64,000 bases of DNA from Desulfobulbaceae bacterium (GTDB lineage: Bacteria > Desulfobacterota > Desulfobulbia > Desulfobulbales > SURF-16): assembly GCA_020444175.1 (NCBI GenBank), contig JAHLLM010000002.1, positions 62,001-126,000 of the forward strand, read 5' to 3'. A program made the position numbers and the translations under genes. Below, piece by piece: positions 1 through 64,000 of this stretch; position 1 is the stretch's first letter, and each line of letters begins with the position of its first letter. The notes below the pieces were generated by a model. It did not search any database. It saw nothing but the letters and a program-made list of their open reading frames with translations, and was not told the origin of the DNA.

Positions 1-1096
1 CATCGAGTCTTGAGATTATGTTAATTTCTTTATTTCTCCGGTTTTTTTCTGCTCCCTTGAGCGAGTATTGCATGCTTTGCAGGGCATTTTCAAGCACCGT
101 GTTAATATTAACACTGGTCAGTTCCGGTTGAGGCGGTCTGGCGTAACGAAGCAGACTTTCAAGGAGATTTTCAACACGGTCAAGCTCAGTGGTCATTTCC
201 TTGAAAAGAGTTTTGCTGACATTGGTAAGCTCAAGTTTGCCGTCAAGAAACTGAATTGTCAATCTTATGCCGGCCAGGGGGTTTCTAACTTCATGGGCCA
301 GTCCTGCCGCAATTTCGCCGACAACCGCCAGGCGTTCTGCATTTTGCATTCGTGCATATTGATCCTTTATCGACATTGCCATGTCATTAAAATCGGTGGA
401 AAGTTCTTTAAATTCATCTTTGAGTTGTTCTTCAATTCTATAGTTCAGGTTGCCGTTCTTCAGGCTGCTTGTTGCCTTGGTAAGGGCAGACAAAGAGGCC
501 GTGAAGTCTCTGAAGAAAAAGAGAGTGATGCCCAGAACTATGAGTGGGCCAAGGGTCAGGAGAAGGGCGAGCAGCATCTTCGTGTTGACAATTTCTCTGC
601 GGGCCAGTTTGAGTTTTTTGGTGAATCTTCCTGATGCGAAGGCTATCATGTCCGTCATCTCAGCGACAATTTCGGTTCCCTGCGAGTGGGCAATCTGGCG
701 TTCCTGATTCAATCTTTCCTCATTGGACCGTATGGTGTACACCCTGCTCAGATTTTTTTTGTAGCGGGCCACTTTTTTTGCAAAAATTTCCAGGCGTTCC
801 TGGACGTCTGGTTCGTGGTGGCATTCGAAGCATGTGGAGATTGTGGAATCCATTTCTTCCACATGTTCAATAAAATTATCTAGATTTGTGGAAAAAGGCG
901 AGCCCTTGAGAAGAAGGTCAGCCTGGACGACTTTGAGGTTGTGCAGCGCTTTTTCCCGCAGCATACCTATGTGCTGCAGGGTGATAATGTCCTCAAGCTG
1001 TGCATTCCCCTTTTCCATTGACCGGTAAATGGAAATACCTCCGGCAATAAAGCCGATGGTGAGAATAAGAAGCGATATGAAAATTTTCTTTTTCAT
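1..1096 (-). CDS. Sensor histidine kinase with periplasmic CxxCH motif (3' part cut by window edge)
   Basis: The frame runs from an ATG at 1096 off the left edge of the window, giving the first 365 residues. Residues 5-22 and about 174-195 are membrane helices, so residues 23-173 form a periplasmic sensor region. That region contains Cys89-Phe-Glu-Cys92-His93-His, a c-type heme attachment motif. A HAMP-like linker (about 196-250) and a HisKA dimerisation region with the H-box histidine at about 268 (motif HEVRNPL) follow. The ATPase domain lies outside the window. The ATG overlaps the TAA of the upstream phosphonate-binding-type lipoprotein gene by one base, so the two are co-translated and the lipoprotein may present a ligand or act as a co-sensor. 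A heme-based redox or gas-sensing role is inference from one motif; kinase identity is firm. Confidence 0.85.
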   Translation of the reverse strand, partial: MKKKIFISLLILTIGFIAGGISIYRSMEKGNAQLEDIITLQHIGMLREKALHNLKVVQADLLLKGSPFSTNLDNFIEHVEEMDSTISTCFECHHEPDVQERLEIFAKKVARYKKNLSRVYTIRSNEERLNQERQIAHSQGTEIVAEMTDMIAFASGRFTKKLKLARREIVNTKMLLALLLTLGPLIVLGITLFFFRDFTASLSALTKATSSLKNGNLNYRIEEQLKDEFKELSTDFNDMAMSIKDQYARMQNAERLAVVGEIAAGLAHEVRNPLAGIRLTIQFLDGKLELTNVSKTLFKEMTTELDRVENLLESLLRYARPPQPELTSVNINTVLENALQSMQYSLKGAEKNRRNKEINIISRLD

Positions 1097-2034
1097 TAGT
1101 TGTTAAGATAGTCGTAGGCAGCAAGATCAAGGCCGATATGGTCGGCATAATCAAAAACAGGACGGTAATCCTGCATTTTGGTTTCAATGAATCGGGATGC
1201 TCCGAATTTTTTTAAAATATCTCTGCCCTTGATGTCCATATCCATATCCAGAAGGGCTTCTTTCAATCTGACGATCAAGTTGTTGTTCAGGTCTTTGCTG
1301 ACAAGCAGACTGTTGGCCGGTACTTCCGGGGAGAGGGCCAGTATCCGGAGTTCTTTCTCTATTCTTGGGTTCTCATTCTTCATTCTGTCGAATACCGTGT
1401 TTTTGGCGGCGCCGATGTCTGCTTTCTTGTTTAAGACATCACGGATTGCGTCCTCATGGGTACCGGTAAAGTAGGTCTCGTTGAACCACTGTGCGTGGTC
1501 GGTAATGCCCTGCTCCTGAAAGTAATGAAGCGGTAGAAGCCAGCCCGCGGTAGTTGCCCTGTCGACAAAGGCAAAGCGCTTTCCTTTCATGTCGGCGCCT
1601 GACAATATGCCACTGTCAATCCTGGTAAAAATGAGACCATAATAAGTGGATTTGGCATCCGAGTTTTCCGGTCTTGCCAGAGGTTCAACATTTAACTTTT
1701 TGCAGGCCAGGGCACCGGTAAAGCTGCCGAAAAATGCGCCATCCAGTTCTTTGTTCAGAAAGTTGTCAATGATATTGCCATAGCGCGAAAGGATTTTTAG
1801 TTCAATGTTAACACCGATTTTGTCCGAGAGATACTGGGCAAGTGGCTCATAGCGTTTTTTCTGGGCAAAGAGGTTCTGTTCAGGGATAAGGCCGATGCGG
1901 ATTGTTTGTTGATAGGAACGTGGTTTCGGAGATTTTTCTGGTTCCTGTTTTTCGCATCCGAAAAGAAAGAAAACAAAGAGAGAAATACAGATTAGAAAAA
2001 ACAGTTTGTTGAAATTTGAAAAGAAATCTTTCAT
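1096..2034 (-). CDS. PhnD/SsuA-type periplasmic substrate-binding lipoprotein
   Basis: This 312-residue protein has a hydrophobic signal peptide ending in a lipobox (Leu-Phe-Gly-Cys27), so it should be a lipid-anchored periplasmic protein. The mature part begins with the IRIGLIPEQN pattern and continues with the LAQYLSDKIG segment typical of the phosphate/phosphite/phosphonate-binding (PhnD) family. No ABC permease or ATPase gene is next to it. It overlaps the downstream sensor kinase gene by one base, which suggests it feeds a signal to that kinase rather than a transporter. A second PhnD-like lipoprotein paired with a kinase occurs at 48804-49733. The ligand cannot be read from the sequence. 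Confidence 0.85.
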   Translation of the reverse strand: MKDFFSNFNKLFFLICISLFVFFLFGCEKQEPEKSPKPRSYQQTIRIGLIPEQNLFAQKKRYEPLAQYLSDKIGVNIELKILSRYGNIIDNFLNKELDGAFFGSFTGALACKKLNVEPLARPENSDAKSTYYGLIFTRIDSGILSGADMKGKRFAFVDRATTAGWLLPLHYFQEQGITDHAQWFNETYFTGTHEDAIRDVLNKKADIGAAKNTVFDRMKNENPRIEKELRILALSPEVPANSLLVSKDLNNNLIVRLKEALLDMDMDIKGRDILKKFGASRFIETKMQDYRPVFDYADHIGLDLAAYDYLNN

Positions 2035-2372
2035 CTAAGGGCCTCGTTATGCATAAAAATGGGCATTCTAAAAATTATTTCCATCTTGTTGTTTCGAGCA
2101 AAGTGGTTGTCAGGTTTTCGGTGAAGAGGTCAGGTGCAAAAATATTTACCTTTTACTCATCTTATAATGTTAGCCTGAAAAGGACAAAAATGGAAAGAGT
2201 TTCAATGAAAAAAGACAATATCGCAAAAAGCTCTGAAGCTGACCATCCGCCAACGAAATATCAACAAGTTACACACGTTCCGGCGGCGGTCGAGAGGGTT
2301 TTTACGAGACCGTCAAGATTGAAATCTATACATGGTTTCCATTCTGTTTTCAGTAAGAAAGTACAGGGTGTT
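2035..2372. other. Intergenic gap holding a dispersed repeat copy
   Basis: This gap lies upstream of the PhnD-type lipoprotein gene and downstream of the helicase gene, which are both on the minus strand. Its main content is a 103-base copy of dispersed repeat family 1 at 2214-2316. A plus-strand open frame spans most of the gap, but it runs through the repeat and starts inside the neighbouring gene, so I do not call it a gene. I see no clear promoter. Confidence 0.6.
2214..2316 (-). repeat. Dispersed repeat family 1, copy A (MITE-like)
   Basis: On the minus strand this reads GACGGTCTCGTAAAAA, then a conserved core containing GTAACTTGTTGATATTTCG and TTGGCGGATGGTCAGC, and ends near TTTTTGCGA. 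The same core occurs at 15991-16093 and 57080-57184, with a truncated copy at 55742-55796. The two ends are imperfect inverted repeats of each other. No coding capacity is evident, so it looks like a small non-autonomous element or a structured intergenic repeat. Confidence 0.75.
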
Positions 2373-3725
2373 TCAGCGTAATTCCTGATTGTAAATCTGC
2401 TGGCGCGTGCGGGCCGAAGCTTTGAGTACGCCTACCTGGTCAACATAGTCATATACCTTGGGGATTTTCCCCTGTGCCGGCCGCAATATCCGACCGATAA
2501 CCTGGGTAAGCCTGCCTTCAAACTTAATCGGAGTGCAGAGAAACAAGCTGCTGAGGCCGGGACAGTCAAATCCCTCACCGATCAGTTGTATGGTCGCTAC
2601 CAGTACCTTGACCTGCCCATCCTGCACGTTTTTGACAATTTCATTGCGTAGTTCTCCTGCAACACGGCCGGTGAGTAGAACCGGTTCAATGCCTCGCTCG
2701 ACAAGAAGCCGGCAAAGAGCCTCACAGTGGGCGACCCTGTCGGAAACAACAAGGGCCGTTCCAGTTGTTTCCTCCACCTCTTTTGCAATATCGCCAATAA
2801 TCTGCAGGTTCCGGTTTGGGTCAGCGGTAAGAGCGCTCATCAGGTCATGATAGTTTCTCCTGTAGCGAAAGGTAAAAGAGGTCTCTTTCAGCATGATAAG
2901 AGGTTTTAAAACAGCACCCAGTTCATCGAGCTCCTGGGCAGATACCCTGTGGACGAGATCGCCGATATGCCAATGGATGAGTTCGGTCAGGCCGTCCCGT
3001 CGAAAGGGCGTCGCGGTCAGTCCAAGCATGAACCGGCAGTCAAATTCCTTGATGATTTCTGTAAACATTGAGCTTGGCGTACGGTGCGCTTCGTCAACAA
3101 TGATATGTCCGAAATGGGGGGGAAGTTCTTTGAGATGTTTTCTCACAGTATGAATGAGCCCCACGGTGACCGGAGCAATCTCAAAAGATCCGTCGCCAAT
3201 CAGTCCGGGCTCGACATCGAGGAAACTGAGGACACGGTCCCGCCACTGGTACAGAAGTTCCTTGGTGTGGATAAGGATAAGGGTCGGTTGGCGGCGCCCG
3301 GCCAGTATGGAGAGGGCCATCACTGTTTTGCCGCTGCCGGTGGCCGCCTCAAGTACTCCGAAATCCCGTTGCAGAATGGCAGAGCAGGCTTCTTGCTGAT
3401 ATGGTCGTAATGTCCCTGAAAAGCTAACATCGATGGGATCAAGCTGCCGTCGCCTATCCTTTATGGACAGTTCGAACCCTTTACTTCTGCATATGAGGAC
3501 GCACTCGTTGGCAAATCCACGGGGAAAGATGATTTTATCCCCTTGAACAGAATAGAAGACAAGTTCTTTTTTGAGTTTTTTGCCAACCCAGCGCCCATAC
3601 TTTACTGCATCCCTGTATTTTGGATTGACCAGAGTGAGTTTTTTCTTCAATATGGTCAGAAGGTCGGCAGGGACTCCGCGCAGGGTGCAGTGTTTTGTAA
3701 CGATAAGTTCAAGTGTTGTTGTCAT
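2373..3725 (-). CDS. XPB/UvsW-like superfamily 2 DEAH-box helicase
   Basis: This protein of about 450 residues is an ATP-driven superfamily 2 helicase or translocase. It carries Walker A (ATGSGKT), Walker B (DEAH), motif III (LTATPFRRDG) and the C-terminal motifs IGEGFDCP and QVIGRILRP, so both RecA-like lobes are complete. An N-terminal region of about 110 residues precedes the first lobe, as in XPB-like and restriction-subunit-like helicases of bacteria. The frame stays open to a TTG at 3761. I prefer the ATG at 3725, preceded by GGAAGG, but an ATG at 3743 is also possible. A role in DNA repair is likely for the family but not shown by the context, because no partner nuclease is adjacent. 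Confidence 0.85.
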   Translation of the reverse strand: MTTTLELIVTKHCTLRGVPADLLTILKKKLTLVNPKYRDAVKYGRWVGKKLKKELVFYSVQGDKIIFPRGFANECVLICRSKGFELSIKDRRRQLDPIDVSFSGTLRPYQQEACSAILQRDFGVLEAATGSGKTVMALSILAGRRQPTLILIHTKELLYQWRDRVLSFLDVEPGLIGDGSFEIAPVTVGLIHTVRKHLKELPPHFGHIIVDEAHRTPSSMFTEIIKEFDCRFMLGLTATPFRRDGLTELIHWHIGDLVHRVSAQELDELGAVLKPLIMLKETSFTFRYRRNYHDLMSALTADPNRNLQIIGDIAKEVEETTGTALVVSDRVAHCEALCRLLVERGIEPVLLTGRVAGELRNEIVKNVQDGQVKVLVATIQLIGEGFDCPGLSSLFLCTPIKFEGRLTQVIGRILRPAQGKIPKVYDYVDQVGVLKASARTRQQIYNQELR

Positions 3726-3806
3726 TGCCTTCCAGTCTAGCATGAAAGGCGCAGGAGTCAAGGGGATGGCTCTGCATTATGAATAAACTTTGAGCATGGT
3801 AAACTG

Positions 3807-4607
3807 GTGAAATATTCAGGGAATTTACACAAGATGTCCACCTCAGTGTCTGAAGAGGTCAGGTATGAACTGATTCTTGGTGAAGACAGGCTGCTCGTCA
3901 ATGACTTGATAGGCCAACGGATTTCAATCCGCTTTGAAGGGGTGATTCATTGTAAAAAGTGCGGCAGAGAAACAAAGAAGTCGTTTCAGCAGGGATTTTG
4001 CTATCCCTGTTTTAAGAATGCGCCGCAGGCCTCGGAATGTATCATTAAACCCGAACTGTGCAGAGGACATATGGGTGAGGGCAGGGATGTCGAATGGGAG
4101 TCAGCCAATCATGTGCAGCCCCATATTGTTTATCTCGCTGTGGCAAGTTCGGTAAAAGTCGGTGTTACCCGGGCTGAACAGATTCCCGGGCGCTGGATCG
4201 ACCAGGGAGCCAGCTACGCCATTAAGCTTGCTCAAACACCGAACCGGTATCTGGCAGGGCTTATTGAGGTCGAATTGAAACAGCATTTTACCGATAAAAC
4301 GAGTTGGGTCAGGATGCTGAAAAATGAAGTCTTACAAGCAGATCTTCAGCAGGAAAAGACAAAAGCACTGTCCCTTCTGCCCGAAGAAATGAGGCAATAT
4401 CAGTCGGCTGATGATGAAATAACTACGATACGCTATCCTGTTCTTGAGTATCCTGTTAAGGTAAAGAGCATAGGACTTGATAAGGTAAATGCGTTTTCCG
4501 GCAAACTGCTGGGAATCAAGGGGCAGTATCTGCTCTTTGACTCAGGTCGTGTTTTCAATGTGCGTAAGCACAGTGGATATCTGGTAGAGTTGCAAGGCTT
4601 TGACTGA
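3807..4607 (+). CDS. DUF2797 family protein with zinc-binding cysteines
   Basis: This 266-residue soluble protein has a four-cysteine zinc-finger-like region at about residues 50-72 (CKKC, then CYPC) followed by Cys78 and Cys85. Downstream are the segments VKVGVTR and RWIDQGA, which resemble the DUF2797 family; I recall that family being compared with GIY-YIG-type folds, but catalysis is unproven. The longest frame starts at a GTG (3807) without a clear ribosome site, and an ATG at 3834 is an alternative that keeps every conserved feature. It is transcribed divergently from the helicase gene, so the gap between them probably holds both promoters. Function is unknown. Confidence 0.75.
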   Translation: MKYSGNLHKMSTSVSEEVRYELILGEDRLLVNDLIGQRISIRFEGVIHCKKCGRETKKSFQQGFCYPCFKNAPQASECIIKPELCRGHMGEGRDVEWESANHVQPHIVYLAVASSVKVGVTRAEQIPGRWIDQGASYAIKLAQTPNRYLAGLIEVELKQHFTDKTSWVRMLKNEVLQADLQQEKTKALSLLPEEMRQYQSADDEITTIRYPVLEYPVKVKSIGLDKVNAFSGKLLGIKGQYLLFDSGRVFNVRKHSGYLVELQGFD

Positions 4608-4640
4608 AATTTCTTTGCTCGCAGAAAGAAAGGTCAGGGC

Positions 4641-4780
4641 GTAACTATTCAGCTGCACCTCATCTTTGAACGATCAGGCCTGCTCACATAGACGGGCTAT
4701 AGCCTCGCAGGCCTGCTTGTCCAAATCTAAGGCACATCTGAATAGTTACGGCCTGGAGTTGAGGCCCATTTCGAGCCCTT
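4641..4780 (-). repeat. Dispersed repeat family 2, copy 1 (MITE-like with terminal inverted repeats)
   Basis: Bases 4641-4749 are bounded by GTAACTATTCAGCTGCACCT and its near-exact reverse complement, which gives terminal inverted repeats of about 20 bases. A further 31 bases (4750-4780) are also shared with the second copy at 55404-55592, which lies in the opposite orientation. This copy lacks two internal segments that the other copy has. No gene is encoded. It sits between the DUF2797 and SIMPL genes, whose 3' ends face each other. Confidence 0.8.
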
Positions 4781-4804
4781 GCCGAATACATACGTCAGGG
4801 GTTT

Positions 4805-5530
4805 CTATTCTGTCAGGTAGAAGGTAATAGTTGTCACAACTCGGACCCTTTTTTCAATTTTGGCTGTATCGCCGTACTCTTCCCCTGCATCGCGTATGAA
4901 AAAGCTCCCCTGCCGGGCACTGCGAATCCCCCCGACCCTGACGCCGGCATTTTCTGCAAATTCATTTGCGGCAATCCGGGCATTCTGGGTGGCTTCCCGT
5001 AACATGTCCGGTTTGATATCGTTTAATTTTGTGAAACGGTAAGCGGGTTCCCTGTTTTCGATGTCAATGCCGAGCGCGATAAGCTTGCTGACACTGGTTC
5101 GTACCTTGCCGATCAATTCAACTTTATTCGTTTCCACACTTATTTGGCCCACTAATGTGTGCAGTTGATCGACCAGAATTTGTTTGTCATCGCGAAATTC
5201 CTGGTAATTGTAGTTCAACACCCCTACCTGTATTTCTCCGTCATCAAATCCATTATCTTTTAACAGGGCAACAATGGTTTTCTGATTCTGCTCAGCAGTT
5301 TCATACAGGCCAGGAATTTCCTCCCTGCTTGCTCCGGTTACCCTGTAGACTATTTCCCAATTGGCATGATCCGCCATTACCAGCCGTTCGGCCAGTCCTT
5401 TTGCTTCTGCCGTATTGAGGGCAACTTTGGCGTTATACATGGTTTGGCCGACAAAGTAACCGCCAAGGGCCAAGCCCGCTGCCAGGAAAAAACCAAGAAA
5501 GAAAAGGCCTGCTGAAGTGTCTTTGTTCAT
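4805..5530 (-). CDS. SIMPL (DUF541) domain protein, membrane-anchored
   Basis: This 241-residue protein has one N-terminal membrane helix (about residues 8-30), with the rest predicted in the periplasm. The segment VTGASREEIPGLYETAEQNQ, the spaced DDGEIQVGVLNY stretch and the C-terminal KRVRVVTTITFYL match the SIMPL/DUF541 family. Members of this family are periplasmic or outer-membrane-associated proteins of poorly defined function. It is followed on the same strand by the phosphoesterase gene at 5585-6241, which lies upstream in transcription with a 54-base gap, so the two may share a transcript. No signal peptidase II lipobox is seen. Confidence 0.85.
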   Translation of the reverse strand: MNKDTSAGLFFLGFFLAAGLALGGYFVGQTMYNAKVALNTAEAKGLAERLVMADHANWEIVYRVTGASREEIPGLYETAEQNQKTIVALLKDNGFDDGEIQVGVLNYNYQEFRDDKQILVDQLHTLVGQISVETNKVELIGKVRTSVSKLIALGIDIENREPAYRFTKLNDIKPDMLREATQNARIAANEFAENAGVRVGGIRSARQGSFFIRDAGEEYGDTAKIEKRVRVVTTITFYLTE

Positions 5531-5584
5531 ATTATTCCCCGGTGTCTTGAAGTTTTTGTTGTTGTTTGAGTCTGTTGGCTGCCA

Positions 5585-6241
5585 TTATGAACTGCTGTTC
5601 TCCAGGAGTTCCCCTGAGTTGTAGTCAAGCAGGACTGCGGGTCTCAATGCCCCGTTTTTCCCTTGTACATTGCAATTTATATAGCTTGTGGGGCCAATCT
5701 TAACCATTCCGTGATGGCTGTGAATATGGCCGAAAATATGATACCTGGGCTTGAGGGCAGCCACAGCGGCTGTGAGGTCCGAGCAACCATGAGAGACGGG
5801 ACCGTCCTGGTCGAGAATGCCTGCCGGAGGAGTGTGCGTTACTAAAATATCGACGCCAGGCGGGATCATATCCCACTTTTCTTTTAGCGCTTTTCCCCTT
5901 GGCAGTGCAAAAGCATCACAGGCACGGTCATTAAATAACGGCTGCCAGGGTGCTCCATAGATAGTTATGCCGGAAATGACAACAAAGTCATCCAGAAGAT
6001 ACAGAGCTTCCGAGAAAAGAGCCTTTGCTTTTTCCGTATCACGCGCAAGCCTGTGGTCGTGGTTGCCGCCAACCACTATCTTATACGTATGGGGAAGACG
6101 TCCGAGAAACCTGTTGAAATCAGAAACATCCCGCGCGGTTCTGCAATGGGTCATGTCACCGGCAAAAATTAAAATATCTGCATCCGGGATTTTGATTCGC
6201 CCATGTGATGCATGGGTATCGCTGAAGAGTGCTATTTTCAT
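5585..6241 (-). CDS. Calcineurin-like metallophosphoesterase
   Basis: This 218-residue cytoplasmic protein carries all metal-binding motifs of the calcineurin-like phosphoesterase family in order: DTH near residue 8, GDM near 28, GGNHDH near 58, a THTPPAG segment, and GHIHSHHG near the end. The short, cap-less layout resembles bacterial UPF0046/YfcE-like enzymes. The natural substrate cannot be assigned. It lies on the minus strand with the SIMPL gene just downstream. Confidence 0.9.
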   Translation of the reverse strand: MKIALFSDTHASHGRIKIPDADILIFAGDMTHCRTARDVSDFNRFLGRLPHTYKIVVGGNHDHRLARDTEKAKALFSEALYLLDDFVVISGITIYGAPWQPLFNDRACDAFALPRGKALKEKWDMIPPGVDILVTHTPPAGILDQDGPVSHGCSDLTAAVAALKPRYHIFGHIHSHHGMVKIGPTSYINCNVQGKNGALRPAVLLDYNSGELLENSSS

Positions 6242-6336
6242 TGTGTGGGAATCCGTTCACCTTGTATTTTGCTTCAATTAAAGAAAGCAATATTTTCTGT
6301 ACTTGGGCAAAACCGATAATTCCTTAGGGGAAACTC

Positions 6337-7092
6337 TCATTCCTGTACGAGGGCCTGATAAATAGATCCGACTGCGCAGAATTGTCCGTAGATGGTATTG
6401 GCGTCCTCAATCAATTCTGCACACATCAGCTGGTATTTTCTTAATTCTTCGGGATCAATGCCTTCTTTGCCGGCTGGCTCCGGATTTTGCAAGTGGCCGC
6501 ACTCTCCCTGGTTACCAGTGTTTGAAAAGGGGTTACAGACCGTGTTTCTCTTTCGGCAGGCAGCCTCCATGGCTTTTGGGACGTTTTCAAAATCATAGTA
6601 TTGATATTTGTCGGCCATCTCTTTTAAGAAAGCAAGAGAGCCTTGATATTCCTCTGTGCTGACACTGAAATCAGAAGGGATCTCTGCATTGGCGACCGGC
6701 AGAAATCCTTCCGGGCCTCCTTCCTCAACAACATGTTGAAAGAGCTGGTTGAGGTCTGTGCTTTCCTTTTCATCATCCTTCTTTTTGATGAAGAGAGTGC
6801 TGCCCTTTTTTTTCAAGTCAGTTGGCAGGCCGAATGAAGCGAGACCGAGGAGTGCCTCTTCCATTCCCACCCGGAGGTTGTTCATGGCAACGATCATTTC
6901 AGTCGGCATCATGTTGAAACGATATTGCTCCGCTGCGGAATATTCTTCCGAATCTAAAAGTGACTTGTTAAAATCGATAATCTGGGAGCAGGCAAGCACG
7001 GAACGCTCAAAAAGCAGTTTTACTCTCAACAGCCATCCGTTTGTGTCACTCGTCGGGCAGGCTTCAGGCTCATTTTTCTGAGGGGTGGTCAT
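6337..7092 (-). CDS. Hypothetical protein, no recognised family
   Basis: This is a 251-residue open frame with no signal peptide and no membrane segment, and it reads as a soluble acidic protein. The N-terminal third is predicted helical, with a patch SLLDSEEYSAAEQYRFNMMP. A stretch near residue 180 contains two cysteines in an asparagine-rich segment (CNPFSNTGNQGECG). I do not recognise the family. The start ATG at 7092 has only a weak AGAG ribosome site. Gene status rests on its length, the absence of a competing gene and consistent spacing from the neighbouring minus-strand phosphoesterase gene. Confidence 0.6.
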   Translation of the reverse strand: MTTPQKNEPEACPTSDTNGWLLRVKLLFERSVLACSQIIDFNKSLLDSEEYSAAEQYRFNMMPTEMIVAMNNLRVGMEEALLGLASFGLPTDLKKKGSTLFIKKKDDEKESTDLNQLFQHVVEEGGPEGFLPVANAEIPSDFSVSTEEYQGSLAFLKEMADKYQYYDFENVPKAMEAACRKRNTVCNPFSNTGNQGECGHLQNPEPAGKEGIDPEELRKYQLMCAELIEDANTIYGQFCAVGSIYQALVQE

Positions 7093-7435
7093 AATGATTT
7101 TGATCTCTTTTCGAATTTATTATCACAGATTGCAAAACAAGAACGGCAAAGTATCACAAAATATTCGCGAATGCCACTCTCCTGCTCATCGGTTCATCTT
7201 GCTGTTCATGCGGCCATACTGCGGTGTTGTCGGCTTTTCAGTTGGCGGTTGGAGTTCCGCTGTCCTTTATGCCTCTGAAAAAAAGCATGAGCCGCGCCAG
7301 GATACGAATAATGTGCAGTTTGAAATGCGGCTCCGGCTCAATTTGAGCATTTGGTCAATGTCCGTGTTTTCGAACACCGTCTTCTTTTTTATTCTGGGAC
7401 AGGGGAATTACCTTGCAGCAGGTTGTTCAACGTTA
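7093..7435. other. Intergenic gap without a convincing gene
   Basis: This stretch lies between the hypothetical gene and the ogt stop codon. A plus-strand frame of 129 codons crosses it, but it has no ribosome site, overlaps both neighbours and encodes no recognisable domain. I see no repeat or terminator. Confidence 0.4.
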
Positions 7436-7990
7436 TTATTCGTAATGAAAACGGAGGCATTCTACACGCCCTGATTTGTCAAAGGTAATACCCTCTTGTT
7501 CAAGCAAAGCCCGCTTCATTTCAAGCCCACCCTGATAGCCGCCGAGAAGACGATCTGAACGTATGGCACGGTGACATGGTACTATGAGAGGGAAAGGGTT
7601 GTTGGCAAGGGCATTGCCTACGGAGCGAGCCCCGTTGGGTTTGCCCAAATAAGCGGCAATGAGTTTGTAGGTGCTGATGCTGCCTCTTGGGATTGCGTGC
7701 TCAGCGCGAAGAACCGACTCTTGAAATGCGCTGCATACGTTTAAGTCAGCAACATCCAATGAAAAAGCAATGTCTTCTCCGTCAAGCAGCGCTTTGATCG
7801 AGGTGGAGACAGCATCGATTTCCATACACGAGTCCATTTGGCAACCTGGATAGAGTCTGTCTACCTGATCTCCTGCAGAAAGGCCGGATTTTGAAAGGAG
7901 AACCCGGACGATCTTGGCAGAGTCATTAATATCCGACCAAACGATCCCCACAGATCCGAAAGGAGTTGGCTGAATAATCTTTTTATTCAT
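7436..7990 (-). CDS. ogt: Methylated-DNA--protein-cysteine methyltransferase
   Basis: This suicide repair enzyme transfers alkyl groups from O6-alkylguanine in DNA to its own cysteine. The active-site motif PCHR (IVPCHRAIRSDRLLGGY) and the preceding helix-turn-helix segment with NPF (GNALANNPFPL) are intact. I take the ATG at 7990, giving 184 residues. The longer frame from 8068 adds 26 residues with no family similarity. The N-terminal domain is short and divergent, as usual for Ogt-type enzymes. It stands alone without an Ada-type regulator nearby. Confidence 0.93.
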   Translation of the reverse strand: MNKKIIQPTPFGSVGIVWSDINDSAKIVRVLLSKSGLSAGDQVDRLYPGCQMDSCMEIDAVSTSIKALLDGEDIAFSLDVADLNVCSAFQESVLRAEHAIPRGSISTYKLIAAYLGKPNGARSVGNALANNPFPLIVPCHRAIRSDRLLGGYQGGLEMKRALLEQEGITFDKSGRVECLRFHYE

Positions 7991-8254
7991 ATGGCGAAAT
8001 CGTAAAGTAAGCAGAGCAGCTCGGAGTGGATTGAAACCACGGTATACTCGGTAAAGAGTAACAGCCAAAAGCGACCCTCCGTTGTTCCGTATTTAATGCC
8101 TTGTTCTCGGCGATTTTTGCCGTTTGGTTTGCATAGTGCTCTTTTTGATGCCAGAAAACGACGAAATAGGCAGAAAACAAGCGGGTTTTGTGGATAAAAT
8201 GCCCTTAGGTCAGCTGTAGGTCGTGCTCCAACCCTGCCGCCACATGAAATCCGG

Positions 8255-10123
8255 TTAAAAATTCTCGAAATCATCTTCATCAAGAGGGCGGACATGGCGG
8301 CCCGCGCCACGAATCCCGTTAATGGCATGGTTGGGTCCTGAATCTTTTTTCTCCGGTTCTCCGGCCATCTCATTTTGGGGGACATTACGGTGAAAAGATT
8401 TCTTGTTGCCGGATATCTGTATTTTTGTGGCCACGCCGGTGAGAGTTTCCAGATCTGCGATCATCCGATTCAGCTCTTCTGCCTGTGCACTCATTTCTTC
8501 CGCAGATGCTGCACATTCTTCCGCGCCGGCGGCGTTATTCTGGGAAGTTGTGTTCATTTGATTGACGGCATCGTTGATCTGGGATATTCCCTGCGCCTGC
8601 TCCCCGGATGCCGATGATATTTCCGAGAAAAGAGCGGTAACCTTCTCCGTGCTCACAGAGATCTCCTCAAAAGACTTGCCTGTAGTTTCCACCAGGCCTT
8701 CTCCTTCCTTTATCAGCTTTGTCGTGTCCTCGATGAGCAGGGAGGTGTCTTTCGCGGCGTCGGCTGCCCGCATGGCCAGATTTCGCACTTCATCGGCCAC
8801 CACGGCAAATCCGGCACCGGCTTCACCGGCTCGTGCCGCTTCCACGGCTGCGTTCAAGGCCAACAAATTGGTCTGGAAGGCAATTTCATCAATGGTCGTG
8901 ATGATTTTATAGGTGTCTTCACTGGCTTTGGAAGTTGCTTTCATGGATTTTGTAAGACTGTCCATCGATGTGCCGGCGTCCACGATCACCCGGTTGACTT
9001 CCTGCATCAGGATATCCGCCTGCCCGGCATTTTCCGAGTTCCGTTTGGTCATGGAAGACATCTCTTCAAGGGAGGAGGATGTTTCCTCGACGGATGCTGC
9101 CTGATGCAGGGCTCCTTCAGAAAGATGCTGGCTGGCGGAAGCCACCTGCCCGGAGGCGGCGGAAATTTGTTCGGAAGCATCGGATAGCCCGGAAATGGAA
9201 CGTTTCAGGTGGTTTGAAATGGATCTGGAAATAAGGATGCTCGCGCCGATTCCTGCAATTATGGCTATCAGGAGAAGAATCAGGATATTAGAGAAATAGC
9301 CTTTCATCCTGGCAAAAAAATTATTGGTCTGTTGGTTCATGAGTGCATCGATATCTCCCATGGCCTTTTTCAGGCTTGCGAGCACCTCCGACTGAAGCAT
9401 ATGTGTCTGTTCGGTATTTTTTACGAAATCGTTTGCCAATGCTTTCACTTCGAGATTAGCCTGCAGGGCGGCTTCGGCCATTCCCTGAAACGGTGTTCCT
9501 TTCAGCGATTCGATATCCTTTTTAGTGTTACTTACAAGTGTTTGAATAAATGCAAAAAACGTATCTTTCGACTCCAGGTTTGTCGCTAGTTTTGAAAAAA
9601 GAATCCGGATTTCGTAGTTGGAAATGGTATTGATGCTGGCACCGATAATGACCATTCGTTCAAGTGTGGTCACTTCATTTCGCTTTTTCTCATCCGCCAG
9701 ATTTTGAGCCACTTCTTTGATATAACCGTTGGATTGGGACATGGAAAGCTCGGTAAGCTCATGGATGCGGGTTTCAATTTTTGTGTTTTCCGTTCTCAGT
9801 GATTCGATTTTTTTCAGGTTTTCCCCGGCATGGCTGATCACGGATTTCAATTCTGCTGTGACCAGTTGATTAGAGACGGATTCATACTGTTTTCGGGTCT
9901 CATCGTATCCCGCTGCCTTGGCCAGATAGTCTTTTGTCTGCAGCAGTGTATTTCGAAACGACGTTAACATCTGATTGTTGTCGTTTTGATCCCTGGAAAG
10001 ATTTTTCATCAACTCTCCGGAATTGAAAAAGAAAAAGACAACAATTCCCAACAGTGCGATGTAAAGTAAATTGGGCACCAGAAGCCGTTGATTGATCTTC
10101 ATCTTTTTGAGTCTGTCAAACAT
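8255..10123 (-). CDS. Methyl-accepting chemotaxis protein
   Basis: This 622-residue chemoreceptor has a first membrane helix at about residues 13-34, a helical periplasmic sensing region of roughly 240 residues, a second helix at about 275-297, a HAMP-like linker and a long cytoplasmic coiled coil. The signalling tip ([19 protein letters not shown]) is near residues 405-430 and fully conserved. The sensing region has no Cys or recognisable Cache fold and looks like a four-helix bundle. The last five residues, Asp-Phe-Glu-Asn-Phe, resemble the aromatic-x-x-Phe tether that recruits CheR or CheB to some receptors. No che genes are in the window. Confidence 0.93.
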
Positions 10124-10687
10124 GTTTCAGTCCCCACGATAGAAAGGTTTTGGTTTCAAAATGAAAATATGAAAGGATATGCTCGTCGAACCGTTTCGTC
10201 ATTCATATGATCATTCACGCGGCAATCCTGTGGTCATTCAGTATTTTTTTTTCGTGCCATTTGCTTGGCATTTGATAAACCAACATCAAGAGTTAATTTG
10301 CCCGTCGATCTGTTTGGCGATTATTTTTGAATGTTGTAAATGCTTGACTCGTTTAAGGGATTCGCACGTGCTCGCGGGTCGGCGTTGAACGCATTGTGTA
10401 CACCGGCATGGGCGTTATCTTGTGGGGGTGTACGTTCCCTCTATGTATACTCTGTTCCTATTAAAAAAAGACTATCGAAAATAATAGCTAATGGCAAGGG
10501 CGATTTCGCGGGGGATCGTTTGAAGGAAGCCGGAGTCAGCAGGGGATAGAGTGTGCGCCAGGCAGCGCATTAATCAGTAGGGTGGAAAGGGGGATGTTCA
10601 TATCGGTTATTTTTACCAGCGCCGGAGTGGCACCGGCCTCATGTGAAATTCCATGGTTTGCACCTTTAAAAGATGCATTGTGCGAAA
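10124..10687. other. Intergenic gap (564 bases)
   Basis: This gap lies upstream of the chemoreceptor gene and downstream of the transporter gene. It should contain the receptor promoter, but I find no good sigma28 or sigma54 match. Short plus-strand frames exist without ribosome sites or similarity. Nothing else is supported. Confidence 0.4.
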
Positions 10688-11887
10688 CTAAACGGTCAGC
10701 TTTTCAGATTTTAAAGTATATGCTATGACGATACCCACCCCAAAACCGATGGCAAGGTTTGATGCCAGAGTGATACCCAGCATGATGAAAATCACAAACA
10801 ACTCCTTTCGCTTTTTCATGTCAAGTATAGTCAGGGCGAGCTGGCTGCCGGCGAAAATTAAGAGTACTCCCAGCACCGCAAAAGGGATGAGGTTTACAAT
10901 CGCAAGGCTATGGATTCCCAGAAAGATGGCCGATACGATAAAGATCAAGCCAATCATGAGATTGGATCCGGCGGTGCGAGCACCGAAACGATAATGAGCC
11001 GCCAATCCTCCTGCCCCGTGGCATAAAGGCATGCCTCCCATGAGAAAGCTCAAGAAATTGGCGAAGCTCATGCTGAAACACATTGCCTTGTACGTTACTT
11101 TTTTGGAGTCCTCATCAAAATATTGCTTTGACAGATCAGCGTTGGCAATAACGGCATTTCCTATTGTCATGGGCAATTGCGGAAGGACAAGAACCATGAG
11201 AGCAAAGGAGAAATCCGCACTCGTCGGAAAACCAAACGGCAGAATTTGAGGTAGATAGATACCAAAGCTGAGACTGTTAAACCCATCATGGGTGCCCCAG
11301 ATCAATCCAAAGAGTAAGCCGCAGAGGACAACCAGGAGCCCTGCCGGGAATTTTTTGTTATCCAGGAGCAGGAGGGTAATTACGCCGCCAACGGACCCGA
11401 TGATGATGCCTATTGGAATTGGTCCAACACTCTGGATGGACAAGTACGGTTCAGCCGTCCCTTGAAGGAGTTGATATTTTGAGGTGCCCATCACAAATTT
11501 GACGCCTTGGGTCATCAACAGGGTTCCTGTGGCCATCTGAACCCCTCTGACTACTGATTTTGGTATATATTCCCCCAGGAGCGTGATTGTTCCTGTCCCT
11601 CCGATAATCAAAAGAAACAGGGCGACCAAGAGTCCTGAAGCCGCGATCTGAGAGGCGCTCAATGCCATGGCAATGGCATAGGAGCCAATGACCTTCATGG
11701 GCTGGACTGGAACCGTTATTCCATAATACATCCCGGATAGAATATAAAAGAGACCTATAGAAAAAAACAGGCCGGATGGGCTGAGGCCATTGATCATAAT
11801 TAATCCTATGGACAGGGGGAGGAGTGTCCCCAAGTCACCGAATGCCCCTGCCAATTCCAGGCGATCAAATTTATATCGGCTTCCCAT
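10688..11887 (-). CDS. MOT1-type putative molybdate/sulfate transporter
   Basis: This is an integral membrane protein of about 399 residues with roughly ten helices. The N-terminal segment ELAGAFGDLGTLLPL and the later YGITVPVQPMKVIG are signature stretches of the MOT1/MFS_MOT1 family, which relates to SulP carriers but lacks the STAS domain. By family it imports molybdate, sulfate or a related oxyanion; the exact ion is not visible. The frame is open from a GTG at 11902, but the ATG at 11887 has AGGAA at good spacing and is preferred. It is monocistronic, with a long upstream gap that contains a tandem repeat. Confidence 0.85.
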   Translation of the reverse strand: MGSRYKFDRLELAGAFGDLGTLLPLSIGLIMINGLSPSGLFFSIGLFYILSGMYYGITVPVQPMKVIGSYAIAMALSASQIAASGLLVALFLLIIGGTGTITLLGEYIPKSVVRGVQMATGTLLMTQGVKFVMGTSKYQLLQGTAEPYLSIQSVGPIPIGIIIGSVGGVITLLLLDNKKFPAGLLVVLCGLLFGLIWGTHDGFNSLSFGIYLPQILPFGFPTSADFSFALMVLVLPQLPMTIGNAVIANADLSKQYFDEDSKKVTYKAMCFSMSFANFLSFLMGGMPLCHGAGGLAAHYRFGARTAGSNLMIGLIFIVSAIFLGIHSLAIVNLIPFAVLGVLLIFAGSQLALTILDMKKRKELFVIFIMLGITLASNLAIGFGVGIVIAYTLKSEKLTV

Positions 11888-11902
11888 CTTTTTTCCTGTC
11901 AC

Positions 11903-12449
11903 TATAGGTTTTTTTGATAAACAGTCAGGAGTTGCATTTCGAACGGCCCCGTTGCCAGACCTGCTAACCGGGTGGTAACTCCGGGCCGCTGTTTTACTTT
12001 GTCTGGAAATGTTTGTCAGCCTGTAATCATATCAATATCCTTGTTTCTATTCAAACCAATTACATCGTCGCCCCCGGTAACGTCAAAGTAAGCCGGGAAA
12101 TATTGATTAACCAACCGCTTCACATTGGTTAACCACCCGCTTCACTCAAGGCATTTATGCCCCTCAGGGTGCAAAGGCATAACGTTCTGTTTTTATGCGA
12201 AAAATTATTAATCAGTATTTATAAAAACTTTGTGTCTCTGTGTCTTTGTGTTTCTGTTGTAATGTCGATTTATTAGGCCGTTGCAATTAACTTTGACATG
12301 GTCGTGCATCGCTGCAATGGCGAAGTGCGATGGATATATTATAAACTGGGATGACTCCGTAGTGAATTGGTCCGCGTCTTGAAAAATAATAACTTTAATC
12401 GAACCAGGCCATTAAATCGCACATTTCAAGGCGACCCATATTTTTAAGG
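11903..12449. other. Intergenic gap (547 bases) upstream of the MOT1-type transporter
   Basis: This is the leader region of the transporter gene and lies downstream of the HD-GYP gene. It contains a 22-base tandem duplication at 12103-12146. I compared the leader by eye with the molybdenum-cofactor riboswitch pattern and found no match. No open frame with a ribosome site is present. Confidence 0.4.
12103..12146. repeat. Two-unit tandem repeat, possible operator
   Basis: Two directly adjacent 22-base units (12103-12124 and 12125-12146) differ at only three positions. Each has the form TTG(A/G)TTAACCA(A/C)CCGCTTCAC followed by A or T. The 22-base period is two helical turns, so two protein dimers could bind the same face. 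It lies about 220 bases upstream of the transporter start. An operator role is inference. Confidence 0.5.
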
Positions 12450-13481
12450 TCAATGGAGTTGATTCTGTGTAAAGAGCAAAACAAAGTTCTCGAAAATTTC
12501 TTTGTGGAAAAAGCCCAACATCTCTTCCTTCATTATGGAGAGAGCTTTAAATGGTGACAGTGAACGTTTATAAGAACGCTCTGCGGTGAGCGCATCGAAT
12601 ACGTCGGCAATAGAACAGATCCGAGCATAATCATGTATGTCGTTTCCCTTTAACCTTCTGGGATATCCGTGGCCGTCTTCACGCTCATGGTGTTGCATAC
12701 AAATTACTCGACATTCTTTCGAAAGATTATTTGTTTCTTCAAGGATCTTAAAACTCTGAAACGGATGTATCCGCATGTGTTTCATTTCCGTTTCCGTCAA
12801 CCTGGCCGGTTTATTTAAAATTTCAGGCGCCACCCGTATTTTTCCTAAATCATGCAGAAAAAAGCCTGCGCCAAGCTCATGCAGGTTGTGGTCTCTTGTG
12901 TTGTGGTATAAGCGTTTGGCCAGGTAAATAGATAAAATGCCCACATTTACCGAATGAGTATACGTGTAGAAATCATGGGATGTGATACGGAGTAAATTTT
13001 GACTGGTCTCTTCATCATGAAGGATCAAATCAGTAACTTCGGCAATTGCTCCTTTGCATTCATTGATGACCGCGGTTGTAGGATTTTTAAACACATTATC
13101 AAGAATCGTGATCGATTGCTTATAGACAGCTATTGCCTTTTTCTGAGGAGATAGAGAGTCATTGTGGATAACTTCTCGTAACTCTTTGGTCATCATCTTT
13201 TCTGGGTTCCAGTCCTCAGGGGGAGATCGAAAGGAATTTTCTTTCCGCTCATCCGTTTTAGTTGTTTTTTGAGGATGGGTAATTGACTGAAAATCTTGTG
13301 AAGCCTGAGATTTTGTAGAATCTACCTGGACCGTCTCAATACTGCTCTCAAGAATTGCCTCAAGGTGTTTTTCGGATGTGATCAAAAATTTGCTGCGTAA
13401 AAATGGATGATGCTTCCATTTTGCAGGCATGATTACATACATGCCTACCTTGAGTTCTTGTTTGTGGAGAGAGTAAATCAT
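12450..13481 (-). CDS. HD-GYP domain cyclic-di-GMP phosphodiesterase with DUF3391 N-terminus
   Basis: This 343-residue cytoplasmic protein probably hydrolyses cyclic di-GMP. The N-terminal 60 residues (KVGMYVIMPAKWKHHPFLRS) match the DUF3391 region that commonly precedes HD-GYP domains. The catalytic domain carries HSVNVG, the metal-binding HD pair in FFLHDLGK, QHHER, and the GYP motif in DGHGYP, so it should be active. There is no receiver domain, so the input signal is unclear. It shares the strand with the phosphatidyltransferase gene upstream, with a 70-base gap. Confidence 0.9.
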   Translation of the reverse strand: MIYSLHKQELKVGMYVIMPAKWKHHPFLRSKFLITSEKHLEAILESSIETVQVDSTKSQASQDFQSITHPQKTTKTDERKENSFRSPPEDWNPEKMMTKELREVIHNDSLSPQKKAIAVYKQSITILDNVFKNPTTAVINECKGAIAEVTDLILHDEETSQNLLRITSHDFYTYTHSVNVGILSIYLAKRLYHNTRDHNLHELGAGFFLHDLGKIRVAPEILNKPARLTETEMKHMRIHPFQSFKILEETNNLSKECRVICMQHHEREDGHGYPRRLKGNDIHDYARICSIADVFDALTAERSYKRSLSPFKALSIMKEEMLGFFHKEIFENFVLLFTQNQLH

Positions 13482-13551
13482 AATTTAGATGTTTTTAATT
13501 TTACATTTTAGGGCTTTTTTTGCCCAGAATGGGATTAAAGCTCAAATCTAA

Positions 13552-14853
13552 TCATGCGTTTTTCCCCGGGAGCAGTTTTCTGCCGATCACCATATAAAAA
13601 AGTGTTGCGGCGAGAATGATATAGCCGAACAAATTCACGTTTTTTGTTTTGAGAACAAAGGCGATTAGGACGATTATCATTGCCGATGCCAGGAAAAATA
13701 ACGGTTTTGGCACCTGTTTCAAAATCAACCTGCCGAAATGAGCAAAATGTATTCGGCTGACCATAAAAAATACGGTCAACAGTGAAATCGCATAAAGAAA
13801 CGGGGGAGAAAATACCAGGGCGGTACCGAGTACGACAAGAGCTCCCGCCGGACTCGGCAGCCCGTTGAATACACCTTTGGGTAGATCAGTTCTCTTTTTA
13901 TCAACTATTACAAAACGAACAAGCCGATACGCCACCCCCCCGACAAACACCAATGCGAAGAACCAGGCTATCGAAGAACCAATTCGTATCATAACATAGG
14001 CGGGAGCAAGACCAAAGCTGATAAAATCCGCTATATCATCGAGGTATGGACCATATTTTGTCCCACCGTGTTTCTCCGCCATCCTTCCATCGAAAAGATC
14101 AAAGAGCTGTCCTGCGATTATTACGATTATTGCCCTGGCCAAATAACCGTTATAGGTCAGAATCAGGCTTGACACACCACAGATGAAATTGAGTGTTGAA
14201 AGTATGTCTGCATAAAGCCTGGTGGGCACAAACTTGAAAACCACAGAAGCGGTTGCCAGTATAATACAGGCAAGAAGAATTTCATCGCCGATGTCTATGA
14301 CACCTGGATTTTCTTCAAGCAGAGAACAGAATATAACAAGAGCGAAACAGATGATGGCCTTGATTTTACCGAAATTATTGGCAGCTCCGGATATTTTGAA
14401 AAAAGAAAGAATTTTTCTGGCAAAAAACTGCCCGAAAAGTTCCACGACGACAAGAATCCATATAAGATGCACATCGAGTATGCCGATATAGGCAAAACCC
14501 AGCAGAGGAGGAAGGTAGGTTAACTTGTCGCACATCGGATCAAGCCATTCACCGAATCTGGAAACAAGATTACAGTTCCTGGCTACAACACCGTCAACAC
14601 CATCAAGTATTGCAGCAAATGTGAAGATAAATATGGCAACAGCTTGAAACCTGGTAAAAAAATAGAAAAAAAAGGCACCAATCGCCATCACCGTGCGCCA
14701 GTAACATATTGAATTTGGATGGAGCAGCCACTGATGCGAAAATATAAATTCATGCATCGACTTCCTCCGAATCATCCGGGAAAACCAATAGTAGAACGCG
14801 GAGCCAAAGACAGCCGAGAAACAAATTATCAATACTCTTTCCATATTAATCAT
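13552..14853 (-). CDS. Tandem (two-domain) CDP-alcohol phosphatidyltransferase
   Basis: This 433-residue, highly hydrophobic protein contains two copies of the CDP-alcohol phosphatidyltransferase signature. The first, near residues 80-107, is perfect for the family pattern D-x2-DG-x2-AR-x8-G-x3-D-x3-D. The second, near residues 250-276, keeps the aspartates and glycine (FDLFDG, KYGPYLDDIAD) but has Ala-Glu where Ala-Arg is usual. Single-domain members such as PgsA or PssA are about 180-250 residues, so this is a fused pair. By family it moves a phosphatidyl group from CDP-diacylglycerol to an alcohol at the inner membrane. The acceptor alcohols are not known, and the halves may have different acceptors or one may be inactive. 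Confidence 0.85.
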   Translation of the reverse strand: MINMERVLIICFSAVFGSAFYYWFSRMIRRKSMHEFIFSHQWLLHPNSICYWRTVMAIGAFFFYFFTRFQAVAIFIFTFAAILDGVDGVVARNCNLVSRFGEWLDPMCDKLTYLPPLLGFAYIGILDVHLIWILVVVELFGQFFARKILSFFKISGAANNFGKIKAIICFALVIFCSLLEENPGVIDIGDEILLACIILATASVVFKFVPTRLYADILSTLNFICGVSSLILTYNGYLARAIIVIIAGQLFDLFDGRMAEKHGGTKYGPYLDDIADFISFGLAPAYVMIRIGSSIAWFFALVFVGGVAYRLVRFVIVDKKRTDLPKGVFNGLPSPAGALVVLGTALVFSPPFLYAISLLTVFFMVSRIHFAHFGRLILKQVPKPLFFLASAMIIVLIAFVLKTKNVNLFGYIILAATLFYMVIGRKLLPGKNA

Positions 14854-14902
14854 GGGTGGTTTGAATTATTTCAACAATAAATCCACTCTACAATTTTTTT
14901 GA

Positions 14903-15650
14903 CTAGAATACGACTAGGAAATACGAGGAGGGCCGGGCCGAATTAACTATCTGATTATTCAGGAAATATGTTCCAGAATAAGCCATTTTCAGTCCTTTGT
15001 GAATCTTTATCCCTATTGCCCGGAATCCAAGTTCTTCTTTGATTCTCTCAACATACTTTTTGCCGCCAACAGCTACGCTCTCGCTCCATGCAGGTTCTCG
15101 GCGAGTCTCAACCTTTAATGCTTCTTCGACCCAACCTGAGTACACAACGCAAAACGCTTCTTCATCGAAGGACACCAAATCTTTGAGTCGATTTCTTGCG
15201 ATGAGCCGGTATCTGGTGGGGGATTATGAATTTCATTATACCCTCCGGATGATGCACTACTCCAGCCCGCACCATGTTCAGATCTATATAGACAAGACAT
15301 CGCGCAAGATGATTATCTGTATCCACTGCTGTGGCATGATATCTGTCTTCCCAAAATGCACCTTTGCGTTGGATGCGACGATTGTACTCTTGGGCAGTCA
15401 TTTCGGCAACCAGTTGCATTGACTTGAAAATGGATTCTCGATCTTCACCTCCAAATAAAAAAAGATGGATATGGTTGGAAGTAATCGTAAAATTCAGCAA
15501 TTCAAGGTCGTATCTTTTTTTCGCCTCCAAAAGTCACCGGATCAAAACCTGCCGATCACGGGCAAACCGGAGTAGAAATTTTTTCTGATGGCAACGATGG
15601 GTGATGTGCCACAATTGACCTGGAATGAAATATCGATTCGCTCTTGGCAT
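14903..15650 (-). pseudogene. Decayed Y1 (IS200/REP-associated type) transposase
   Basis: Read from an ATG at 15650, the frame starts MPRANRYFIPGQLWHITHRC, typical of REP-associated tyrosine transposases. The frame hits a TGA at 15533-15535 where the family usually has Trp, continues with LLEAKKRYD and the HUH motif SNHIHLFLF, and then needs two frame changes near 15200-15240. After these it reads YNEIHNPP and RYRLIARNRLKDL before running to the stop at 14903. The copy therefore carries one nonsense mutation and at least two frameshifts and cannot make active transposase. No clear terminal hairpins were identified. It marks past mobile-element activity in a window that also holds several short repeats. 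Confidence 0.8.
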
Positions 15651-16135
15651 AATGTTCGCCTTTGAAAACTCTTTTTTTGTCCAAAAAAAGCTCCGCTAAA
15701 CTCAAAAAACATAGAAAATTTAAGATTTATCCTTATAAAATCGATATGTTAATTCGGTCCAACCTCTTCCATGAGATCTTGTGGGTCTCTGGCCATGCCC
15801 TTTGCAAAAACGATACTCTACATTGCTTCTAACCTGACATTTATATTCTGTCAAATGCTAAATCCTTCTTTATGCTGGCGAAGTAAAATAGGTGCTCTGT
15901 ATTTCTTAACATGTCTGAAAAACAGCAAAAATGATGATAAAATTATGAATTTGTTTTGCCTCTGCTGCTTTTTTGCGGTTAAATTGTTTTTTGACGGTCT
16001 CGTAAAAACACCCTCGACCGCCGCCGGAAGTCGTGTAACTTGTTGATATTGCGTTGGCGGATGGTCAGCTCCAGGATTTTTTGCGACTATGTCTTTTTTT
16101 GATGCTGGAAAAATTTGAACATTTTCGGAGGGAAT
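15651..16135. other. Intergenic gap upstream of selA with hairpin and repeat
   Basis: This gap separates the decayed transposase from selA. A perfect hairpin with a nine-base-pair stem, CTTTTTTTG/CAAAAAAAG, lies at 15671-15690, and dispersed repeat family 1 copy B lies at 15991-16093. The selA promoter should be here, but I cannot single out a box pair with confidence. Confidence 0.5.
15991..16093 (+). repeat. Dispersed repeat family 1, copy B (MITE-like)
   Basis: This copy begins TTGACGGTCTCGTAAAAA and shares the TAACTTGTTGATATTGCG and TTGGCGGATGGTCAGC core with the copies at 2214-2316 and 57080-57184. The right end near TTTTTTGCGACTATG is more diverged. It lies 43 bases upstream of the selA start, so it could affect selA transcription or leader structure. 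Confidence 0.75.
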
Positions 16136-17569
16136 ATGGCTGACAGCGACAAAAAGAAGTCGCATGAATCTTCAATGAAGGAGCTTTTACGGGCAATCCC
16201 CAAAGTGGATGAATTTCTGGGATGGGTTGACCATATCCAGGCTCCGGTCCGTTTTGTCAAGGGTTGCGTGCGGGAAGTGATTAATGCTGAGCGGGAATTT
16301 ATCCTGGGCGGTAAGTTGAAGGATCTTGCGGATCTTGGCAGGGAAACGCTTGTTGCAAAGTTTGAGAAACGACTGCAGGCTAAATTGACACCGAGTTTTC
16401 GAACGGTGATAAACGCTACAGGCGTTATCGTTCATACAAATATGGGCCGTTCCCTTTTGCCGGTTGAGGCCATGGATAATCTGGTGAAGGTCGGCAGCCA
16501 CTATTCAAACCTTGAGTTTGATCTGTCCACAGGCAAGCGGGGAAGCCGCTACAGTCTTGTTGAGGAGCTGCTCTGTGAAATCACCGGGGCAGAGGCAGGG
16601 CTTGTGGTCAACAATAATGCTGCCGCCGTTCTGCTTGTGCTCGATACCCTGGCCAAGGGTCGGGAGGTTGTTGTTTCCAGGGGGCAGCTTGTTGAAATCG
16701 GCGGTTCATTCCGTATCCCTGCCGTGATGGAAAAAAGCGGTGCTTTTCTGCGGGAGGTGGGCGCCACAAACAGGACCCATGTCAAGGATTACGAAGAGGC
16801 AATCAATGAGCAAACAGCCCTGCTGCTCAAGGTGCACATGAGTAATTACCGGATTATCGGGTTTACCTCGGAGGTGAGCCTGCCTGATCTTGTTGCCCTG
16901 GGCAAAAAACATGCTTTGCCGGTTGTGGAGGATCTGGGCAGCGGCAGTTTTATCGATCTCAGCCGATTTGGGCTGGAAAAAGAACCCACAGTGGGTGAAA
17001 CCATAAAGGCTGGTGTTGATGTGGTGACTTTCAGCGGGGATAAATTGCTGGGCGGACCCCAGGCGGGTCTTATTCTCGGCAAAAAAGAAATCATTGGACG
17101 CATTAAGAAAAATCCCCTGAACCGGGCGCTCAGGATTGATAAATTCACCCTGGCCGGTCTTGAGTCTATTCTGCGCCTCTATGTTGATGAGGAGCTCGCT
17201 GAAAAACATATCCCCACCCTTGCCATGATGGCCATGTCTCCTGAGATGGTCAATAAAAGGGCGCTCAAGCTGGTCAGAAGAGTGAAAAAAGCCCTTGGCG
17301 ACAAATGCGATGTGGCAACAGTGGACACCATGTCCCGGGTTGGGGGCGGTGCCATGCCTGAGCAGGATCTGCCAAGCAGAGCGGTTGCCCTGCGTCCCCG
17401 TATGATGAGATTAAATGAACTTGAAAAACGATTGCGCGACAATTCTCTGCCGGTCATCGGTCGCATCGAGGACGAGGCGCTTCTCCTTGATATGCGCACC
17501 GTTGCAGAAGATGAAGTTGTTCAGCTTTCCCAGGCGCTGCTCACTGTTTTTGAGGTGGAAGACGTATGA
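16136..17569 (+). CDS. selA: L-seryl-tRNA(Sec) selenium transferase
   Basis: SelA is a pyridoxal-phosphate enzyme that converts seryl-tRNA(Sec) to selenocysteinyl-tRNA(Sec) using selenophosphate. The product of 477 residues fits the family's usual length. It shows the N-terminal helical region (LLRAIPKVDEFL), the core INATGVIVHTNMGRSLL, and the cofactor lysine in FSGDKLLGGPQAG. I use the ATG at 16136 because GGAGGG lies six bases before it; the frame is open from a TTG at 16115. Its stop overlaps the next gene's start (ATGA). Its presence implies that the organism makes selenoproteins; selB, selC and selD are not in the window. Confidence 0.96.
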   Translation: MADSDKKKSHESSMKELLRAIPKVDEFLGWVDHIQAPVRFVKGCVREVINAEREFILGGKLKDLADLGRETLVAKFEKRLQAKLTPSFRTVINATGVIVHTNMGRSLLPVEAMDNLVKVGSHYSNLEFDLSTGKRGSRYSLVEELLCEITGAEAGLVVNNNAAAVLLVLDTLAKGREVVVSRGQLVEIGGSFRIPAVMEKSGAFLREVGATNRTHVKDYEEAINEQTALLLKVHMSNYRIIGFTSEVSLPDLVALGKKHALPVVEDLGSGSFIDLSRFGLEKEPTVGETIKAGVDVVTFSGDKLLGGPQAGLILGKKEIIGRIKKNPLNRALRIDKFTLAGLESILRLYVDEELAEKHIPTLAMMAMSPEMVNKRALKLVRRVKKALGDKCDVATVDTMSRVGGGAMPEQDLPSRAVALRPRMMRLNELEKRLRDNSLPVIGRIEDEALLLDMRTVAEDEVVQLSQALLTVFEVEDV

Positions 17570-19671
17570 CATTTCCGTTTGATTGGAGTGAGCAGGGGTT
17601 GCAGGAGGTTGACTTTGACCTTTTTATTTCCGAATTTGCCGAAACCGTAAGGCTTTTTCTGCCCTGCCTGGATGTCCATTTTGCCGGTCCCAGTTCGGGC
17701 GGCGATTTGCCGTCCCTGTGGAAGGCCGGGGTTGAAATGGTGCGCAGCGAGCAGAAACCTGTTGTCGATGCCGGCAAGGAGGAGCATCTCTATCTGCCGC
17801 TCTGGGCGGCTGATGCCTTGGTCGGGGTTGCTGTTATCCACAGTGCGGCCGGGACCTATGAAAATTGTTCTTCTGTCTGGCTTTTGGAAAAAAGCAGAGT
17901 GATTTCGGTTGAAATGAAGCGAATTAAACAGTATGCCGTGGATGCAGTCACGGGGCTGCCCAGCGGCATGGTGTTGAATAGCCGCCTGCAGCGTTTTCTC
18001 GACTTTGGCCAAAGCAATGGCAATGAGTTCTTTTCCCTTGCCCTGCTTGAGATTTATCCAAGAGCAAGGGACGGAGAGCAGGCTCTCGGGGCAATCGGCA
18101 GGAGTGCGGCATTTCTGGATTCCCTTATCGGTCATCTTTTTACCCCATGTCACCTTGGCAACGGCATTTTCGGGCTTCTCTGGGAAGGTGTTGATGAGGA
18201 GCAGGCCCTGAAAATGGCCGACATGCTCCTGCGTTGGCTGAAGCGTGAGGGGGTTTTCAAGAGTCAGATCGGCATACGTTCATTTTGCCGGACTGAAGAA
18301 GACATCACCTGCGCCGGCCTTTTTGATCAGGCCTGGGAGGCCTTGGGTATTGCCAGAAAACGTGGGCCGTTTGCCCTTTGTTCGTATCTTGCGGTGAGCA
18401 ACCCCGAGGCCCATCCCCTTTGTCCGCCGCCAGGCAGTGTTCTGAGGCGACTGGCAAAGTTGTGGAAGAGTGCAGACAATTTTGCCCTTGTCCTCCTTCA
18501 TTCCGATCATAGTGAAAATGATGGGGGCGTCTCCTGGTCGGATCTTGTGGAGGATCATCTGGTTGTAATAGATGATCAGGAAGCCTTTGTTTTTCTGGCT
18601 CATGCTGATCGCAGTCAGGTTGAGGAGTGGTGCCGGTCTTTTCTGTCCAGAGTGGCCGGTGAAAAGAGCAGTTTTTCTATCGGCGCGGCGTTTTTTCCCG
18701 AGCATTCCTTTAAGAAGTCGGAGATTCCGGCAAATTGCCGAAAAGCCTTGCTGCATACCGGTTTTTTCGGGCCGGGAAGTATGACGTTTTTTGATGCGGT
18801 CAGTTTGAACATCAGCGGTGATATTTTTTATAATGAGGGTGATCTGGCCCGGGCAGTTCAGGAATATCGACTGGGGCTTCAGCTTGACGGGAAAAATATC
18901 AACCTGCTCAACAGTCTGGGGGTTACCTTTGCCCAGATGAACCAGTATAAAAAGGCGATTCCTCTTTTTGAGGAAGCATTGGTTTTAGATGCAAACAACT
19001 TTATGGCCCTTTTTAACCTTGGTTTTGCCTGGCTGGCAAGCGGGGAAGAGGCAAAGGCCCTGGGTAATTTCGAAAAGGCTCTCAAGGCGCAGGCGGAGAA
19101 TTTTGATCTTCTCCTGCAGCTCGGCAAGCTCTACTGCAAGGCAGGACGGTATCAGGATGCTGTCGATGTTCTGGGCAGGGGGGAGCAGGTCGGGCCTGTC
19201 GGAGTGCGGGATATCAGCCACGGTGCGGTTTATCGATATCTTGGAGAGGCCCACAGGGGGCTGGGCGAAAACGGCAAGGCCATGAGCTGTCTGCAGCGGG
19301 CGGTTCGACACAATCCCCGCGATGCCGAATCCTTAAGTCTTTTAGGGGAACTCTACTGCCGGGAGGGGCAGGGGAGTGAGGTCGCCCTGTCGCTCTGCAG
19401 GCAAGCCGTAGAGCTTGAAGCCCTCAATTGGCGGCACTGGTTTCGTTTTGCATTTGTCAATCTGGAGCTGGGCGATTATGATGCAGCCCGGGAGGCCGTT
19501 CGGCAGGGTTTGGCGCTTGACAGTAAAAACAACGATTTTCTTTTCCTGCTTGGGGCAATTTACCAGGCCCGGGGAAAGAATCGTCTTGCCGGTAACATGT
19601 TTAAAAAGTTAAAGAAAAATGATTCCTTTCATGCTGAAGCGATGAGGCGTCTGGCTGAGCTGAAGGATTAA
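17566..19671 (+). CDS. TPR-repeat protein with two degenerate GGDEF-like regions
   Basis: This 701-residue protein is translationally coupled to selA by a four-base overlap. Residues about 126-265 resemble a GGDEF domain opening (DAVTGLPSG), but the signature position reads HLGNGIF instead of RLGGDEF. A second GGDEF-like tail (SFSIGAAFFPEH, residues about 369-410) also lacks a signature. Neither region should make cyclic di-GMP. From about residue 415 to the end there are consecutive TPR units, for example LLNSLGVTFAQMNQYKKAI and LFNLGFAWLASGEEAKAL. There is no signal peptide. A scaffold or nucleotide-binding role is inference; a link to selenoprotein synthesis is suggested only by gene order. 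Confidence 0.75.
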   Translation: MTFPFDWSEQGLQEVDFDLFISEFAETVRLFLPCLDVHFAGPSSGGDLPSLWKAGVEMVRSEQKPVVDAGKEEHLYLPLWAADALVGVAVIHSAAGTYENCSSVWLLEKSRVISVEMKRIKQYAVDAVTGLPSGMVLNSRLQRFLDFGQSNGNEFFSLALLEIYPRARDGEQALGAIGRSAAFLDSLIGHLFTPCHLGNGIFGLLWEGVDEEQALKMADMLLRWLKREGVFKSQIGIRSFCRTEEDITCAGLFDQAWEALGIARKRGPFALCSYLAVSNPEAHPLCPPPGSVLRRLAKLWKSADNFALVLLHSDHSENDGGVSWSDLVEDHLVVIDDQEAFVFLAHADRSQVEEWCRSFLSRVAGEKSSFSIGAAFFPEHSFKKSEIPANCRKALLHTGFFGPGSMTFFDAVSLNISGDIFYNEGDLARAVQEYRLGLQLDGKNINLLNSLGVTFAQMNQYKKAIPLFEEALVLDANNFMALFNLGFAWLASGEEAKALGNFEKALKAQAENFDLLLQLGKLYCKAGRYQDAVDVLGRGEQVGPVGVRDISHGAVYRYLGEAHRGLGENGKAMSCLQRAVRHNPRDAESLSLLGELYCREGQGSEVALSLCRQAVELEALNWRHWFRFAFVNLELGDYDAAREAVRQGLALDSKNNDFLFLLGAIYQARGKNRLAGNMFKKLKKNDSFHAEAMRRLAELKD

Positions 19672-19742
19672 GTTGATTTATGAGGGACGAGGGACCTGCT
19701 TGACAGGGGTTCTTGTCTCTGGAAAGAGAAAAAGGGGTTGAG

Positions 19743-20423
19743 ATGGGTTTTAATTCTGGTCCGGTTGATGAAAAACAGCAGTATTGGTTGGATACTTTTA
19801 AGGTTGGAGATTCGTGGCGTTTGTTTCGGATTATGTCGGAGTTTGTTGACGGGTTTGATTCTCTTGCTGCCGTTAACAGGCCGGTTGTCTCTATCTTCGG
19901 ATCGGCTCGGACCAAAGAGGATAATCCCTTTTACAAACTGGCGGTCGAGGTGAGCCGGCGACTTGCCGAGGCTGGTTACGCCGTTATGACCGGAGGCGGG
20001 CCTGGAATCATGGAGGCCGGCAACCGTGGCGCCGCCGAGGTTGGGGCTCCTTCAATCGGGCTCAACATTACTTTGCCTTTTGAGCAGGAAGGCAATAAGT
20101 ATGCAAATCTTCCCCTGCATTTTAAATATTTTTTTGTTCGGAAGGTCATGCTCGTCAAATACGCAATGGCCTTTGTCGCCATGCCCGGCGGATTCGGCAC
20201 CCTTGATGAGCTTTTTGAAGCTGTTACACTGATCCAGACGAGACGCATCAAACCCTTCCCCATTGTCCTGGTGGGCAGCGATTACTGGGGAGGTATGATT
20301 GACTGGATTCGCAAGAGCATGGTTGCCGCCGGTAATATCAATGAGGAGGATCTTGATATATTTCAGATCATGGACAGTGCGGATGAAATTGTTCAGTATT
20401 TGAAGAGAACTGTCATTATCTGA
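19743..20423 (+). CDS. LOG family protein (lysine decarboxylase-like, cytokinin-riboside phosphohydrolase type)
   Basis: This 226-residue protein has the LOG family hallmarks: SIFGSART, MTGGGPGIMEA and the PGGxGTxxE motif as PGGFGTLDELFE. Bacterial members hydrolyse nucleoside 5'-monophosphates, releasing ribose 5-phosphate from the base, although many are still annotated as lysine decarboxylases. I start at the ATG at 19743, which has an AAAGGGG ribosome site; the frame is open from a TTG at 19713. It follows the TPR gene by 71 bases on the same strand and may be part of the selA transcript. Confidence 0.9.
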   Translation: MGFNSGPVDEKQQYWLDTFKVGDSWRLFRIMSEFVDGFDSLAAVNRPVVSIFGSARTKEDNPFYKLAVEVSRRLAEAGYAVMTGGGPGIMEAGNRGAAEVGAPSIGLNITLPFEQEGNKYANLPLHFKYFFVRKVMLVKYAMAFVAMPGGFGTLDELFEAVTLIQTRRIKPFPIVLVGSDYWGGMIDWIRKSMVAAGNINEEDLDIFQIMDSADEIVQYLKRTVII

Positions 20424-20606
20424 TGTGGCGGTTTTCTCCTCTCCCCCACTTTGTACCCACCTGCCTGAGAAATAATTTTTCTTCTATTTTTTGAATTTTA
20501 TGCCGACTTTTGCTATATGTTGTGCTTTTGGTTTTGTGGCACTCAATATATTGTTATTTTGTTCCTGTCCCTGTTTTTTTATGCTGTAACTCCGAAATAT
20601 TTTTCC

Positions 20607-20636
20607 TTGACACTATCCTTCATTGCTTCGTATAAA
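20607..20636 (+). promoter_or_regulatory. Sigma70-like promoter of the dcw cluster
   Basis: TTGACA at 20607-20612 and TATAAA at 20631-20636 are separated by 18 bases, close to consensus. The site lies 52 bases upstream of the mraZ start and directly before the MraZ-type boxes, which is the usual arrangement for the first promoter of the division and cell wall cluster. Confidence 0.75.
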
Positions 20637-20646
20637 TGCTTAATAT

Positions 20647-20680
20647 GGTGTAAAGTGGGCTTAAAAGGTGTAAAGGGGTC
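20647..20680 (+). promoter_or_regulatory. MraZ operator boxes
   Basis: Two near-identical 14-base units, GGTGTAAAGTGGGC (20647-20660) and GGTGTAAAGGGGTC (20667-20680), repeat with a 20-base period just downstream of the promoter. Read at 10-base spacing they give GTGGGC, AAGGTG and GGGGTC, in line with the TGGG-type direct repeats bound by MraZ rings in other bacteria. Autoregulation of mraZ is therefore likely. Confidence 0.65.
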
Positions 20681-20688
20681 GTCGAGGG

Positions 20689-21168
20689 ATGGGTGACACA
20701 TATAAAAAAAATCAGCCAAGTCGTTTCAGGGGCAGGTCCGAGCATGCTCTGGACGGCAAAGGAAGGCTCAATGTGCCGTCACGGTTCCGCGATGTCCTGC
20801 TGCGTGAATATGACGACAGGCTGATTATCACTCCTCCCTGGCCAAACTGTCTGCGCATATATCCTCTGCCTGAATGGGAGAAGCAGGAGTCGTCACTTCT
20901 GGGAATGGAGCAGAAGACACCGAAGGTTCAGAGGATGATCCGTTATCTTGTCGGCGGATCCGTTGAATGCCAGGTGGATAAAAATGGTCGAATTCTTCTT
21001 CCTGTCCAGCTTCGCAATCAACTGGATTTGAAAAAAGAAGTGGTCATGAACGGTATGCTCACCTTTTTTGAAATCTGGAGCAAGGAAGCCTGGGAGAAGG
21101 AAAGCATTGTCACTGAAGAGGATTTCAAGGATTTTGAGACGACTTTCAATGATTTAGGTCTTTACTAG
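20689..21168 (+). CDS. mraZ: Transcriptional regulator MraZ
   Basis: MraZ is a DNA-binding ring protein that controls the dcw operon. This product has 159 residues and the two AbrB-like halves of the family. The first contains the conserved opening ALDGKGRLNVPSRFRD, and the second contains VDKNGRILLPVQLRNQL. The ATG is preceded by a GAGG ribosome site and the operator repeats end eight bases before it. It starts the run of 14 division and wall genes on the plus strand, and its stop abuts rsmH. Confidence 0.95.
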   Translation: MGDTYKKNQPSRFRGRSEHALDGKGRLNVPSRFRDVLLREYDDRLIITPPWPNCLRIYPLPEWEKQESSLLGMEQKTPKVQRMIRYLVGGSVECQVDKNGRILLPVQLRNQLDLKKEVVMNGMLTFFEIWSKEAWEKESIVTEEDFKDFETTFNDLGLY

Positions 21169-22068
21169 GTGGTCGCTGTGAAACCGGTTCATCTCCCGGT
21201 TCTGTTGCAAGAAGTTATTCAGTTTCTTGCTCCTCAGGATGGCGGGCTTTACGTGGATGGGAATTTGGGACTCGGCGGACACAGTGGGGCCATACTGGAG
21301 GCAAGCAGTCCGGGCGGCAAGGTTATTGGTTTTGACTGGGATGAAGAGGCAATAGGTCAGGCCAGACATAACCTGGAGAAATATAAAGGCCGCATCGAGT
21401 TTGTCAGGCGAAATTTTGCCGAGATCAATGAAGTGCTGGATGAAATGGGGGTTTCTGGTGTTGACGGTATGCTTCTTGATCTCGGTCTTTCTTCTCTGCA
21501 GCTTGATACCAGTGGCCGCGGATTTTCTTTTCAGGGAGCTGAGCCCCTTGACATGCGCATGGATATCAGGGGTCACGAAACTGCGGCAGAGCTTCTGAAT
21601 AGGGCAAGTCAAGAGGATTTAGCCGATATTTTCTACTATTACGGCGAGGAGCGGCAGGCCAGGCGTATTGCCTCCCGTCTTGTTGCTGCCAGGAAACAGA
21701 CGCCTTTTGTGACAACGGATCAGTTGGTAAAAGTGGTGGAGGAGGCAGTGCCCCGTCGCTTCAGGCCCAAAAAGATCCATGTCGCCACAAAAGTTTTTCA
21801 GGCGCTCCGCATCGCCGTTAATCGTGAACTTGAGAATTTGGAAACCGTTCTTGCCTGCGCTGCTGATATCGTCAAGCCGGGTGGGCGTATATGTATCATT
21901 TCCTTCCACTCCTTGGAGGACCGTCTCGTGAAACGGGCTTTTCGTGATAATCAATTCCTTGACGTTCTAACCACAAAGCCGGTACAGGCGGCCAGTAGAG
22001 AGCTGCAAATCAATCCACGCGCAAGAAGTGCAAGGATGCGCGTAGCATCAGTCCGGGGGAAACAATGA
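21169..22068 (+). CDS. rsmH: 16S rRNA (cytosine1402-N4)-methyltransferase
   Basis: RsmH (MraW) methylates C1402 of 16S rRNA using S-adenosylmethionine. The 299-residue product shows HLPVLLQEV, the SAM-binding GLGGHSGAIL with FDWDEEA, LLDLGLSSLQLD and FHSLEDRLVKRAF, all typical. Translation may begin at the GTG at 21169 next to the mraZ stop, or at the GTG at 21178 that has AGGTGG five bases upstream; I give the longer frame. Its TGA overlaps the ftsL ATG. Confidence 0.95.
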   Translation: MVAVKPVHLPVLLQEVIQFLAPQDGGLYVDGNLGLGGHSGAILEASSPGGKVIGFDWDEEAIGQARHNLEKYKGRIEFVRRNFAEINEVLDEMGVSGVDGMLLDLGLSSLQLDTSGRGFSFQGAEPLDMRMDIRGHETAAELLNRASQEDLADIFYYYGEERQARRIASRLVAARKQTPFVTTDQLVKVVEEAVPRRFRPKKIHVATKVFQALRIAVNRELENLETVLACAADIVKPGGRICIISFHSLEDRLVKRAFRDNQFLDVLTTKPVQAASRELQINPRARSARMRVASVRGKQ

Positions 22069-22439
22069 TTACCGATTATTCACCTCGTTTTAAGGACTCT
22101 CCAAAAAGAATGCCGGGCAAACGCGGTCCTGGGCAGAAAATGACAATCGGTGAAGTATTCTGGAAATTGTCAGGGGTGCTCGTGATCTGCACAACGCTGA
22201 TTGGCTTGGCCGGAAGCTTCTGGTTTTCCTGGAAAATAAGAACTGGCCTGGATGATTTGTCTCGGGAGCAGGAGAGGCGCAAGAGCCTGCAGCAGATAAG
22301 TATGACTTTGCAGGAAGATGAAAAAAGGCTTTTTGATCAGAAACGTATCGAGAAAGTTGCTGCGGCAGAGCTGGAATTGTATGTGCCGTCACAAAAGTAT
22401 ATCGGAGGAGGCATAACCGTCAGGGTTCCGAAGCCATGA
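22065..22439 (+). CDS. ftsL: Cell division protein FtsL (divergent)
   Basis: This 124-residue bitopic protein has a basic cytoplasmic tail of about 35 residues, one membrane helix (about 37-58) and a periplasmic coiled-coil segment, which is the FtsL plan. Sequence conservation is low, as usual for FtsL, so the call depends on topology and position between rsmH and ftsI. It overlaps both neighbours by four bases (ATGA), which shows tight translational coupling. FtsL normally recruits and activates the FtsW-FtsI septal synthase, and that partner pair is abnormal here. Confidence 0.85.
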   Translation: MITDYSPRFKDSPKRMPGKRGPGQKMTIGEVFWKLSGVLVICTTLIGLAGSFWFSWKIRTGLDDLSREQERRKSLQQISMTLQEDEKRLFDQKRIEKVAAAELELYVPSQKYIGGGITVRVPKP

Positions 22440-24394
22440 TCAGGGACTGGTCAGTTCACAAAGAATATAAAAAAGAGCAGAAAAAGAAAAAAAGAAAAAT
22501 ATATCTGACCATTCTTGCTGTCCTTGTCATGGGGGGGGCTTACTTCTTCCTGGCACCCTTTTTTTTCAGGCCGACAGGAAAAGTTGAGGTCGGAAATGAG
22601 GAAGTAAAGGAGCAGAAGGCGCCGCGGCAAGTCAGTAATGAGGGGAAACGCAAAAAAATTTATGACCGCGATATGCGTGAGCTTGCAGTCAGTTTCAAGC
22701 TTAGTTCAGTTTATGTCAAGCCTCTTGAGTTCGACAACATAGAAAAAACCGTAAGTCTCCTGGCTGAAGTGCTGGGGCTTGACGAGAAATCCTTGTTGGA
22801 AGAGTTAAAGGCTCAGAGGAGTTTCAAGTGGCTTGCCGAAAATATTCAGGAAGAAAAAGTTCGCGAAATAGCTGATTTAAGTCTGTCCGGTGTTTATTTT
22901 TATGAGCAGCATAGTCGGTTTTACCCAGAGGGGGCCAGGGTGGCCAATATCATTGGCGAAGTAAAGGATGAGCAAGGGCTTTCGGGTATTGAGGCCTATT
23001 ATGACTCCTTTCTTCGCTATGACGCGGTAAAAAAGAGCGATAGTGAAGGGGAAATCGACAAAGGACTGGTTCTGACTCTGGACATGGAAATTCAGGGCCT
23101 TCTGGCAAAGCAGATGGGAAATCTGCACAAGGTGATAGAAACCGATGATAATGGTTTTGTTTTTGGAGATCAGACTGTGATTAATGCCCTGGTGATGGAT
23201 GTGACAAGTGGCGAAATACTGGCCTATGTGCAGTATCCATCAGCGGGGCATGGCGGATTGGGAGTCAAGGGTGAAAACGCGGGACGGGAATCATTGCTGA
23301 CAATGCCCGTGGATCCGGGCAGACTGAGCCTGCTTTTTAAAGTGGCGGATGCCTATAACAGAGGGGAGGCAGTCATTTCCGGAGAAGAGGATCTGCCGGG
23401 TGAGGTGAAATGGATCTACCCTCGTCATTTGAAAAAGATTGTCAAGAAACAAAAGTTGGTCCAGTGGGTGGAGGCAGGTGAAGGCAGCTACACCTCGCCC
23501 TGGTTGGCTCATGCTCTTCCGGCAATGGACGAGGAAGCCCTTGATGAGCAAAGTAAAGATTTTTCTGTGCAGGATTTTATCGATCAGGGTGTGTCATGCA
23601 GTGTCGATCTGCCGGGCAAAAATGGAGGGGGAGATACAGGACTTGGCTTGCTGTGCGGCATAACAGCGCTTGTTAATGGGGGAAAAAGTGTCAAGCCTCA
23701 TTTTCTAAAAGGCTTTTACACGGAAGATAACAAGCTGGAAGAACGGAAATGGCCTGCGCAGGAAAAAAAAATTGTTGAGCCGGAGGCAAGCCGGAAATTT
23801 GTTCGTTTTTTGCAGGAAGCCGTGGGCGGGACAAGTTCGGTGATGGTTGGAGAGGTTATCGTTCCACTGGGAACAGGACTGTTTCAGGAAGAAGAAAATC
23901 CCGAGAATCAAGGGGCCCAGGACGAGGAAAAGGCCAACCAGGTCATGGACAATTGCAGAGTTATTGTTCTTGCCGCAGCACCAGTAAAAAATCCGGAGCT
24001 TGCCATGGTTCTCAATGTGGAGCATGGCCGGGTTGACCTGGAAAATCCTTCGCCGTTCAAAGCGAAAAGTGAAGAATTCCTGAAAAAAGCAATCCGGTTG
24101 CATCGGCAAAAGAGCAGCAGCAGGACAAAGCATAAATACACAGTGGAGGATTACCGAAACTGGCTGTTTGAGCGGGAACAGTTGCCTGGAAGTGGGAAAA
24201 ACATAAAAAAAGCCAATGGCCGCATGCAGGATGTAAGAGGCTTGAGTCTGCGTAAGGCTCTGCAGATACTGGAACAAAACGATGTGAAAGTGATGATAGA
24301 GGGTTCCGGCAGGGTGAAGAGTCAATACCCTGCACCTGGAAGCAAGCTGGCAAAAGATACTGTGGTCGTTTTAAAGGCCGAAGTGGTGAAGTAA
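22436..24394 (+). CDS. ftsI: FtsI-position penicillin-binding-like protein with lost catalytic motifs and a PASTA domain
   Basis: This 652-residue protein has the FtsI layout: one membrane helix (about residues 23-43), a dimerisation domain with IYDRDMRELAVS and RFYPEGARVANIIGEV, a transpeptidase-like domain from about 215 (ALVMDVTSGEILAYVQYPS), and a C-terminal PASTA domain (about 600-652). The active site is gone. Where FtsI has Pro-Gly-Ser-x-x-Lys this protein has Pro-Gly-Arg296-Leu-Ser-Leu299. The KTG box reads Val-Pro-Leu478-Gly-Thr-Gly, and no SxN motif is found. Flanking residues remain alignable, so this is not a wrong frame. It should not bind penicillin covalently or cross-link peptidoglycan. 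A structural role in the divisome is inferred. Confidence 0.85.
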   Translation: MIRDWSVHKEYKKEQKKKKRKIYLTILAVLVMGGAYFFLAPFFFRPTGKVEVGNEEVKEQKAPRQVSNEGKRKKIYDRDMRELAVSFKLSSVYVKPLEFDNIEKTVSLLAEVLGLDEKSLLEELKAQRSFKWLAENIQEEKVREIADLSLSGVYFYEQHSRFYPEGARVANIIGEVKDEQGLSGIEAYYDSFLRYDAVKKSDSEGEIDKGLVLTLDMEIQGLLAKQMGNLHKVIETDDNGFVFGDQTVINALVMDVTSGEILAYVQYPSAGHGGLGVKGENAGRESLLTMPVDPGRLSLLFKVADAYNRGEAVISGEEDLPGEVKWIYPRHLKKIVKKQKLVQWVEAGEGSYTSPWLAHALPAMDEEALDEQSKDFSVQDFIDQGVSCSVDLPGKNGGGDTGLGLLCGITALVNGGKSVKPHFLKGFYTEDNKLEERKWPAQEKKIVEPEASRKFVRFLQEAVGGTSSVMVGEVIVPLGTGLFQEEENPENQGAQDEEKANQVMDNCRVIVLAAAPVKNPELAMVLNVEHGRVDLENPSPFKAKSEEFLKKAIRLHRQKSSSRTKHKYTVEDYRNWLFEREQLPGSGKNIKKANGRMQDVRGLSLRKALQILEQNDVKVMIEGSGRVKSQYPAPGSKLAKDTVVVLKAEVVK

Positions 24395-24397
24395 TTC

Positions 24398-26101
24398 ATG
24401 GGGTGCCGAAGAAAAAAAAGTCTCAATAGTCTGCTCACGGGACTTGACGTGTCTTGCGACGAGAACACGGGAGACATAGAAGTTTGCGGTGTGACTGCTG
24501 ATTCACGGCAGGTTCAGCCGGGCATGCTGTTTGTGGCTGTTGCCGGGCAGACAGTTGATGGGCATCGCTTCATTGCTGAGGCTGTGCAAAAAGGATGTCC
24601 CGCAGTGATGGCGTGCCGCGAGGCCGATGTGACGGTTGACGTTCCAGTTGTCAGGGCGGATGATACTGCGGCAATGCTCGGTTTTGTGGCCGGGGCTTTT
24701 TATGATCATCCCTGTAGGCAGTTGAGAATGATTGGAATCACGGGCACCAATGGCAAAACAACCAGCAGCTATCTGCTCGAAGAGGTGATTCAACACACTG
24801 GAGGGAAACCGGGGGTAATAGGGACGGTTTCTGTTCGCTACATGGGACATGAAACATTCGCCTCTCTGACAACTCCCCAGCCCGTCGAATTGCAGAGGAT
24901 TTTGCGTAAGATGTGTGAGAGCGGGGTGACTCATGTGGTTATGGAGGTGTCATCCCATGCCCTTGAGCAGCAGAGGGTCAATGGGATCTGGTTTGATGTG
25001 GTTCTTTTTACAAACCTGAGCCGTGATCACCTTGATTATCATGGCACAATGGAACGCTATTTTGCACAGAAAGAAAAACTTTTTTCCTTGCACCTGAAAG
25101 AAAAGGGCAAGGGAGTGATTGTTTTGAGTCAGAATGACAGCCAGGGTGAAGCAAATGTCGAATGGAGCCAAAGACTGGTTCAATTGCTGACAAAAAATAA
25201 TCGCCGTTTCTGGACCTGTGGAATCGGCAAGGGATTGGTCCAGGCCAGAAATTTCAAGTCGGATTTGGGCGGCATAAAGGCAGACATCATTACTCCTGAG
25301 GAACAGTGTCATTTAACAAGCAAACTGGTTGGCAGATTTAATCTTAAGAATCTGTTGGGGACAATTGGTTGTGCAGAGGCGCTGGGTCTGGATCTGGACA
25401 CCATCTGTCGGGGCTTGCGCCGGGCAGATGGTGTTCCCGGTCGAATGGAAAGGATTTTTTTACAGAAAAATGATGGGAAGAGCGAAGCTGACGTGGATGT
25501 TTTTGTGGATTACGCCCATACTCCTGACGCCCTGGAAAATGTGTTGCGCACCTTGAAGGAATTGAATCCGGTGCGGCTTGTTGTGGTCTTCGGCTGCGGC
25601 GGCGACCGTGACCAGGGTAAGCGCAGCCTCATGGGAGAGGTCGCAGCACGACTGGCGGATGTTGTTATTCTGACCACGGACAATTCAAGAACAGAGTCTC
25701 CCGTGAAAATCCTTGCGGAAATTGAGCAAGGGGTGAAGAAGGCCAATCTTGCTAAAGTCGCGGGGGAGCAACTCATGGAGAGCCCGGACCAGAACGGCTA
25801 CGATATTGTTGCGGACAGGGCGGAAGCAATCAGGATTGCGATTAGGCATGCTCAACCCGGTGATGTGGTGCTGATCAGTGGCAAAGGTCATGAAACCTAT
25901 CAGATTGCCGGTTCGAAGAAAGAGTTTTTTGATGATCGCGATCAGGCAAGAAAGCAGCTTGAAAAAAGAATGAAAGACCTGCTCTTGAAGAATGGAGAGT
26001 GCAAAAGACGGCAGGTACAATGTGAAGAGCAGAAAACAATGCTGGTAACGGCTCCGACCGGCATTGCATTTTGCGATCTATGTTCCGGCGAGGCCGGATA
26101 G
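24398..26101 (+). CDS. murE: UDP-N-acetylmuramoyl-tripeptide synthetase MurE
   Basis: MurE adds the third peptide residue to UDP-MurNAc-L-Ala-D-Glu using ATP. The 567-residue product shows VTADSRQV, the ATP loop GTNGKTT, TTPQP, MEVSSHAL, NLSRDHLDYHGTMERY and the substrate-specificity motif DNSR. The usual motif for meso-diaminopimelate is DNPR, so the substrate is probably meso-diaminopimelate with one change. The protein has a tail of about 40 residues beyond the normal end, rich in Lys, Arg and Cys, with no recognised domain. It starts three bases after the ftsI stop. Confidence 0.95.
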   Translation: MGCRRKKSLNSLLTGLDVSCDENTGDIEVCGVTADSRQVQPGMLFVAVAGQTVDGHRFIAEAVQKGCPAVMACREADVTVDVPVVRADDTAAMLGFVAGAFYDHPCRQLRMIGITGTNGKTTSSYLLEEVIQHTGGKPGVIGTVSVRYMGHETFASLTTPQPVELQRILRKMCESGVTHVVMEVSSHALEQQRVNGIWFDVVLFTNLSRDHLDYHGTMERYFAQKEKLFSLHLKEKGKGVIVLSQNDSQGEANVEWSQRLVQLLTKNNRRFWTCGIGKGLVQARNFKSDLGGIKADIITPEEQCHLTSKLVGRFNLKNLLGTIGCAEALGLDLDTICRGLRRADGVPGRMERIFLQKNDGKSEADVDVFVDYAHTPDALENVLRTLKELNPVRLVVVFGCGGDRDQGKRSLMGEVAARLADVVILTTDNSRTESPVKILAEIEQGVKKANLAKVAGEQLMESPDQNGYDIVADRAEAIRIAIRHAQPGDVVLISGKGHETYQIAGSKKEFFDDRDQARKQLEKRMKDLLLKNGECKRRQVQCEEQKTMLVTAPTGIAFCDLCSGEAG

Positions 26102-26112
26102 GAGAAAGGATC

Positions 26113-27603
26113 ATGCAGTTAATACAATGTACACGAAGTGACGAGTACAGGCCGATGAATGGTCGAACGGCTAACGATTTCGGTTACGGTTTTAACACGA
26201 TACAGGATCCCGTATGGACACTCAGTCAGGTTTTGCTTGCTACAGGGGGTCGCTTGATTTCAGGTAAGACAGAGGCAAAGTTCAGGACAATCTCAACCGA
26301 TACACGCACCCTGGAGCCGGGTGATCTTTTTCTTGCCCTGTCCGGTGACCGCTTTGACGGGCAGCAGTTTGTTGAAGAAGCTATCGAAAAAGGAGCTGCC
26401 GGACTGATCATCGGTGAAATGCTGGAAGCCGATCTGCCGTTGCCGGTCATTCTTGTAGAAGATCCCCTGCATGCACTTGGCGATCTGGCTGCGTACCGCA
26501 GAGGCTTGATGGATAACCTGCAGCTCATTGCCATAACCGGTAGTTCGGGAAAAACCACGGTCAAGGAAATGTGCAGCGCCATTTTGGCGGAAGAATATAA
26601 CGTTTTAAAAACAGAAGGAAATTTTAATAATCTTATCGGCATGCCCCTGTCGTTGCTCAAGGTTGATTCCCGGCACGATGTAGCAGTACTCGAAATGGGA
26701 ATGAATCGTGCCGGCGAGATAGCCAGAATGGCGGAAATTGCAGATCCTGATATTGCCTGTATCGTCAATATTCAGGGAGCCCATCTTGCCGGGCTTAATT
26801 CCGTCGATGGAGTGGCAAAAGCCAAAGGCGAACTTTTTAAAGGACTGAAATCCTGGTCAAAAATCTGTGTCAATGTTGATGATAAAAGGGTACGGGCTCT
26901 GGCCCGTAAATTCAGCCAGGGGCAAATTAGTTTTGGCCGCAGCAAAAATGCCTTTGTAAGGGCGACCCATATCCGCAATCTCGGGGAAGAGGGGATGCTT
27001 TTTACTCTGCATGTCGGACGGGAAAAAGTGCGTATTCAGATACGCAGTTTTGGAGAACATAATGTCACAAATTCACTTGCTGCCGCGGCAATGGCCGTTG
27101 CTGTCGGTGTGAAGATTGAGCAGATAGCCAGAGGACTTATTCGATTTTCACCATTTGATAAAAGGATGCAGATTGAGGATGTGAAGGGGTTCAAGATCGT
27201 TAATGACAGTTACAACGCTAATCCTTGTTCCATGTTCGCCGCCCTTGATACGGTGAGCGCCATGAAAAAAATACATAAGTCCGTGGCAATCCTGGGGGAT
27301 ATGCTTGAGCTGGGAGATGAGAGTTGTAAAGCCCATCGTCGACTTGGAGAAACAGTGGCCTGCAAGGAATTTGACTATCTTTTTGCCTATGGCGAATTTT
27401 CAAGAAAGGTAGTGGAGGGTGCTCTTGACGCAAAGATGTCAATAAAGCAGGCCCGGCAGGTTGAGGTAAAAGAAAAAATAGTTGAAGAAATTGTCAAACT
27501 AGTCGGGCTTGGAGAATTAAAGGCGGGTGATTTTTTACTGGTAAAAGGGTCGCGGGGCATGCGCATGGAAACAATAATTGAACAGCTGAAAAGCGCTCTG
27601 TAA
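26113..27603 (+). CDS. murF: UDP-N-acetylmuramoyl-tripeptide--D-Ala-D-Ala ligase MurF
   Basis: MurF joins D-alanyl-D-alanine to the UDP-MurNAc tripeptide. The 496-residue protein contains the ATP loop GSSGKTTVKEM, NNLIGMPLSLL, EMGMNRAGEI and the C-terminal NDSYNANPCSM motif diagnostic of MurF. The ATG at 26113 has GGAGAAAGG upstream and is preferred over the TTG at 26071, which would overlap murE. The first 35 residues are poorly conserved. The ddl gene that makes its dipeptide substrate is not in this cluster. Confidence 0.95.
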   Translation: MQLIQCTRSDEYRPMNGRTANDFGYGFNTIQDPVWTLSQVLLATGGRLISGKTEAKFRTISTDTRTLEPGDLFLALSGDRFDGQQFVEEAIEKGAAGLIIGEMLEADLPLPVILVEDPLHALGDLAAYRRGLMDNLQLIAITGSSGKTTVKEMCSAILAEEYNVLKTEGNFNNLIGMPLSLLKVDSRHDVAVLEMGMNRAGEIARMAEIADPDIACIVNIQGAHLAGLNSVDGVAKAKGELFKGLKSWSKICVNVDDKRVRALARKFSQGQISFGRSKNAFVRATHIRNLGEEGMLFTLHVGREKVRIQIRSFGEHNVTNSLAAAAMAVAVGVKIEQIARGLIRFSPFDKRMQIEDVKGFKIVNDSYNANPCSMFAALDTVSAMKKIHKSVAILGDMLELGDESCKAHRRLGETVACKEFDYLFAYGEFSRKVVEGALDAKMSIKQARQVEVKEKIVEEIVKLVGLGELKAGDFLLVKGSRGMRMETIIEQLKSAL

Positions 27604-27612
27604 CCGGCGAAC

Positions 27613-28692
27613 ATGCTCTACCATTTTCTCTATCCACTCCACAACCTGTTTGGCGGGTTTAATGTATTCAGGTACATCACATTCCGGTGTATCGGGGCCA
27701 TTGTAACAGGGTTTCTGCTGGCTGTTATTCTTGGGCCGAAATTTATTCGGTTCATGCAGCGCCATCAACTGGGGCAGGTGGTAAGAGAAGATGGGCCGGA
27801 ATCCCATTTCAGCAAGCGAGGCGTGCCGACAATGGGAGGGGTGCTCATTATATCAACAGTGACCTTTTCAACGCTGCTCTGGGTCGATCTGACAAATATA
27901 TTTGTCTGGCTGATTCTGGCGATCACCCTCTGGTATGCTGGAATAGGAAGTATTGATGATTACTGGAAAATAAAAAAGAAAAACTCGAAAGGTCTCAGTG
28001 CCAGAGGAAAGATGGCGCTGCAGATTGCCGGAGTAGCAGTTGTCGGTGGGATTTTACTGAATCAGCCTGGTTTTGATACCACGCTGAGTTTTCCATTTTT
28101 AAAGGACGTTAAACCCGAGCTTGGCGTTTATTACATTTTGTTTATGGTGCTTGTTGTTGCAGGAGCCTCCAATGCCGTGAACCTGACGGATGGTCTGGAC
28201 GGTCTGGCAACCGGTCCCACGGTTGTCACCAGTGGAGTTTATATTCTCTTTTCCTATCTGGCCGGGCATGCCGGGCTGGCAGCATATTTACAGATTCCGT
28301 ATGTGCCCGGCGCCGGGGAAGTGACTGTTTTCTGCGGAGCTTTAGCCGGGGCAAGCCTTGGTTTCCTCTGGTTTAATACCTTTCCAGCCCAGGTCTTCAT
28401 GGGTGACGTGGGATCCCTTGCCATAGGAGGAGCCCTTGGCGTTGTCGCAGTCATAATAAAGCAGGAGATACTGCTGGTCCTGGTGGGTGGAGTTTTTGTC
28501 ATGGAAGCACTGTCCGTCATATTGCAGGTGGGGTATTTCAAGGTTTCCGGTGGCAAAAGAATATTTCTCATGGCCCCCTTTCATCATCACTTTGAGAAGA
28601 AAGGATGGGAAGAACCGAAAGTTGTTGTTCGTTTCTGGATTGTATCGATAATCCTGGGGCTTATGGCTCTGGCTACATTGAAGCTGAGATAA
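27613..28692 (+). CDS. mraY: Phospho-N-acetylmuramoyl-pentapeptide transferase MraY
   Basis: MraY makes lipid I by moving phospho-MurNAc-pentapeptide to undecaprenyl phosphate at the inner membrane. The 359-residue protein has about ten helices and the catalytic signatures: the DD pair in [25 protein letters not shown] and the HHH motif in APFHHHFE. All invariant acidic residues are present. The spacing of nine bases after murF and seven bases before murD fits a single operon. Confidence 0.97.
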
Positions 28693-28699
28693 TTCGGCA

Positions 28700-30088
28700 A
28701 TGAACGGCCTGGATCTCTTAAAGCATGATCCGTCCTCCTGCAAAACAGTTGTTGTGGGGTCGGGAAAGTCAGGTTTTGCAGCGTTGAAGTTGCTGCACCG
28801 AATGGGCAGCCCTGTTTTTTTAAGTGACAAAGCGGATAAGTCAACGTTGAGGCCGGAGTTTTTGGCATGGCTCGAAACAAACAAGGTGCCGTATGAAACA
28901 GGCGGTCATGGTGAAAGGAAATTTCTGGATGCTGATTTGATTGTGGTCAGTCCGGGGGTTCCTCTTGATCTGAACGTTTTGGACTCTGCCGGCAAGCAAG
29001 GAGTTACGATAATCGGGGAGATGGGACTTGCCGCTTTTTTTCTGGATATCCCGGTTGTCGCCGTAACCGGAACCAACGGCAAAACAACGGTAACGGAATT
29101 GATCGGCACGCTGATAAAGGCTTCAGGAAGAAAAGTTTTTGTCGGGGGCAACATAGGAACACCGCTTGCCGAGTATCTTTTAGGTGACGAAAAAGCTGAA
29201 ATAGCAGTGCTTGAGGTGAGCAGTTATCAGCTTGATACCGGGAGACAGTTTAAACCGCGAGTGGCACTGCTGTTAAATATCAGTCCGGACCATCTTGACC
29301 GGTATCCATCATACGCCGCCTACGCAGATTCGAAAATGGCAATATTTGCCAACCAGGATGGCGAGGATGCAGCCATCTTGAACTGTAATGACGTGGAAAC
29401 TATGAAGCGTCTGTCAGGTGCGAGAGTGGCGGCGAGAAAATGTTTTTTCGGATGTAAGGATGAAGGGGTTGCCGGAGCAAAGATTATCGATAAAAAAGTG
29501 GAGATTCTGGGAATAGGCAGGGAAAAAGAGGTGTACCGATTGCCTGATGACTTGAAAGATTCGCCTAATTGTGAAAACGCCATGGCCGCACTCCTTGCTG
29601 CCAGACTGGTGGGCTGCCCGCCAAAAAAATTAGAAACAGGGCTTGCCTCTTTTCACAGGCTTCCTCACAGACTGACCAAAGTAGCGGAAGTCGATGGGGT
29701 AACGTATTACGATGATTCAAAAGCAACAAATATCGGGGCAGTAATATCAGCGTTAAACGGCATGGAGAAACCCGTTGTACTCATAGCCGGCGGAAGGGAT
29801 AAAGGTGGCGATTACGCCATATTGAAAAAGAGTGTTGGCCGGCAGGTCAAGAAAATGCTGCTTATCGGTGAGGCAAGTGAAAAAATGGCCTCTGCCCTTG
29901 GGCAGGTAACTGAAGTAGAGAAAGTTGAAAGTCTTGAAGAGGCAGTGACAAAAGCAGCCCAGACTGCAGAAAGCGGAGATGTTGTTCTCCTGTCTCCAGC
30001 GTGTGCCAGTTTTGATATGTTTAAAAGCTATGAGGAGCGCGGAAATAGGTTTCAGAAAGCGGTTTTGAGTTTGAAGAGTGTGTGTTGA
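28700..30088 (+). CDS. murD: UDP-N-acetylmuramoyl-L-alanine--D-glutamate ligase MurD
   Basis: MurD adds D-glutamate to UDP-MurNAc-L-alanine. The 462-residue product shows the N-terminal Rossmann start VVVGSGKSGFAALKLL, the ATP loop GTNGKTTVTEL, VSSYQLD, NISPDHLDRY and the C-terminal HRLPHRLTKV and DDSKATN motifs. It is complete. In most dcw clusters ftsW follows murD, but here the next genes are a small zinc-ribbon gene and then murG. Confidence 0.97.
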   Translation: MNGLDLLKHDPSSCKTVVVGSGKSGFAALKLLHRMGSPVFLSDKADKSTLRPEFLAWLETNKVPYETGGHGERKFLDADLIVVSPGVPLDLNVLDSAGKQGVTIIGEMGLAAFFLDIPVVAVTGTNGKTTVTELIGTLIKASGRKVFVGGNIGTPLAEYLLGDEKAEIAVLEVSSYQLDTGRQFKPRVALLLNISPDHLDRYPSYAAYADSKMAIFANQDGEDAAILNCNDVETMKRLSGARVAARKCFFGCKDEGVAGAKIIDKKVEILGIGREKEVYRLPDDLKDSPNCENAMAALLAARLVGCPPKKLETGLASFHRLPHRLTKVAEVDGVTYYDDSKATNIGAVISALNGMEKPVVLIAGGRDKGGDYAILKKSVGRQVKKMLLIGEASEKMASALGQVTEVEKVESLEEAVTKAAQTAESGDVVLLSPACASFDMFKSYEERGNRFQKAVLSLKSVC

Positions 30089-30156
30089 TAGAGAGTTTGT
30101 AACTGAGGAATGTTTTTTTTATTCAGATAAAAAAATGACCAATTGAGATAAAAAAA

Positions 30157-30339
30157 ATGGAAAAGGTATGTTGTCGTTGCATGAAAAACGAAAAAGAAGG
30201 CAAATGGGTTCCTGTAGAAGAAGGTGATTATAAAGATTTTTCATACGGCTTCTGTCCTCAGTGTTATCAGGAGACATTGGCGGAAATAAAAATAGCGACG
30301 AAACATCGTTACCGAAAGGCCGCTGAGTTACGAGTTTGA
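30157..30339 (+). CDS. Small zinc-ribbon-like protein in the ftsW position
   Basis: This 60-residue open frame has two cysteine pairs, Cys5-Cys6-x-x-(Cys8) and Cys38-x-x-Cys41 (MEKVCCRCMKN and FCPQCYQ), that could bind one zinc ion. A WVPVEEGDY segment lies between them and a basic tail (KHRYRKAAELRV) follows. The start ATG has only a weak GAG-type site upstream. It lies 68 bases after murD and 12 bases before murG, where ftsW is expected. Small proteins of this type recur in Desulfobacterota but I do not know a function. Nucleic acid or protein binding is possible. Confidence 0.65.
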   Translation: MEKVCCRCMKNEKEGKWVPVEEGDYKDFSYGFCPQCYQETLAEIKIATKHRYRKAAELRV

Positions 30340-30351
30340 AACTGAACCTGT

Positions 30352-31455
30352 ATGGGGCAGAGAATAATCAAACTCATGGTCAGCGGAGGAGGAACCGGAG
30401 GGCATCTCTTCCCCGGCATTGCGGTGGCCGAAGCGCTTCTTGAGACCAGGCCGGACAGCAAAGTGCTTTTTGTCGGCACAGACAGGCATACTGATAAACA
30501 CGTTCTGGCGCATAGGGACTTCAAGCGGGCGACAGTGAACTGCCAGGGATTAATGGGCAAGACATTGATTGAGAAGATAAGAAGTCTCATACAGTTGCCT
30601 CTGGCAGTTGTTGCCTCAGCTCGATTGATCAGGGAATTTAAGCCGGATCTTGTTATGGGTGTCGGCGGCTATGTTACAGGGCCGGTCCTGCTCGCTGCAA
30701 AAATATTAAGGGTGCCGACCTGTATTCACGAACAGAATTCGGTACCGGGAATGGCAAACAGGAAACTGGGCAGTTTTGTTGACCGGGTTTTTCTGTCTTT
30801 GCCGGGCAGTGAGAAGTATTTTTCTGAAAAAAAATGCGTGTTGACAGGCAATCCAGTACGGAAGGAAATTGTCGCTGCTGCAGGAAAAAGCAAAGAGCCG
30901 CAAACAGGACTCACCCTGCTTGTCATTGGCGGAAGTCTTGGGGCACATCGGGTGAATACCTTGATACTTGAAGCAATGGCTGTCTTGGAAAATCCGCCAC
31001 CGGATTTCAAGGTAATTCATCAGACCGGAGCGGCTGATGAGCAGTTTGTGAGAAACGGCTATGAAGAACTGGGGATCATGGCTGAGGTGAGCGCTTTTTT
31101 TGAAAATATGGCAGATTTGTATAAGAAGGCTGATATCGTAGTGTCGAGAGCAGGTGCCACATCCCTTGCCGAGATGACTGTTTTTGGTCTGCCGATGATT
31201 CTCATTCCGTTTCCGTATGCTGCCGATGATCACCAACAGAAAAACGGGGAGTATCTGGTCCGGGGCGGTGCTGCAAGAATGATCAGAGAAAAGGAGCTGG
31301 ACGGCGAGCAGCTGGCTGAAGAAATTTTAAATTTGATGAGTGATAAGAAGAAACGCCGGGAGATGGCGCTAGCTGCTGCGGAACTGGCAAGGCCGAATGC
31401 CACCATGGAAATATTGAAAGAGTGTGGAAAACTCATAGGCAAAAGCATTCTTTGA
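30352..31455 (+). CDS. murG: UDP-N-acetylglucosamine--lipid I N-acetylglucosaminyltransferase MurG
   Basis: MurG converts lipid I to lipid II on the cytoplasmic face of the membrane. The 367-residue GT28 enzyme has the GGTGGHLFPG donor loop, GVGGYVTGPVLLAA, HEQNSVPGMANR, GGSLGAHRVN and SRAGATSLAEM signatures, all intact. Lipid II supply therefore appears complete even though the septal polymerase gene ftsW is absent beside it. Confidence 0.97.
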   Translation: MGQRIIKLMVSGGGTGGHLFPGIAVAEALLETRPDSKVLFVGTDRHTDKHVLAHRDFKRATVNCQGLMGKTLIEKIRSLIQLPLAVVASARLIREFKPDLVMGVGGYVTGPVLLAAKILRVPTCIHEQNSVPGMANRKLGSFVDRVFLSLPGSEKYFSEKKCVLTGNPVRKEIVAAAGKSKEPQTGLTLLVIGGSLGAHRVNTLILEAMAVLENPPPDFKVIHQTGAADEQFVRNGYEELGIMAEVSAFFENMADLYKKADIVVSRAGATSLAEMTVFGLPMILIPFPYAADDHQQKNGEYLVRGGAARMIREKELDGEQLAEEILNLMSDKKKRREMALAAAELARPNATMEILKECGKLIGKSIL

Positions 31456-31540
31456 GTTTTATGGAGAGTCTGGCAGATTAACGGCAAGCAGGCCGAGAAA
31501 GAAAGTGTTGAGCGATATTTCAAGGCGAATAAAGTGAAAA

Positions 31541-32932
31541 ATGTATAAAAAAACAAAACAAATACATTTCGTCGGTATAGGCGGCATAGGTATGAGCGGC
31601 ATAGCTGAACTCCTGCTTAACCTCGGCTATGCGGTAAGCGGGTCTGATCTGCGGTCCACTGAGACGACGAAAAGACTTGAGAGCCTGGGGGCCATTGTCT
31701 GTCAGGGGCATAAGGATACCTGCATCGGTGAAGCCGATGTGGTTGTCATATCGTCGGCAATAAAAGATGACAACCCTGAAATCATTGCTGCTCGGGAATC
31801 GTTTATCCCCGTAATTCCGCGGGCTGAGATGCTGGCCGAGCTGATGCGGTTAAAAAAATATGGCATTGCCGTTGCCGGCAGCCACGGCAAGACATCTACC
31901 ACCTCCCTTGTTGGAAGTATTCTTGCCGAGGCAGGTCTTGATCCAACAGTGGTCATCGGCGGCAAGGTCAACAGTCTGGGCAGTAATGCCAAACTGGGAG
32001 AAGGGGAATTCCTGGTGGCCGAGGCGGATGAAAGCGACGGTTCCTTTCTGCAATTGTCTCCGGTGGTTGAAGTGGTCACTAATATAGATCTGGAGCATCT
32101 TGATTATTATAATGATATTGATGCAATAAAAGATGTCTTTCTTGAATTCATCAACAAGATACCATTTTACGGGGCCGCTGTTGTCTGCCTTGATGATGCA
32201 AATATTGCATCTCTTTTGCCGCACATTAAAAAAAGAGTGATCACCTATGGCCTGTCAGCCCAGGCCGATCTGTCTGGCAGGCAATTGTCCACCAGCGGGC
32301 TGGAGAGTAAGTTTGAAGTCTGTTTTGGGGGCAACGTTCTTGGTGAAATCACATTAACTTCTCCAGGAAGGCATAATGTGCTGAACAGTCTGGCCTCGAT
32401 AGCCGTCGGGCTGGAGCTCGAAATCCCTTTTCCTGTCATTGCCCGGGCGCTTGCAAAATTTGAAGGGGTTCAGCGGCGTCTGCAGATAAAAGGTGAAACT
32501 GACAATATAACTATTATTGACGATTACGGGCATCACCCAACGGAAATCAGAGCAACACTTTCCGCCTTGCGTGATGCCTGGCCGAGCAGGCGGCTCGTTG
32601 TTCTCTTTCAGCCCCACCGCTATACCCGCACACAGGGCCTGTTTAATGAGTTTTGTACCGCATTTCATGATGCGGATATCCTGATGCTGACCGAGATTTA
32701 TCCTGCCAGTGAATCTCCAATTCCCGGGGTAACGGCTGAAAATTTAGCAGCAGGGATAAAAGAACATGGGCAGCGGCAGGTTTTTGTTGTGGAGAAAATA
32801 GAAGACCTGGTTGACGAGGTGTTGCCGATGCTGGAAAAAGACGACATTGTTCTGACCTTGGGGGCCGGGAATATATGGAGAGCCGGAGAGCAGTTATTGG
32901 TAAAGTTGTCGGAGAGAAAAACTGGAGGTTGA
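31541..32932 (+). CDS. murC: UDP-N-acetylmuramate--L-alanine ligase MurC
   Basis: MurC adds L-alanine to UDP-MurNAc. The 463-residue protein begins with the Rossmann motif [14 protein letters not shown] and carries the ATP loop [17 protein letters not shown] and [10 protein letters not shown]. It is full length and not fused to ddl, unlike some members. An 85-base gap separates it from murG, the largest mur-to-mur gap here, and could hold a minor promoter. Confidence 0.97.
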
Positions 32933-32936
32933 GAAA

Positions 32937-33941
32937 ATGCATGGAGGGATGCAGTTTACCAGACAGTACCGTCAAATAATGACACCGATAGGAAGTTCAT
33001 CTGATAATCTGCCTCATTGGGCTGGGGTGTTCAATGATGAAATGGCTGATTTCTGGAGTGGTGAAGTTGTCTGGAATGGCTGCATGGCAGAGTATACGAC
33101 CCTCAAGGTGGGTGGAAATGCTGATGCCATAGTTTTTCCGATGGGCAGAAATGAACTGTCACTTCTGATCCAGGGAGTGCGCAAGATTAATGTCACCTGG
33201 ATCATCCTCGGCAAAGGAAGCAATGTTCTTGTTCCGGATGAAGGAATCAGAGGGGTGGTTATTGTTCTCGGCCGGAATTTTGCTGAAATAGAAAGAATAA
33301 AAAGCAACAATGATTCTGTGAGTGTCAGAGTGGAAGCAGGGTGCAGTCTGGCGAGCCTGGTTAAATGGGCCACAAAGCACGGTCTGTCAGGCCTTGAGTT
33401 CGCGTCAGGCATACCCGGGACCGTAGGCGGTGCAATTGTCATGAATGCCGGAGCCTGGCAGCGGGAAATGAAGGATGTCCTGTCCCAGGTTACCATTATG
33501 GATGTCAGGGGATGTTTTCGCGCTACCAAAGCGAAAGATATGGATTTTACGTACAGATCCTGGGGGCAGGGCAGAGGGAAGGTTGCTGTGGAAGGAGTTT
33601 TTCAGCTCAAAAAGGATGATCCGGGCAGGGTGAGCGAAAGATGCAAGGAATATATCAGGCTTCGCAAGGAACGGCAGCCGTACAAGATGGCAAGTGCCGG
33701 ATCTTTCTTTAAAAATCCTAAAGACAGCGAGCCGGCTGGAAAATTGATTGAAGATGCCGGCTTGAAGGGTTTAAAAGTCGGCGGGGCCATGGTGTCGCCG
33801 ATACATGCAAATTTTATAGTAAACACAGGAAAAGCGACAGCCAGGGATATTATAGAGTTAATGCATGTGGTGCAGGAGAAAGTACAGAAAAAATTCGGTG
33901 TTGGGCTGGAACCTGAAGTGAAAATTCTGGGAGGAGCGTGA
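32937..33941 (+). CDS. murB: UDP-N-acetylenolpyruvoylglucosamine reductase MurB
   Basis: MurB is an FAD enzyme that reduces the enolpyruvyl group to make UDP-MurNAc. The 334-residue protein has the FAD-binding pattern TTLKVGGNADAIVFP, LGKGSNVLV, ASGIPGTVGGAIVMNAGA and the catalytic serine segment ASAGSFFKNP, with LIEDAGLKG and HANFIVN near the end. This is the type II form. Its TGA overlaps the ftsQ GTG (GTGA). The first 20 residues are not conserved and an ATG at 32949 is an alternative start. Confidence 0.95.
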   Translation: MHGGMQFTRQYRQIMTPIGSSSDNLPHWAGVFNDEMADFWSGEVVWNGCMAEYTTLKVGGNADAIVFPMGRNELSLLIQGVRKINVTWIILGKGSNVLVPDEGIRGVVIVLGRNFAEIERIKSNNDSVSVRVEAGCSLASLVKWATKHGLSGLEFASGIPGTVGGAIVMNAGAWQREMKDVLSQVTIMDVRGCFRATKAKDMDFTYRSWGQGRGKVAVEGVFQLKKDDPGRVSERCKEYIRLRKERQPYKMASAGSFFKNPKDSEPAGKLIEDAGLKGLKVGGAMVSPIHANFIVNTGKATARDIIELMHVVQEKVQKKFGVGLEPEVKILGGA

Positions 33942-34756
33942 AAAAAAAACAAAAAAGCATGCGTGTCTTCCAGACCAGAAAAGAGAGTTGGTTTGGGGAT
34001 CATCTTCTGAAAATGGGGACAATGGGTCTTGCTGTTTTTTTTTCAGTCTTGCTGGTACTTTTTATAAGCTACCAGGGGTTAAGTCGTTCGGTTTTCTTCC
34101 AGATCGAAAAAGTAGATATTAAAGGGTGTAAACGCACGACTCCAGCGGAAATTCTGGCCTGGAGCGGATTGGATATTCAGACAAATTTATGGACGATCCG
34201 TACAGGCAGGCTCAAAGAAAAACTTGAGGCTGATCCCTGGATTGCCCGGGCTGAAATTGACAAAAACTGGCCAAACAGGGTTGCCATCAGGATTCGAGAG
34301 AGAAAAGCCGTGGCAATTCTAAGTAAGGAGCAGGGTCTCTTTTTTGTTGACAGGAAGGGAGTTGTTTTTGCAGAGGTACTGGCGACTGATGATCATGACT
34401 ATCCGATTATCACGGTGGGACAGGAGCAGGCAGAGAAGGAGACGACTGAGATGATGGAGGAGGCCTTGGCTTTCATCAGGTTTGCCGGAGATGGATCTGC
34501 TGCTGCACCAAAACAGAATGTATCGGAAATACATCTTGCCGAAAATGGCGATTTGACAGTGTTCATGGCGGACCATCCGGTGCCGATTTCCATGGGTCGG
34601 GGAGAGGTCAGAAAAAAGTACCATATGTTGAGCAAGGTTCTTTCCTGGCTTTACAGGAAAGAAAAATTTGAAGCTGCGACATCTATTGATATGAATTATA
34701 TGGCAGGCCATGAAACTGTTGCAGACAAGAGCAGCATGGTTATGGTTCGATTTTAA
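33938..34756 (+). CDS. ftsQ: Cell division protein FtsQ
   Basis: FtsQ is a bitopic divisome protein that links early and late division proteins. The 272-residue product has a basic cytoplasmic tail, one helix (about residues 26-48) and a POTRA domain beginning at FQIEKVDIKGCKRTT, followed by the FtsQ beta domain with IRIRERKAVAI and DRKGVVF. It starts at a GTG that overlaps the murB stop, with GGAGG just upstream (GGGAGGAGC). Position before ftsA supports the call. Confidence 0.92.
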   Translation: MKKKQKSMRVFQTRKESWFGDHLLKMGTMGLAVFFSVLLVLFISYQGLSRSVFFQIEKVDIKGCKRTTPAEILAWSGLDIQTNLWTIRTGRLKEKLEADPWIARAEIDKNWPNRVAIRIRERKAVAILSKEQGLFFVDRKGVVFAEVLATDDHDYPIITVGQEQAEKETTEMMEEALAFIRFAGDGSAAAPKQNVSEIHLAENGDLTVFMADHPVPISMGRGEVRKKYHMLSKVLSWLYRKEKFEAATSIDMNYMAGHETVADKSSMVMVRF

Positions 34757-34869
34757 CAGGCTGCTGAACAATGGAAAATATTCAGCCAGGCCCAGGCTGG
34801 TTCAGGCGAAAGACGGAATTCCGGCGGTAAAGCCGGCTTGAGTAGTATCGGGTTACATTGAGGGAGAGT

Positions 34870-36102
34870 ATGGCTCATCAGGAAAGGGGCAAATTGGTAG
34901 TAGGCCTTGATATCGGAACAACAAAAATCTGTGCCGTAGTGGGAGAAGTATTTGAAAACCGCGTTGACATCATCGGTGTTGGCGCTCATCCTTCCATCGG
35001 TATGCGGAAAGGTGTTGTTGTCAATATTGAGAGTACTGTCAATTCGATAAAAAATGCAATAGCCGAAGCGGAGATGATGGCTGGCTGCGATATATCGTCA
35101 GTGTATGTCGGTATTGCCGGAAGTCACGTAAGCGGCCAGAACAGTGATGGAGTCATTGCCATTAAGAACAGGGAAATTCGGCAGGACGATATTGAAAAAG
35201 TTGTTGAAAATGCCAAAGCCGTTCCCCTTGGACAGGATCAGGAAGTCATTCATGTGTTGCCCCAGCAGTTCAGAGTGGATGGGCAGGGCGGTATCCAGGA
35301 TCCTCTCGGCATGACAGGTGTCCGTCTTGAGGCGGAGGTGCATATTGTCACAGGTTCCGTGACAGCAGTGCATAACATTATTAAGTGTTGTAACAGGGCC
35401 GGACTTGAAGTGGATGATGTGGTTCTTGAGCCCATTGCCTCTGCCGAAGCCGTGTTGACTCCCGAAGAAATGGAGCTTGGTGTCGCTTTGATTGATATCG
35501 GCGGTGGAACCTCTGATCTTGCCGTGTTTTCGGAGAACTGCATTCAGCGCACCTATGTGCTGGGTATTGGCGGGCATAATCTGACTAATGATCTGTCCAT
35601 CGGTCTCAGGACACCCATGAAAGAGGCTGAACGGCTCAAGGAAAAATATGGCTGCGCAATTTCCGCAATGATTAACAAGGATCAGGCAATTGAGGTGCCA
35701 AGCGTGGGCGGTAGGAAATCGAGGCGACTTTCCCAGCGAGTTATGGGGGAGATACTCGAACCCAGGGTTGAAGAGATGCTCTCTCTGATTAACCATGAGT
35801 TGGTTAATTCCGGCGTAAAATCAATAGTGAATGCCGGTATTGTCATGACTGGGGGAACCTCGATGCTTGCCAATATGCTTGATCTGAGTGAGCAGATTTT
35901 TGATCTTCCGGTTCGCATAGGCTACCCAAGGAATATCGGGGGCGTGACAGACATTGTCAACACCCCGCAATGTGCCACTGGAGTCGGTCTGGTCATCTAT
36001 GGAATGAAAAGCGAGGGAGGACGAAGTTTCCACCAGCGCAGTGATGGCGGAATTGGCGGACTGGCCAGGAAAATTAAGGGCTTGTTTGGAAAAATTATGT
36101 AG
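34870..36102 (+). CDS. ftsA: Cell division protein FtsA
   Basis: FtsA is the actin-like ATPase that anchors FtsZ to the membrane. The protein of 410 residues has the phosphate-1 motif VGLDIGTTKICAVVGEV, the SHV segment of the 1C domain, IDIGGGTSDLAVF (phosphate 2), GGTSML, and a C-terminal amphipathic helix (GLARKIKGLFGKIM) that serves as the membrane anchor. I use the ATG at 34870; a TTG at 34858 is in frame. The 113-base gap after ftsQ contains short GC-rich hairpins and may hold a promoter. Confidence 0.96.
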   Translation: MAHQERGKLVVGLDIGTTKICAVVGEVFENRVDIIGVGAHPSIGMRKGVVVNIESTVNSIKNAIAEAEMMAGCDISSVYVGIAGSHVSGQNSDGVIAIKNREIRQDDIEKVVENAKAVPLGQDQEVIHVLPQQFRVDGQGGIQDPLGMTGVRLEAEVHIVTGSVTAVHNIIKCCNRAGLEVDDVVLEPIASAEAVLTPEEMELGVALIDIGGGTSDLAVFSENCIQRTYVLGIGGHNLTNDLSIGLRTPMKEAERLKEKYGCAISAMINKDQAIEVPSVGGRKSRRLSQRVMGEILEPRVEEMLSLINHELVNSGVKSIVNAGIVMTGGTSMLANMLDLSEQIFDLPVRIGYPRNIGGVTDIVNTPQCATGVGLVIYGMKSEGGRSFHQRSDGGIGGLARKIKGLFGKIM

Positions 36103-36186
36103 AGCTGATGCAGGTTTAGTTGTACTATAGAAGGTAGTTTGAGTCAGGCCGGAAAGTGGCCTGGCGCATCTGGATAGGGGGTATAT

Positions 36187-37371
36187 ATGGAGTTCAAAAT
36201 GGCAGAAGACTCATCACGAGCTAACATCAAAGTGTTTGGTGTCGGTGGCGGCGGCGGAAATGCAGTCAATACCATGGTCGAGAACAGGCTCCTTGGTGTC
36301 GAATTTATTGCGGCAAATACAGATTTGCAGGCTTTGGATCATTCCAAAGCTGATGTGAAACTGCAATTGGGGCCAGGCATCAGTAAAGGACTTGGGGCAG
36401 GGGCAAACCCTGAGCGGGGCCGGGAATCCGCTGAGGAGAGCCTGGACGCGATACGTGAATGCCTGAAGGGAAGTGACATGGTGTTTGTGACCGCAGGTCT
36501 CGGCGGCGGAACAGGAACAGGCGCTGCGCCCATTGTCGCCAAGGTAAGCAAGGAACTCGGCGCACTCACCGTGGCTGTCGTCACAAAGCCTTTTGTCTTT
36601 GAGGGCAAGGCACGTATGAAGAATGCCGAAAACGGTTGGGAACAGCTTAAAAAGCATGCAGATACGATTATTACTATCCCCAATGATCGAATCCTGTCCC
36701 TGACCCAGAAAAACACCAAGTTTCTTGACGGCATGAAGATGGCGGACAACGTTCTTGTCCAGGCGGTCAAGGGAATCACTGATCTGATTAATCTGCCGGG
36801 TTACATTAACCCTGATTTTGCGGATGTGCGCACGGTTATGAACGAGATGGGCCCGGCCTTAATGGGAGCAGGTTTCAGCGTGGGTGAAAACAGAGCCACT
36901 GAAGCCGTTAATATGGCCATTGCAAGTCCGCTTCTCCAGGATATCAGTATCGATGGCGCCAAGGGTGTGCTGGTCAATATCTCGGCAAGAGAAGATACGC
37001 TGACCATGGCTGAAGTTACCGAGGCTACCAGTAAAATTTACGAAGAAGTGCATGATGACGCAAATATCATTCTGGGCGTTATTTTTGATGATTCACTGGG
37101 CGAGGAACTGCGGGTGACTGTTGTAGCAACCGGTATCAGGGTTGAAGAAGAAATGGAACCCCTGCCTGAGAAGGTGACTCCCATCATGAAAAAACAACCT
37201 GAAACTTCAACTGCCAGTCCGACATTGCCCTTTGGCGAGGAAAAGGTACAGAAAGCCGCAAACGATAGCGATCCAGGCAATAATACGTCGCGGCGCAGGC
37301 CTTATTCAATTAATTTTTTTAATGAAGATGAACTTGATGAGCCAACTTTCATCAGGAGAAATGAAAACTGA
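36187..37371 (+). CDS. ftsZ: Cell division protein FtsZ
   Basis: FtsZ is the tubulin-like GTPase that forms the division ring. The 394-residue protein has FGVGGGGGNAVN, the GTP loop GGGTGTGAAP, NPDFADVRTVM for the T7 loop, and a variable linker followed by a conserved C-terminal peptide ending DEPTFIRR, which binds FtsA. All GTPase residues are present. The 84-base gap before it may hold an extra promoter, as is common for ftsZ. Confidence 0.97.
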   Translation: MEFKMAEDSSRANIKVFGVGGGGGNAVNTMVENRLLGVEFIAANTDLQALDHSKADVKLQLGPGISKGLGAGANPERGRESAEESLDAIRECLKGSDMVFVTAGLGGGTGTGAAPIVAKVSKELGALTVAVVTKPFVFEGKARMKNAENGWEQLKKHADTIITIPNDRILSLTQKNTKFLDGMKMADNVLVQAVKGITDLINLPGYINPDFADVRTVMNEMGPALMGAGFSVGENRATEAVNMAIASPLLQDISIDGAKGVLVNISAREDTLTMAEVTEATSKIYEEVHDDANIILGVIFDDSLGEELRVTVVATGIRVEEEMEPLPEKVTPIMKKQPETSTASPTLPFGEEKVQKAANDSDPGNNTSRRRPYSINFFNEDELDEPTFIRRNEN

Positions 37372-37427
37372 TAACGTCGTAAAAAGTCGATTGCGCAGCA
37401 TCCACCCTTGCAAATTAAAGGGAGCTT

Positions 37428-37449
37428 GGTTGCCGGCAGCCGGTTTTTT
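37428..37449 (+). terminator. Possible terminator after ftsZ
   Basis: A near-palindromic GC-rich segment (GGTTGCCGGCAGCC) is followed by GG and six T residues, 57 bases after the ftsZ stop. The stem is short, so this is only a candidate end for the dcw transcript. It sits just before the ribosome site of the radical SAM gene. Confidence 0.3.
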
Positions 37450-37518
37450 GCAATCATCAAAACGAGGAGCGATTTGTTGATCATGCAGTGTGAACAGAAA
37501 ATGGCGCAACCGACATGA

Positions 37519-39303
37519 TCAACACTGCAAAGGCAAACGCATAATTCCATTAAACCAACGAAACGAATAGCACAACGAAAACCTTCCGAATCCGGGACCA
37601 TTCGTAAGAAGTGGACCGGAAAGCTTCCTGTTGCTCTGCTCTTTCCCAACGTCTACCGCCTCGCTATGTCCAATCTGGGCATGCAGATTGTCTACGCTCT
37701 GGCCAATGCAAATCCTGATATTGTCTGTGAACGGGTTTTTCTGCCGGACTCATCTTCCCAGCCCCAGCCGCGTTCTGTAGAATCCTCACGTCCTCTTTGC
37801 GATTTTTCCGTCCTTCTCTGTGCCGTAAGTTTTGAACAGGATTTCGTCAATCTGATTCGACTGCTTGATTCCGGTGGAATAGACGTTTTCTCTGAAGAAC
37901 GCGGCAAGGGCGACCGAGTTGACCAAGACTCCCCACTTGTCATGGCGGGAGGCGTGGCGACATTTATAAATCCAGAGCCCCTTGCTCCCTATGTGGATGC
38001 ATTTCTGCTCGGGGAGGCTGAGTTGATATTGCCGGATCTGCTTAGAAGACTTCAGCACTATCATGCCCATGGTTTCCCTTCCCGTCAGAGTTTGTTGCTT
38101 GAAATGGCACAAGAGGTGGAAGGATGTTATGTCCCTGAGTTTTACACGGTCACCTATGAAGGGCAGCGTCTTGTTTCTGTAGACACTACTGCCGATGTTC
38201 CCTTTCCTGTGCGCAAGGCAACCCTGGGGAGTGTCCATATTGCCGGCAGTTCCGAGCTCTTGACAGCTGAAACGGAATTTTCGGATCTTTATCTTGCCGA
38301 GCTCGGTCGCGGCTGCAGTCGGGGCTGCCGTTTCTGTGCAGCTGGTTTTGTTTACCGCCCCCCCCGACTCTGGCCTGCTGAGGCAATTATCCGTGCCCTG
38401 GCAGAAAAGCCGGAATACATAAAGCGGGTCGGGCTGCTCGGTATGGAAATGGCCAGGGTTGATGATCTTGCCAAAGTTGCCGAGAATCTCCTTGCCACCC
38501 AATGCCAGCTTTCCTTTTCTTCCTTGCGGGCAGATGCAATCAGTGCTGAACTGCTTGAGCTTTTGAAGAGCAGTGGCTTGAAAACAGCGGCAATCGCGCC
38601 TGATGGAGGGTCAGAGCGTCTGCGGCGCGTTATTAACAAAAACATATCAGAAGAAGATGTGCTGCAGGCCGCCGAGGCATTGGTGGAGGCGGGGGTGACG
38701 AATCTGAAACTTTACTTTATGATTGGCCTGCCCACGGAAACAGATGAAGATCTGCTGGAATTAGTTGATCTTACTTTTAAGGTCAGGGAGAAGATTGCAG
38801 TGGTGGGAAGAAAAAGAGGCAGGCTGTCCTCAATTACCATCAGTCTGAATTCTTTTGTGCCAAAGGCCTGGACACCTTTTCAGTACTGTGCTTTTGCCGG
38901 TGTAAAAGAGTTGAAGGGGAAGATTAAATTTTTGCGAAAACAGTTTGCAGGCCAGGCAAATATAAAATTAAACGTGGATAAGCCGGACAATGCTTTTTTT
39001 CAGGCAGTCCTGGCCAGAGGGGATAGAAGAGTTGGAGAGATGCTTTATGCATTATCTGTTTCAGGGCAGAACTGGCGACAGCTCTTTAGACAGAATGGCG
39101 TTGAGCCGGCGGAATATGTCAGAAAACGCGATAAGGATGAGATGTTTCCCTGGGATATAGTGGACCACGGAATGAAGCGGAACTATCTATGGGCTGAATA
39201 TCAGCGTGCCCTTAAAGAAAAGAAAACAGAGGCTTGTGATACGCAAAGCTGCAAACGTTGCGGTGTGTGCGCTGATACAACCAGAGTCCTGCTGAGCATA
39301 TAG
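37519..39303 (+). CDS. B12-binding-type radical SAM protein (5' end uncertain)
   Basis: The protein resembles TIGR03960/YgiQ-like radical SAM enzymes with a B12-binding-type N-terminal domain (KLPVALLFPNVYRLAMSNLG) and the cluster motif CSRGCRFC that binds a 4Fe-4S centre and S-adenosylmethionine. The C-terminal tail has an extra cysteine cluster (CKRCGVC). Conserved sequence begins near 37606, upstream of the first ATG (37666), so that ATG is too late. Upstream in frame there are only rare start codons until a TGA at 37516. Beyond the TGA the frame continues to TTG 37477 and ATG 37483, behind a good GAGGAG site. The listed start is the first codon after the TGA. The reaction is unknown. Confidence 0.8.
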   Translation, partial: STLQRQTHNSIKPTKRIAQRKPSESGTIRKKWTGKLPVALLFPNVYRLAMSNLGMQIVYALANANPDIVCERVFLPDSSSQPQPRSVESSRPLCDFSVLLCAVSFEQDFVNLIRLLDSGGIDVFSEERGKGDRVDQDSPLVMAGGVATFINPEPLAPYVDAFLLGEAELILPDLLRRLQHYHAHGFPSRQSLLLEMAQEVEGCYVPEFYTVTYEGQRLVSVDTTADVPFPVRKATLGSVHIAGSSELLTAETEFSDLYLAELGRGCSRGCRFCAAGFVYRPPRLWPAEAIIRALAEKPEYIKRVGLLGMEMARVDDLAKVAENLLATQCQLSFSSLRADAISAELLELLKSSGLKTAAIAPDGGSERLRRVINKNISEEDVLQAAEALVEAGVTNLKLYFMIGLPTETDEDLLELVDLTFKVREKIAVVGRKRGRLSSITISLNSFVPKAWTPFQYCAFAGVKELKGKIKFLRKQFAGQANIKLNVDKPDNAFFQAVLARGDRRVGEMLYALSVSGQNWRQLFRQNGVEPAEYVRKRDKDEMFPWDIVDHGMKRNYLWAEYQRALKEKKTEACDTQSCKRCGVCADTTRVLLSI

Positions 39304-39308
39304 ATGAC

Positions 39309-40730
39309 ATGGAAAAGAAAGTAGTCGAAGATATTGTAAACCTGAAGCCTTTCAGGCTGGTCAAGTTTTTCTCCTTTACCAGCCTTGCCGTTATTTTGAT
39401 AACGTCGATTGCCCTCTCTCTTATCATATCAAATTATACGAAGGATGTGGTCCTTGAGCGCAACGAGGCCTACCTCTTTGTCTTGGCGGAAAAAGTCGGG
39501 CATCAGGTTTTCCAGGAGTTTGTTTTGCCGCTTGCCTTGCAGAATAGGCCGATTGCCGTGGAAGATCCCAGGCAGTTTAAACAATTGGATAAGGTGGTGC
39601 GAAGCGCTACCGCAGGTTTGAATATCCATTCTGTTACCATTTATTCCAAAAAGGAAAATCAGGTTGCCTACAGTACTATCAGTGAACTTGTGGGACGAAA
39701 GGATGTGGGCGAAAAGGAATATGAAAGAGCGCTTCAAGGGGAAAGCGTCTCCATACGGAACCTTGATGGTACTCTTCTCAATCTTCTTCCCGGGAGCAGG
39801 GAAATATCCTGCCAGTTGCACACATTTATTCCTCTGCGCATGGAAAAGCCTTTCAGTCCCACCCGCGATGTGATGGGGGTAATCGAAATTGTCCAGGACC
39901 TTTCTGATGATCTTGAGGCGCTTATTCATCTCCAGTCCTGGATTATTTTTACTTCACTGGCCGTCATGAGCGGTCTTTTTCTGGCCTTGAGATTTATTGT
40001 TGCCAGGGCAGATCGAATCATTGAAGCCAGGGCGGCTGAAAGAAGGAGACTGGAGATAAAACTGAACCATGCCGAACGGCTTGCATCGCTTGGTAAAATG
40101 GTGGCATCGGTTTCCCATGAAATAAAAAATCCCCTGGGTATAGTCAGAAGCACCGCTGAGATTCTTAAAAAAAGACTTGCCAAGATAGCTCCTGAGAATA
40201 GTCATCTTGCGGAGATAATAGTTGCCGAAACAACACGTCTGGATGGAATTGTCAGGGAATTTCTTGACTTTGCCCGGCCACAGCAGCCAAAATTAACTGA
40301 TATATCTTTAAATGTAGTTGTGGAAAAGGTAAAAGTGTTTATGGGGCCGGAGTTTGCCCGGCGAAAGATCAGTGTCATGAGCAGCCTGGCACCTGATCTT
40401 CCCATGATCCCGGGTGATTTTGATATGCTCTACAGGGCCTGCATGAATATTCTGGTCAATGCCATGCAGGCCATGGAAAAAGGCGGCTCAATTTATATCC
40501 GCACGCGTGTAGTCGGCAAGAGCGGAGTGGTGCTTGAAATTGCTGATAATGGAGAGGGAATGGCCCCGGAGATCATTTCCCAGATTTTTAACCCGTTTTT
40601 TACAAGCAAAAACCGGGGAACAGGCTTGGGACTCGCCATTGTAAAAAATATTATAGAGAGTCATAATGGTGTCATTTCCGTGGAGAGTGAAAGGGGCGAA
40701 GGTACCGAGTTTAAGATAGAATTTCACTAG
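39309..40730 (+). CDS. Membrane sensor histidine kinase
   Basis: This 473-residue kinase has helices at about residues 21-43 and 212-232 that flank a periplasmic region of about 170 residues with no clear family. The H-box is SHEIKNPLG with His270, followed by the asparagine box (NILVNAMQAM), DNGEGMAP, and GTGLGLAIV of the HATPase. There is no receiver domain and no partner response regulator beside it, so it is an orphan here. Its start is six bases after the radical SAM stop, so the two are co-transcribed. Its TAG lies on the first base of a short inverted-repeat element. Confidence 0.9.
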   Translation: MEKKVVEDIVNLKPFRLVKFFSFTSLAVILITSIALSLIISNYTKDVVLERNEAYLFVLAEKVGHQVFQEFVLPLALQNRPIAVEDPRQFKQLDKVVRSATAGLNIHSVTIYSKKENQVAYSTISELVGRKDVGEKEYERALQGESVSIRNLDGTLLNLLPGSREISCQLHTFIPLRMEKPFSPTRDVMGVIEIVQDLSDDLEALIHLQSWIIFTSLAVMSGLFLALRFIVARADRIIEARAAERRRLEIKLNHAERLASLGKMVASVSHEIKNPLGIVRSTAEILKKRLAKIAPENSHLAEIIVAETTRLDGIVREFLDFARPQQPKLTDISLNVVVEKVKVFMGPEFARRKISVMSSLAPDLPMIPGDFDMLYRACMNILVNAMQAMEKGGSIYIRTRVVGKSGVVLEIADNGEGMAPEIISQIFNPFFTSKNRGTGLGLAIVKNIIESHNGVISVESERGEGTEFKIEFH

Positions 40731-40842
40731 TGTCATGTCAAATGCCTTTTGAGGCATGCTGTAGGTCGGGAAGCCCTTCCCGACACTGAAGAGTCGCCAT
40801 GGGTATGGCGACCTGCATGACAATTGAAGCTTGACATGACAC
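40730..40842. repeat. 113-base element with perfect 12-base terminal inverted repeats and three internal hairpins
   Basis: The ends are GTGTCATGTCAA (40730-40741) and its exact reverse complement TTGACATGACAC (40831-40842). Inside are three hairpins: ATGCCT/AGGCAT (40742-40757), GTCGGGAA/TTCCCGAC (40765-40784) and GTCGCCAT/ATGGCGAC (40793-40812). It fills the gap between the kinase gene and sucrose synthase. The last base of the kinase stop codon is the first base of the element. It looks like a short non-autonomous mobile element or a structured regulatory segment. No second copy is in the window. Confidence 0.8.
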
Positions 40843-40862
40843 GAGGGAAAGCAAGGAGAAGT

Positions 40863-43244
40863 ATGTCTGTAAAAGAATTTATTCAATTTGTCGATCAAAA
40901 CAGGGAAACTGTTTCCGATCTGTTGTCCAGGTACCAGCGTTGCGAACAAACTCTGTTTCTTCGCTCCGTACTCTGGGATGAATTCAAGCTTTTTGCTGAT
41001 GAGAGGGGCGATGTTGATCTGTATTCTTCGCAACTTGCCGCAGTTATCCACAAAACCCAGGAAGCCACCCTGATGCATCCCTGGTTCTGTCTGGATGTGC
41101 GCCCCAGACTGGCACATTGGCATTATCTTCTTATTCATGTTGAGACGCTGGAGGTTCATGAGATTTCCATCTCTGAATTTCTGAAATTGAAAGAGGGGCT
41201 CATCGGTTTTGATGGCGGGGAGTGGCCCCTGGAAATAGATCTTGGACCTTTTGAACGCGATTTTCCCAAGATGACTCAGAGCCGTTCCATAGGAAGGGGG
41301 GTGGAATATCTCAACCGCAGACTCAGCGGCAGGTTGTCCCATGATCTGGCCAAGGGAGACGAGCTGCTTCTTTCCTTTCTCCGGTTGCATAGTTATCGCG
41401 GCACCCCCTTCATGGTCAGCAAGAAAATTAGAGACGTTAAATCGTTGCAGCAGGCCCTGCGGGTTGGAATGGAAAAGTTGGCCTTTAAGCCTGATGACTT
41501 GCTTTGGAATGACGTTGCCGGCGAATTGCAGCAGCTTGGCTTTCAGCCGGGCTGGGGGAGAACCGTAAAGTTAATCAGGGAAAATTTCAGTTTGCTTGCT
41601 GATATTCTAGAGGCCCCTGATTTCCGGGCGCTGGAGAAATTTCTAAGCCGCATTCCCATGATATTTAATATCGTTATTCTCTCCCCCCACGGTTTTTTCG
41701 GGCAGGAGAATGTACTGGGTCTCCCGGATACAGGCGGCCAGGTGGTTTATATTCTCGATCAGGTCCGCGCCCTGGAACAAGAGATGAGAAAACGTATCTT
41801 TGACCAGGGGCTGGAAATAGATCCACGTATTCTGATTGTCACCCGTCTTATCCCTGACGCCGGTGAAACAACATGTAATCAAAGGTTGGAAGGGGTTCAC
41901 GGTACGGAGAATGTTCAGATACTGCGCATCCCTTTCCGACATGAGGATGGCAGTGAAATTCCCCAATGGATTTCACGTTTCGAGATATGGCCATACCTTG
42001 AAAACTTTGCAAGTGAGGTCAAAGAAGAGATCCTGTCAGAACTTGGCTGCCGTCCCGATCTTATTATCGGCAACTACTCTGACGGCAACCTTGTGGCCTA
42101 TCTGCTCTCCCAGAAACTTGAAGTGACCCAGTGCAACATTGCCCATGCCCTGGAAAAAACGAAATATCTCTTTTCGGCGTTGTATTGGAAGGAGATGGAG
42201 GACAAGTACCACTTCTCCTGTCAGTTTACTGCGGACCTTATCGCCATGAACACGGCAGATTTCATCATTACCAGCACCTTCCAGGAGATAGCCGGCAGCG
42301 ACACCATTGTTGGCCAGTATGAAAGTTATTCTTCTTTTACCATGCCCGGGCTTTATCGGGTTGTGAACGGGGTTGATGTTTTTGATCCGAAGTTTAACAT
42401 CGTTTCCCCGGGTGCTGATGAGAATGTCTATTTCCCCTACTATGATGAAGAAAGGCGTCTCGTCCATTTGCATGATGAAATAGAAGAGTTGATTTTTGGC
42501 CAGTCACCGAGGGATGACTGTCGTGGAGAGCTGCATGACAAGCAAAAGCCAATTCTTTTTACCATGGCCCGACTGGACAAGATCAAAAACCTCACCGGTC
42601 TGGTCGACTGGTACGGTATGAATGAACGGTTGCGCCAGAAGGTGAATCTTCTGGTCATTGGCGGTACGGTGCATGAACATCAGTCTGATGACAGCGAGGA
42701 AAAAGAGCAAATTGCCCTTATGCACGAACTCATGGATCGCCATGGTCTGGACGGTCAGGTGCGCTGGTTGGGCGTGCGTCTTGATAAAAAATTAACCGGT
42801 GAGCTGTATAGGTATATTGCAGACAGGCGAGGTGCTTTTGTGCAGCCGGCTTTTTTTGAAGCTTTCGGACTGACGGTCATAGAAGCCATGGGATGCTGCC
42901 TGCCCACCTTTGCAACCTGTTATGGAGGGCCTTTGGAGATTATTGAAAATGGGATTTCCGGCTTTCATATTGACCCGAATCATGGTGAGCAGGCTGCGGA
43001 GAGGATTGCTGATTTTTTTGAGAAATGCACTGCTGATCCCGAATACTGGCATGCTTTATCAAAAGGGGCGTATGATCGCGTTCAGCAGCGGTATACCTGG
43101 AGATTATATGCCGAGCGTCTGATGTCACTTTCCTGCATTTATGGTTTCTGGAAGTTTGCCACAAATCTTGATCGACAGGAAACACGCAGGTATCTTGAAA
43201 TGTTTTATAACCTGCAGTTCAAAAAACTGGCTCAGTCAATGTAA
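40863..43244 (+). CDS. Sucrose synthase
   Basis: Sucrose synthase reversibly makes sucrose and UDP or ADP from fructose and the nucleotide-sugar. The 793-residue protein has the regulatory N-terminal region of the family, the GT4 start [22 protein letters not shown] near 285, [17 protein letters not shown], and the donor-binding E-x7-E pair Glu666/Glu674 (EAFGLTVIE). Length and motifs fit bacterial members. I start at the ATG at 40863 with AAGGAG upstream; the longer frame begins with TTG inside the repeat element. A sucrose-phosphate synthase/phosphatase gene lies at 63191-64000, which supports a sucrose cycle. Confidence 0.95.
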
Positions 43245-43267
43245 AAGAAAATGGAAGCGGCTTGGGT

Positions 43268-45667
43268 TTATTTTTTATCAAGCACCTTTCGAACTGCCTC
43301 TGCTAACTCAATTTTAGAAAACGGTTTCAAAAGATATCCCTTGGTGCCGAGTGCCGCGGCTTTTTCTTTGTCGATCAGCTCACTGAAACCGGTGCAAAGG
43401 ATAATTGGGATATCAGACCGGATAGCCAGGAGTTTTTGGCTCAGTTCGGGACCGGTCAAATCCGGCATGGTCATATCGGTTATTATCAGGTCATAATCAT
43501 CCGGCGCGTCTTGAAATGTCCGCAGTAATTCCTCGCTGTGTGTAAAAGAACGTATCTGATACCCGAGACTTTTCAGTACATTCTGTTGCATGTTTGCGAT
43601 TGGCGCTTCGTCGTCCACCAGCAGGATTCTTTCCGTGCCATGGGGGCATTCTTTGTTCGCAGTTGGTTTAGTATCATGTTTTGCATTGATCTGCGGGAGA
43701 TATACCCGAAAAGTCGCACCCTTGCCCGGTTCACTGTAAACCGAGATATGTCCTCCGTAGTTTTTTACAATGCCATGGACGATCGCCAGCCCCAGGCCGG
43801 TTCCTTCACCTGTTGCTCTCGTTGTGTAGTAAGGTTCAAAAATTTTATCTTGTGTTTGTTTATCCATGCCGCAACCGGTGTCGCTTACTTCAAGCCTCAC
43901 ATAGATGCCGGCGGGTAAATCTAAGGCCATGAGCAGATGATCATTTTGTTCTATTTGGCAGGCGTTAAGGCCAATCGCCAGCACACCGCCGGATTCCCGC
44001 ATTGAATAGTAGGCATTGGTTACAAGATTCATGACGATCTGATGCAACTGGGTGGGGTCGGCCAGAACCATGCCGGCTTTCGTATTGATATCCTCTCTGA
44101 TTTCAATGGTGCTGGGTATGGAAGAGCGCAATAACTTGAGGGCCTCTTTGATAATGAGATGGAAAAAGATCGGTGTCCGTTTCTGTTTCGTCTGACGACT
44201 GAAGGTTAAAATCTGCTGCACAAGATCTTTTGCCCGGATACTGGATTTGAAGATTTGCTCTTGATACACCCTGTGCATGCTTTCCTCAGGCAATTCCTCA
44301 AGAATCAATTCTGAATAGCCAAGGATGGCCGTGAGGATATTATTAAAATCATGGGCAATGCCGCCTGCCAGAGTACCGATAGCCTCCATTTTCTGGGCCT
44401 GATTGAGTTGTTCTTCAAGCTTCTTCTGCTCGGTCACATCGCGTTTGAGCGCCACATAGTGGATGATCGCTCCAGCTTTATTCAACACAGGTGTTATTGA
44501 GGCCTCCTCTTCGAATAGGGTTCCGTCTTTTTTCCTGTTAATGAGGTTCCCCCGCCATACCTTGCCGCTGGTCAGGGTGTTCCACATCTGCCGGTAAAAA
44601 TTCGTATCGTGACTGCCGCTCTGCAGGAATCTCGGATTTTTACCGATGGCCTCTTCTTTAGAATAGCCGGTAACTTTCTCAAAGCACGGGTTAACGTATT
44701 GGATTGTCCCACTCTTATCGGTGATGACGATGCTGTCTGCTGCCTGCTCAATGACTGTGGTCAACTTGTGTCGTTCTTCTTCTGCCTTCTTACGTTCCGT
44801 GACATCCAAACAGTACTCGATTACTTGCTTGATCTCCCCTTTTGCTCCGAAAACAGGATACCCGTGAATATCCAAATACCTCTTTTTCCCGTCTTTATCC
44901 AGGTGGACATGTTCAAACACAACAGCACGTTTCGTCCTTTTTATTTCATCGATAGGGCAGGGATGTTCCTTCCCTGTGCAAGGTTCGCTGCGATTGTGGG
45001 TAAGCTGGTAGCAGGTTGCCTCTCTCTGATCTTTATTAAAACCGGCCGCCGTGTTGGCCAGAGCAATTGTATAATCGTTAACGTTTATGAGATAAAAAGG
45101 ATGGGTCAGTGCATCAAGGGATCGTTGCAGCAATTGGTGTTGTTCTTTCACCTTTTGCTCTGCCTCTTCACGAAGGCGAAGGGTCTCTTCAAGTTCAGCT
45201 ACCTTCTCTTCAAGCTTCATTGCGACAATTTCGCTGTATTTCTCAAGATAGTCTTTCTCGTCATCCGTGGTAACCGTTTGTGTATCAGGTTGTTCGTGGC
45301 GGGTAATTTGGAGTGTCCGTTCAACTTTCTTCCAAAACTCTTTGGGCTCTTCGGGCTTGAATATATAACCGCTGGCGCCCAGGCTATCGGCAAGTCTCAC
45401 ATCCTGATCAGCCTTATACGTCGCTGAATAAAAGATAAAAGGAATTGATCGCAGCGTTTCATGACCCTTTATTTTTTTAAGAAATTGAAATCCATCCATC
45501 ACCGGCATCAGGGCGTCGGAAATGATCAGGTCGGGTTTGTGGGCAGCGGCCATTTCAAGACCTTGTTGTCCGTTCCTGGCCATAATGGGCTGGTGGCCGT
45601 TTCTTTCGACAATATGCTTCAACAGGGTCAGGTCATCAGCGTTGTCGTCAACAATCAGAATTTTCAT
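43268..45667 (-). CDS. Hybrid histidine kinase REC-PAS-PAS-HisKA-HATPase-REC
   Basis: This 799-residue cytoplasmic hybrid kinase starts with a receiver domain (phospho-acceptor Asp51), followed by a coiled coil, a first PAS domain with a Cys/His-rich segment (CYQLTHNRSEPC, then HPCP), a second PAS domain, a HisKA domain with His439 in GGIAHDFNNIL, a HATPase and a C-terminal receiver (DLIITDMTMPD). It has no membrane segment. It overlaps the response regulator gene by four bases and is the last gene of the five-gene operon that starts at 52313. It probably acts as a phosphorelay branch point. The Cys/His motif suggests metal or redox sensing but this is inference. Confidence 0.92.
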   Translation of the reverse strand: MKILIVDDNADDLTLLKHIVERNGHQPIMARNGQQGLEMAAAHKPDLIISDALMPVMDGFQFLKKIKGHETLRSIPFIFYSATYKADQDVRLADSLGASGYIFKPEEPKEFWKKVERTLQITRHEQPDTQTVTTDDEKDYLEKYSEIVAMKLEEKVAELEETLRLREEAEQKVKEQHQLLQRSLDALTHPFYLINVNDYTIALANTAAGFNKDQREATCYQLTHNRSEPCTGKEHPCPIDEIKRTKRAVVFEHVHLDKDGKKRYLDIHGYPVFGAKGEIKQVIEYCLDVTERKKAEEERHKLTTVIEQAADSIVITDKSGTIQYVNPCFEKVTGYSKEEAIGKNPRFLQSGSHDTNFYRQMWNTLTSGKVWRGNLINRKKDGTLFEEEASITPVLNKAGAIIHYVALKRDVTEQKKLEEQLNQAQKMEAIGTLAGGIAHDFNNILTAILGYSELILEELPEESMHRVYQEQIFKSSIRAKDLVQQILTFSRQTKQKRTPIFFHLIIKEALKLLRSSIPSTIEIREDINTKAGMVLADPTQLHQIVMNLVTNAYYSMRESGGVLAIGLNACQIEQNDHLLMALDLPAGIYVRLEVSDTGCGMDKQTQDKIFEPYYTTRATGEGTGLGLAIVHGIVKNYGGHISVYSEPGKGATFRVYLPQINAKHDTKPTANKECPHGTERILLVDDEAPIANMQQNVLKSLGYQIRSFTHSEELLRTFQDAPDDYDLIITDMTMPDLTGPELSQKLLAIRSDIPIILCTGFSELIDKEKAAALGTKGYLLKPFSKIELAEAVRKVLDKK

Positions 45668-46038
45668 TTCTCAAGCTCCTGCACTATCTTCTCAATATCA
45701 TCCACGATTGTCAGGGGATTGATCGGTTTCTCAAAATAAGCGTTGCACCCCATCGCCATGATTTTTTCTTTATCACCGCGCATGGCGAAGGACGTGATGG
45801 CGATGATAGGTATATCGCCGTTGGCTTTCGACGCCCTGATTCTTCTTGTCGCTTCGAAGCCGTCTATGCCCGGCAGGTCAATATCCATTACAACAAAATA
45901 TGGTCTCTTTCGTAAAGTGATTTCAACTCCCATTTCTCCTGTTTCAGCACTTATCACTTTGTATCCGCTTCTCCTAAGAGCGATGGAGATCAATTCCAGA
46001 TTGTCTTGGTTATCCTCAACCACCAGTACGGTTTTCAT
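45664..46038 (-). CDS. Single-domain response regulator (CheY-like)
   Basis: This 124-residue receiver has the acidic pair Glu8-Asp9, phospho-acceptor Asp52, the switch Thr/Ser in AITSFAM and the conserved Lys of FEKPIN. No output domain follows. I use the ATG at 46038, which has GGAGG five bases upstream, rather than the ATG at 46050. It overlaps the kinase gene upstream by 23 bases and the hybrid kinase downstream by four, so the three are tightly coupled. It probably shuttles phosphate between the two kinases. Confidence 0.93.
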   Translation of the reverse strand: MKTVLVVEDNQDNLELISIALRRSGYKVISAETGEMGVEITLRKRPYFVVMDIDLPGIDGFEATRRIRASKANGDIPIIAITSFAMRGDKEKIMAMGCNAYFEKPINPLTIVDDIEKIVQELEK

Positions 46039-48814
46039 CTTTTCCTCCATCTGGGTTCGTGGTGAGTGGAATTCTTATATAAAAGGAACTTCCTTTGCCG
46101 TAAATACTTTCCAGCCCGACCCGCCCTTTAAGGATTTCTTCGGTTATTTTTTTGACCAGATAAAGGCCCAGCCCCGTTCCTTTTGTGCGTACTTTTATGG
46201 GGGTAACAATACGGGAAAAGGCGGTGAACAATCTGGGCTGATCTTCCGCCGCTATGCCGATGCCGGTGTCACTGACTGTAATGTCCAGCCAATCCCCGCC
46301 GTTACGGGTAGAACTCACTTTCATCAGAGCTGTTTTCACGGTAATCTTTCCCTGCTCGGTGAACTTGACTGCATTGGAAAGCAGGTTCACCAGGCATTGA
46401 TAAAGCCGGCGTCGGTCAGTATGGAGAATTTGCGGACTGATTTCAACCTCAAGGGCAAGCCCTTTGTCCTCCATGTCTTTTTTCATCAGCTCAAGGGCCT
46501 CGCTGATAAGATCGGTAATGTCAAAGTCTTCGACCGAGGTGTCCATCTTTCCCGCCTCGATCTTGGAGACGTCGATAACGTCGTTGATCAGCGTCAGCAG
46601 GTGTTTGCCGGTCCTGAGGACAATGGCGAGTTTTGTTTTCTGTTCGTCATTTAGGGGGCCGAGCCATTCGTCGAGAACAATGCTTGAAAATCCAATAATG
46701 GAATTGAGGGGTGTTCGCAGTTCGTGACTCATGGAGGCGATGAACATGGATTTCAGACGGTCGAAGTCCTTCATTTTTTCGTTGGCCGCTTCCAGTTCAG
46801 CGGCTTTTACGTTCAGATCATCCACCAGATTCATCAACGCCTTCCTGCTGGCGAGCAACTCCTGTCTTGATCTTTCCAATTCAGAGGTGCGTTCCCTTAC
46901 CCGCTGCTCCAGTTCTTCGTTGAGTTTACTGAGTTCATTTTCGGCATGCTTCCGTTCCGTTATGTCGGTAAACATCCCGAAAGAACCGAGATAGCGGTGT
47001 TTATCATCGAACATCGGCGTGGCGGCGATGTGTGTCCAGACGGCGGTACCATCACTGTGCCGGAAGCGGTGTTCGTAGTTCTCGGCTATTCCCTGGGAAC
47101 GGTTCTCCATCTTCAGCTGATGGTCGGGCCAGTCCTCTTCAAACATGAACTCCATCATCGGTCGGCCGTGCATCTCGTCGCAGGAATAACCGAGCATCGC
47201 CGCCATACGGATGTTTACAAAGGTGGTCACGGCATCCGGCCCAAGTATCCAGATGCCCTCGTTAGCAGTGTCAACGATGCGACGGTATTTTGCCTCGCTC
47301 TTGCTCAGCGCCTCTTCAACCTGCTTGCGCTCGGTGATGTCCTGGACTGTTCCTGCAGAGCGGACAGGCTTGTCTTCTTCATAAAAGGTTTCGCACTGTT
47401 CATGGACATATTTGATTCGTCCATCTGGAAAAAGCAGGCGATGGTCGATGGCATAGGGCGTTCGGGTTTTGAGTGAGTTTGTATATGCAAAATTGACGGC
47501 CTCACGGTCATCTGGATGTATTGTATCAAGGAAAGCCTCATAAGAAGCGTCAAATTTTTCGGGATCGATTTCAAACATTTGATATATTTCATCGGACCAG
47601 GAGAGAAGATTGGTTGTAAGGTCCAATTCCCAGCTGCCGATATGGGCGAGGTGCTGGGCCTCTACAAGATTTCTTGTCGTCTTTCTTAGAGCCTCTTCAA
47701 CCAGCTTACGTTCGGTGATATCCACAAAGGAAACGATTACAAGAGCGATGTTGCCGGCATCATCGTATTCCGGCTCGGCATTGACCAGCACCCATGTTTG
47801 ATCGTGCCGGTCCGGACGGCTGATTCCTGTGACATAATCACGAAGAGGCTGTTGGGAGGAAAGCACCAAGCTTACCGGATATTCGGCCATAGGCAAAGGG
47901 GAACCATCCGTATGCAGAAAATGCCATTCCGAATCGACCAGGGACTTGCCGAGAAGTTGGTCCGCTGAAAGGCCAAGCAATGTCTCAGCCAGCGGATTGC
48001 AATCTATGATACGGCCCTGTTCGTCATGCAGCACAATGGCGGCCTGGACTTTCCTGATAAGGGACCGGTACCTTGATTCGCTGTTGCGCAGCTCAGTATC
48101 CCTTTCCGCAAGGGCATCCAGCATGGCATTGAACTCATGGGCCATCATAGCTGCCTCGTCGGTGCCGGTAAGGGAAGAACGGGCCAGGTGGTTGCCGGTG
48201 CGAACCGTGTCGATGGTCTGCTGGATGGCATAGAGCCTTCGGGTGATCCGGTGCCCCATGAACCAGGCGATAAGCGAACCGATGAGAATAGCCGCCAAGG
48301 CGTAGATGATGCCGCTTCTGGTAATCTCAGCAAGCTTCTGGCTGGCCATCTTCTGTCCTATGCCTACCCGCACCCAGCCCACATGTTGTCCTGCTATCAT
48401 GGCGGGTGCTGCAATATCCACAAGAGAAGGGGTTCTGGAGAGTGTCGTCAGGCGCGTTTCCCGAGGCAGATCAAGAAGGAAGAGTCCCAGTTTGGATGTG
48501 TCGGTGGTGCCCAGCACCCGCCCCTGCTCATCTGCGAGAATGACAAAGAGGATCTCCGGATAGCGTCGTTGGGCATCCACCAACTCCTGCAGACCGGAAA
48601 TGTCGTCGGAGGCGATCCATCCCGCAGCAGAAGTGGCCAGGGTCTGCGATAAAGCGATAGCCTGTTCGGTCTGGCGATCCAGGAGCATGGCGCGTTGACG
48701 TAGGGTCAAATCGGCGATGAACAGTGCCATCATGACGGCATGCACTGCGGCCACGCCGATAATCAAGTGTCCTCGGAGCGTGCCAAACAGGAAATGATGC
48801 ATTTTATTTATCAT
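46016..48814 (-). CDS. Membrane histidine kinase with HAMP and three PAS domains
   Basis: This kinase of about 932 residues has helices near residues 17-37 and 170-195 flanking a periplasmic sensor, a HAMP linker, three PAS domains, a long coiled coil (ELEQRVRERTSELERSRQEL), a HisKA domain with His697 (SMSHELRTPLNS) and a complete HATPase (NLLSNAVKF, DTGIGI, GTGLGLYLV). I take the ATG at 48814 rather than 48859 because this gives a normal membrane start. It overlaps the lipoprotein gene upstream by 11 bases. The order of genes suggests that the lipoprotein delivers a periplasmic signal to this kinase. Confidence 0.92.
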   Translation of the reverse strand: MINKMHHFLFGTLRGHLIIGVAAVHAVMMALFIADLTLRQRAMLLDRQTEQAIALSQTLATSAAGWIASDDISGLQELVDAQRRYPEILFVILADEQGRVLGTTDTSKLGLFLLDLPRETRLTTLSRTPSLVDIAAPAMIAGQHVGWVRVGIGQKMASQKLAEITRSGIIYALAAILIGSLIAWFMGHRITRRLYAIQQTIDTVRTGNHLARSSLTGTDEAAMMAHEFNAMLDALAERDTELRNSESRYRSLIRKVQAAIVLHDEQGRIIDCNPLAETLLGLSADQLLGKSLVDSEWHFLHTDGSPLPMAEYPVSLVLSSQQPLRDYVTGISRPDRHDQTWVLVNAEPEYDDAGNIALVIVSFVDITERKLVEEALRKTTRNLVEAQHLAHIGSWELDLTTNLLSWSDEIYQMFEIDPEKFDASYEAFLDTIHPDDREAVNFAYTNSLKTRTPYAIDHRLLFPDGRIKYVHEQCETFYEEDKPVRSAGTVQDITERKQVEEALSKSEAKYRRIVDTANEGIWILGPDAVTTFVNIRMAAMLGYSCDEMHGRPMMEFMFEEDWPDHQLKMENRSQGIAENYEHRFRHSDGTAVWTHIAATPMFDDKHRYLGSFGMFTDITERKHAENELSKLNEELEQRVRERTSELERSRQELLASRKALMNLVDDLNVKAAELEAANEKMKDFDRLKSMFIASMSHELRTPLNSIIGFSSIVLDEWLGPLNDEQKTKLAIVLRTGKHLLTLINDVIDVSKIEAGKMDTSVEDFDITDLISEALELMKKDMEDKGLALEVEISPQILHTDRRRLYQCLVNLLSNAVKFTEQGKITVKTALMKVSSTRNGGDWLDITVSDTGIGIAAEDQPRLFTAFSRIVTPIKVRTKGTGLGLYLVKKITEEILKGRVGLESIYGKGSSFYIRIPLTTNPDGGKDENRTGG

Positions 48815-49733
48815 CGTTTTCCACCACCGGACGGACCTCGCGTTCAAAGCTGGCGACATAGCGTCGCACTACATCGTAGTCCTCGTCCGTAGCAGGAAGA
48901 AAGCGGGCCGTTTCCATTGCCGCCAGGATCGATTTCCCTTCCATGATTCCGTCAAGCCCGAGCAGGAGTTTCCGAACCTGTTCCCTCACCTCTGCAGGAA
49001 GGTCGTTGCGCACCATGACCGAATTGTTGACGAGGTACTCTGTCTCCCAGATGAGCTTCATTTCCGCCGCTTGTTGCGGATGTTCATTTTGGAAAGCCCG
49101 CCATGGCGGCGGCCAGGTTGCTCCAACTGCGGTCTGACCCAGATAGGCGTTCATGATGGCCGATTCCTGGGAACCGACATAACGATTCTCAATGTCTTTG
49201 TTGACGTCGATGCCGTGTTTGTGGAGGAAGTATTGGGGCATGATACAGGCTGCCAGGGCGGTAGGGGAGGGATAGCTCACCGTCTTCCCCTTCAGATCGG
49301 CGGGGCGCGAAAGATTGCTGTCCCGGCGCACCACGAAAATTCCCTTGAAATCCCGCGGATCGCCCGCCATGGCGATAACGCTGTAGCCAGCCTTCATCGC
49401 CTGCAGGGTCTGCCAGGGGTTGGGAAGGAGAAATTCGGGCCGGCGCGCCTGATACTTCTCCTCAAAGAATGCGTAATTCCGTGAGGTCTCTAGAGACAGG
49501 CGGGCCCCTTGCAGCCGGCTGTTCAAAAAATCAATGAGCGGCTGATACGCCTGCATGAGTTTAGTGGGGTTATGCAGGGGGTGAACAGCAAGGTCATAGA
49601 CGGGCAGGTCCTCTGATGTCGGTTTTATCCCGAATTGCGGCCCTTTCTCTTCGGGTTCCTCCCGGTCGCAGCCGGAGAGCATTCCAATCAGAAAAGCCAG
49701 AAGCAACATTGTCAAAAATCTTTTATTCATCAT
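48804..49733 (-). CDS. PhnD-type periplasmic substrate-binding lipoprotein
   Basis: The 309-residue protein has a signal peptide with lipobox (Leu-Ser-Gly-Cys22) and a PhnD/phosphonate-binding-type fold: LAVHPLHNPTKLMQAYQPL, FLLPNPWQTLQAMKAGY, a FVVRRDSNLSRPADLKGKTVSYP segment and a C-terminal helix. No ABC transporter gene is nearby. Both the upstream sensor gene (9-base gap) and the downstream kinase (11-base overlap) are signalling genes, so it probably acts as a co-receptor rather than an uptake protein. The ligand is unknown. Confidence 0.88.
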   Translation of the reverse strand: MMNKRFLTMLLLAFLIGMLSGCDREEPEEKGPQFGIKPTSEDLPVYDLAVHPLHNPTKLMQAYQPLIDFLNSRLQGARLSLETSRNYAFFEEKYQARRPEFLLPNPWQTLQAMKAGYSVIAMAGDPRDFKGIFVVRRDSNLSRPADLKGKTVSYPSPTALAACIMPQYFLHKHGIDVNKDIENRYVGSQESAIMNAYLGQTAVGATWPPPWRAFQNEHPQQAAEMKLIWETEYLVNNSVMVRNDLPAEVREQVRKLLLGLDGIMEGKSILAAMETARFLPATDEDYDVVRRYVASFEREVRPVVENDDK

Positions 49734-49742
49734 GTTCTCCTA

Positions 49743-52313
49743 TTATGCGTCTGGTTTCGCGACCTTGTTGCCGTGAGGCCGATCATGCATTTCCAGCTTC
49801 TTGATCCTTTCCTTCAACTCCATCATCCTGAGTTCCCGTCCCACGAAGAGCTGATTCATCCTCTCCAATTCTTCGTTCTTGGCTTCCAGTTCAACGGTAC
49901 GTTTCCTGACGCGCGCTTCAAGCTCTTCGTTCAGTTGTCTCAATGTCTCTTCCCCTGACTTGCGCGCGGTGATATCACGGGCCAAGGCAAGACAGACCTG
50001 CCGATCCTCAAGCTGCAAAAGTCCAAGACGAATCTCGACAGGAAACGTTGTTCCATCTTTTCGTTTATGCCTCCCTTCCAGGGTTACAGGATGATCGGGT
50101 GTCAGCTTGCTCCAGAAATTCTTTACATGATCGTGACTGGTAAATTCCGCGTCCACGTTGGCCACGCTCATTTCGAGAAGCTCTTCCCTTGTGTAGCCGA
50201 GGTTTTCGCATGCCGTTCGATTGACATCCAGGAAACGTCCTTCAACATCGTGAACAAAAAAGGCATCGGCAGCCTGATTGACAAGGGTGCTGAAGCGTTT
50301 TTCGCTTTGCCGAAGATCGCGATCCACCAGCAAAGAGGTGAGGGCATCCCCCAGGCGTCTGCCGATTTCCTGAAAGATCCGCTCTTCCTCGGAGGTCCAG
50401 ATCCGGCTCCGGGAACATTGGTGGATTCCGAACTGCCAGGGTTTCCCGACCTTGGGATGGAGGGCCATGGACATATAACTTCGAATTCCGAATCGTTTCG
50501 CCACCGCCTGCGGCAGAGGGTAAGGATTGCCGGGGCCGACTTTCATGGTCGTATTTGTGTCAAGCAGAATCCGCAATCCTTCCGCTATTTCCGGATCCAT
50601 GGGCATCTCCAGCCCCAATTCCAGGATTCCGGGATAGTCGGGTTTGGTCCGCTCCATCGGACAAGACCAAGATTTCGCGTCGGGGTCGCAGGGATACATT
50701 AGAAACGCCCGGTCACACTCGAAGATCGTGAGCATCTCGTCGAGAACGTTGCTCATCATCTGTTCAAGACTGTCGGTGCCCTGAGTGGCACGGTTGATCC
50801 TGTCCAAGCTCTCGAAAAACAGGAGACTGGCGTTGCGTTCCTCATCGGCGAGCTTGCGCTCAGTAGCATCCTTTGAGATAAAAAACACGCCCTCCGTCTT
50901 ACCTGCTGCATCGAGTATCGGATGCAGGGTCCAGTCCCAATAGGAGTCGTCTCTTCCCGGATAGCCAACAAAGGTATCGGCAAACGTGTTGTATGGCCTG
51001 CAGGATGCAACTACCTGCCGGAAAAGCGCCTCGCGTTTGGGGTCGGGAAACATGGCAAAATAGTTTTTGCCGGAAAAGGCATCTGGTTGTTGTCCGTATG
51101 CCGCGGCATAGGCCTCATTCACCCGTATAAAACGAAAATCCTTGTCCATGTAGGCAAGCAGCACATGGGTGGTGGAGAAAATTTTGGCCAGTATTTCGTT
51201 GTTTGCCACAAGTTCGGCATTGGCCATGGCCAATTTGTTGGTCATATCATTGAAGGCATCGGCCAATAGATCGATTTCGTTATCGGACGGAATTTCAGCC
51301 GGTACTGTCTCCCCGCGAGATATGGACTTTGCCTTAGCTGTCAGCCTGGCTAGAGGCAAAGTGATCGAGCGGGCGAGAAAGAGCATGGCGGCGATGATCA
51401 GCAGGGTGAAGCCGCAGAAAATAACAAGCAACAGCATCCTGAGTCTGAGCAGGGGAGCAAAGGTCTCTTTGTGGTCGAACTTAACAAGCACTACCCAATC
51501 GGTCTTTTCGATAATACGGCTGGCAGCCTGCACCAGTTCGACCCGGTAATCGACTGCTTCGGGAAAAAAATGATCTCCACCCCGCAAGGATTGTAATGAC
51601 GGGCTATTGACGGCACTTGGAGGAATGGTTCTTTGCAGGGCTGCCTGGGTATCGAATCTTGTAGGGGTAAGAAAAATAGCGCCGCCGTTGTCGGTTCCGG
51701 TCACGACCAGGGTTTCTCCGGTTTCTCCCAGGCCATCGTAGTCCTGCACGGCGGCAGTGAGAGCAGTCGCTTGCGAATCGAGGGCAACAATTCCGAGAAA
51801 TTCTCCTTCCAGGTAAAGTGGGCCGCAGAGGTGAAGTATTAAACCGTCCTCTGGATCGACAAAGAGATCGATGCGACTCTCTCCCTCATGTCTCCCCAAA
51901 AAACATTTTTCTTTACCGCGAGGGCGGATGGTGCCAATTGCCTTTTTACTCGTTGATGCCAAGATCCTGCCGTCACTGTGAAGTATGTCGATGTTTTTTA
52001 AACTGGGTATGGAGTTGCGTGCGTCGGTCAGAATGAGGTGCATGCGGTCCAGATGCTCGCTCCTGCCGTCGAGCAGAAACTGTTTGAGACTGATACGGAG
52101 CTGCGTCCTGCTGGCCACCAGTTGCAGTCTTTCAAAATTCTGCGCCACAATATTTGACAACCGGGCCTGCTGCAGAGAGGCAACCGACAATAGGTGGTTG
52201 TGAATCTGATCGGTAAGGGCTTGCTTTTCGTTCCGATGCGCCAGATAACCTGCTAGTAACAGAGAAGAAAAGATTGCCAGGATAGTGCAAAAAAGTTTTG
52301 TCCTGATCTTCAT
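49743..52313 (-). CDS. Membrane sensor protein with dCache, HAMP, PAS and GAF domains but no kinase domain
   Basis: This protein of about 856 residues has a signal-anchor helix, a large periplasmic dCache-like domain (LVDPEDGLILHLCGPLYLEGEFLG), a second helix near 300, a HAMP linker, a PAS domain, a GAF domain with several cysteines, a second PAS domain and then a coiled coil (LNEELEARVRKRTVELEAKNEEL). It ends there. There is no HisKA, HATPase, GGDEF or methyl-acceptor domain. I use the ATG at 52313, behind a GGGGAGGGGA site. It is the first gene of the operon, so it may signal through the next kinase by direct contact. Confidence 0.85.
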   Translation of the reverse strand: MKIRTKLFCTILAIFSSLLLAGYLAHRNEKQALTDQIHNHLLSVASLQQARLSNIVAQNFERLQLVASRTQLRISLKQFLLDGRSEHLDRMHLILTDARNSIPSLKNIDILHSDGRILASTSKKAIGTIRPRGKEKCFLGRHEGESRIDLFVDPEDGLILHLCGPLYLEGEFLGIVALDSQATALTAAVQDYDGLGETGETLVVTGTDNGGAIFLTPTRFDTQAALQRTIPPSAVNSPSLQSLRGGDHFFPEAVDYRVELVQAASRIIEKTDWVVLVKFDHKETFAPLLRLRMLLLVIFCGFTLLIIAAMLFLARSITLPLARLTAKAKSISRGETVPAEIPSDNEIDLLADAFNDMTNKLAMANAELVANNEILAKIFSTTHVLLAYMDKDFRFIRVNEAYAAAYGQQPDAFSGKNYFAMFPDPKREALFRQVVASCRPYNTFADTFVGYPGRDDSYWDWTLHPILDAAGKTEGVFFISKDATERKLADEERNASLLFFESLDRINRATQGTDSLEQMMSNVLDEMLTIFECDRAFLMYPCDPDAKSWSCPMERTKPDYPGILELGLEMPMDPEIAEGLRILLDTNTTMKVGPGNPYPLPQAVAKRFGIRSYMSMALHPKVGKPWQFGIHQCSRSRIWTSEEERIFQEIGRRLGDALTSLLVDRDLRQSEKRFSTLVNQAADAFFVHDVEGRFLDVNRTACENLGYTREELLEMSVANVDAEFTSHDHVKNFWSKLTPDHPVTLEGRHKRKDGTTFPVEIRLGLLQLEDRQVCLALARDITARKSGEETLRQLNEELEARVRKRTVELEAKNEELERMNQLFVGRELRMMELKERIKKLEMHDRPHGNKVAKPDA

Positions 52314-52865
52314 GGTCTTCTGTCCCCTCCCCGGTTCTTCGCGTAGACAAAAATAACGCGTCTGTTTTTTTCCCCATGATCTCCTGCCTGTGTTTAGAAC
52401 ATTTTTCGGCTGAGAAAGAGGGATCAAAGTCAAAAACACCCCTCAAGACTCTGCTGATGATGATAAGGAATAGCCTGGTTGTTTCTGTCCATGTTTTAGT
52501 GTAGAGAATATCAAACGGGAAAACAGCTTTTTTTTAAAAAAATGGTAATTCAATTTATTGGGTCATTTTGTGTTTGACCCGGAGATGGCGGATTGTGGGC
52601 ATAAAATGCTGCAGGCAAGTCTGGATTGCATGATTCAACGTTTGTGCAATTGTTTTTTTACTTAACTTATTTAAGGTCTATTAATGGCCTTTCTTATTCT
52701 GTTTGGGGATAAGGCAAGGGTATTCGGCTAGCAAGTCAGATGCCTTCCTTGAGGCCGGTAAAAAAAATTTGAGCTGTAAGAATTTTTTATTGAGTGGTAC
52801 ATGGACCGGCCTATGATCTGAAATAGCTGCAAATCGGCATTAATGCCTAATAAAGGAACATTGTT
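52314..52865. other. Divergent promoter region (552 bases)
   Basis: This gap separates the minus-strand signalling operon from the plus-strand GGDEF-EAL gene, so it must hold promoters for both. A frame extends 42 codons into it from the sensor gene but has no family similarity. The region is AT-rich around 52520-52560. I cannot identify a convincing promoter, repeat or small gene. Confidence 0.45.
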
Positions 52866-55352
52866 GTGACCATCAATAAATCAAGCAAACATGTAACTAC
52901 CCTGCAAAGTGACCTTGAGCATCTGTCTGTCCTGATAAACGCCATGCCTGACATAGTCTGCTTCAAGGATGGTGAAGGAAGATGGCTGCAGGCCAACAAC
53001 TATGATCTTGAGCTTTTCGGCCTCAAAGATGTTGATTACAAAGGAAAGACGGACAGTGAACTTGCAGAATACAGCAGTTTTTACCGGGATGCTTTTCTGG
53101 GTTGTGAAGAAAGTGATGAAGAAGCCTGGCAGAAAGGGAGCATGCTGAAAACCCAGGAAATTATCCCTCTTCCTGATGGGTCAGCCAATATATTTGACAT
53201 TATCAAGGTGCCGCTTTTTCATGAAGATGGTTCCAGGCGTGGACTCGTTGTACTTGGTCGGGATGTCACTGCCCAGAAAAAATATGAAGCCGAACTCGAA
53301 CGATTGAACAAGACCTTTGCCGAGGCGCAGCGGGTGGCCAAGATCGGTCACTGGTTATGGAATATTAAGACAGACAGTCTGGAATGGTCGGATGAGGTAT
53401 TCCGCATCTTCGGTTGTAAACCCCGGGAATTCACCCCCACCTATGACAGGTTAATGAAATTTATCCATCCCTACGACCGCCAGCGCGTGAAGGATGCCGT
53501 GATAGAGGCCCTGAAAACGGGAAACAGATACAGTATTGAACATGGAATCATTATTCCCGGGGAAAGATATCGCACCGTGAAGGAGGAGGGCAGGCTTTAT
53601 TACGATGCAGACAACGAGCCCGAGTACATGCTTGGTGTTGTCCTGGACACGACTGAGTTCAGAAGTATAGAGAATCAGCTTGATCTGGCAACGCAACTTC
53701 TTGAAAATATAATAGAAGGTGTGGCAATAACCGATCAGGATACCAACATATTGATGGTCAATCAGGCGTTTACGCAAATAACGGGTTATGGAGCCGAGGA
53801 TGCGATCGGTCGGAAGCCGAGCATTCTTAAATCTGAAAGGCAGGACGCGTCTTTTTATGAGAGTATGTGGCAGGAAATCAACAATAAGGGAAAATGGAGC
53901 GGTGAGATTTGGAACAGGCGCAAAAACGGCGAAGTCTATCCGGAGTGGCTGACTATTCTGGCGATTAAGGATGTATATGCAAAGTCGAGCGGATATGTTT
54001 CGATATTTCATGATTTGACCGAGATTAAGAGCCACCAGGAAACCATCAAAATCAAGGAGTATCGCGATCCTCTCACCGGACTTGCCAACCGCAAGCTGTT
54101 TATGGATCATCTGGAGACCGAGATCAGCAAGTCGGAATCCGGACAGGAGCTTGCCGTGGTTTGCCTGGACGTGGATGCATTCAAAAGGATAAATGACAGC
54201 CTTGGTCATGTGATTGGCGACAAGTTGCTGCAGGATGTGGCAATCCGTCTTTGGGACTTGGTGGATGAGGAAAATACAGTTGCCAGACTTGGCGGAGATG
54301 AATTCTGTATTCTGCTGCAGGGTGAGGATATGGTCGTTAAATCAGTCGAAATTGTTGAAAGCATCTTAAATACTATCTCAGCACCGTTTTCCATTAAAAA
54401 TGAGGAGGTTACACTCACTGCAAGCGTCGGGATCAGCATATTCCCCTTTGATGGCCTGGAGGCGCAAAAGCTTTTTAAGAATGCCGAACTGGCCATGTAT
54501 GAGGCCAAAAGATCTGGGAATACCTATAAATATTTCAAAAAAGAACTGGATGTAAAGGCCCGAAAACGTTTGAGGGTTGAAAATGCCCTTCGCCTTGCCC
54601 TTCAGGCGGAGGATGAACTTGTAGTCTTCTATCAGCCAAAAGTTGAACTGGCAACAGGGCGGATAGCAGCTATGGAGGCTCTGGTCAGATGGTCAAAGCC
54701 GGACGGCACCATGATCTCTCCTGGAGAATTCATCCCTTTGGCCGAAGAGACGGGACTTGTGTTGCCGCTGGGCGACTGGGTACTCAGGAAGGCCTTGAAA
54801 GCAACTAAAAAATGGTTGCAGGCAGGTATCAAAATATCAGTGGCGGTCAATCTCTCTCCACTTCAATTCAGGGATGAAAAACTTTTGAAAAGGATTATGA
54901 CGGCAATCAGTGACTCTGGTTTTCCTCCAAACTGTCTTGAGCTTGAAATAACCGAGAGTGCTGTTTTGGAAAGGGAAAAACAGGCCATCGCGGTTCTGTC
55001 CAAATTGCAGGATCTGGGCATAAGTATATCCCTGGATGATTTTGGAACCGGGTACTCTTCTCTTTATTACCTCAAAAAACTTCCGATTAATTCCATAAAG
55101 ATTGATAAGAGTTTTATTGATGATCTCCCTGGTCACAAGGACAGCGTGGCCATAACCACTGCCATTATCAACATCGCCAGGAGCCTTGATCTTAAGGTTG
55201 TGGCTGAAGGAGTGGAAAAGGTTGAACAGCTGCGTTTTCTGGAAAAGAACGGCTGTGACCAGATTCAGGGATATTACTACAGTCCACCCGTGTCGGAGTC
55301 GACGATGGAAACATTTCTGCGACAAGGATGTCTGCTCCACAATGCATCATAA
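52866..55352 (+). CDS. PAS-PAS-PAS-GGDEF-EAL cyclic-di-GMP turnover protein
   Basis: The 828-residue cytoplasmic protein has three PAS domains (about residues 15-140, 150-265, 280-400), then a GGDEF domain with an intact RLGGDEF signature and an EAL domain with MEALVRW, NLSPLQF and DDFGTGYSSL. Both halves keep catalytic residues, so it may make and break cyclic di-GMP depending on the input. It starts at a GTG behind AAAGGA. The window also has an HD-GYP phosphodiesterase. There is no membrane segment, so it responds to internal signals. Confidence 0.93.
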   Translation: MTINKSSKHVTTLQSDLEHLSVLINAMPDIVCFKDGEGRWLQANNYDLELFGLKDVDYKGKTDSELAEYSSFYRDAFLGCEESDEEAWQKGSMLKTQEIIPLPDGSANIFDIIKVPLFHEDGSRRGLVVLGRDVTAQKKYEAELERLNKTFAEAQRVAKIGHWLWNIKTDSLEWSDEVFRIFGCKPREFTPTYDRLMKFIHPYDRQRVKDAVIEALKTGNRYSIEHGIIIPGERYRTVKEEGRLYYDADNEPEYMLGVVLDTTEFRSIENQLDLATQLLENIIEGVAITDQDTNILMVNQAFTQITGYGAEDAIGRKPSILKSERQDASFYESMWQEINNKGKWSGEIWNRRKNGEVYPEWLTILAIKDVYAKSSGYVSIFHDLTEIKSHQETIKIKEYRDPLTGLANRKLFMDHLETEISKSESGQELAVVCLDVDAFKRINDSLGHVIGDKLLQDVAIRLWDLVDEENTVARLGGDEFCILLQGEDMVVKSVEIVESILNTISAPFSIKNEEVTLTASVGISIFPFDGLEAQKLFKNAELAMYEAKRSGNTYKYFKKELDVKARKRLRVENALRLALQAEDELVVFYQPKVELATGRIAAMEALVRWSKPDGTMISPGEFIPLAEETGLVLPLGDWVLRKALKATKKWLQAGIKISVAVNLSPLQFRDEKLLKRIMTAISDSGFPPNCLELEITESAVLEREKQAIAVLSKLQDLGISISLDDFGTGYSSLYYLKKLPINSIKIDKSFIDDLPGHKDSVAITTAIINIARSLDLKVVAEGVEKVEQLRFLEKNGCDQIQGYYYSPPVSESTMETFLRQGCLLHNAS

Positions 55353-55403
55353 TGTTCATCTCTCCCCATACGGTTCTGTTGTTATGGTGTATCTATTCAG
55401 CGA

Positions 55404-55592
55404 GGGCTCGAAATGGGCCTCAACTCCAGGCCGTAACTATTCAGATGTGCCTTAGATTTGGACAGGTAAGCGCAACGAAGTGGAGACTCCGAGCAGGCCT
55501 GCGAGGCAGGTAAGCGAGCTTGCGAGACTCCGATAGCCCGTCTATGTGAGCAGGCCTGATCGTTCAAAGATGAGGTGTGTCTGAATAGTTAC
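55404..55592 (+). repeat. Dispersed repeat family 2, copy 2 (long form)
   Basis: The inverted-repeat-bounded part (55433-55592) begins GTAACTATTCAGATGTGCCT and ends GTCTGAATAGTTAC. It matches copy 1 (4641-4780) in inverted orientation, together with 29 flanking bases (55404-55432). It carries two extra internal segments, 55464-55491 and 55508-55532, each starting AGGTAAGCG and ending GAGACTCCG, which copy 1 lacks. It lies 52 bases after the GGDEF-EAL stop. It encodes no gene. Confidence 0.8.
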
Positions 55593-55703
55593 CATTGGCA
55601 TATGGTTTATTGCCGTGGTTGTGGATGATGGAAAAAATGTCAGTGGCAAGGATCGAAAAAAATCAGTATACAAATCCTGATGAGCTTGCATGTATGCCCT
55701 TAT

Positions 55704-55733
55704 AATGATGAACGTCAATTGACGTTCATCATT
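55704..55733. repeat. Perfect 30-base palindrome
   Basis: The left arm AATGATGAACGTCAA is followed directly by its exact reverse complement, with no spacer. As a DNA site it could bind a dimeric regulator. As RNA it would form a long stem without a T-run, so it is not a typical terminator. Function is unknown. Confidence 0.7.
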
Positions 55734-55741
55734 CGGCAACA

Positions 55742-55796
55742 GAATATCAACAACGTACACACGTTCCGGCGGTGGACGGGCGGGTTCTCAGTCAAG
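55742..55796 (-). repeat. Dispersed repeat family 1, truncated copy D
   Basis: The stretch AATATCAACAACGTACACAC and the following TTCCGGCGG match the central part of family 1, and the end reads TCTCAGTCAAG in place of ACGAGACCGTCAAG. The half of the element that carries the GATGGTCAGC core is missing. It is a degenerate partial copy. Confidence 0.55.
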
Positions 55797-55905
55797 TGTC
55801 ATGTATGAGGCCCTTGATCTTAAATTAACCTCGTGAGTCTGTTTATTTGCTCTAATTCGGGATGGAGAGGCTTTCATTAACCAGCTTCAGGCTTCCGGCA
55901 CTGTC

Positions 55906-56313
55906 ATGTTAGAATTCTTTTACACAAATGAGACAATAATTCTCTGGTCTGCCGCTGTGTCAATATGTACTTTTTTCGGCAGCCTGCTTCTTGTCCCATA
56001 TCTGGTGGTACAGATCCCAAGTAACTATTTTTTGCAGAACAGAAGGCCCCGCGCATCATGGACGGCACACTATCCGATCATTCGGCTTATCCTTCTTGTC
56101 TTTAAAAATCTGTTGGGATATGCTCTGCTTTTCATCGGGTTGCTCATGCTGGTATTGCCGGGGCAGGGACTTTTGACCATTGTCATTGCCGTCATGTTAA
56201 TGGATTTTCCAGGCAAATACCGTTTTGAAAGATGGCTGGCCACCCGCAGACCGGTTCTGCGTTCCATCAACTGGCTTCGCAAAAGGGCTGAGCGTGACCC
56301 CCTCATTTTTTGA
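55906..56313 (+). CDS. Small PGPGW-type membrane protein
   Basis: This 135-residue protein has two or three hydrophobic helices (about residues 12-36 and 60-95) and a basic tail. The segment LPGQGLLTIVIAVMLMDFPG matches the PGPGW putative membrane protein family, with PGQG in place of PGPG. No function is known for the family. It lies 65 bases before the nitroreductase gene on the same strand, so the pair may be co-transcribed. Confidence 0.75.
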   Translation: MLEFFYTNETIILWSAAVSICTFFGSLLLVPYLVVQIPSNYFLQNRRPRASWTAHYPIIRLILLVFKNLLGYALLFIGLLMLVLPGQGLLTIVIAVMLMDFPGKYRFERWLATRRPVLRSINWLRKRAERDPLIF

Positions 56314-56378
56314 CCAGGGAACGGGTGTGTTGATTAAGAGCCACTCTTCAAAAACATTTTCACAGAAGAGGAAATAAT

Positions 56379-56951
56379 ATGGAATTACGAGATTTGGTTC
56401 TAAAAAATCGGAGCTGCCGCCGGTTTCATCAAAAAACTGTGATTGAACATAATACACTTCTTGATCTGGTTGATCTGGCTCGTTTGTCCGCTTCGGCTAA
56501 AAATCTGCAACCCTTAAAATACTGCCTCATACATGATGCTCAGCAAAACAAATTTATTTTTCCACTACTTGCTTGGGCTGGTTATCTGGACGACTGGTCC
56601 GGTCCGATTGAAGGGGAGAGGCCTTCCGGATATATCGTCGTTCTGGGTGATGAAAATATAGCCGATTCATTCGACTGTGACCTCGGTATCGCCGTGCAAT
56701 CGATCCTCCTGGGTGCCAGGGAGAAGGGGCTGGGCGGCTGTATTATTGCCTCCATTGACAGGCAGAAGATGAGGAAGAGGCTGAAAATTGCAGCTTCTCT
56801 GAAGATTCTCGTTGTCATCGCTCTTGGTAAGCCCAAAGAAACCATAGTTATCGATGAAATGGGCAATGACGGAAGCATCAAATACTGGAGAGAGCCCAAC
56901 GGTACTCACCACGTGCCTAAACGGTCCCTGAAAGACATTATTGTCTCTTGA
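56379..56951 (+). CDS. Nitroreductase-family flavoprotein
   Basis: This 190-residue protein has the FMN-binding start RSCRRFHQKT and the segment SAKNLQPLKY typical of the nitroreductase family. A later IAVQSILLGAREKGLGGC segment matches the family, as does IALGKPKE near the end. It should bind FMN and reduce a small substrate with NAD(P)H. The substrate is unknown. A ribosome site (AGAGGAAA) precedes the ATG. Confidence 0.88.
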   Translation: MELRDLVLKNRSCRRFHQKTVIEHNTLLDLVDLARLSASAKNLQPLKYCLIHDAQQNKFIFPLLAWAGYLDDWSGPIEGERPSGYIVVLGDENIADSFDCDLGIAVQSILLGAREKGLGGCIIASIDRQKMRKRLKIAASLKILVVIALGKPKETIVIDEMGNDGSIKYWREPNGTHHVPKRSLKDIIVS

Positions 56952-56956
56952 TGCAT

Positions 56957-56997
56957 GCTGCTGTCTCCATTGGCGGCTGACAGCGACAGGATTTTTT
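56957..56997 (+). terminator. Possible terminator after the nitroreductase gene
   Basis: GCTGTC at 56960-56965 can pair with GACAGC at 56979-56984, or CTGTC with GACAG at 56985-56989, and a run of six T residues follows at 56992-56997. Either stem is short, so the call is tentative. Confidence 0.35.
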
Positions 56998-57079
56998 ATC
57001 TTCAAGGGGCAGAAAGGAGGTTCCAACATCGTAAGAAATTATTTGTCTGTTTCGATGTTTGGTATTTGAATTTCAAAGT

Positions 57080-57184
57080 TTGACGGTTTCGTAAAAACCC
57101 CCTCAACCGCCGCCGACAAGTATGTAACTTGTTGATATTTCGTTGGCGGATGGTCAGCTTGAGAGCTTTTTGCGAGACCATCAA
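57080..57184 (+). repeat. Dispersed repeat family 1, copy C (best-preserved ends)
   Basis: This copy shows the clearest ends. The left end is TTGACGGTTTCGTAAAAA, and the right end, read on the other strand, is TTGATGGTCTCGCAAAAA, so 15 of 18 bases agree. The core is the same as in copies at 2214-2316 and 15991-16093. It lies in the gap between the nitroreductase gene and the large hybrid kinase gene. Confidence 0.8.
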
Positions 57185-57385
57185 AGTTTAAGAGGCATTT
57201 TTTCCTCAAATTTTAAAAAAATCAGCATGCAACACCCATATTGACCTTTCCCTGCCAATGGATATCTTTTTTCACTTTTCAAACTACTTTCTGCTATGAT
57301 TAGGAGTGATTCTCCTCTTCTCGCAAGCTTGGCCTCTTTGGGGCAACTGCTTAAACGCGTAAAGAATTTCGTCAGTGGAGGAAGT

Positions 57386-60300
57386 ATGTTTGACAACAAG
57401 ATACCCCGTGTGTCGACAGACGATTGGCTCTCGGCAATCAATTCAATGAATGATCTCGTAATGATCCTTGATCTGGATCATCGAATTCTTGCCGTTAACG
57501 AGGCCACGCTGCAGGCCATTGGTTCCCCTGAATCTGAAGTTGTCGGAAGAAACTGTTATGAAGTTTTCCATGGCAGAAAAAATCCTCCTCCCGAGTGCCC
57601 CCATGAATATTTAAAAAAATCTTCCTCTTCCCATACCTGTGCCATGCAAATGGAAATGCTTGACCGTGTTTACATGCTCACTGCTGCTCCGATACGAGAT
57701 GCCAATGGCCGTTTGATCAGAGTTGCCTATACCGGCAAAGACATCACCGGGCAGGATAGTTCGAAAAGAGAGTTGCAGAAGATTAACCGTGCCTTGGAAA
57801 CTCTGATAGAGTGCAACAAGGTCCTTGCACAACCGAGCGAAGAACTGCAGTTGCTGCACCACATTTGTGAGGTCATTGTTACTGTCGGCGGCTATCATCT
57901 TGCCTGGATTGGTTTTGCGCTGGACGATGAGGAAAAGACAGTGAAACCAGTCGTTAACTGCGGCTATAACGACAGTTATCTTGATACTGTTCAGATTGTC
58001 TGGGCTGATACCGAACGTGGGCGTGGGCCGAGCGGCACTGCTATTCGCACGGGACAACCGGTTGTCTGCCAGAATATTCAAAAAGATCCCCAGTTCACTC
58101 CCTGGCGCGAACAGGCACTGAAAAGGGGATATGCCTCGTCCGTTTCTCTTCCTCTCATTGTTAATGGAAAGGCAGTCGGAGCCTTAAACATCTATGCTGT
58201 TGAAAAGGATGCCTTTAACGAACAGGAGGTGGGCATTCTGTTCGGGTTGGCCTCAGATGTGGCATACGGCATTACTGCCAGGCGGGTCAATGTGGAGCGC
58301 CGGCAACGGGAATCCGAGCTGGCTCGAAAGGAATCCGAATGGGCCAATGCAATGGATTTCATAGAAGATGCCGTTTATCTCGTTGACTTGGATGACAGGG
58401 TGCAGCATGCCAATAAAAAATTCTACGCCATGATAGGTCTTCCGCCTGAACATGTCATTGGCAGGGATATCTGCACGATAATGCATCCTGAAGGAGAACT
58501 CCTGCCTTGTCCTGTGTGTTTAGCCCGAAGAGAGCGGAAAGACACTTTTATCGTCATGGATGCCGATCATCCGGATAATCCTGTCGGAAAACCGATCCAG
58601 GTAATGGTCAAGATTATCCGTGATGCAAAACAGGCTCCTGTCAGTATTCTCATGGGGGTTCGAGATTTGTCACCTGTGGAAGAGTTACGGAAACAAGGGC
58701 AGATTATCGACCAGATCAACGAGGCAGTTATTGCGACCGATCTTCAGGGAAACATAACCACCTGGAATAACGGGGCAGGAAGGCTAATCGGGTACAGCGC
58801 CCACGAAGTCATTGGCAGGAATATTTCGCATTTGTTGAACGACGAAATGAACTACGCAGATCTGGCAAGGCTGTCCAGGCTGGAGGCACTGATAAGAAAA
58901 AAATCAGGGGATACATTTTATGGATTTATTTCATCGTCTGAATTTAAAAACCAGATGGGTGAAAAAACAGGCACGATATTCATTATCAACAATGTCAGTC
59001 AGAGAAAAGAAGCAGAGAAGCAGCAGGAAAATCAAGCGCGCATCTGGGCCCTGGGCTCTGATGTCGGTCAGGCTGTTACCACGGGACATGACCTGCGGGA
59101 AATGCTGCAGGATTGCTGCGAGGCAATTGTGAGGCGTCTGGAAGTTCCCTTTGCACGGGTCTGGGTATATGACTCTGCCGAAAATATGTTGATTCTTCAA
59201 GGCAGTGCCGGCATGTACACCCATATAAACGGGGAACATGGTCGCATTCCGATTAATAAGCATTCCAAAATAGGGCAGATTGCCGTGGAAAAAAAGGCCA
59301 TGTTGACAAATGCTGTTATCGGTGACCCGCAAATCCGCAACCAGGAATGGGCCAGGAAAAAGGGCATGGTGGCTTTTGCCGGACATCCGCTTTTGGTTGG
59401 TAATCTGTTAGTCGGGGTTATGGCTCTTTTCTCCAGAGAGCCGCTGTCAAATTTTATTTCACGAAGTCTTGAATCCATAGCAGAAAGGATCGGCGTCGGT
59501 ATTGAACGCAATCTGGCTGAAGCGGAAACTGAAAAGCTGCAGAATCAGATCAGGCAGATGCAGAAAATGGAGGCAATCGGTACTCTTGCCGGCGGCATTG
59601 CCCATGATTTTAATAACATCCTGACACCGATTATTGGATTTGGAGATCTGCTTAAGTTTGAAATAGACGCGAATAATCCTGCGCGAGAATCAGTTGAGGA
59701 GATATTGCAGGCGGCCAAACGTGCAAAGGAACTTGTCCGCCAGATTCTGGCCTTCAGCCGTCAGACGCAACAGGAACGTCGTCCCCTGCAGCCCCATCTT
59801 ATCATAAAAGAAGCGCTTAAGCTCCTCAAGGCCTCTATTCCGTCCATCGTTACAATACATGCCCAAATTGACTCACAATGTGAAGCAGTTATGGCTGACC
59901 CCACTGAAGTCCATCAGATAATGATGAATCTCTGCACCAATGCCTACCATGTCATGATGGAAGAGGGCGGTTTCCTGGAGGTGAGTCTTGAAAACGTTTC
60001 GGTCAACGCCGAACTTGCCAGGAGTAATCCGCAGCTTGCAGAAGGCCATTATGTTCGATTGACCGTCAAAGACAGTGGCCCGGGTATGGAACCTGCTCTC
60101 TTGGATCGCATTTTTGAACCCTATTTTACCACTAAAAAAATTGGTGAAGGGACAGGAATGGGGCTTGCTCTGGTTCATGGCATCGTGCAGAGTCTTGAAG
60201 GTGGCATTGTTGTGGAGAGTGCCGTGGGCAAAGGGAGTCGTTTTCAGGTTTATCTGCCAAGTTTGAAAAAGGCGCAGGTGGAACCATCGCCAATCAGACA

Positions 60301-60685
60301 GGACATGCCCAGGGGAAAAGAAAGAATACTGCTGGTCGACGATGAAGGTGCGGTGGCGCAATTCGGCAAGAGGGCATTGCAGATGCTGGGCTATGAGGTG
60401 ACGATCAGGACAGGAAGCCTGGAGGCTTTAGAGCTGTTTCAAGCGGAACCTGAAAAATTTGATCTCCTTATTACCGATCAGATGATGCCCAATATGGCAG
60501 GAACGCAACTTAGTCAAAGAATTAAAGCGATTCGGGCTGATATTCCCATTATTCTGCTCACCGGCTTCAGCCATAATCTGACACCTGAACAGTTAGATAA
60601 GGCAGGAATTGGAAAATGCGCCATGAAGCCCCTCCTTGTGGATGAGCTCGCGCAAATCATCCGGAATATTCTAGACGGTGAATAA
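57386..60685 (+). CDS. Hybrid histidine kinase PAS-GAF-PAS-PAS-GAF-HisKA-HATPase-REC
   Basis: This cytoplasmic kinase of about 1099 residues begins with a PAS domain with a Cys/His-rich stretch (CYEVFHGRKN, then ECPH), followed by a GAF domain, a second Cys-containing PAS (CTIMHPEGELLPCPVC), a third PAS and a second GAF. The kinase core has His740 in GGIAHDFNNIL and an intact HATPase (NLCTNAYHVM, GEGTGMGLALV). The receiver has Asp1031 (LLITDQMMPN). I use the ATG at 57386, which has GGAGGAAG upstream. It has no membrane segment and stands alone, so its partner is unknown. Confidence 0.92.
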   Translation: MFDNKIPRVSTDDWLSAINSMNDLVMILDLDHRILAVNEATLQAIGSPESEVVGRNCYEVFHGRKNPPPECPHEYLKKSSSSHTCAMQMEMLDRVYMLTAAPIRDANGRLIRVAYTGKDITGQDSSKRELQKINRALETLIECNKVLAQPSEELQLLHHICEVIVTVGGYHLAWIGFALDDEEKTVKPVVNCGYNDSYLDTVQIVWADTERGRGPSGTAIRTGQPVVCQNIQKDPQFTPWREQALKRGYASSVSLPLIVNGKAVGALNIYAVEKDAFNEQEVGILFGLASDVAYGITARRVNVERRQRESELARKESEWANAMDFIEDAVYLVDLDDRVQHANKKFYAMIGLPPEHVIGRDICTIMHPEGELLPCPVCLARRERKDTFIVMDADHPDNPVGKPIQVMVKIIRDAKQAPVSILMGVRDLSPVEELRKQGQIIDQINEAVIATDLQGNITTWNNGAGRLIGYSAHEVIGRNISHLLNDEMNYADLARLSRLEALIRKKSGDTFYGFISSSEFKNQMGEKTGTIFIINNVSQRKEAEKQQENQARIWALGSDVGQAVTTGHDLREMLQDCCEAIVRRLEVPFARVWVYDSAENMLILQGSAGMYTHINGEHGRIPINKHSKIGQIAVEKKAMLTNAVIGDPQIRNQEWARKKGMVAFAGHPLLVGNLLVGVMALFSREPLSNFISRSLESIAERIGVGIERNLAEAETEKLQNQIRQMQKMEAIGTLAGGIAHDFNNILTPIIGFGDLLKFEIDANNPARESVEEILQAAKRAKELVRQILAFSRQTQQERRPLQPHLIIKEALKLLKASIPSIVTIHAQIDSQCEAVMADPTEVHQIMMNLCTNAYHVMMEEGGFLEVSLENVSVNAELARSNPQLAEGHYVRLTVKDSGPGMEPALLDRIFEPYFTTKKIGEGTGMGLALVHGIVQSLEGGIVVESAVGKGSRFQVYLPSLKKAQVEPSPIRQDMPRGKERILLVDDEGAVAQFGKRALQMLGYEVTIRTGSLEALELFQAEPEKFDLLITDQMMPNMAGTQLSQRIKAIRADIPIILLTGFSHNLTPEQLDKAGIGKCAMKPLLVDELAQIIRNILDGE

Positions 60686-60703
60686 ATCATGGAGTTCCCA
60701 TTG

Positions 60704-60737
60704 GCGGCTTAACCTTTTTTTCCCAAAAAAAGGCCGC
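60704..60737. terminator. Hairpin between convergent genes, possible bidirectional terminator
   Basis: CCTTTTTTT at 60713-60721 pairs with AAAAAAAGG at 60725-60733 across a three-base loop, and GCGG/CCGC extends the stem after a small bulge. It lies between the stops of the hybrid kinase gene and the CBS gene, which face each other. A/T-rich tracts on both arms could serve either direction. Confidence 0.45.
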
Positions 60738-60767
60738 TGGAACCATATTCTCTCTTACTAAGGCACT

Positions 60768-61172
60768 TTAAAAAAGCTCATTGGTGAGAATAAGTGAGGA
60801 AAGCGAAATCATCCCTATCAGATTCCCTCCCTCTTCAACCGGTGCTCTGCGAATGCCTGCCCGGTAAATCAAACGGGCCACATAGCGGATGTCCATATCG
60901 GCCGGTACTGTGATAACAGGTTTTGTCATTATCTCATAGACATGCACCTCTTCAGGAGAGCGGCCTGCTATAATCACGCCCTTAATAAAGTCCTGAACAA
61001 CAAGTATGCCCCAGGCATCATCGCTGTGCCGTTTTTTAACAAGAAGGGATGAAACTTTTTCAGAACGCATTTGGGCTGCAGCCTCCCTGGCGGTGGCCAT
61101 GCCGTCAATGGAGACAATGCCTTTGTGCATGACGTCTTTTGCCTTTACAATTGGTGTGTTTTCCGGTGTCAT
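60768..61172 (-). CDS. Two-CBS-domain protein
   Basis: The 134-residue protein is a tandem CBS pair: the first begins VKAKDVMHKGIVSIDGMATAREAAAQM and the second MTKPVITVPADMDIRYVARL. CBS pairs bind adenosine nucleotides or S-adenosylmethionine and regulate transporters or enzymes. There is no other domain. It is the last gene of the DUF1538 and PII-like cluster, 61 bases downstream of the PII-like gene, so it may be an energy-state sensor for that transporter. Confidence 0.9.
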   Translation of the reverse strand: MTPENTPIVKAKDVMHKGIVSIDGMATAREAAAQMRSEKVSSLLVKKRHSDDAWGILVVQDFIKGVIIAGRSPEEVHVYEIMTKPVITVPADMDIRYVARLIYRAGIRRAPVEEGGNLIGMISLSSLILTNELF

Positions 61173-61233
61173 AATGTTCTCCTTCTATAGTCGATATGTT
61201 CGTCATTTCTCAAGGGGCATAAATGAGAAATCG

Positions 61234-61581
61234 TCAAAAATAACTTTCCCGTACTTCTTCCTTGAATCGCTCCATCTGACTTTCAAGGCCCACTACATGT
61301 TCAACCGGGACAACAAAGGCGATGCCGGTCCCTGGTTTATGGAATTCTCCTGCCTCTCTTATCGCGTTGAGGATTTTGGTAACAAGATGCTCTTCAACAA
61401 GAAGCATGATAATGTCGGTCTGTGCCTCCAGGGAAAGACCGAAAAAGGTTTTCGCCTCATGGATGCCTGTGCCCCTGGCCGGTATGATTGTCGCCCCTGT
61501 GGCTCCAGCCCCTTTTGCCGTATCAACGATATGATCGGTGATGTCGGCTTTGACTGAGGATAAAATGAGTTTAAAGCGCAT
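61234..61581 (-). CDS. PII-like regulatory protein with short T-loop
   Basis: The 115-residue product has the PII fold pattern: MRFKLILSSVKADIT, GATGATIIPARGTG, DIIMLLVEEHLVTKILNAI and GKxG-like HKPGTGIAFVVPV. The T-loop region between ARGTG and the next strand is short and lacks the tyrosine that GlnB/GlnK uridylylation uses, so this is a PII-like rather than a classical nitrogen PII. It overlaps the end of the second DUF1538 gene by 11 bases, so it probably controls that membrane pair through a bound nucleotide. Confidence 0.85.
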   Translation of the reverse strand: MRFKLILSSVKADITDHIVDTAKGAGATGATIIPARGTGIHEAKTFFGLSLEAQTDIIMLLVEEHLVTKILNAIREAGEFHKPGTGIAFVVPVEHVVGLESQMERFKEEVRESYF

Positions 61582-62362
61582 TCCTTTTCTCCATGATTTT
61601 GAGTTTGCGTTGAGTCATCCAGTGCATGTATTGAGCATAGCCCATGACGGTAATAATTGGGAAGAGACTTGCAAAGGCGATAAGGCCAAAACCGTCAAGG
61701 GCTGGATTTCTTCCGGGGACGGTGGCCGACAGTCCCAGGCCGAGTGCCGCAACCAGAGGGACCGTTACTGTTGATGTTGTGACGCCGCCTGAGTCGTATG
61801 CCAGGGGGATAATGCTTTTGGGGGCAAATATCGTCTGCACGATAACGATGAGGTAGCCGACCAATATATAGAGATAAAGCGGGGTGCCGCTGACAATACG
61901 GAATGTGCCGAGGCTTATGCCAAGAGCCACTCCTATGGCAACAGTGATCCTCAGGCCCCATTGGTTGATGGTGCCGGCGGAAACCTCATTGGCTTTATAG
62001 GCCACGGCAATGAGGGATGGTTCGGCAATGGTGGTGGCAAAGCCGACCATGCCGGCAAAAAGATAGATCCAGCCATAGGCCTTCCAGTCAGCCTGTAAAA
62101 CGATTTTATCTGTGCCATAAAGAAAGGCTGGGTCAGATAGCTGGGTGGCCATGATTTTCCCCAGGGGAAAAAGGGCCTTTTCAAGTCCTGCCAGAAAGAG
62201 GGCAAGGCCGATAACAACATAAACTCCGCCGACGATGACGCGGCGAAGATGGGGAATCGACTGCCGCAATACCAGGGTTTGAAAGATTGTAATAAGAAGA
62301 ATGATGGGCAGTACATCCCTGCAGGTTGCAACGAGTATGGCGCTGAAGTCGTGTATGAATTC
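61571..62362 (-). CDS. DUF1538 family membrane protein B
   Basis: This integral membrane protein has about 263 residues and seven or so helices. The segment AYDSGGVTTSTVTVPLV followed by [14 protein letters not shown] is the conserved core of DUF1538. It is a paralogue of the upstream gene (62383-63117), which has the same motif. A DUF1538 pair (UmpAB) from Halomonas has been reported as a two-component Na+/H+ antiporter, so cation transport is plausible. I use the ATG at 62362; a TTG at 62386 overlaps the upstream stop and would fit coupling. Confidence 0.85.
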   Translation of the reverse strand, partial: EFIHDFSAILVATCRDVLPIILLITIFQTLVLRQSIPHLRRVIVGGVYVVIGLALFLAGLEKALFPLGKIMATQLSDPAFLYGTDKIVLQADWKAYGWIYLFAGMVGFATTIAEPSLIAVAYKANEVSAGTINQWGLRITVAIGVALGISLGTFRIVSGTPLYLYILVGYLIVIVQTIFAPKSIIPLAYDSGGVTTSTVTVPLVAALGLGLSATVPGRNPALDGFGLIAFASLFPIITVMGYAQYMHWMTQRKLKIMEKRNAL

Positions 62363-62382
62363 CATAGATAAGGACTCTGCTT

Positions 62383-63117
62383 TCAACCGAAAATGAGGAG
62401 CCCATACCCCATGACAAAGATCATGGGCAGGAGAGAGGCAAAGGCGATAAGGCCAAAGCCGTCCAGAAGAGGACTTCGGCCGCGTATGGTTGAAGCCAGG
62501 CCCACGCCAAGTGCTGTAACAAGGGGGACGGTTATGGTGGACGTGGTGACGCCGCCGGCATCATAGGCTATGCCGATTATTTCTTTCGGGGCGATAATGG
62601 TCATCAGCATGACAACGACATAACCGCCGATGATAAGATAATGAATGGGCCATCCTCTGATAATGCGCATGATGCCGATTAGGATGGCAAGTCCCACCGA
62701 AAAAGCTACAGACATGCGCAGCCCAAAGGCATATTGCCGAAGCGATTCCCGGCTTGAGTCAATAAGTTCTCCCTGGCATGCAATTTCTGCGGCTTCCGAA
62801 CAGACGGCAATAAGGGCAGGTTCGGCAACAGTGGTTGAAAAACCGAGTGCAAATGCAAAACTGAGAAGCCAGAAGAGGCTGCCCTTTCTTGCCAGAGCCT
62901 GGGCCATTGCCTCTCCAATGGGAAATAAACCCATTTCCAGCCCCTGGACAAAAAGGCTGAGCCCTGCCACAACAAGAAGGGCACCAAAAAGAACGTCTCC
63001 CATCTGCGGCAGAGGCTGTTTCAGAACAACAATCTGAAAAAAGGCGATAACAAGAATGATGGGAAGCAGGTCTGTTAAGGCATTCTTCAGCTTTTTGAAG
63101 ATGAGAGAGGTTATCAT
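62383..63117 (-). CDS. DUF1538 family membrane protein A
   Basis: This 244-residue membrane protein starts with an amphipathic helix and has about seven helices. It carries the same core as its neighbour: [17 protein letters not shown] and [15 protein letters not shown]. Two adjacent DUF1538 genes usually form a heteromeric unit. It begins 73 bases after the sucrose-phosphate synthase/phosphatase gene on the same strand. The link with sucrose, a compatible solute, and with PII-like and CBS regulators suggests a salt-adaptation operon. Confidence 0.85.
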
Positions 63118-63190
63118 GTGTTTTTTAGTGTTGTATCCCTAACAGACTAGCCGATACCGGCGAATCAATTAATCAGCTGACAGACACCAG

Positions 63191-64000
63191 CTAGAGAAAT
63201 TTATATTGGGTCAGTCCGTCAATTATACCAGCTGCATATTTATGTTTGCTGAAAAAAATGTTTTTTTGTCCCCTGAGTTCTTCGAGCTCCTTGCTGTGGT
63301 TTCCGACAATGAGGCCGCACGTTCTGCCGCGCAACATGTCTTCGTCTGTTATTGAATCTCCCGCAACCATGACGTTTTCCGGGGCAATTTCCCATTTGTA
63401 CTGGATGTATTTGATCGCCTTTCCTTTGGCGGCCCTATAGGGAAGAATGTCAAGAAACATATCATGGGAGAAATTGACCTGACAGCGCAGTTTGGCTTTC
63501 TGCAGACAATGGTAGACCCTGGCCAGCAGTTCAGGTTCATCTTCAAGAAAGTAGCTTAGTTTATAACGCCTCTGCCCTTCTGCCTCCTGCGGATAGATGA
63601 AATCAAGCTGCGCCAGGGTCTCTTTTATCTTTTCCGGCTTCCAGAGGTGTTTCAGGTGTTGCTGCCATCCTTTGTCTGTGCGCAGATCTGGACCATAATA
63701 TATTTCCGTTCCGACTGAACAAATAAGGATGTCGGGCATGGGAATGTCGTGTTCCGTCATAATGTCCAGAGTCATAGCGAGACTTCGCCCCGTAATAACG
63801 CCCCAGCCCATGGTCTCTCTATTTTTTTCAAGCAGCTCAAGAAGATCGGCGAGACTTTCCTTGTCTCCCACCAGCGTATTGTCAATGTCGGTGATGAGAA
63901 GCTTGTTCAGTGCAGACAGTCTGGTCCCGAACGAGGCCTGTTTGCTCAGGGCATTGGCAGCGGAGTTTGAGCCGTGTTTGAGCTGGGGCAGATATTTTTC
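63191..64000 (-). CDS. Sucrose-phosphate phosphatase domain, probably 3' part of a sucrose-phosphate synthase/phosphatase (cut by window edge)
   Basis: The frame is open from the right edge of the window to the stop at 63191, giving the last 269 residues. It contains a HAD phosphatase domain: nucleophile motif LLITDIDNTL, TGRS for motif II, the Lys-containing AKGKAIKYI and AGDSITDEDML for motif IV, all in the HAD-IIB pattern of sucrose-phosphate phosphatase. The segment before the domain (LPQLKHGSNSAANALS) looks like a linker, so this is likely the C-terminal end of a fused glycosyltransferase-phosphatase. A mannosyl-phosphoglycerate phosphatase is a less likely alternative. Confidence 0.8.
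   Translation of the reverse strand, partial: EKYLPQLKHGSNSAANALSKQASFGTRLSALNKLLITDIDNTLVGDKESLADLLELLEKNRETMGWGVITGRSLAMTLDIMTEHDIPMPDILICSVGTEIYYGPDLRTDKGWQQHLKHLWKPEKIKETLAQLDFIYPQEAEGQRRYKLSYFLEDEPELLARVYHCLQKAKLRCQVNFSHDMFLDILPYRAAKGKAIKYIQYKWEIAPENVMVAGDSITDEDMLRGRTCGLIVGNHSKELEELRGQKNIFFSKHKYAAGIIDGLTQYKFL

Follow-up and report, generated by a model that had tools for sequence, protein, structure and literature searches.

Class-wide absence of ftsW in Desulfobulbia is coupled to an FtsI that lacks its transpeptidase motifs

The usual view of FtsW-FtsI is that all bacteria rely on it to synthesise septal peptidoglycan. Here we report that the loss of ftsW is class-wide in Desulfobulbia, including the cable bacteria, and that it is accompanied, in every dcw cluster compared, by an FtsI homologue from which the catalytic motifs have disappeared. 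The only SEDS protein left in the genome under study is RodA.

The window is a stretch of 64,000 nt (G000:C28:62001-126000) from the draft genome of a Desulfobulbaceae bacterium (5.42 Mb, 90 contigs, 100% complete, 1.6% contamination). Apart from the place of ftsW, it carries a full dcw cluster at 20689-37371, in the order mraZ-mraW-ftsL-ftsI-murE-murF-mraY-murD-[60-aa ORF]-murG-murC-murB-ftsQ-ftsA-ftsZ (Table 1), so that FtsL, FtsQ, FtsA and FtsZ are all encoded. The original prediction held that murD and murG are intact and that ftsW is missing from its site between them, and this is what we found: the 263 nt that separate the two genes hold a single ORF. This ORF has no Pfam or NCBIfam match. 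It was ruled out as a remnant of ftsW, being short, Cys-rich and soluble-looking and without similarity. Homologues of 57-80 aa occupy the murD-murG site in many families of the class and are absent from others. From its sequence, the ORF perhaps encodes a small protein that binds zinc and has come to occupy the former ftsW site.

Table 1. Features of the dcw cluster in the window
Feature	Position	Strand	Basis
mraZ, first dcw gene	20689..21168	+	translation, position, gene order
mraW (rsmH)	21169..22068	+	translation; orthologues at the same place in relatives
ftsL	22065..22439	+	Pfam FtsL, E 1.8e-4, 21.9 bits, slightly below the 22.9 cut-off
ftsI, predicted transpeptidase-dead: transmembrane helix, pedestal (PBP_dimer), eroded transpeptidase fold, PASTA	22436..24394	+	domain search, motifs, AlphaFold2, Foldseek
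murE	24398..26101	+	translation
murF	26071..27603	+	translation
mraY	27613..28692	+	translation
murD, intact	28700..30088	+	translation and domain search
gap at the ftsW place of relatives, 263 nt, no trace of ftsW	30089..30351	+	comparison with relatives
60-aa Cys-rich ORF (CCxC...SYGFCPxC)	30157..30339	+	homologues between murD and murG in some of the class
murG, intact	30352..31455	+	translation and domain search
murC	31541..32932	+	translation
murB	32937..33941	+	translation
ftsQ (POTRA and FtsQ/DivIB C-terminal domain)	33938..34756	+	domain search
ftsA	34858..36102	+	translation
ftsZ	36187..37371	+	translation

A search of the whole genome with the PF01098 profile returned one SEDS protein (G000 C9:10047-11159). 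It scored 413.6 bits against TIGR02210 (RodA; cut-off 336.7) and 292.7 bits against TIGR02614 (FtsW), under the cut-off of 337.5. Its gene lies on contig 9 in the arrangement mreB-mreC-mreD-PBP2-rodA. Equivalog, tree and PBP2/mreBCD neighbours agree that this single SEDS protein is RodA, and PF01098 search, equivalogs and tree gave no FtsW-clade SEDS anywhere in the genome. PF00905 matched four class A penicillin-binding proteins (PBPs), each with both domains, as well as PBP2 and the FtsI remnant of the dcw cluster. PBP2 is intact (TIGR03423, 722 bits; PGSTYK and KTGT present), and the PF00905 search of the genome yielded neither a second class B enzyme nor a spare FtsI. The genome-wide count that had been proposed as a check therefore stands at one SEDS protein, RodA, and one intact class B PBP, PBP2, with no canonical ftsW and intact class B partner elsewhere. 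The accompanying suggestion that another dedicated SEDS/class B pair replaces FtsW-FtsI was not borne out, since only the RodA-PBP2 pair of the rod operon remains. The genome also encodes a second full-length MreB-like protein outside the mreBCD operon (G000:C41:2767-3741, E 8e-128).

The product of the window ftsI is identified as an FtsI homologue by its place between ftsL and murE and by its N-terminal transmembrane helix and PBP_dimer/pedestal. Pfam domains comprise PBP_dimer, PASTA and a transpeptidase remnant of only 25.8 bits. As predicted, the active site is missing: the SxxK position reads DPGRLSL, compared with EPGSTFK in families that keep ftsW, and the KTG (KTGT) motif is absent when the protein is aligned with its relatives. 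No SxN was seen at the aligned place, where the automatic alignment of the eroded domain is unreliable, and the assignment of FtsI as dead is therefore based on SxxK and KTG. An AlphaFold2 model (mean pLDDT 75.5, pTM 0.68) keeps the class B PBP layout, and its best Foldseek matches in the PDB were SpoVD, PBP3 and PBP2x (E 1e-24 to 3e-25). The window FtsI thus has its overall fold, dcw position and pedestal in common with canonical FtsI/PBP3 and SpoVD (PDB 4kqo, 7rcz), but it differs from them in having neither SxxK nor KTG and in its eroded transpeptidase domain. Judged by these motifs, the protein is an FtsI homologue that is predicted not to be a transpeptidase.

The distribution of conservation along FtsI points in the same direction. 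Where ftsW is kept, no part of FtsI is more conserved than the transpeptidase domain (mean pairwise identity 0.49, with 0.38 for the pedestal and 0.31 for PASTA). In FtsI of the class, the corresponding values are 0.23, 0.38 and 0.39, and both pedestal and PASTA contain invariant residues. This pattern suggests that selection holds FtsI for its pedestal and PASTA domains and not for catalysis. A narrower scan with a pattern from the FtsI alignment gave seven loci, two of them with organism names inside the class.

To define the extent of the loss, 160 genomes of the class, each at least 90% complete, were searched for SEDS proteins. SEDS proteins were present in 157, and about 152 of these 157 (counted from the table) had exactly one; the few genomes with two include broken genes and one genome with 8% contamination. 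Clusters were compared in 40 class genomes from 15 families, plus the window. Both murD and murG were present in 33 of the class loci, and in every one of these they are neighbours, at a spacing of -206 to +362 nt, as they are in the window, so that the ftsW-less arrangement proposed for comparison in close relatives is common to all examined class clusters. SxxK and KTG were missing from 41 of 41 FtsI proteins (the 40 and the window), and in the same 41 genomes ftsI is an intact ORF in its usual place. Neither SEDS nor PBP2 was found in three class genomes (G057, G083 and G156). We do not take these as proof that RodA is dispensable; because the adjoining hemH is absent too, a missing contig is the likelier cause. 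In one single-contig genome of the class (G031, L182:7156-8288), rodA is split by a frameshift, which is either a sequencing error or a real loss.

Most genomes in the rest of the phylum encode two SEDS proteins, and all 30 ftsW loci fetched there lie inside the dcw cluster, beside murD. In four single-SEDS families (f27, f31, f88 and f107) the survivor is FtsW, encoded in the dcw cluster together with an intact FtsI. The survivor is RodA in f26, f32, f35, f36, f52, f57, f58, f64, f69, f70, f81, f85, f93 and f109; f100 has RodA without PBP2 on the piece compared. In the tree, a split with support 1.0 separates FtsW from all the single SEDS proteins found in ftsW-less genomes, and the neighbours of the latter are PBP2/mreC. 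In the RodA-survivor families outside the class, murD adjoins murG in 23/23 loci carrying both genes and the ORF at the ftsI position has neither SxxK nor KTG in 24/24 dcw loci. Both motifs were present in all 14 FtsI proteins checked from families that keep ftsW. No exception to this coupling, in either direction, was found among the dcw clusters examined. The idea that the two absences are a matched loss, first put forward for the window, is supported for the whole class and for about 14 other families.

FtsI of the ftsW-less families varies widely in size, the ORF at the ftsI position being 643, 585, 555, 545, 514, 455, 385 or about 250-340 aa long. The 643-aa protein of f26 has a still recognisable transpeptidase fold (E 5e-29), with LGELAG instead of PGSxxK. 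In the shortest proteins, whose domains were judged with profiles built from longer ones, the pedestal is kept in f35 and f36, and only PASTA behind the transmembrane helix in f32 and f57. One f57 genome (G360, L277) showed two SEDS matches despite an ftsW-less dcw cluster and a 343-aa FtsI stub. Two further observations concern other genes of ftsW-less families. An ORF of about 980-1020 aa that matches MurE, with no separate murF, occurs at L256, L257, L259, L262, L263, L264 and L265; by its sequence, this ORF looks like a MurE-MurF fusion in f81, f109, f85, f70, f58 and f100. The open frame of RodA measures 1014 aa in f64 (L292) and 514 aa in f85 (L291), which suggests that RodA is fused or extended in these two families.

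A phylogeny built from seven dcw enzymes, concatenated, divided the ftsW-less genomes into three groups, namely the class with 16 genomes of 11 families, f26, and f57 with f32. Constraining all of them to a single clade cost 61 log units and was not rejected (AU p 0.07), nor was the grouping of f26 with the main clade (AU p 0.64). Since the AU tests allow one clade, we do not claim independent losses from the three groups. The data are compatible with one to three losses of ftsW, and the co-loss is therefore not countable as three independent events.

With no FtsW and a dead FtsI, the division wall must be built in some other way. The explanation that we favour, at a probability of roughly 0.52, is that after an ancestral loss of ftsW and of FtsI activity the septum is made mainly by class A PBPs, perhaps with RodA-PBP2, while FtsI serves as a non-catalytic part of the divisome. 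The ancestor of Desulfobulbia (and of allied clades in the phylum) would have lost ftsW, and the dcw FtsI its transpeptidase activity along with it, with either order of events. FtsI would have been kept for its divisome role, its transmembrane/pedestal and PASTA parts conserved and its transpeptidase domain decayed or deleted. Most of the septal peptidoglycan would then be polymerised and cross-linked by class A PBPs, which FtsQ/FtsL/FtsB and what is left of FtsI would recruit and which RodA-PBP2 would possibly help at the septum, and the PASTA domain of FtsI may bind nascent peptidoglycan or the synthase.

Class A PBPs are favoured because Clostridioides difficile, the characterised case of a bacterium that has no vegetative FtsW/FtsI pair, divides with one (PMC10693644), and because FtsBLQ of E. 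coli binds PBP1b directly, contact with PBP3 being mainly through FtsW (PMC6325244). The vegetative divisome of C. difficile, driven by the class A enzyme PBP1 (PMC10693644), likewise works without a canonical FtsW/FtsI pair, and in both cases RodA-PBP2 is left for elongation and the divisome proteins FtsQLB persist. The two differ in the fate of the SEDS/class B pair encoded in the dcw cluster: C. difficile has an active pair (SpoVE/SpoVD) that has been repurposed for sporulation, whereas Desulfobulbia, a Gram-negative clade, have lost the SEDS gene and retain a catalytically dead class B protein. The window genome resembles C. difficile in having no FtsW/FtsI pair for vegetative division; on the class A side, it encodes four such PBPs.

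Contig 89 of the window genome encodes a class A PBP of about 1100 aa (G000, L121:1541-4870) with an insert of about 300 aa between SxN and KTGT of its transpeptidase domain. This protein was found in nearly all class genomes checked, with 56% mean column identity in the class. As a candidate for the replacement it was rejected: it is also present in f29, f39 and f72, which keep ftsW, and was not found in thermophile-like ftsW-less families, and it is therefore not a general replacement.

Double duty of RodA-PBP2 ranks close behind class A PBPs, as a possible but more tentative reading. The sole SEDS/class B pair would serve both the Rod complex and the divisome, and FtsI would act as an adaptor that brings divisome regulators. 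Consistent with this, nearly all ftsW-less genomes whose locus is assembled keep RodA-PBP2, and the pair is catalytically intact in each one examined, PBP2 having its catalytic serine and RodA its conserved Asp; every genome except the three with a probable missing contig keeps at least one SEDS protein; and genomes that combine a sole SEDS protein with an intact FtsI have FtsW, encoded in the dcw cluster, as that protein. At RodA-specific sites, RodA has also drifted in genomes without ftsW (0.58-0.73 RodA-like compared with 0.93), a comparison that is biased by the choice of sites on RodA of ftsW-keeping genomes. However, the RodA-PBP2 genes remain in the mreBCD operon, an elongasome context, in nearly all cases, and the residues of RodA in the class have not turned FtsW-like (0.00).

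As for FtsI itself, we think it rather probable that it works without catalysis throughout the class, with pedestal and PASTA connecting FtsQLB to a synthase other than FtsW, either as a scaffold or as a sensor of peptidoglycan. If so, the structural role of FtsI has been separated from its enzymatic one, and in some lineages the protein has been pared to a transmembrane-PASTA or a pedestal-only form. The truncation to about 250-340 aa in two lineages, with different halves kept, would fit an FtsI that is an inert relic decaying to nothing while the other divisome proteins persist. We consider this unlikely: in the class, pedestal and PASTA equal those of active FtsI in conservation and each has invariant residues, and ftsI is intact and in place in all class genomes compared, which neutral decay over a class would not produce. 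That the absence of ftsW is an artefact, whether of gaps in the assembly, of contamination or of an FtsW too diverged for the profile, is very improbable, even though the window genome is in 90 contigs and three class genomes lack even RodA. The dcw genes of the window are contiguous, and single-contig genomes (e.g. G024) have the same arrangement; in the window and in 56 relatives the assembly covers the ftsW site and shows it to be empty, and PF01098 recovers ftsW from other members of the phylum with scores of up to 405 bits.

Parts of this loss have been seen before. The available text of one study notes the absence of ftsW in four Desulfobulbaceae of the same class as the window, two cable bacteria and two Desulfobulbus species (PMC7873302); that text treats FtsI as a normal divisome member and mentions neither a missing active site nor a class-wide extent. 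A synteny survey records in one clause that the dcw cluster of Thermodesulfobacteria, a related lineage, has lost the same gene (PMC8871954), with nothing on FtsI. No report of a matched FtsI decay or an inactive FtsI was found in the literature searched, a body that excludes most subscription journals. What is new here is the extent of the loss, the identity of the remaining SEDS protein as RodA and the finding that the loss is strictly coupled to an FtsI that is dead and eroding.

Collectively, Desulfobulbia and about 14 further families, dividing without FtsW-FtsI, and showing FtsI at successive steps of decay, constitute a natural experiment for telling the structural parts of the divisome from the enzymatic ones. 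The clade includes cultured species with complete genomes, and the question of which enzyme builds their septum is therefore directly testable.
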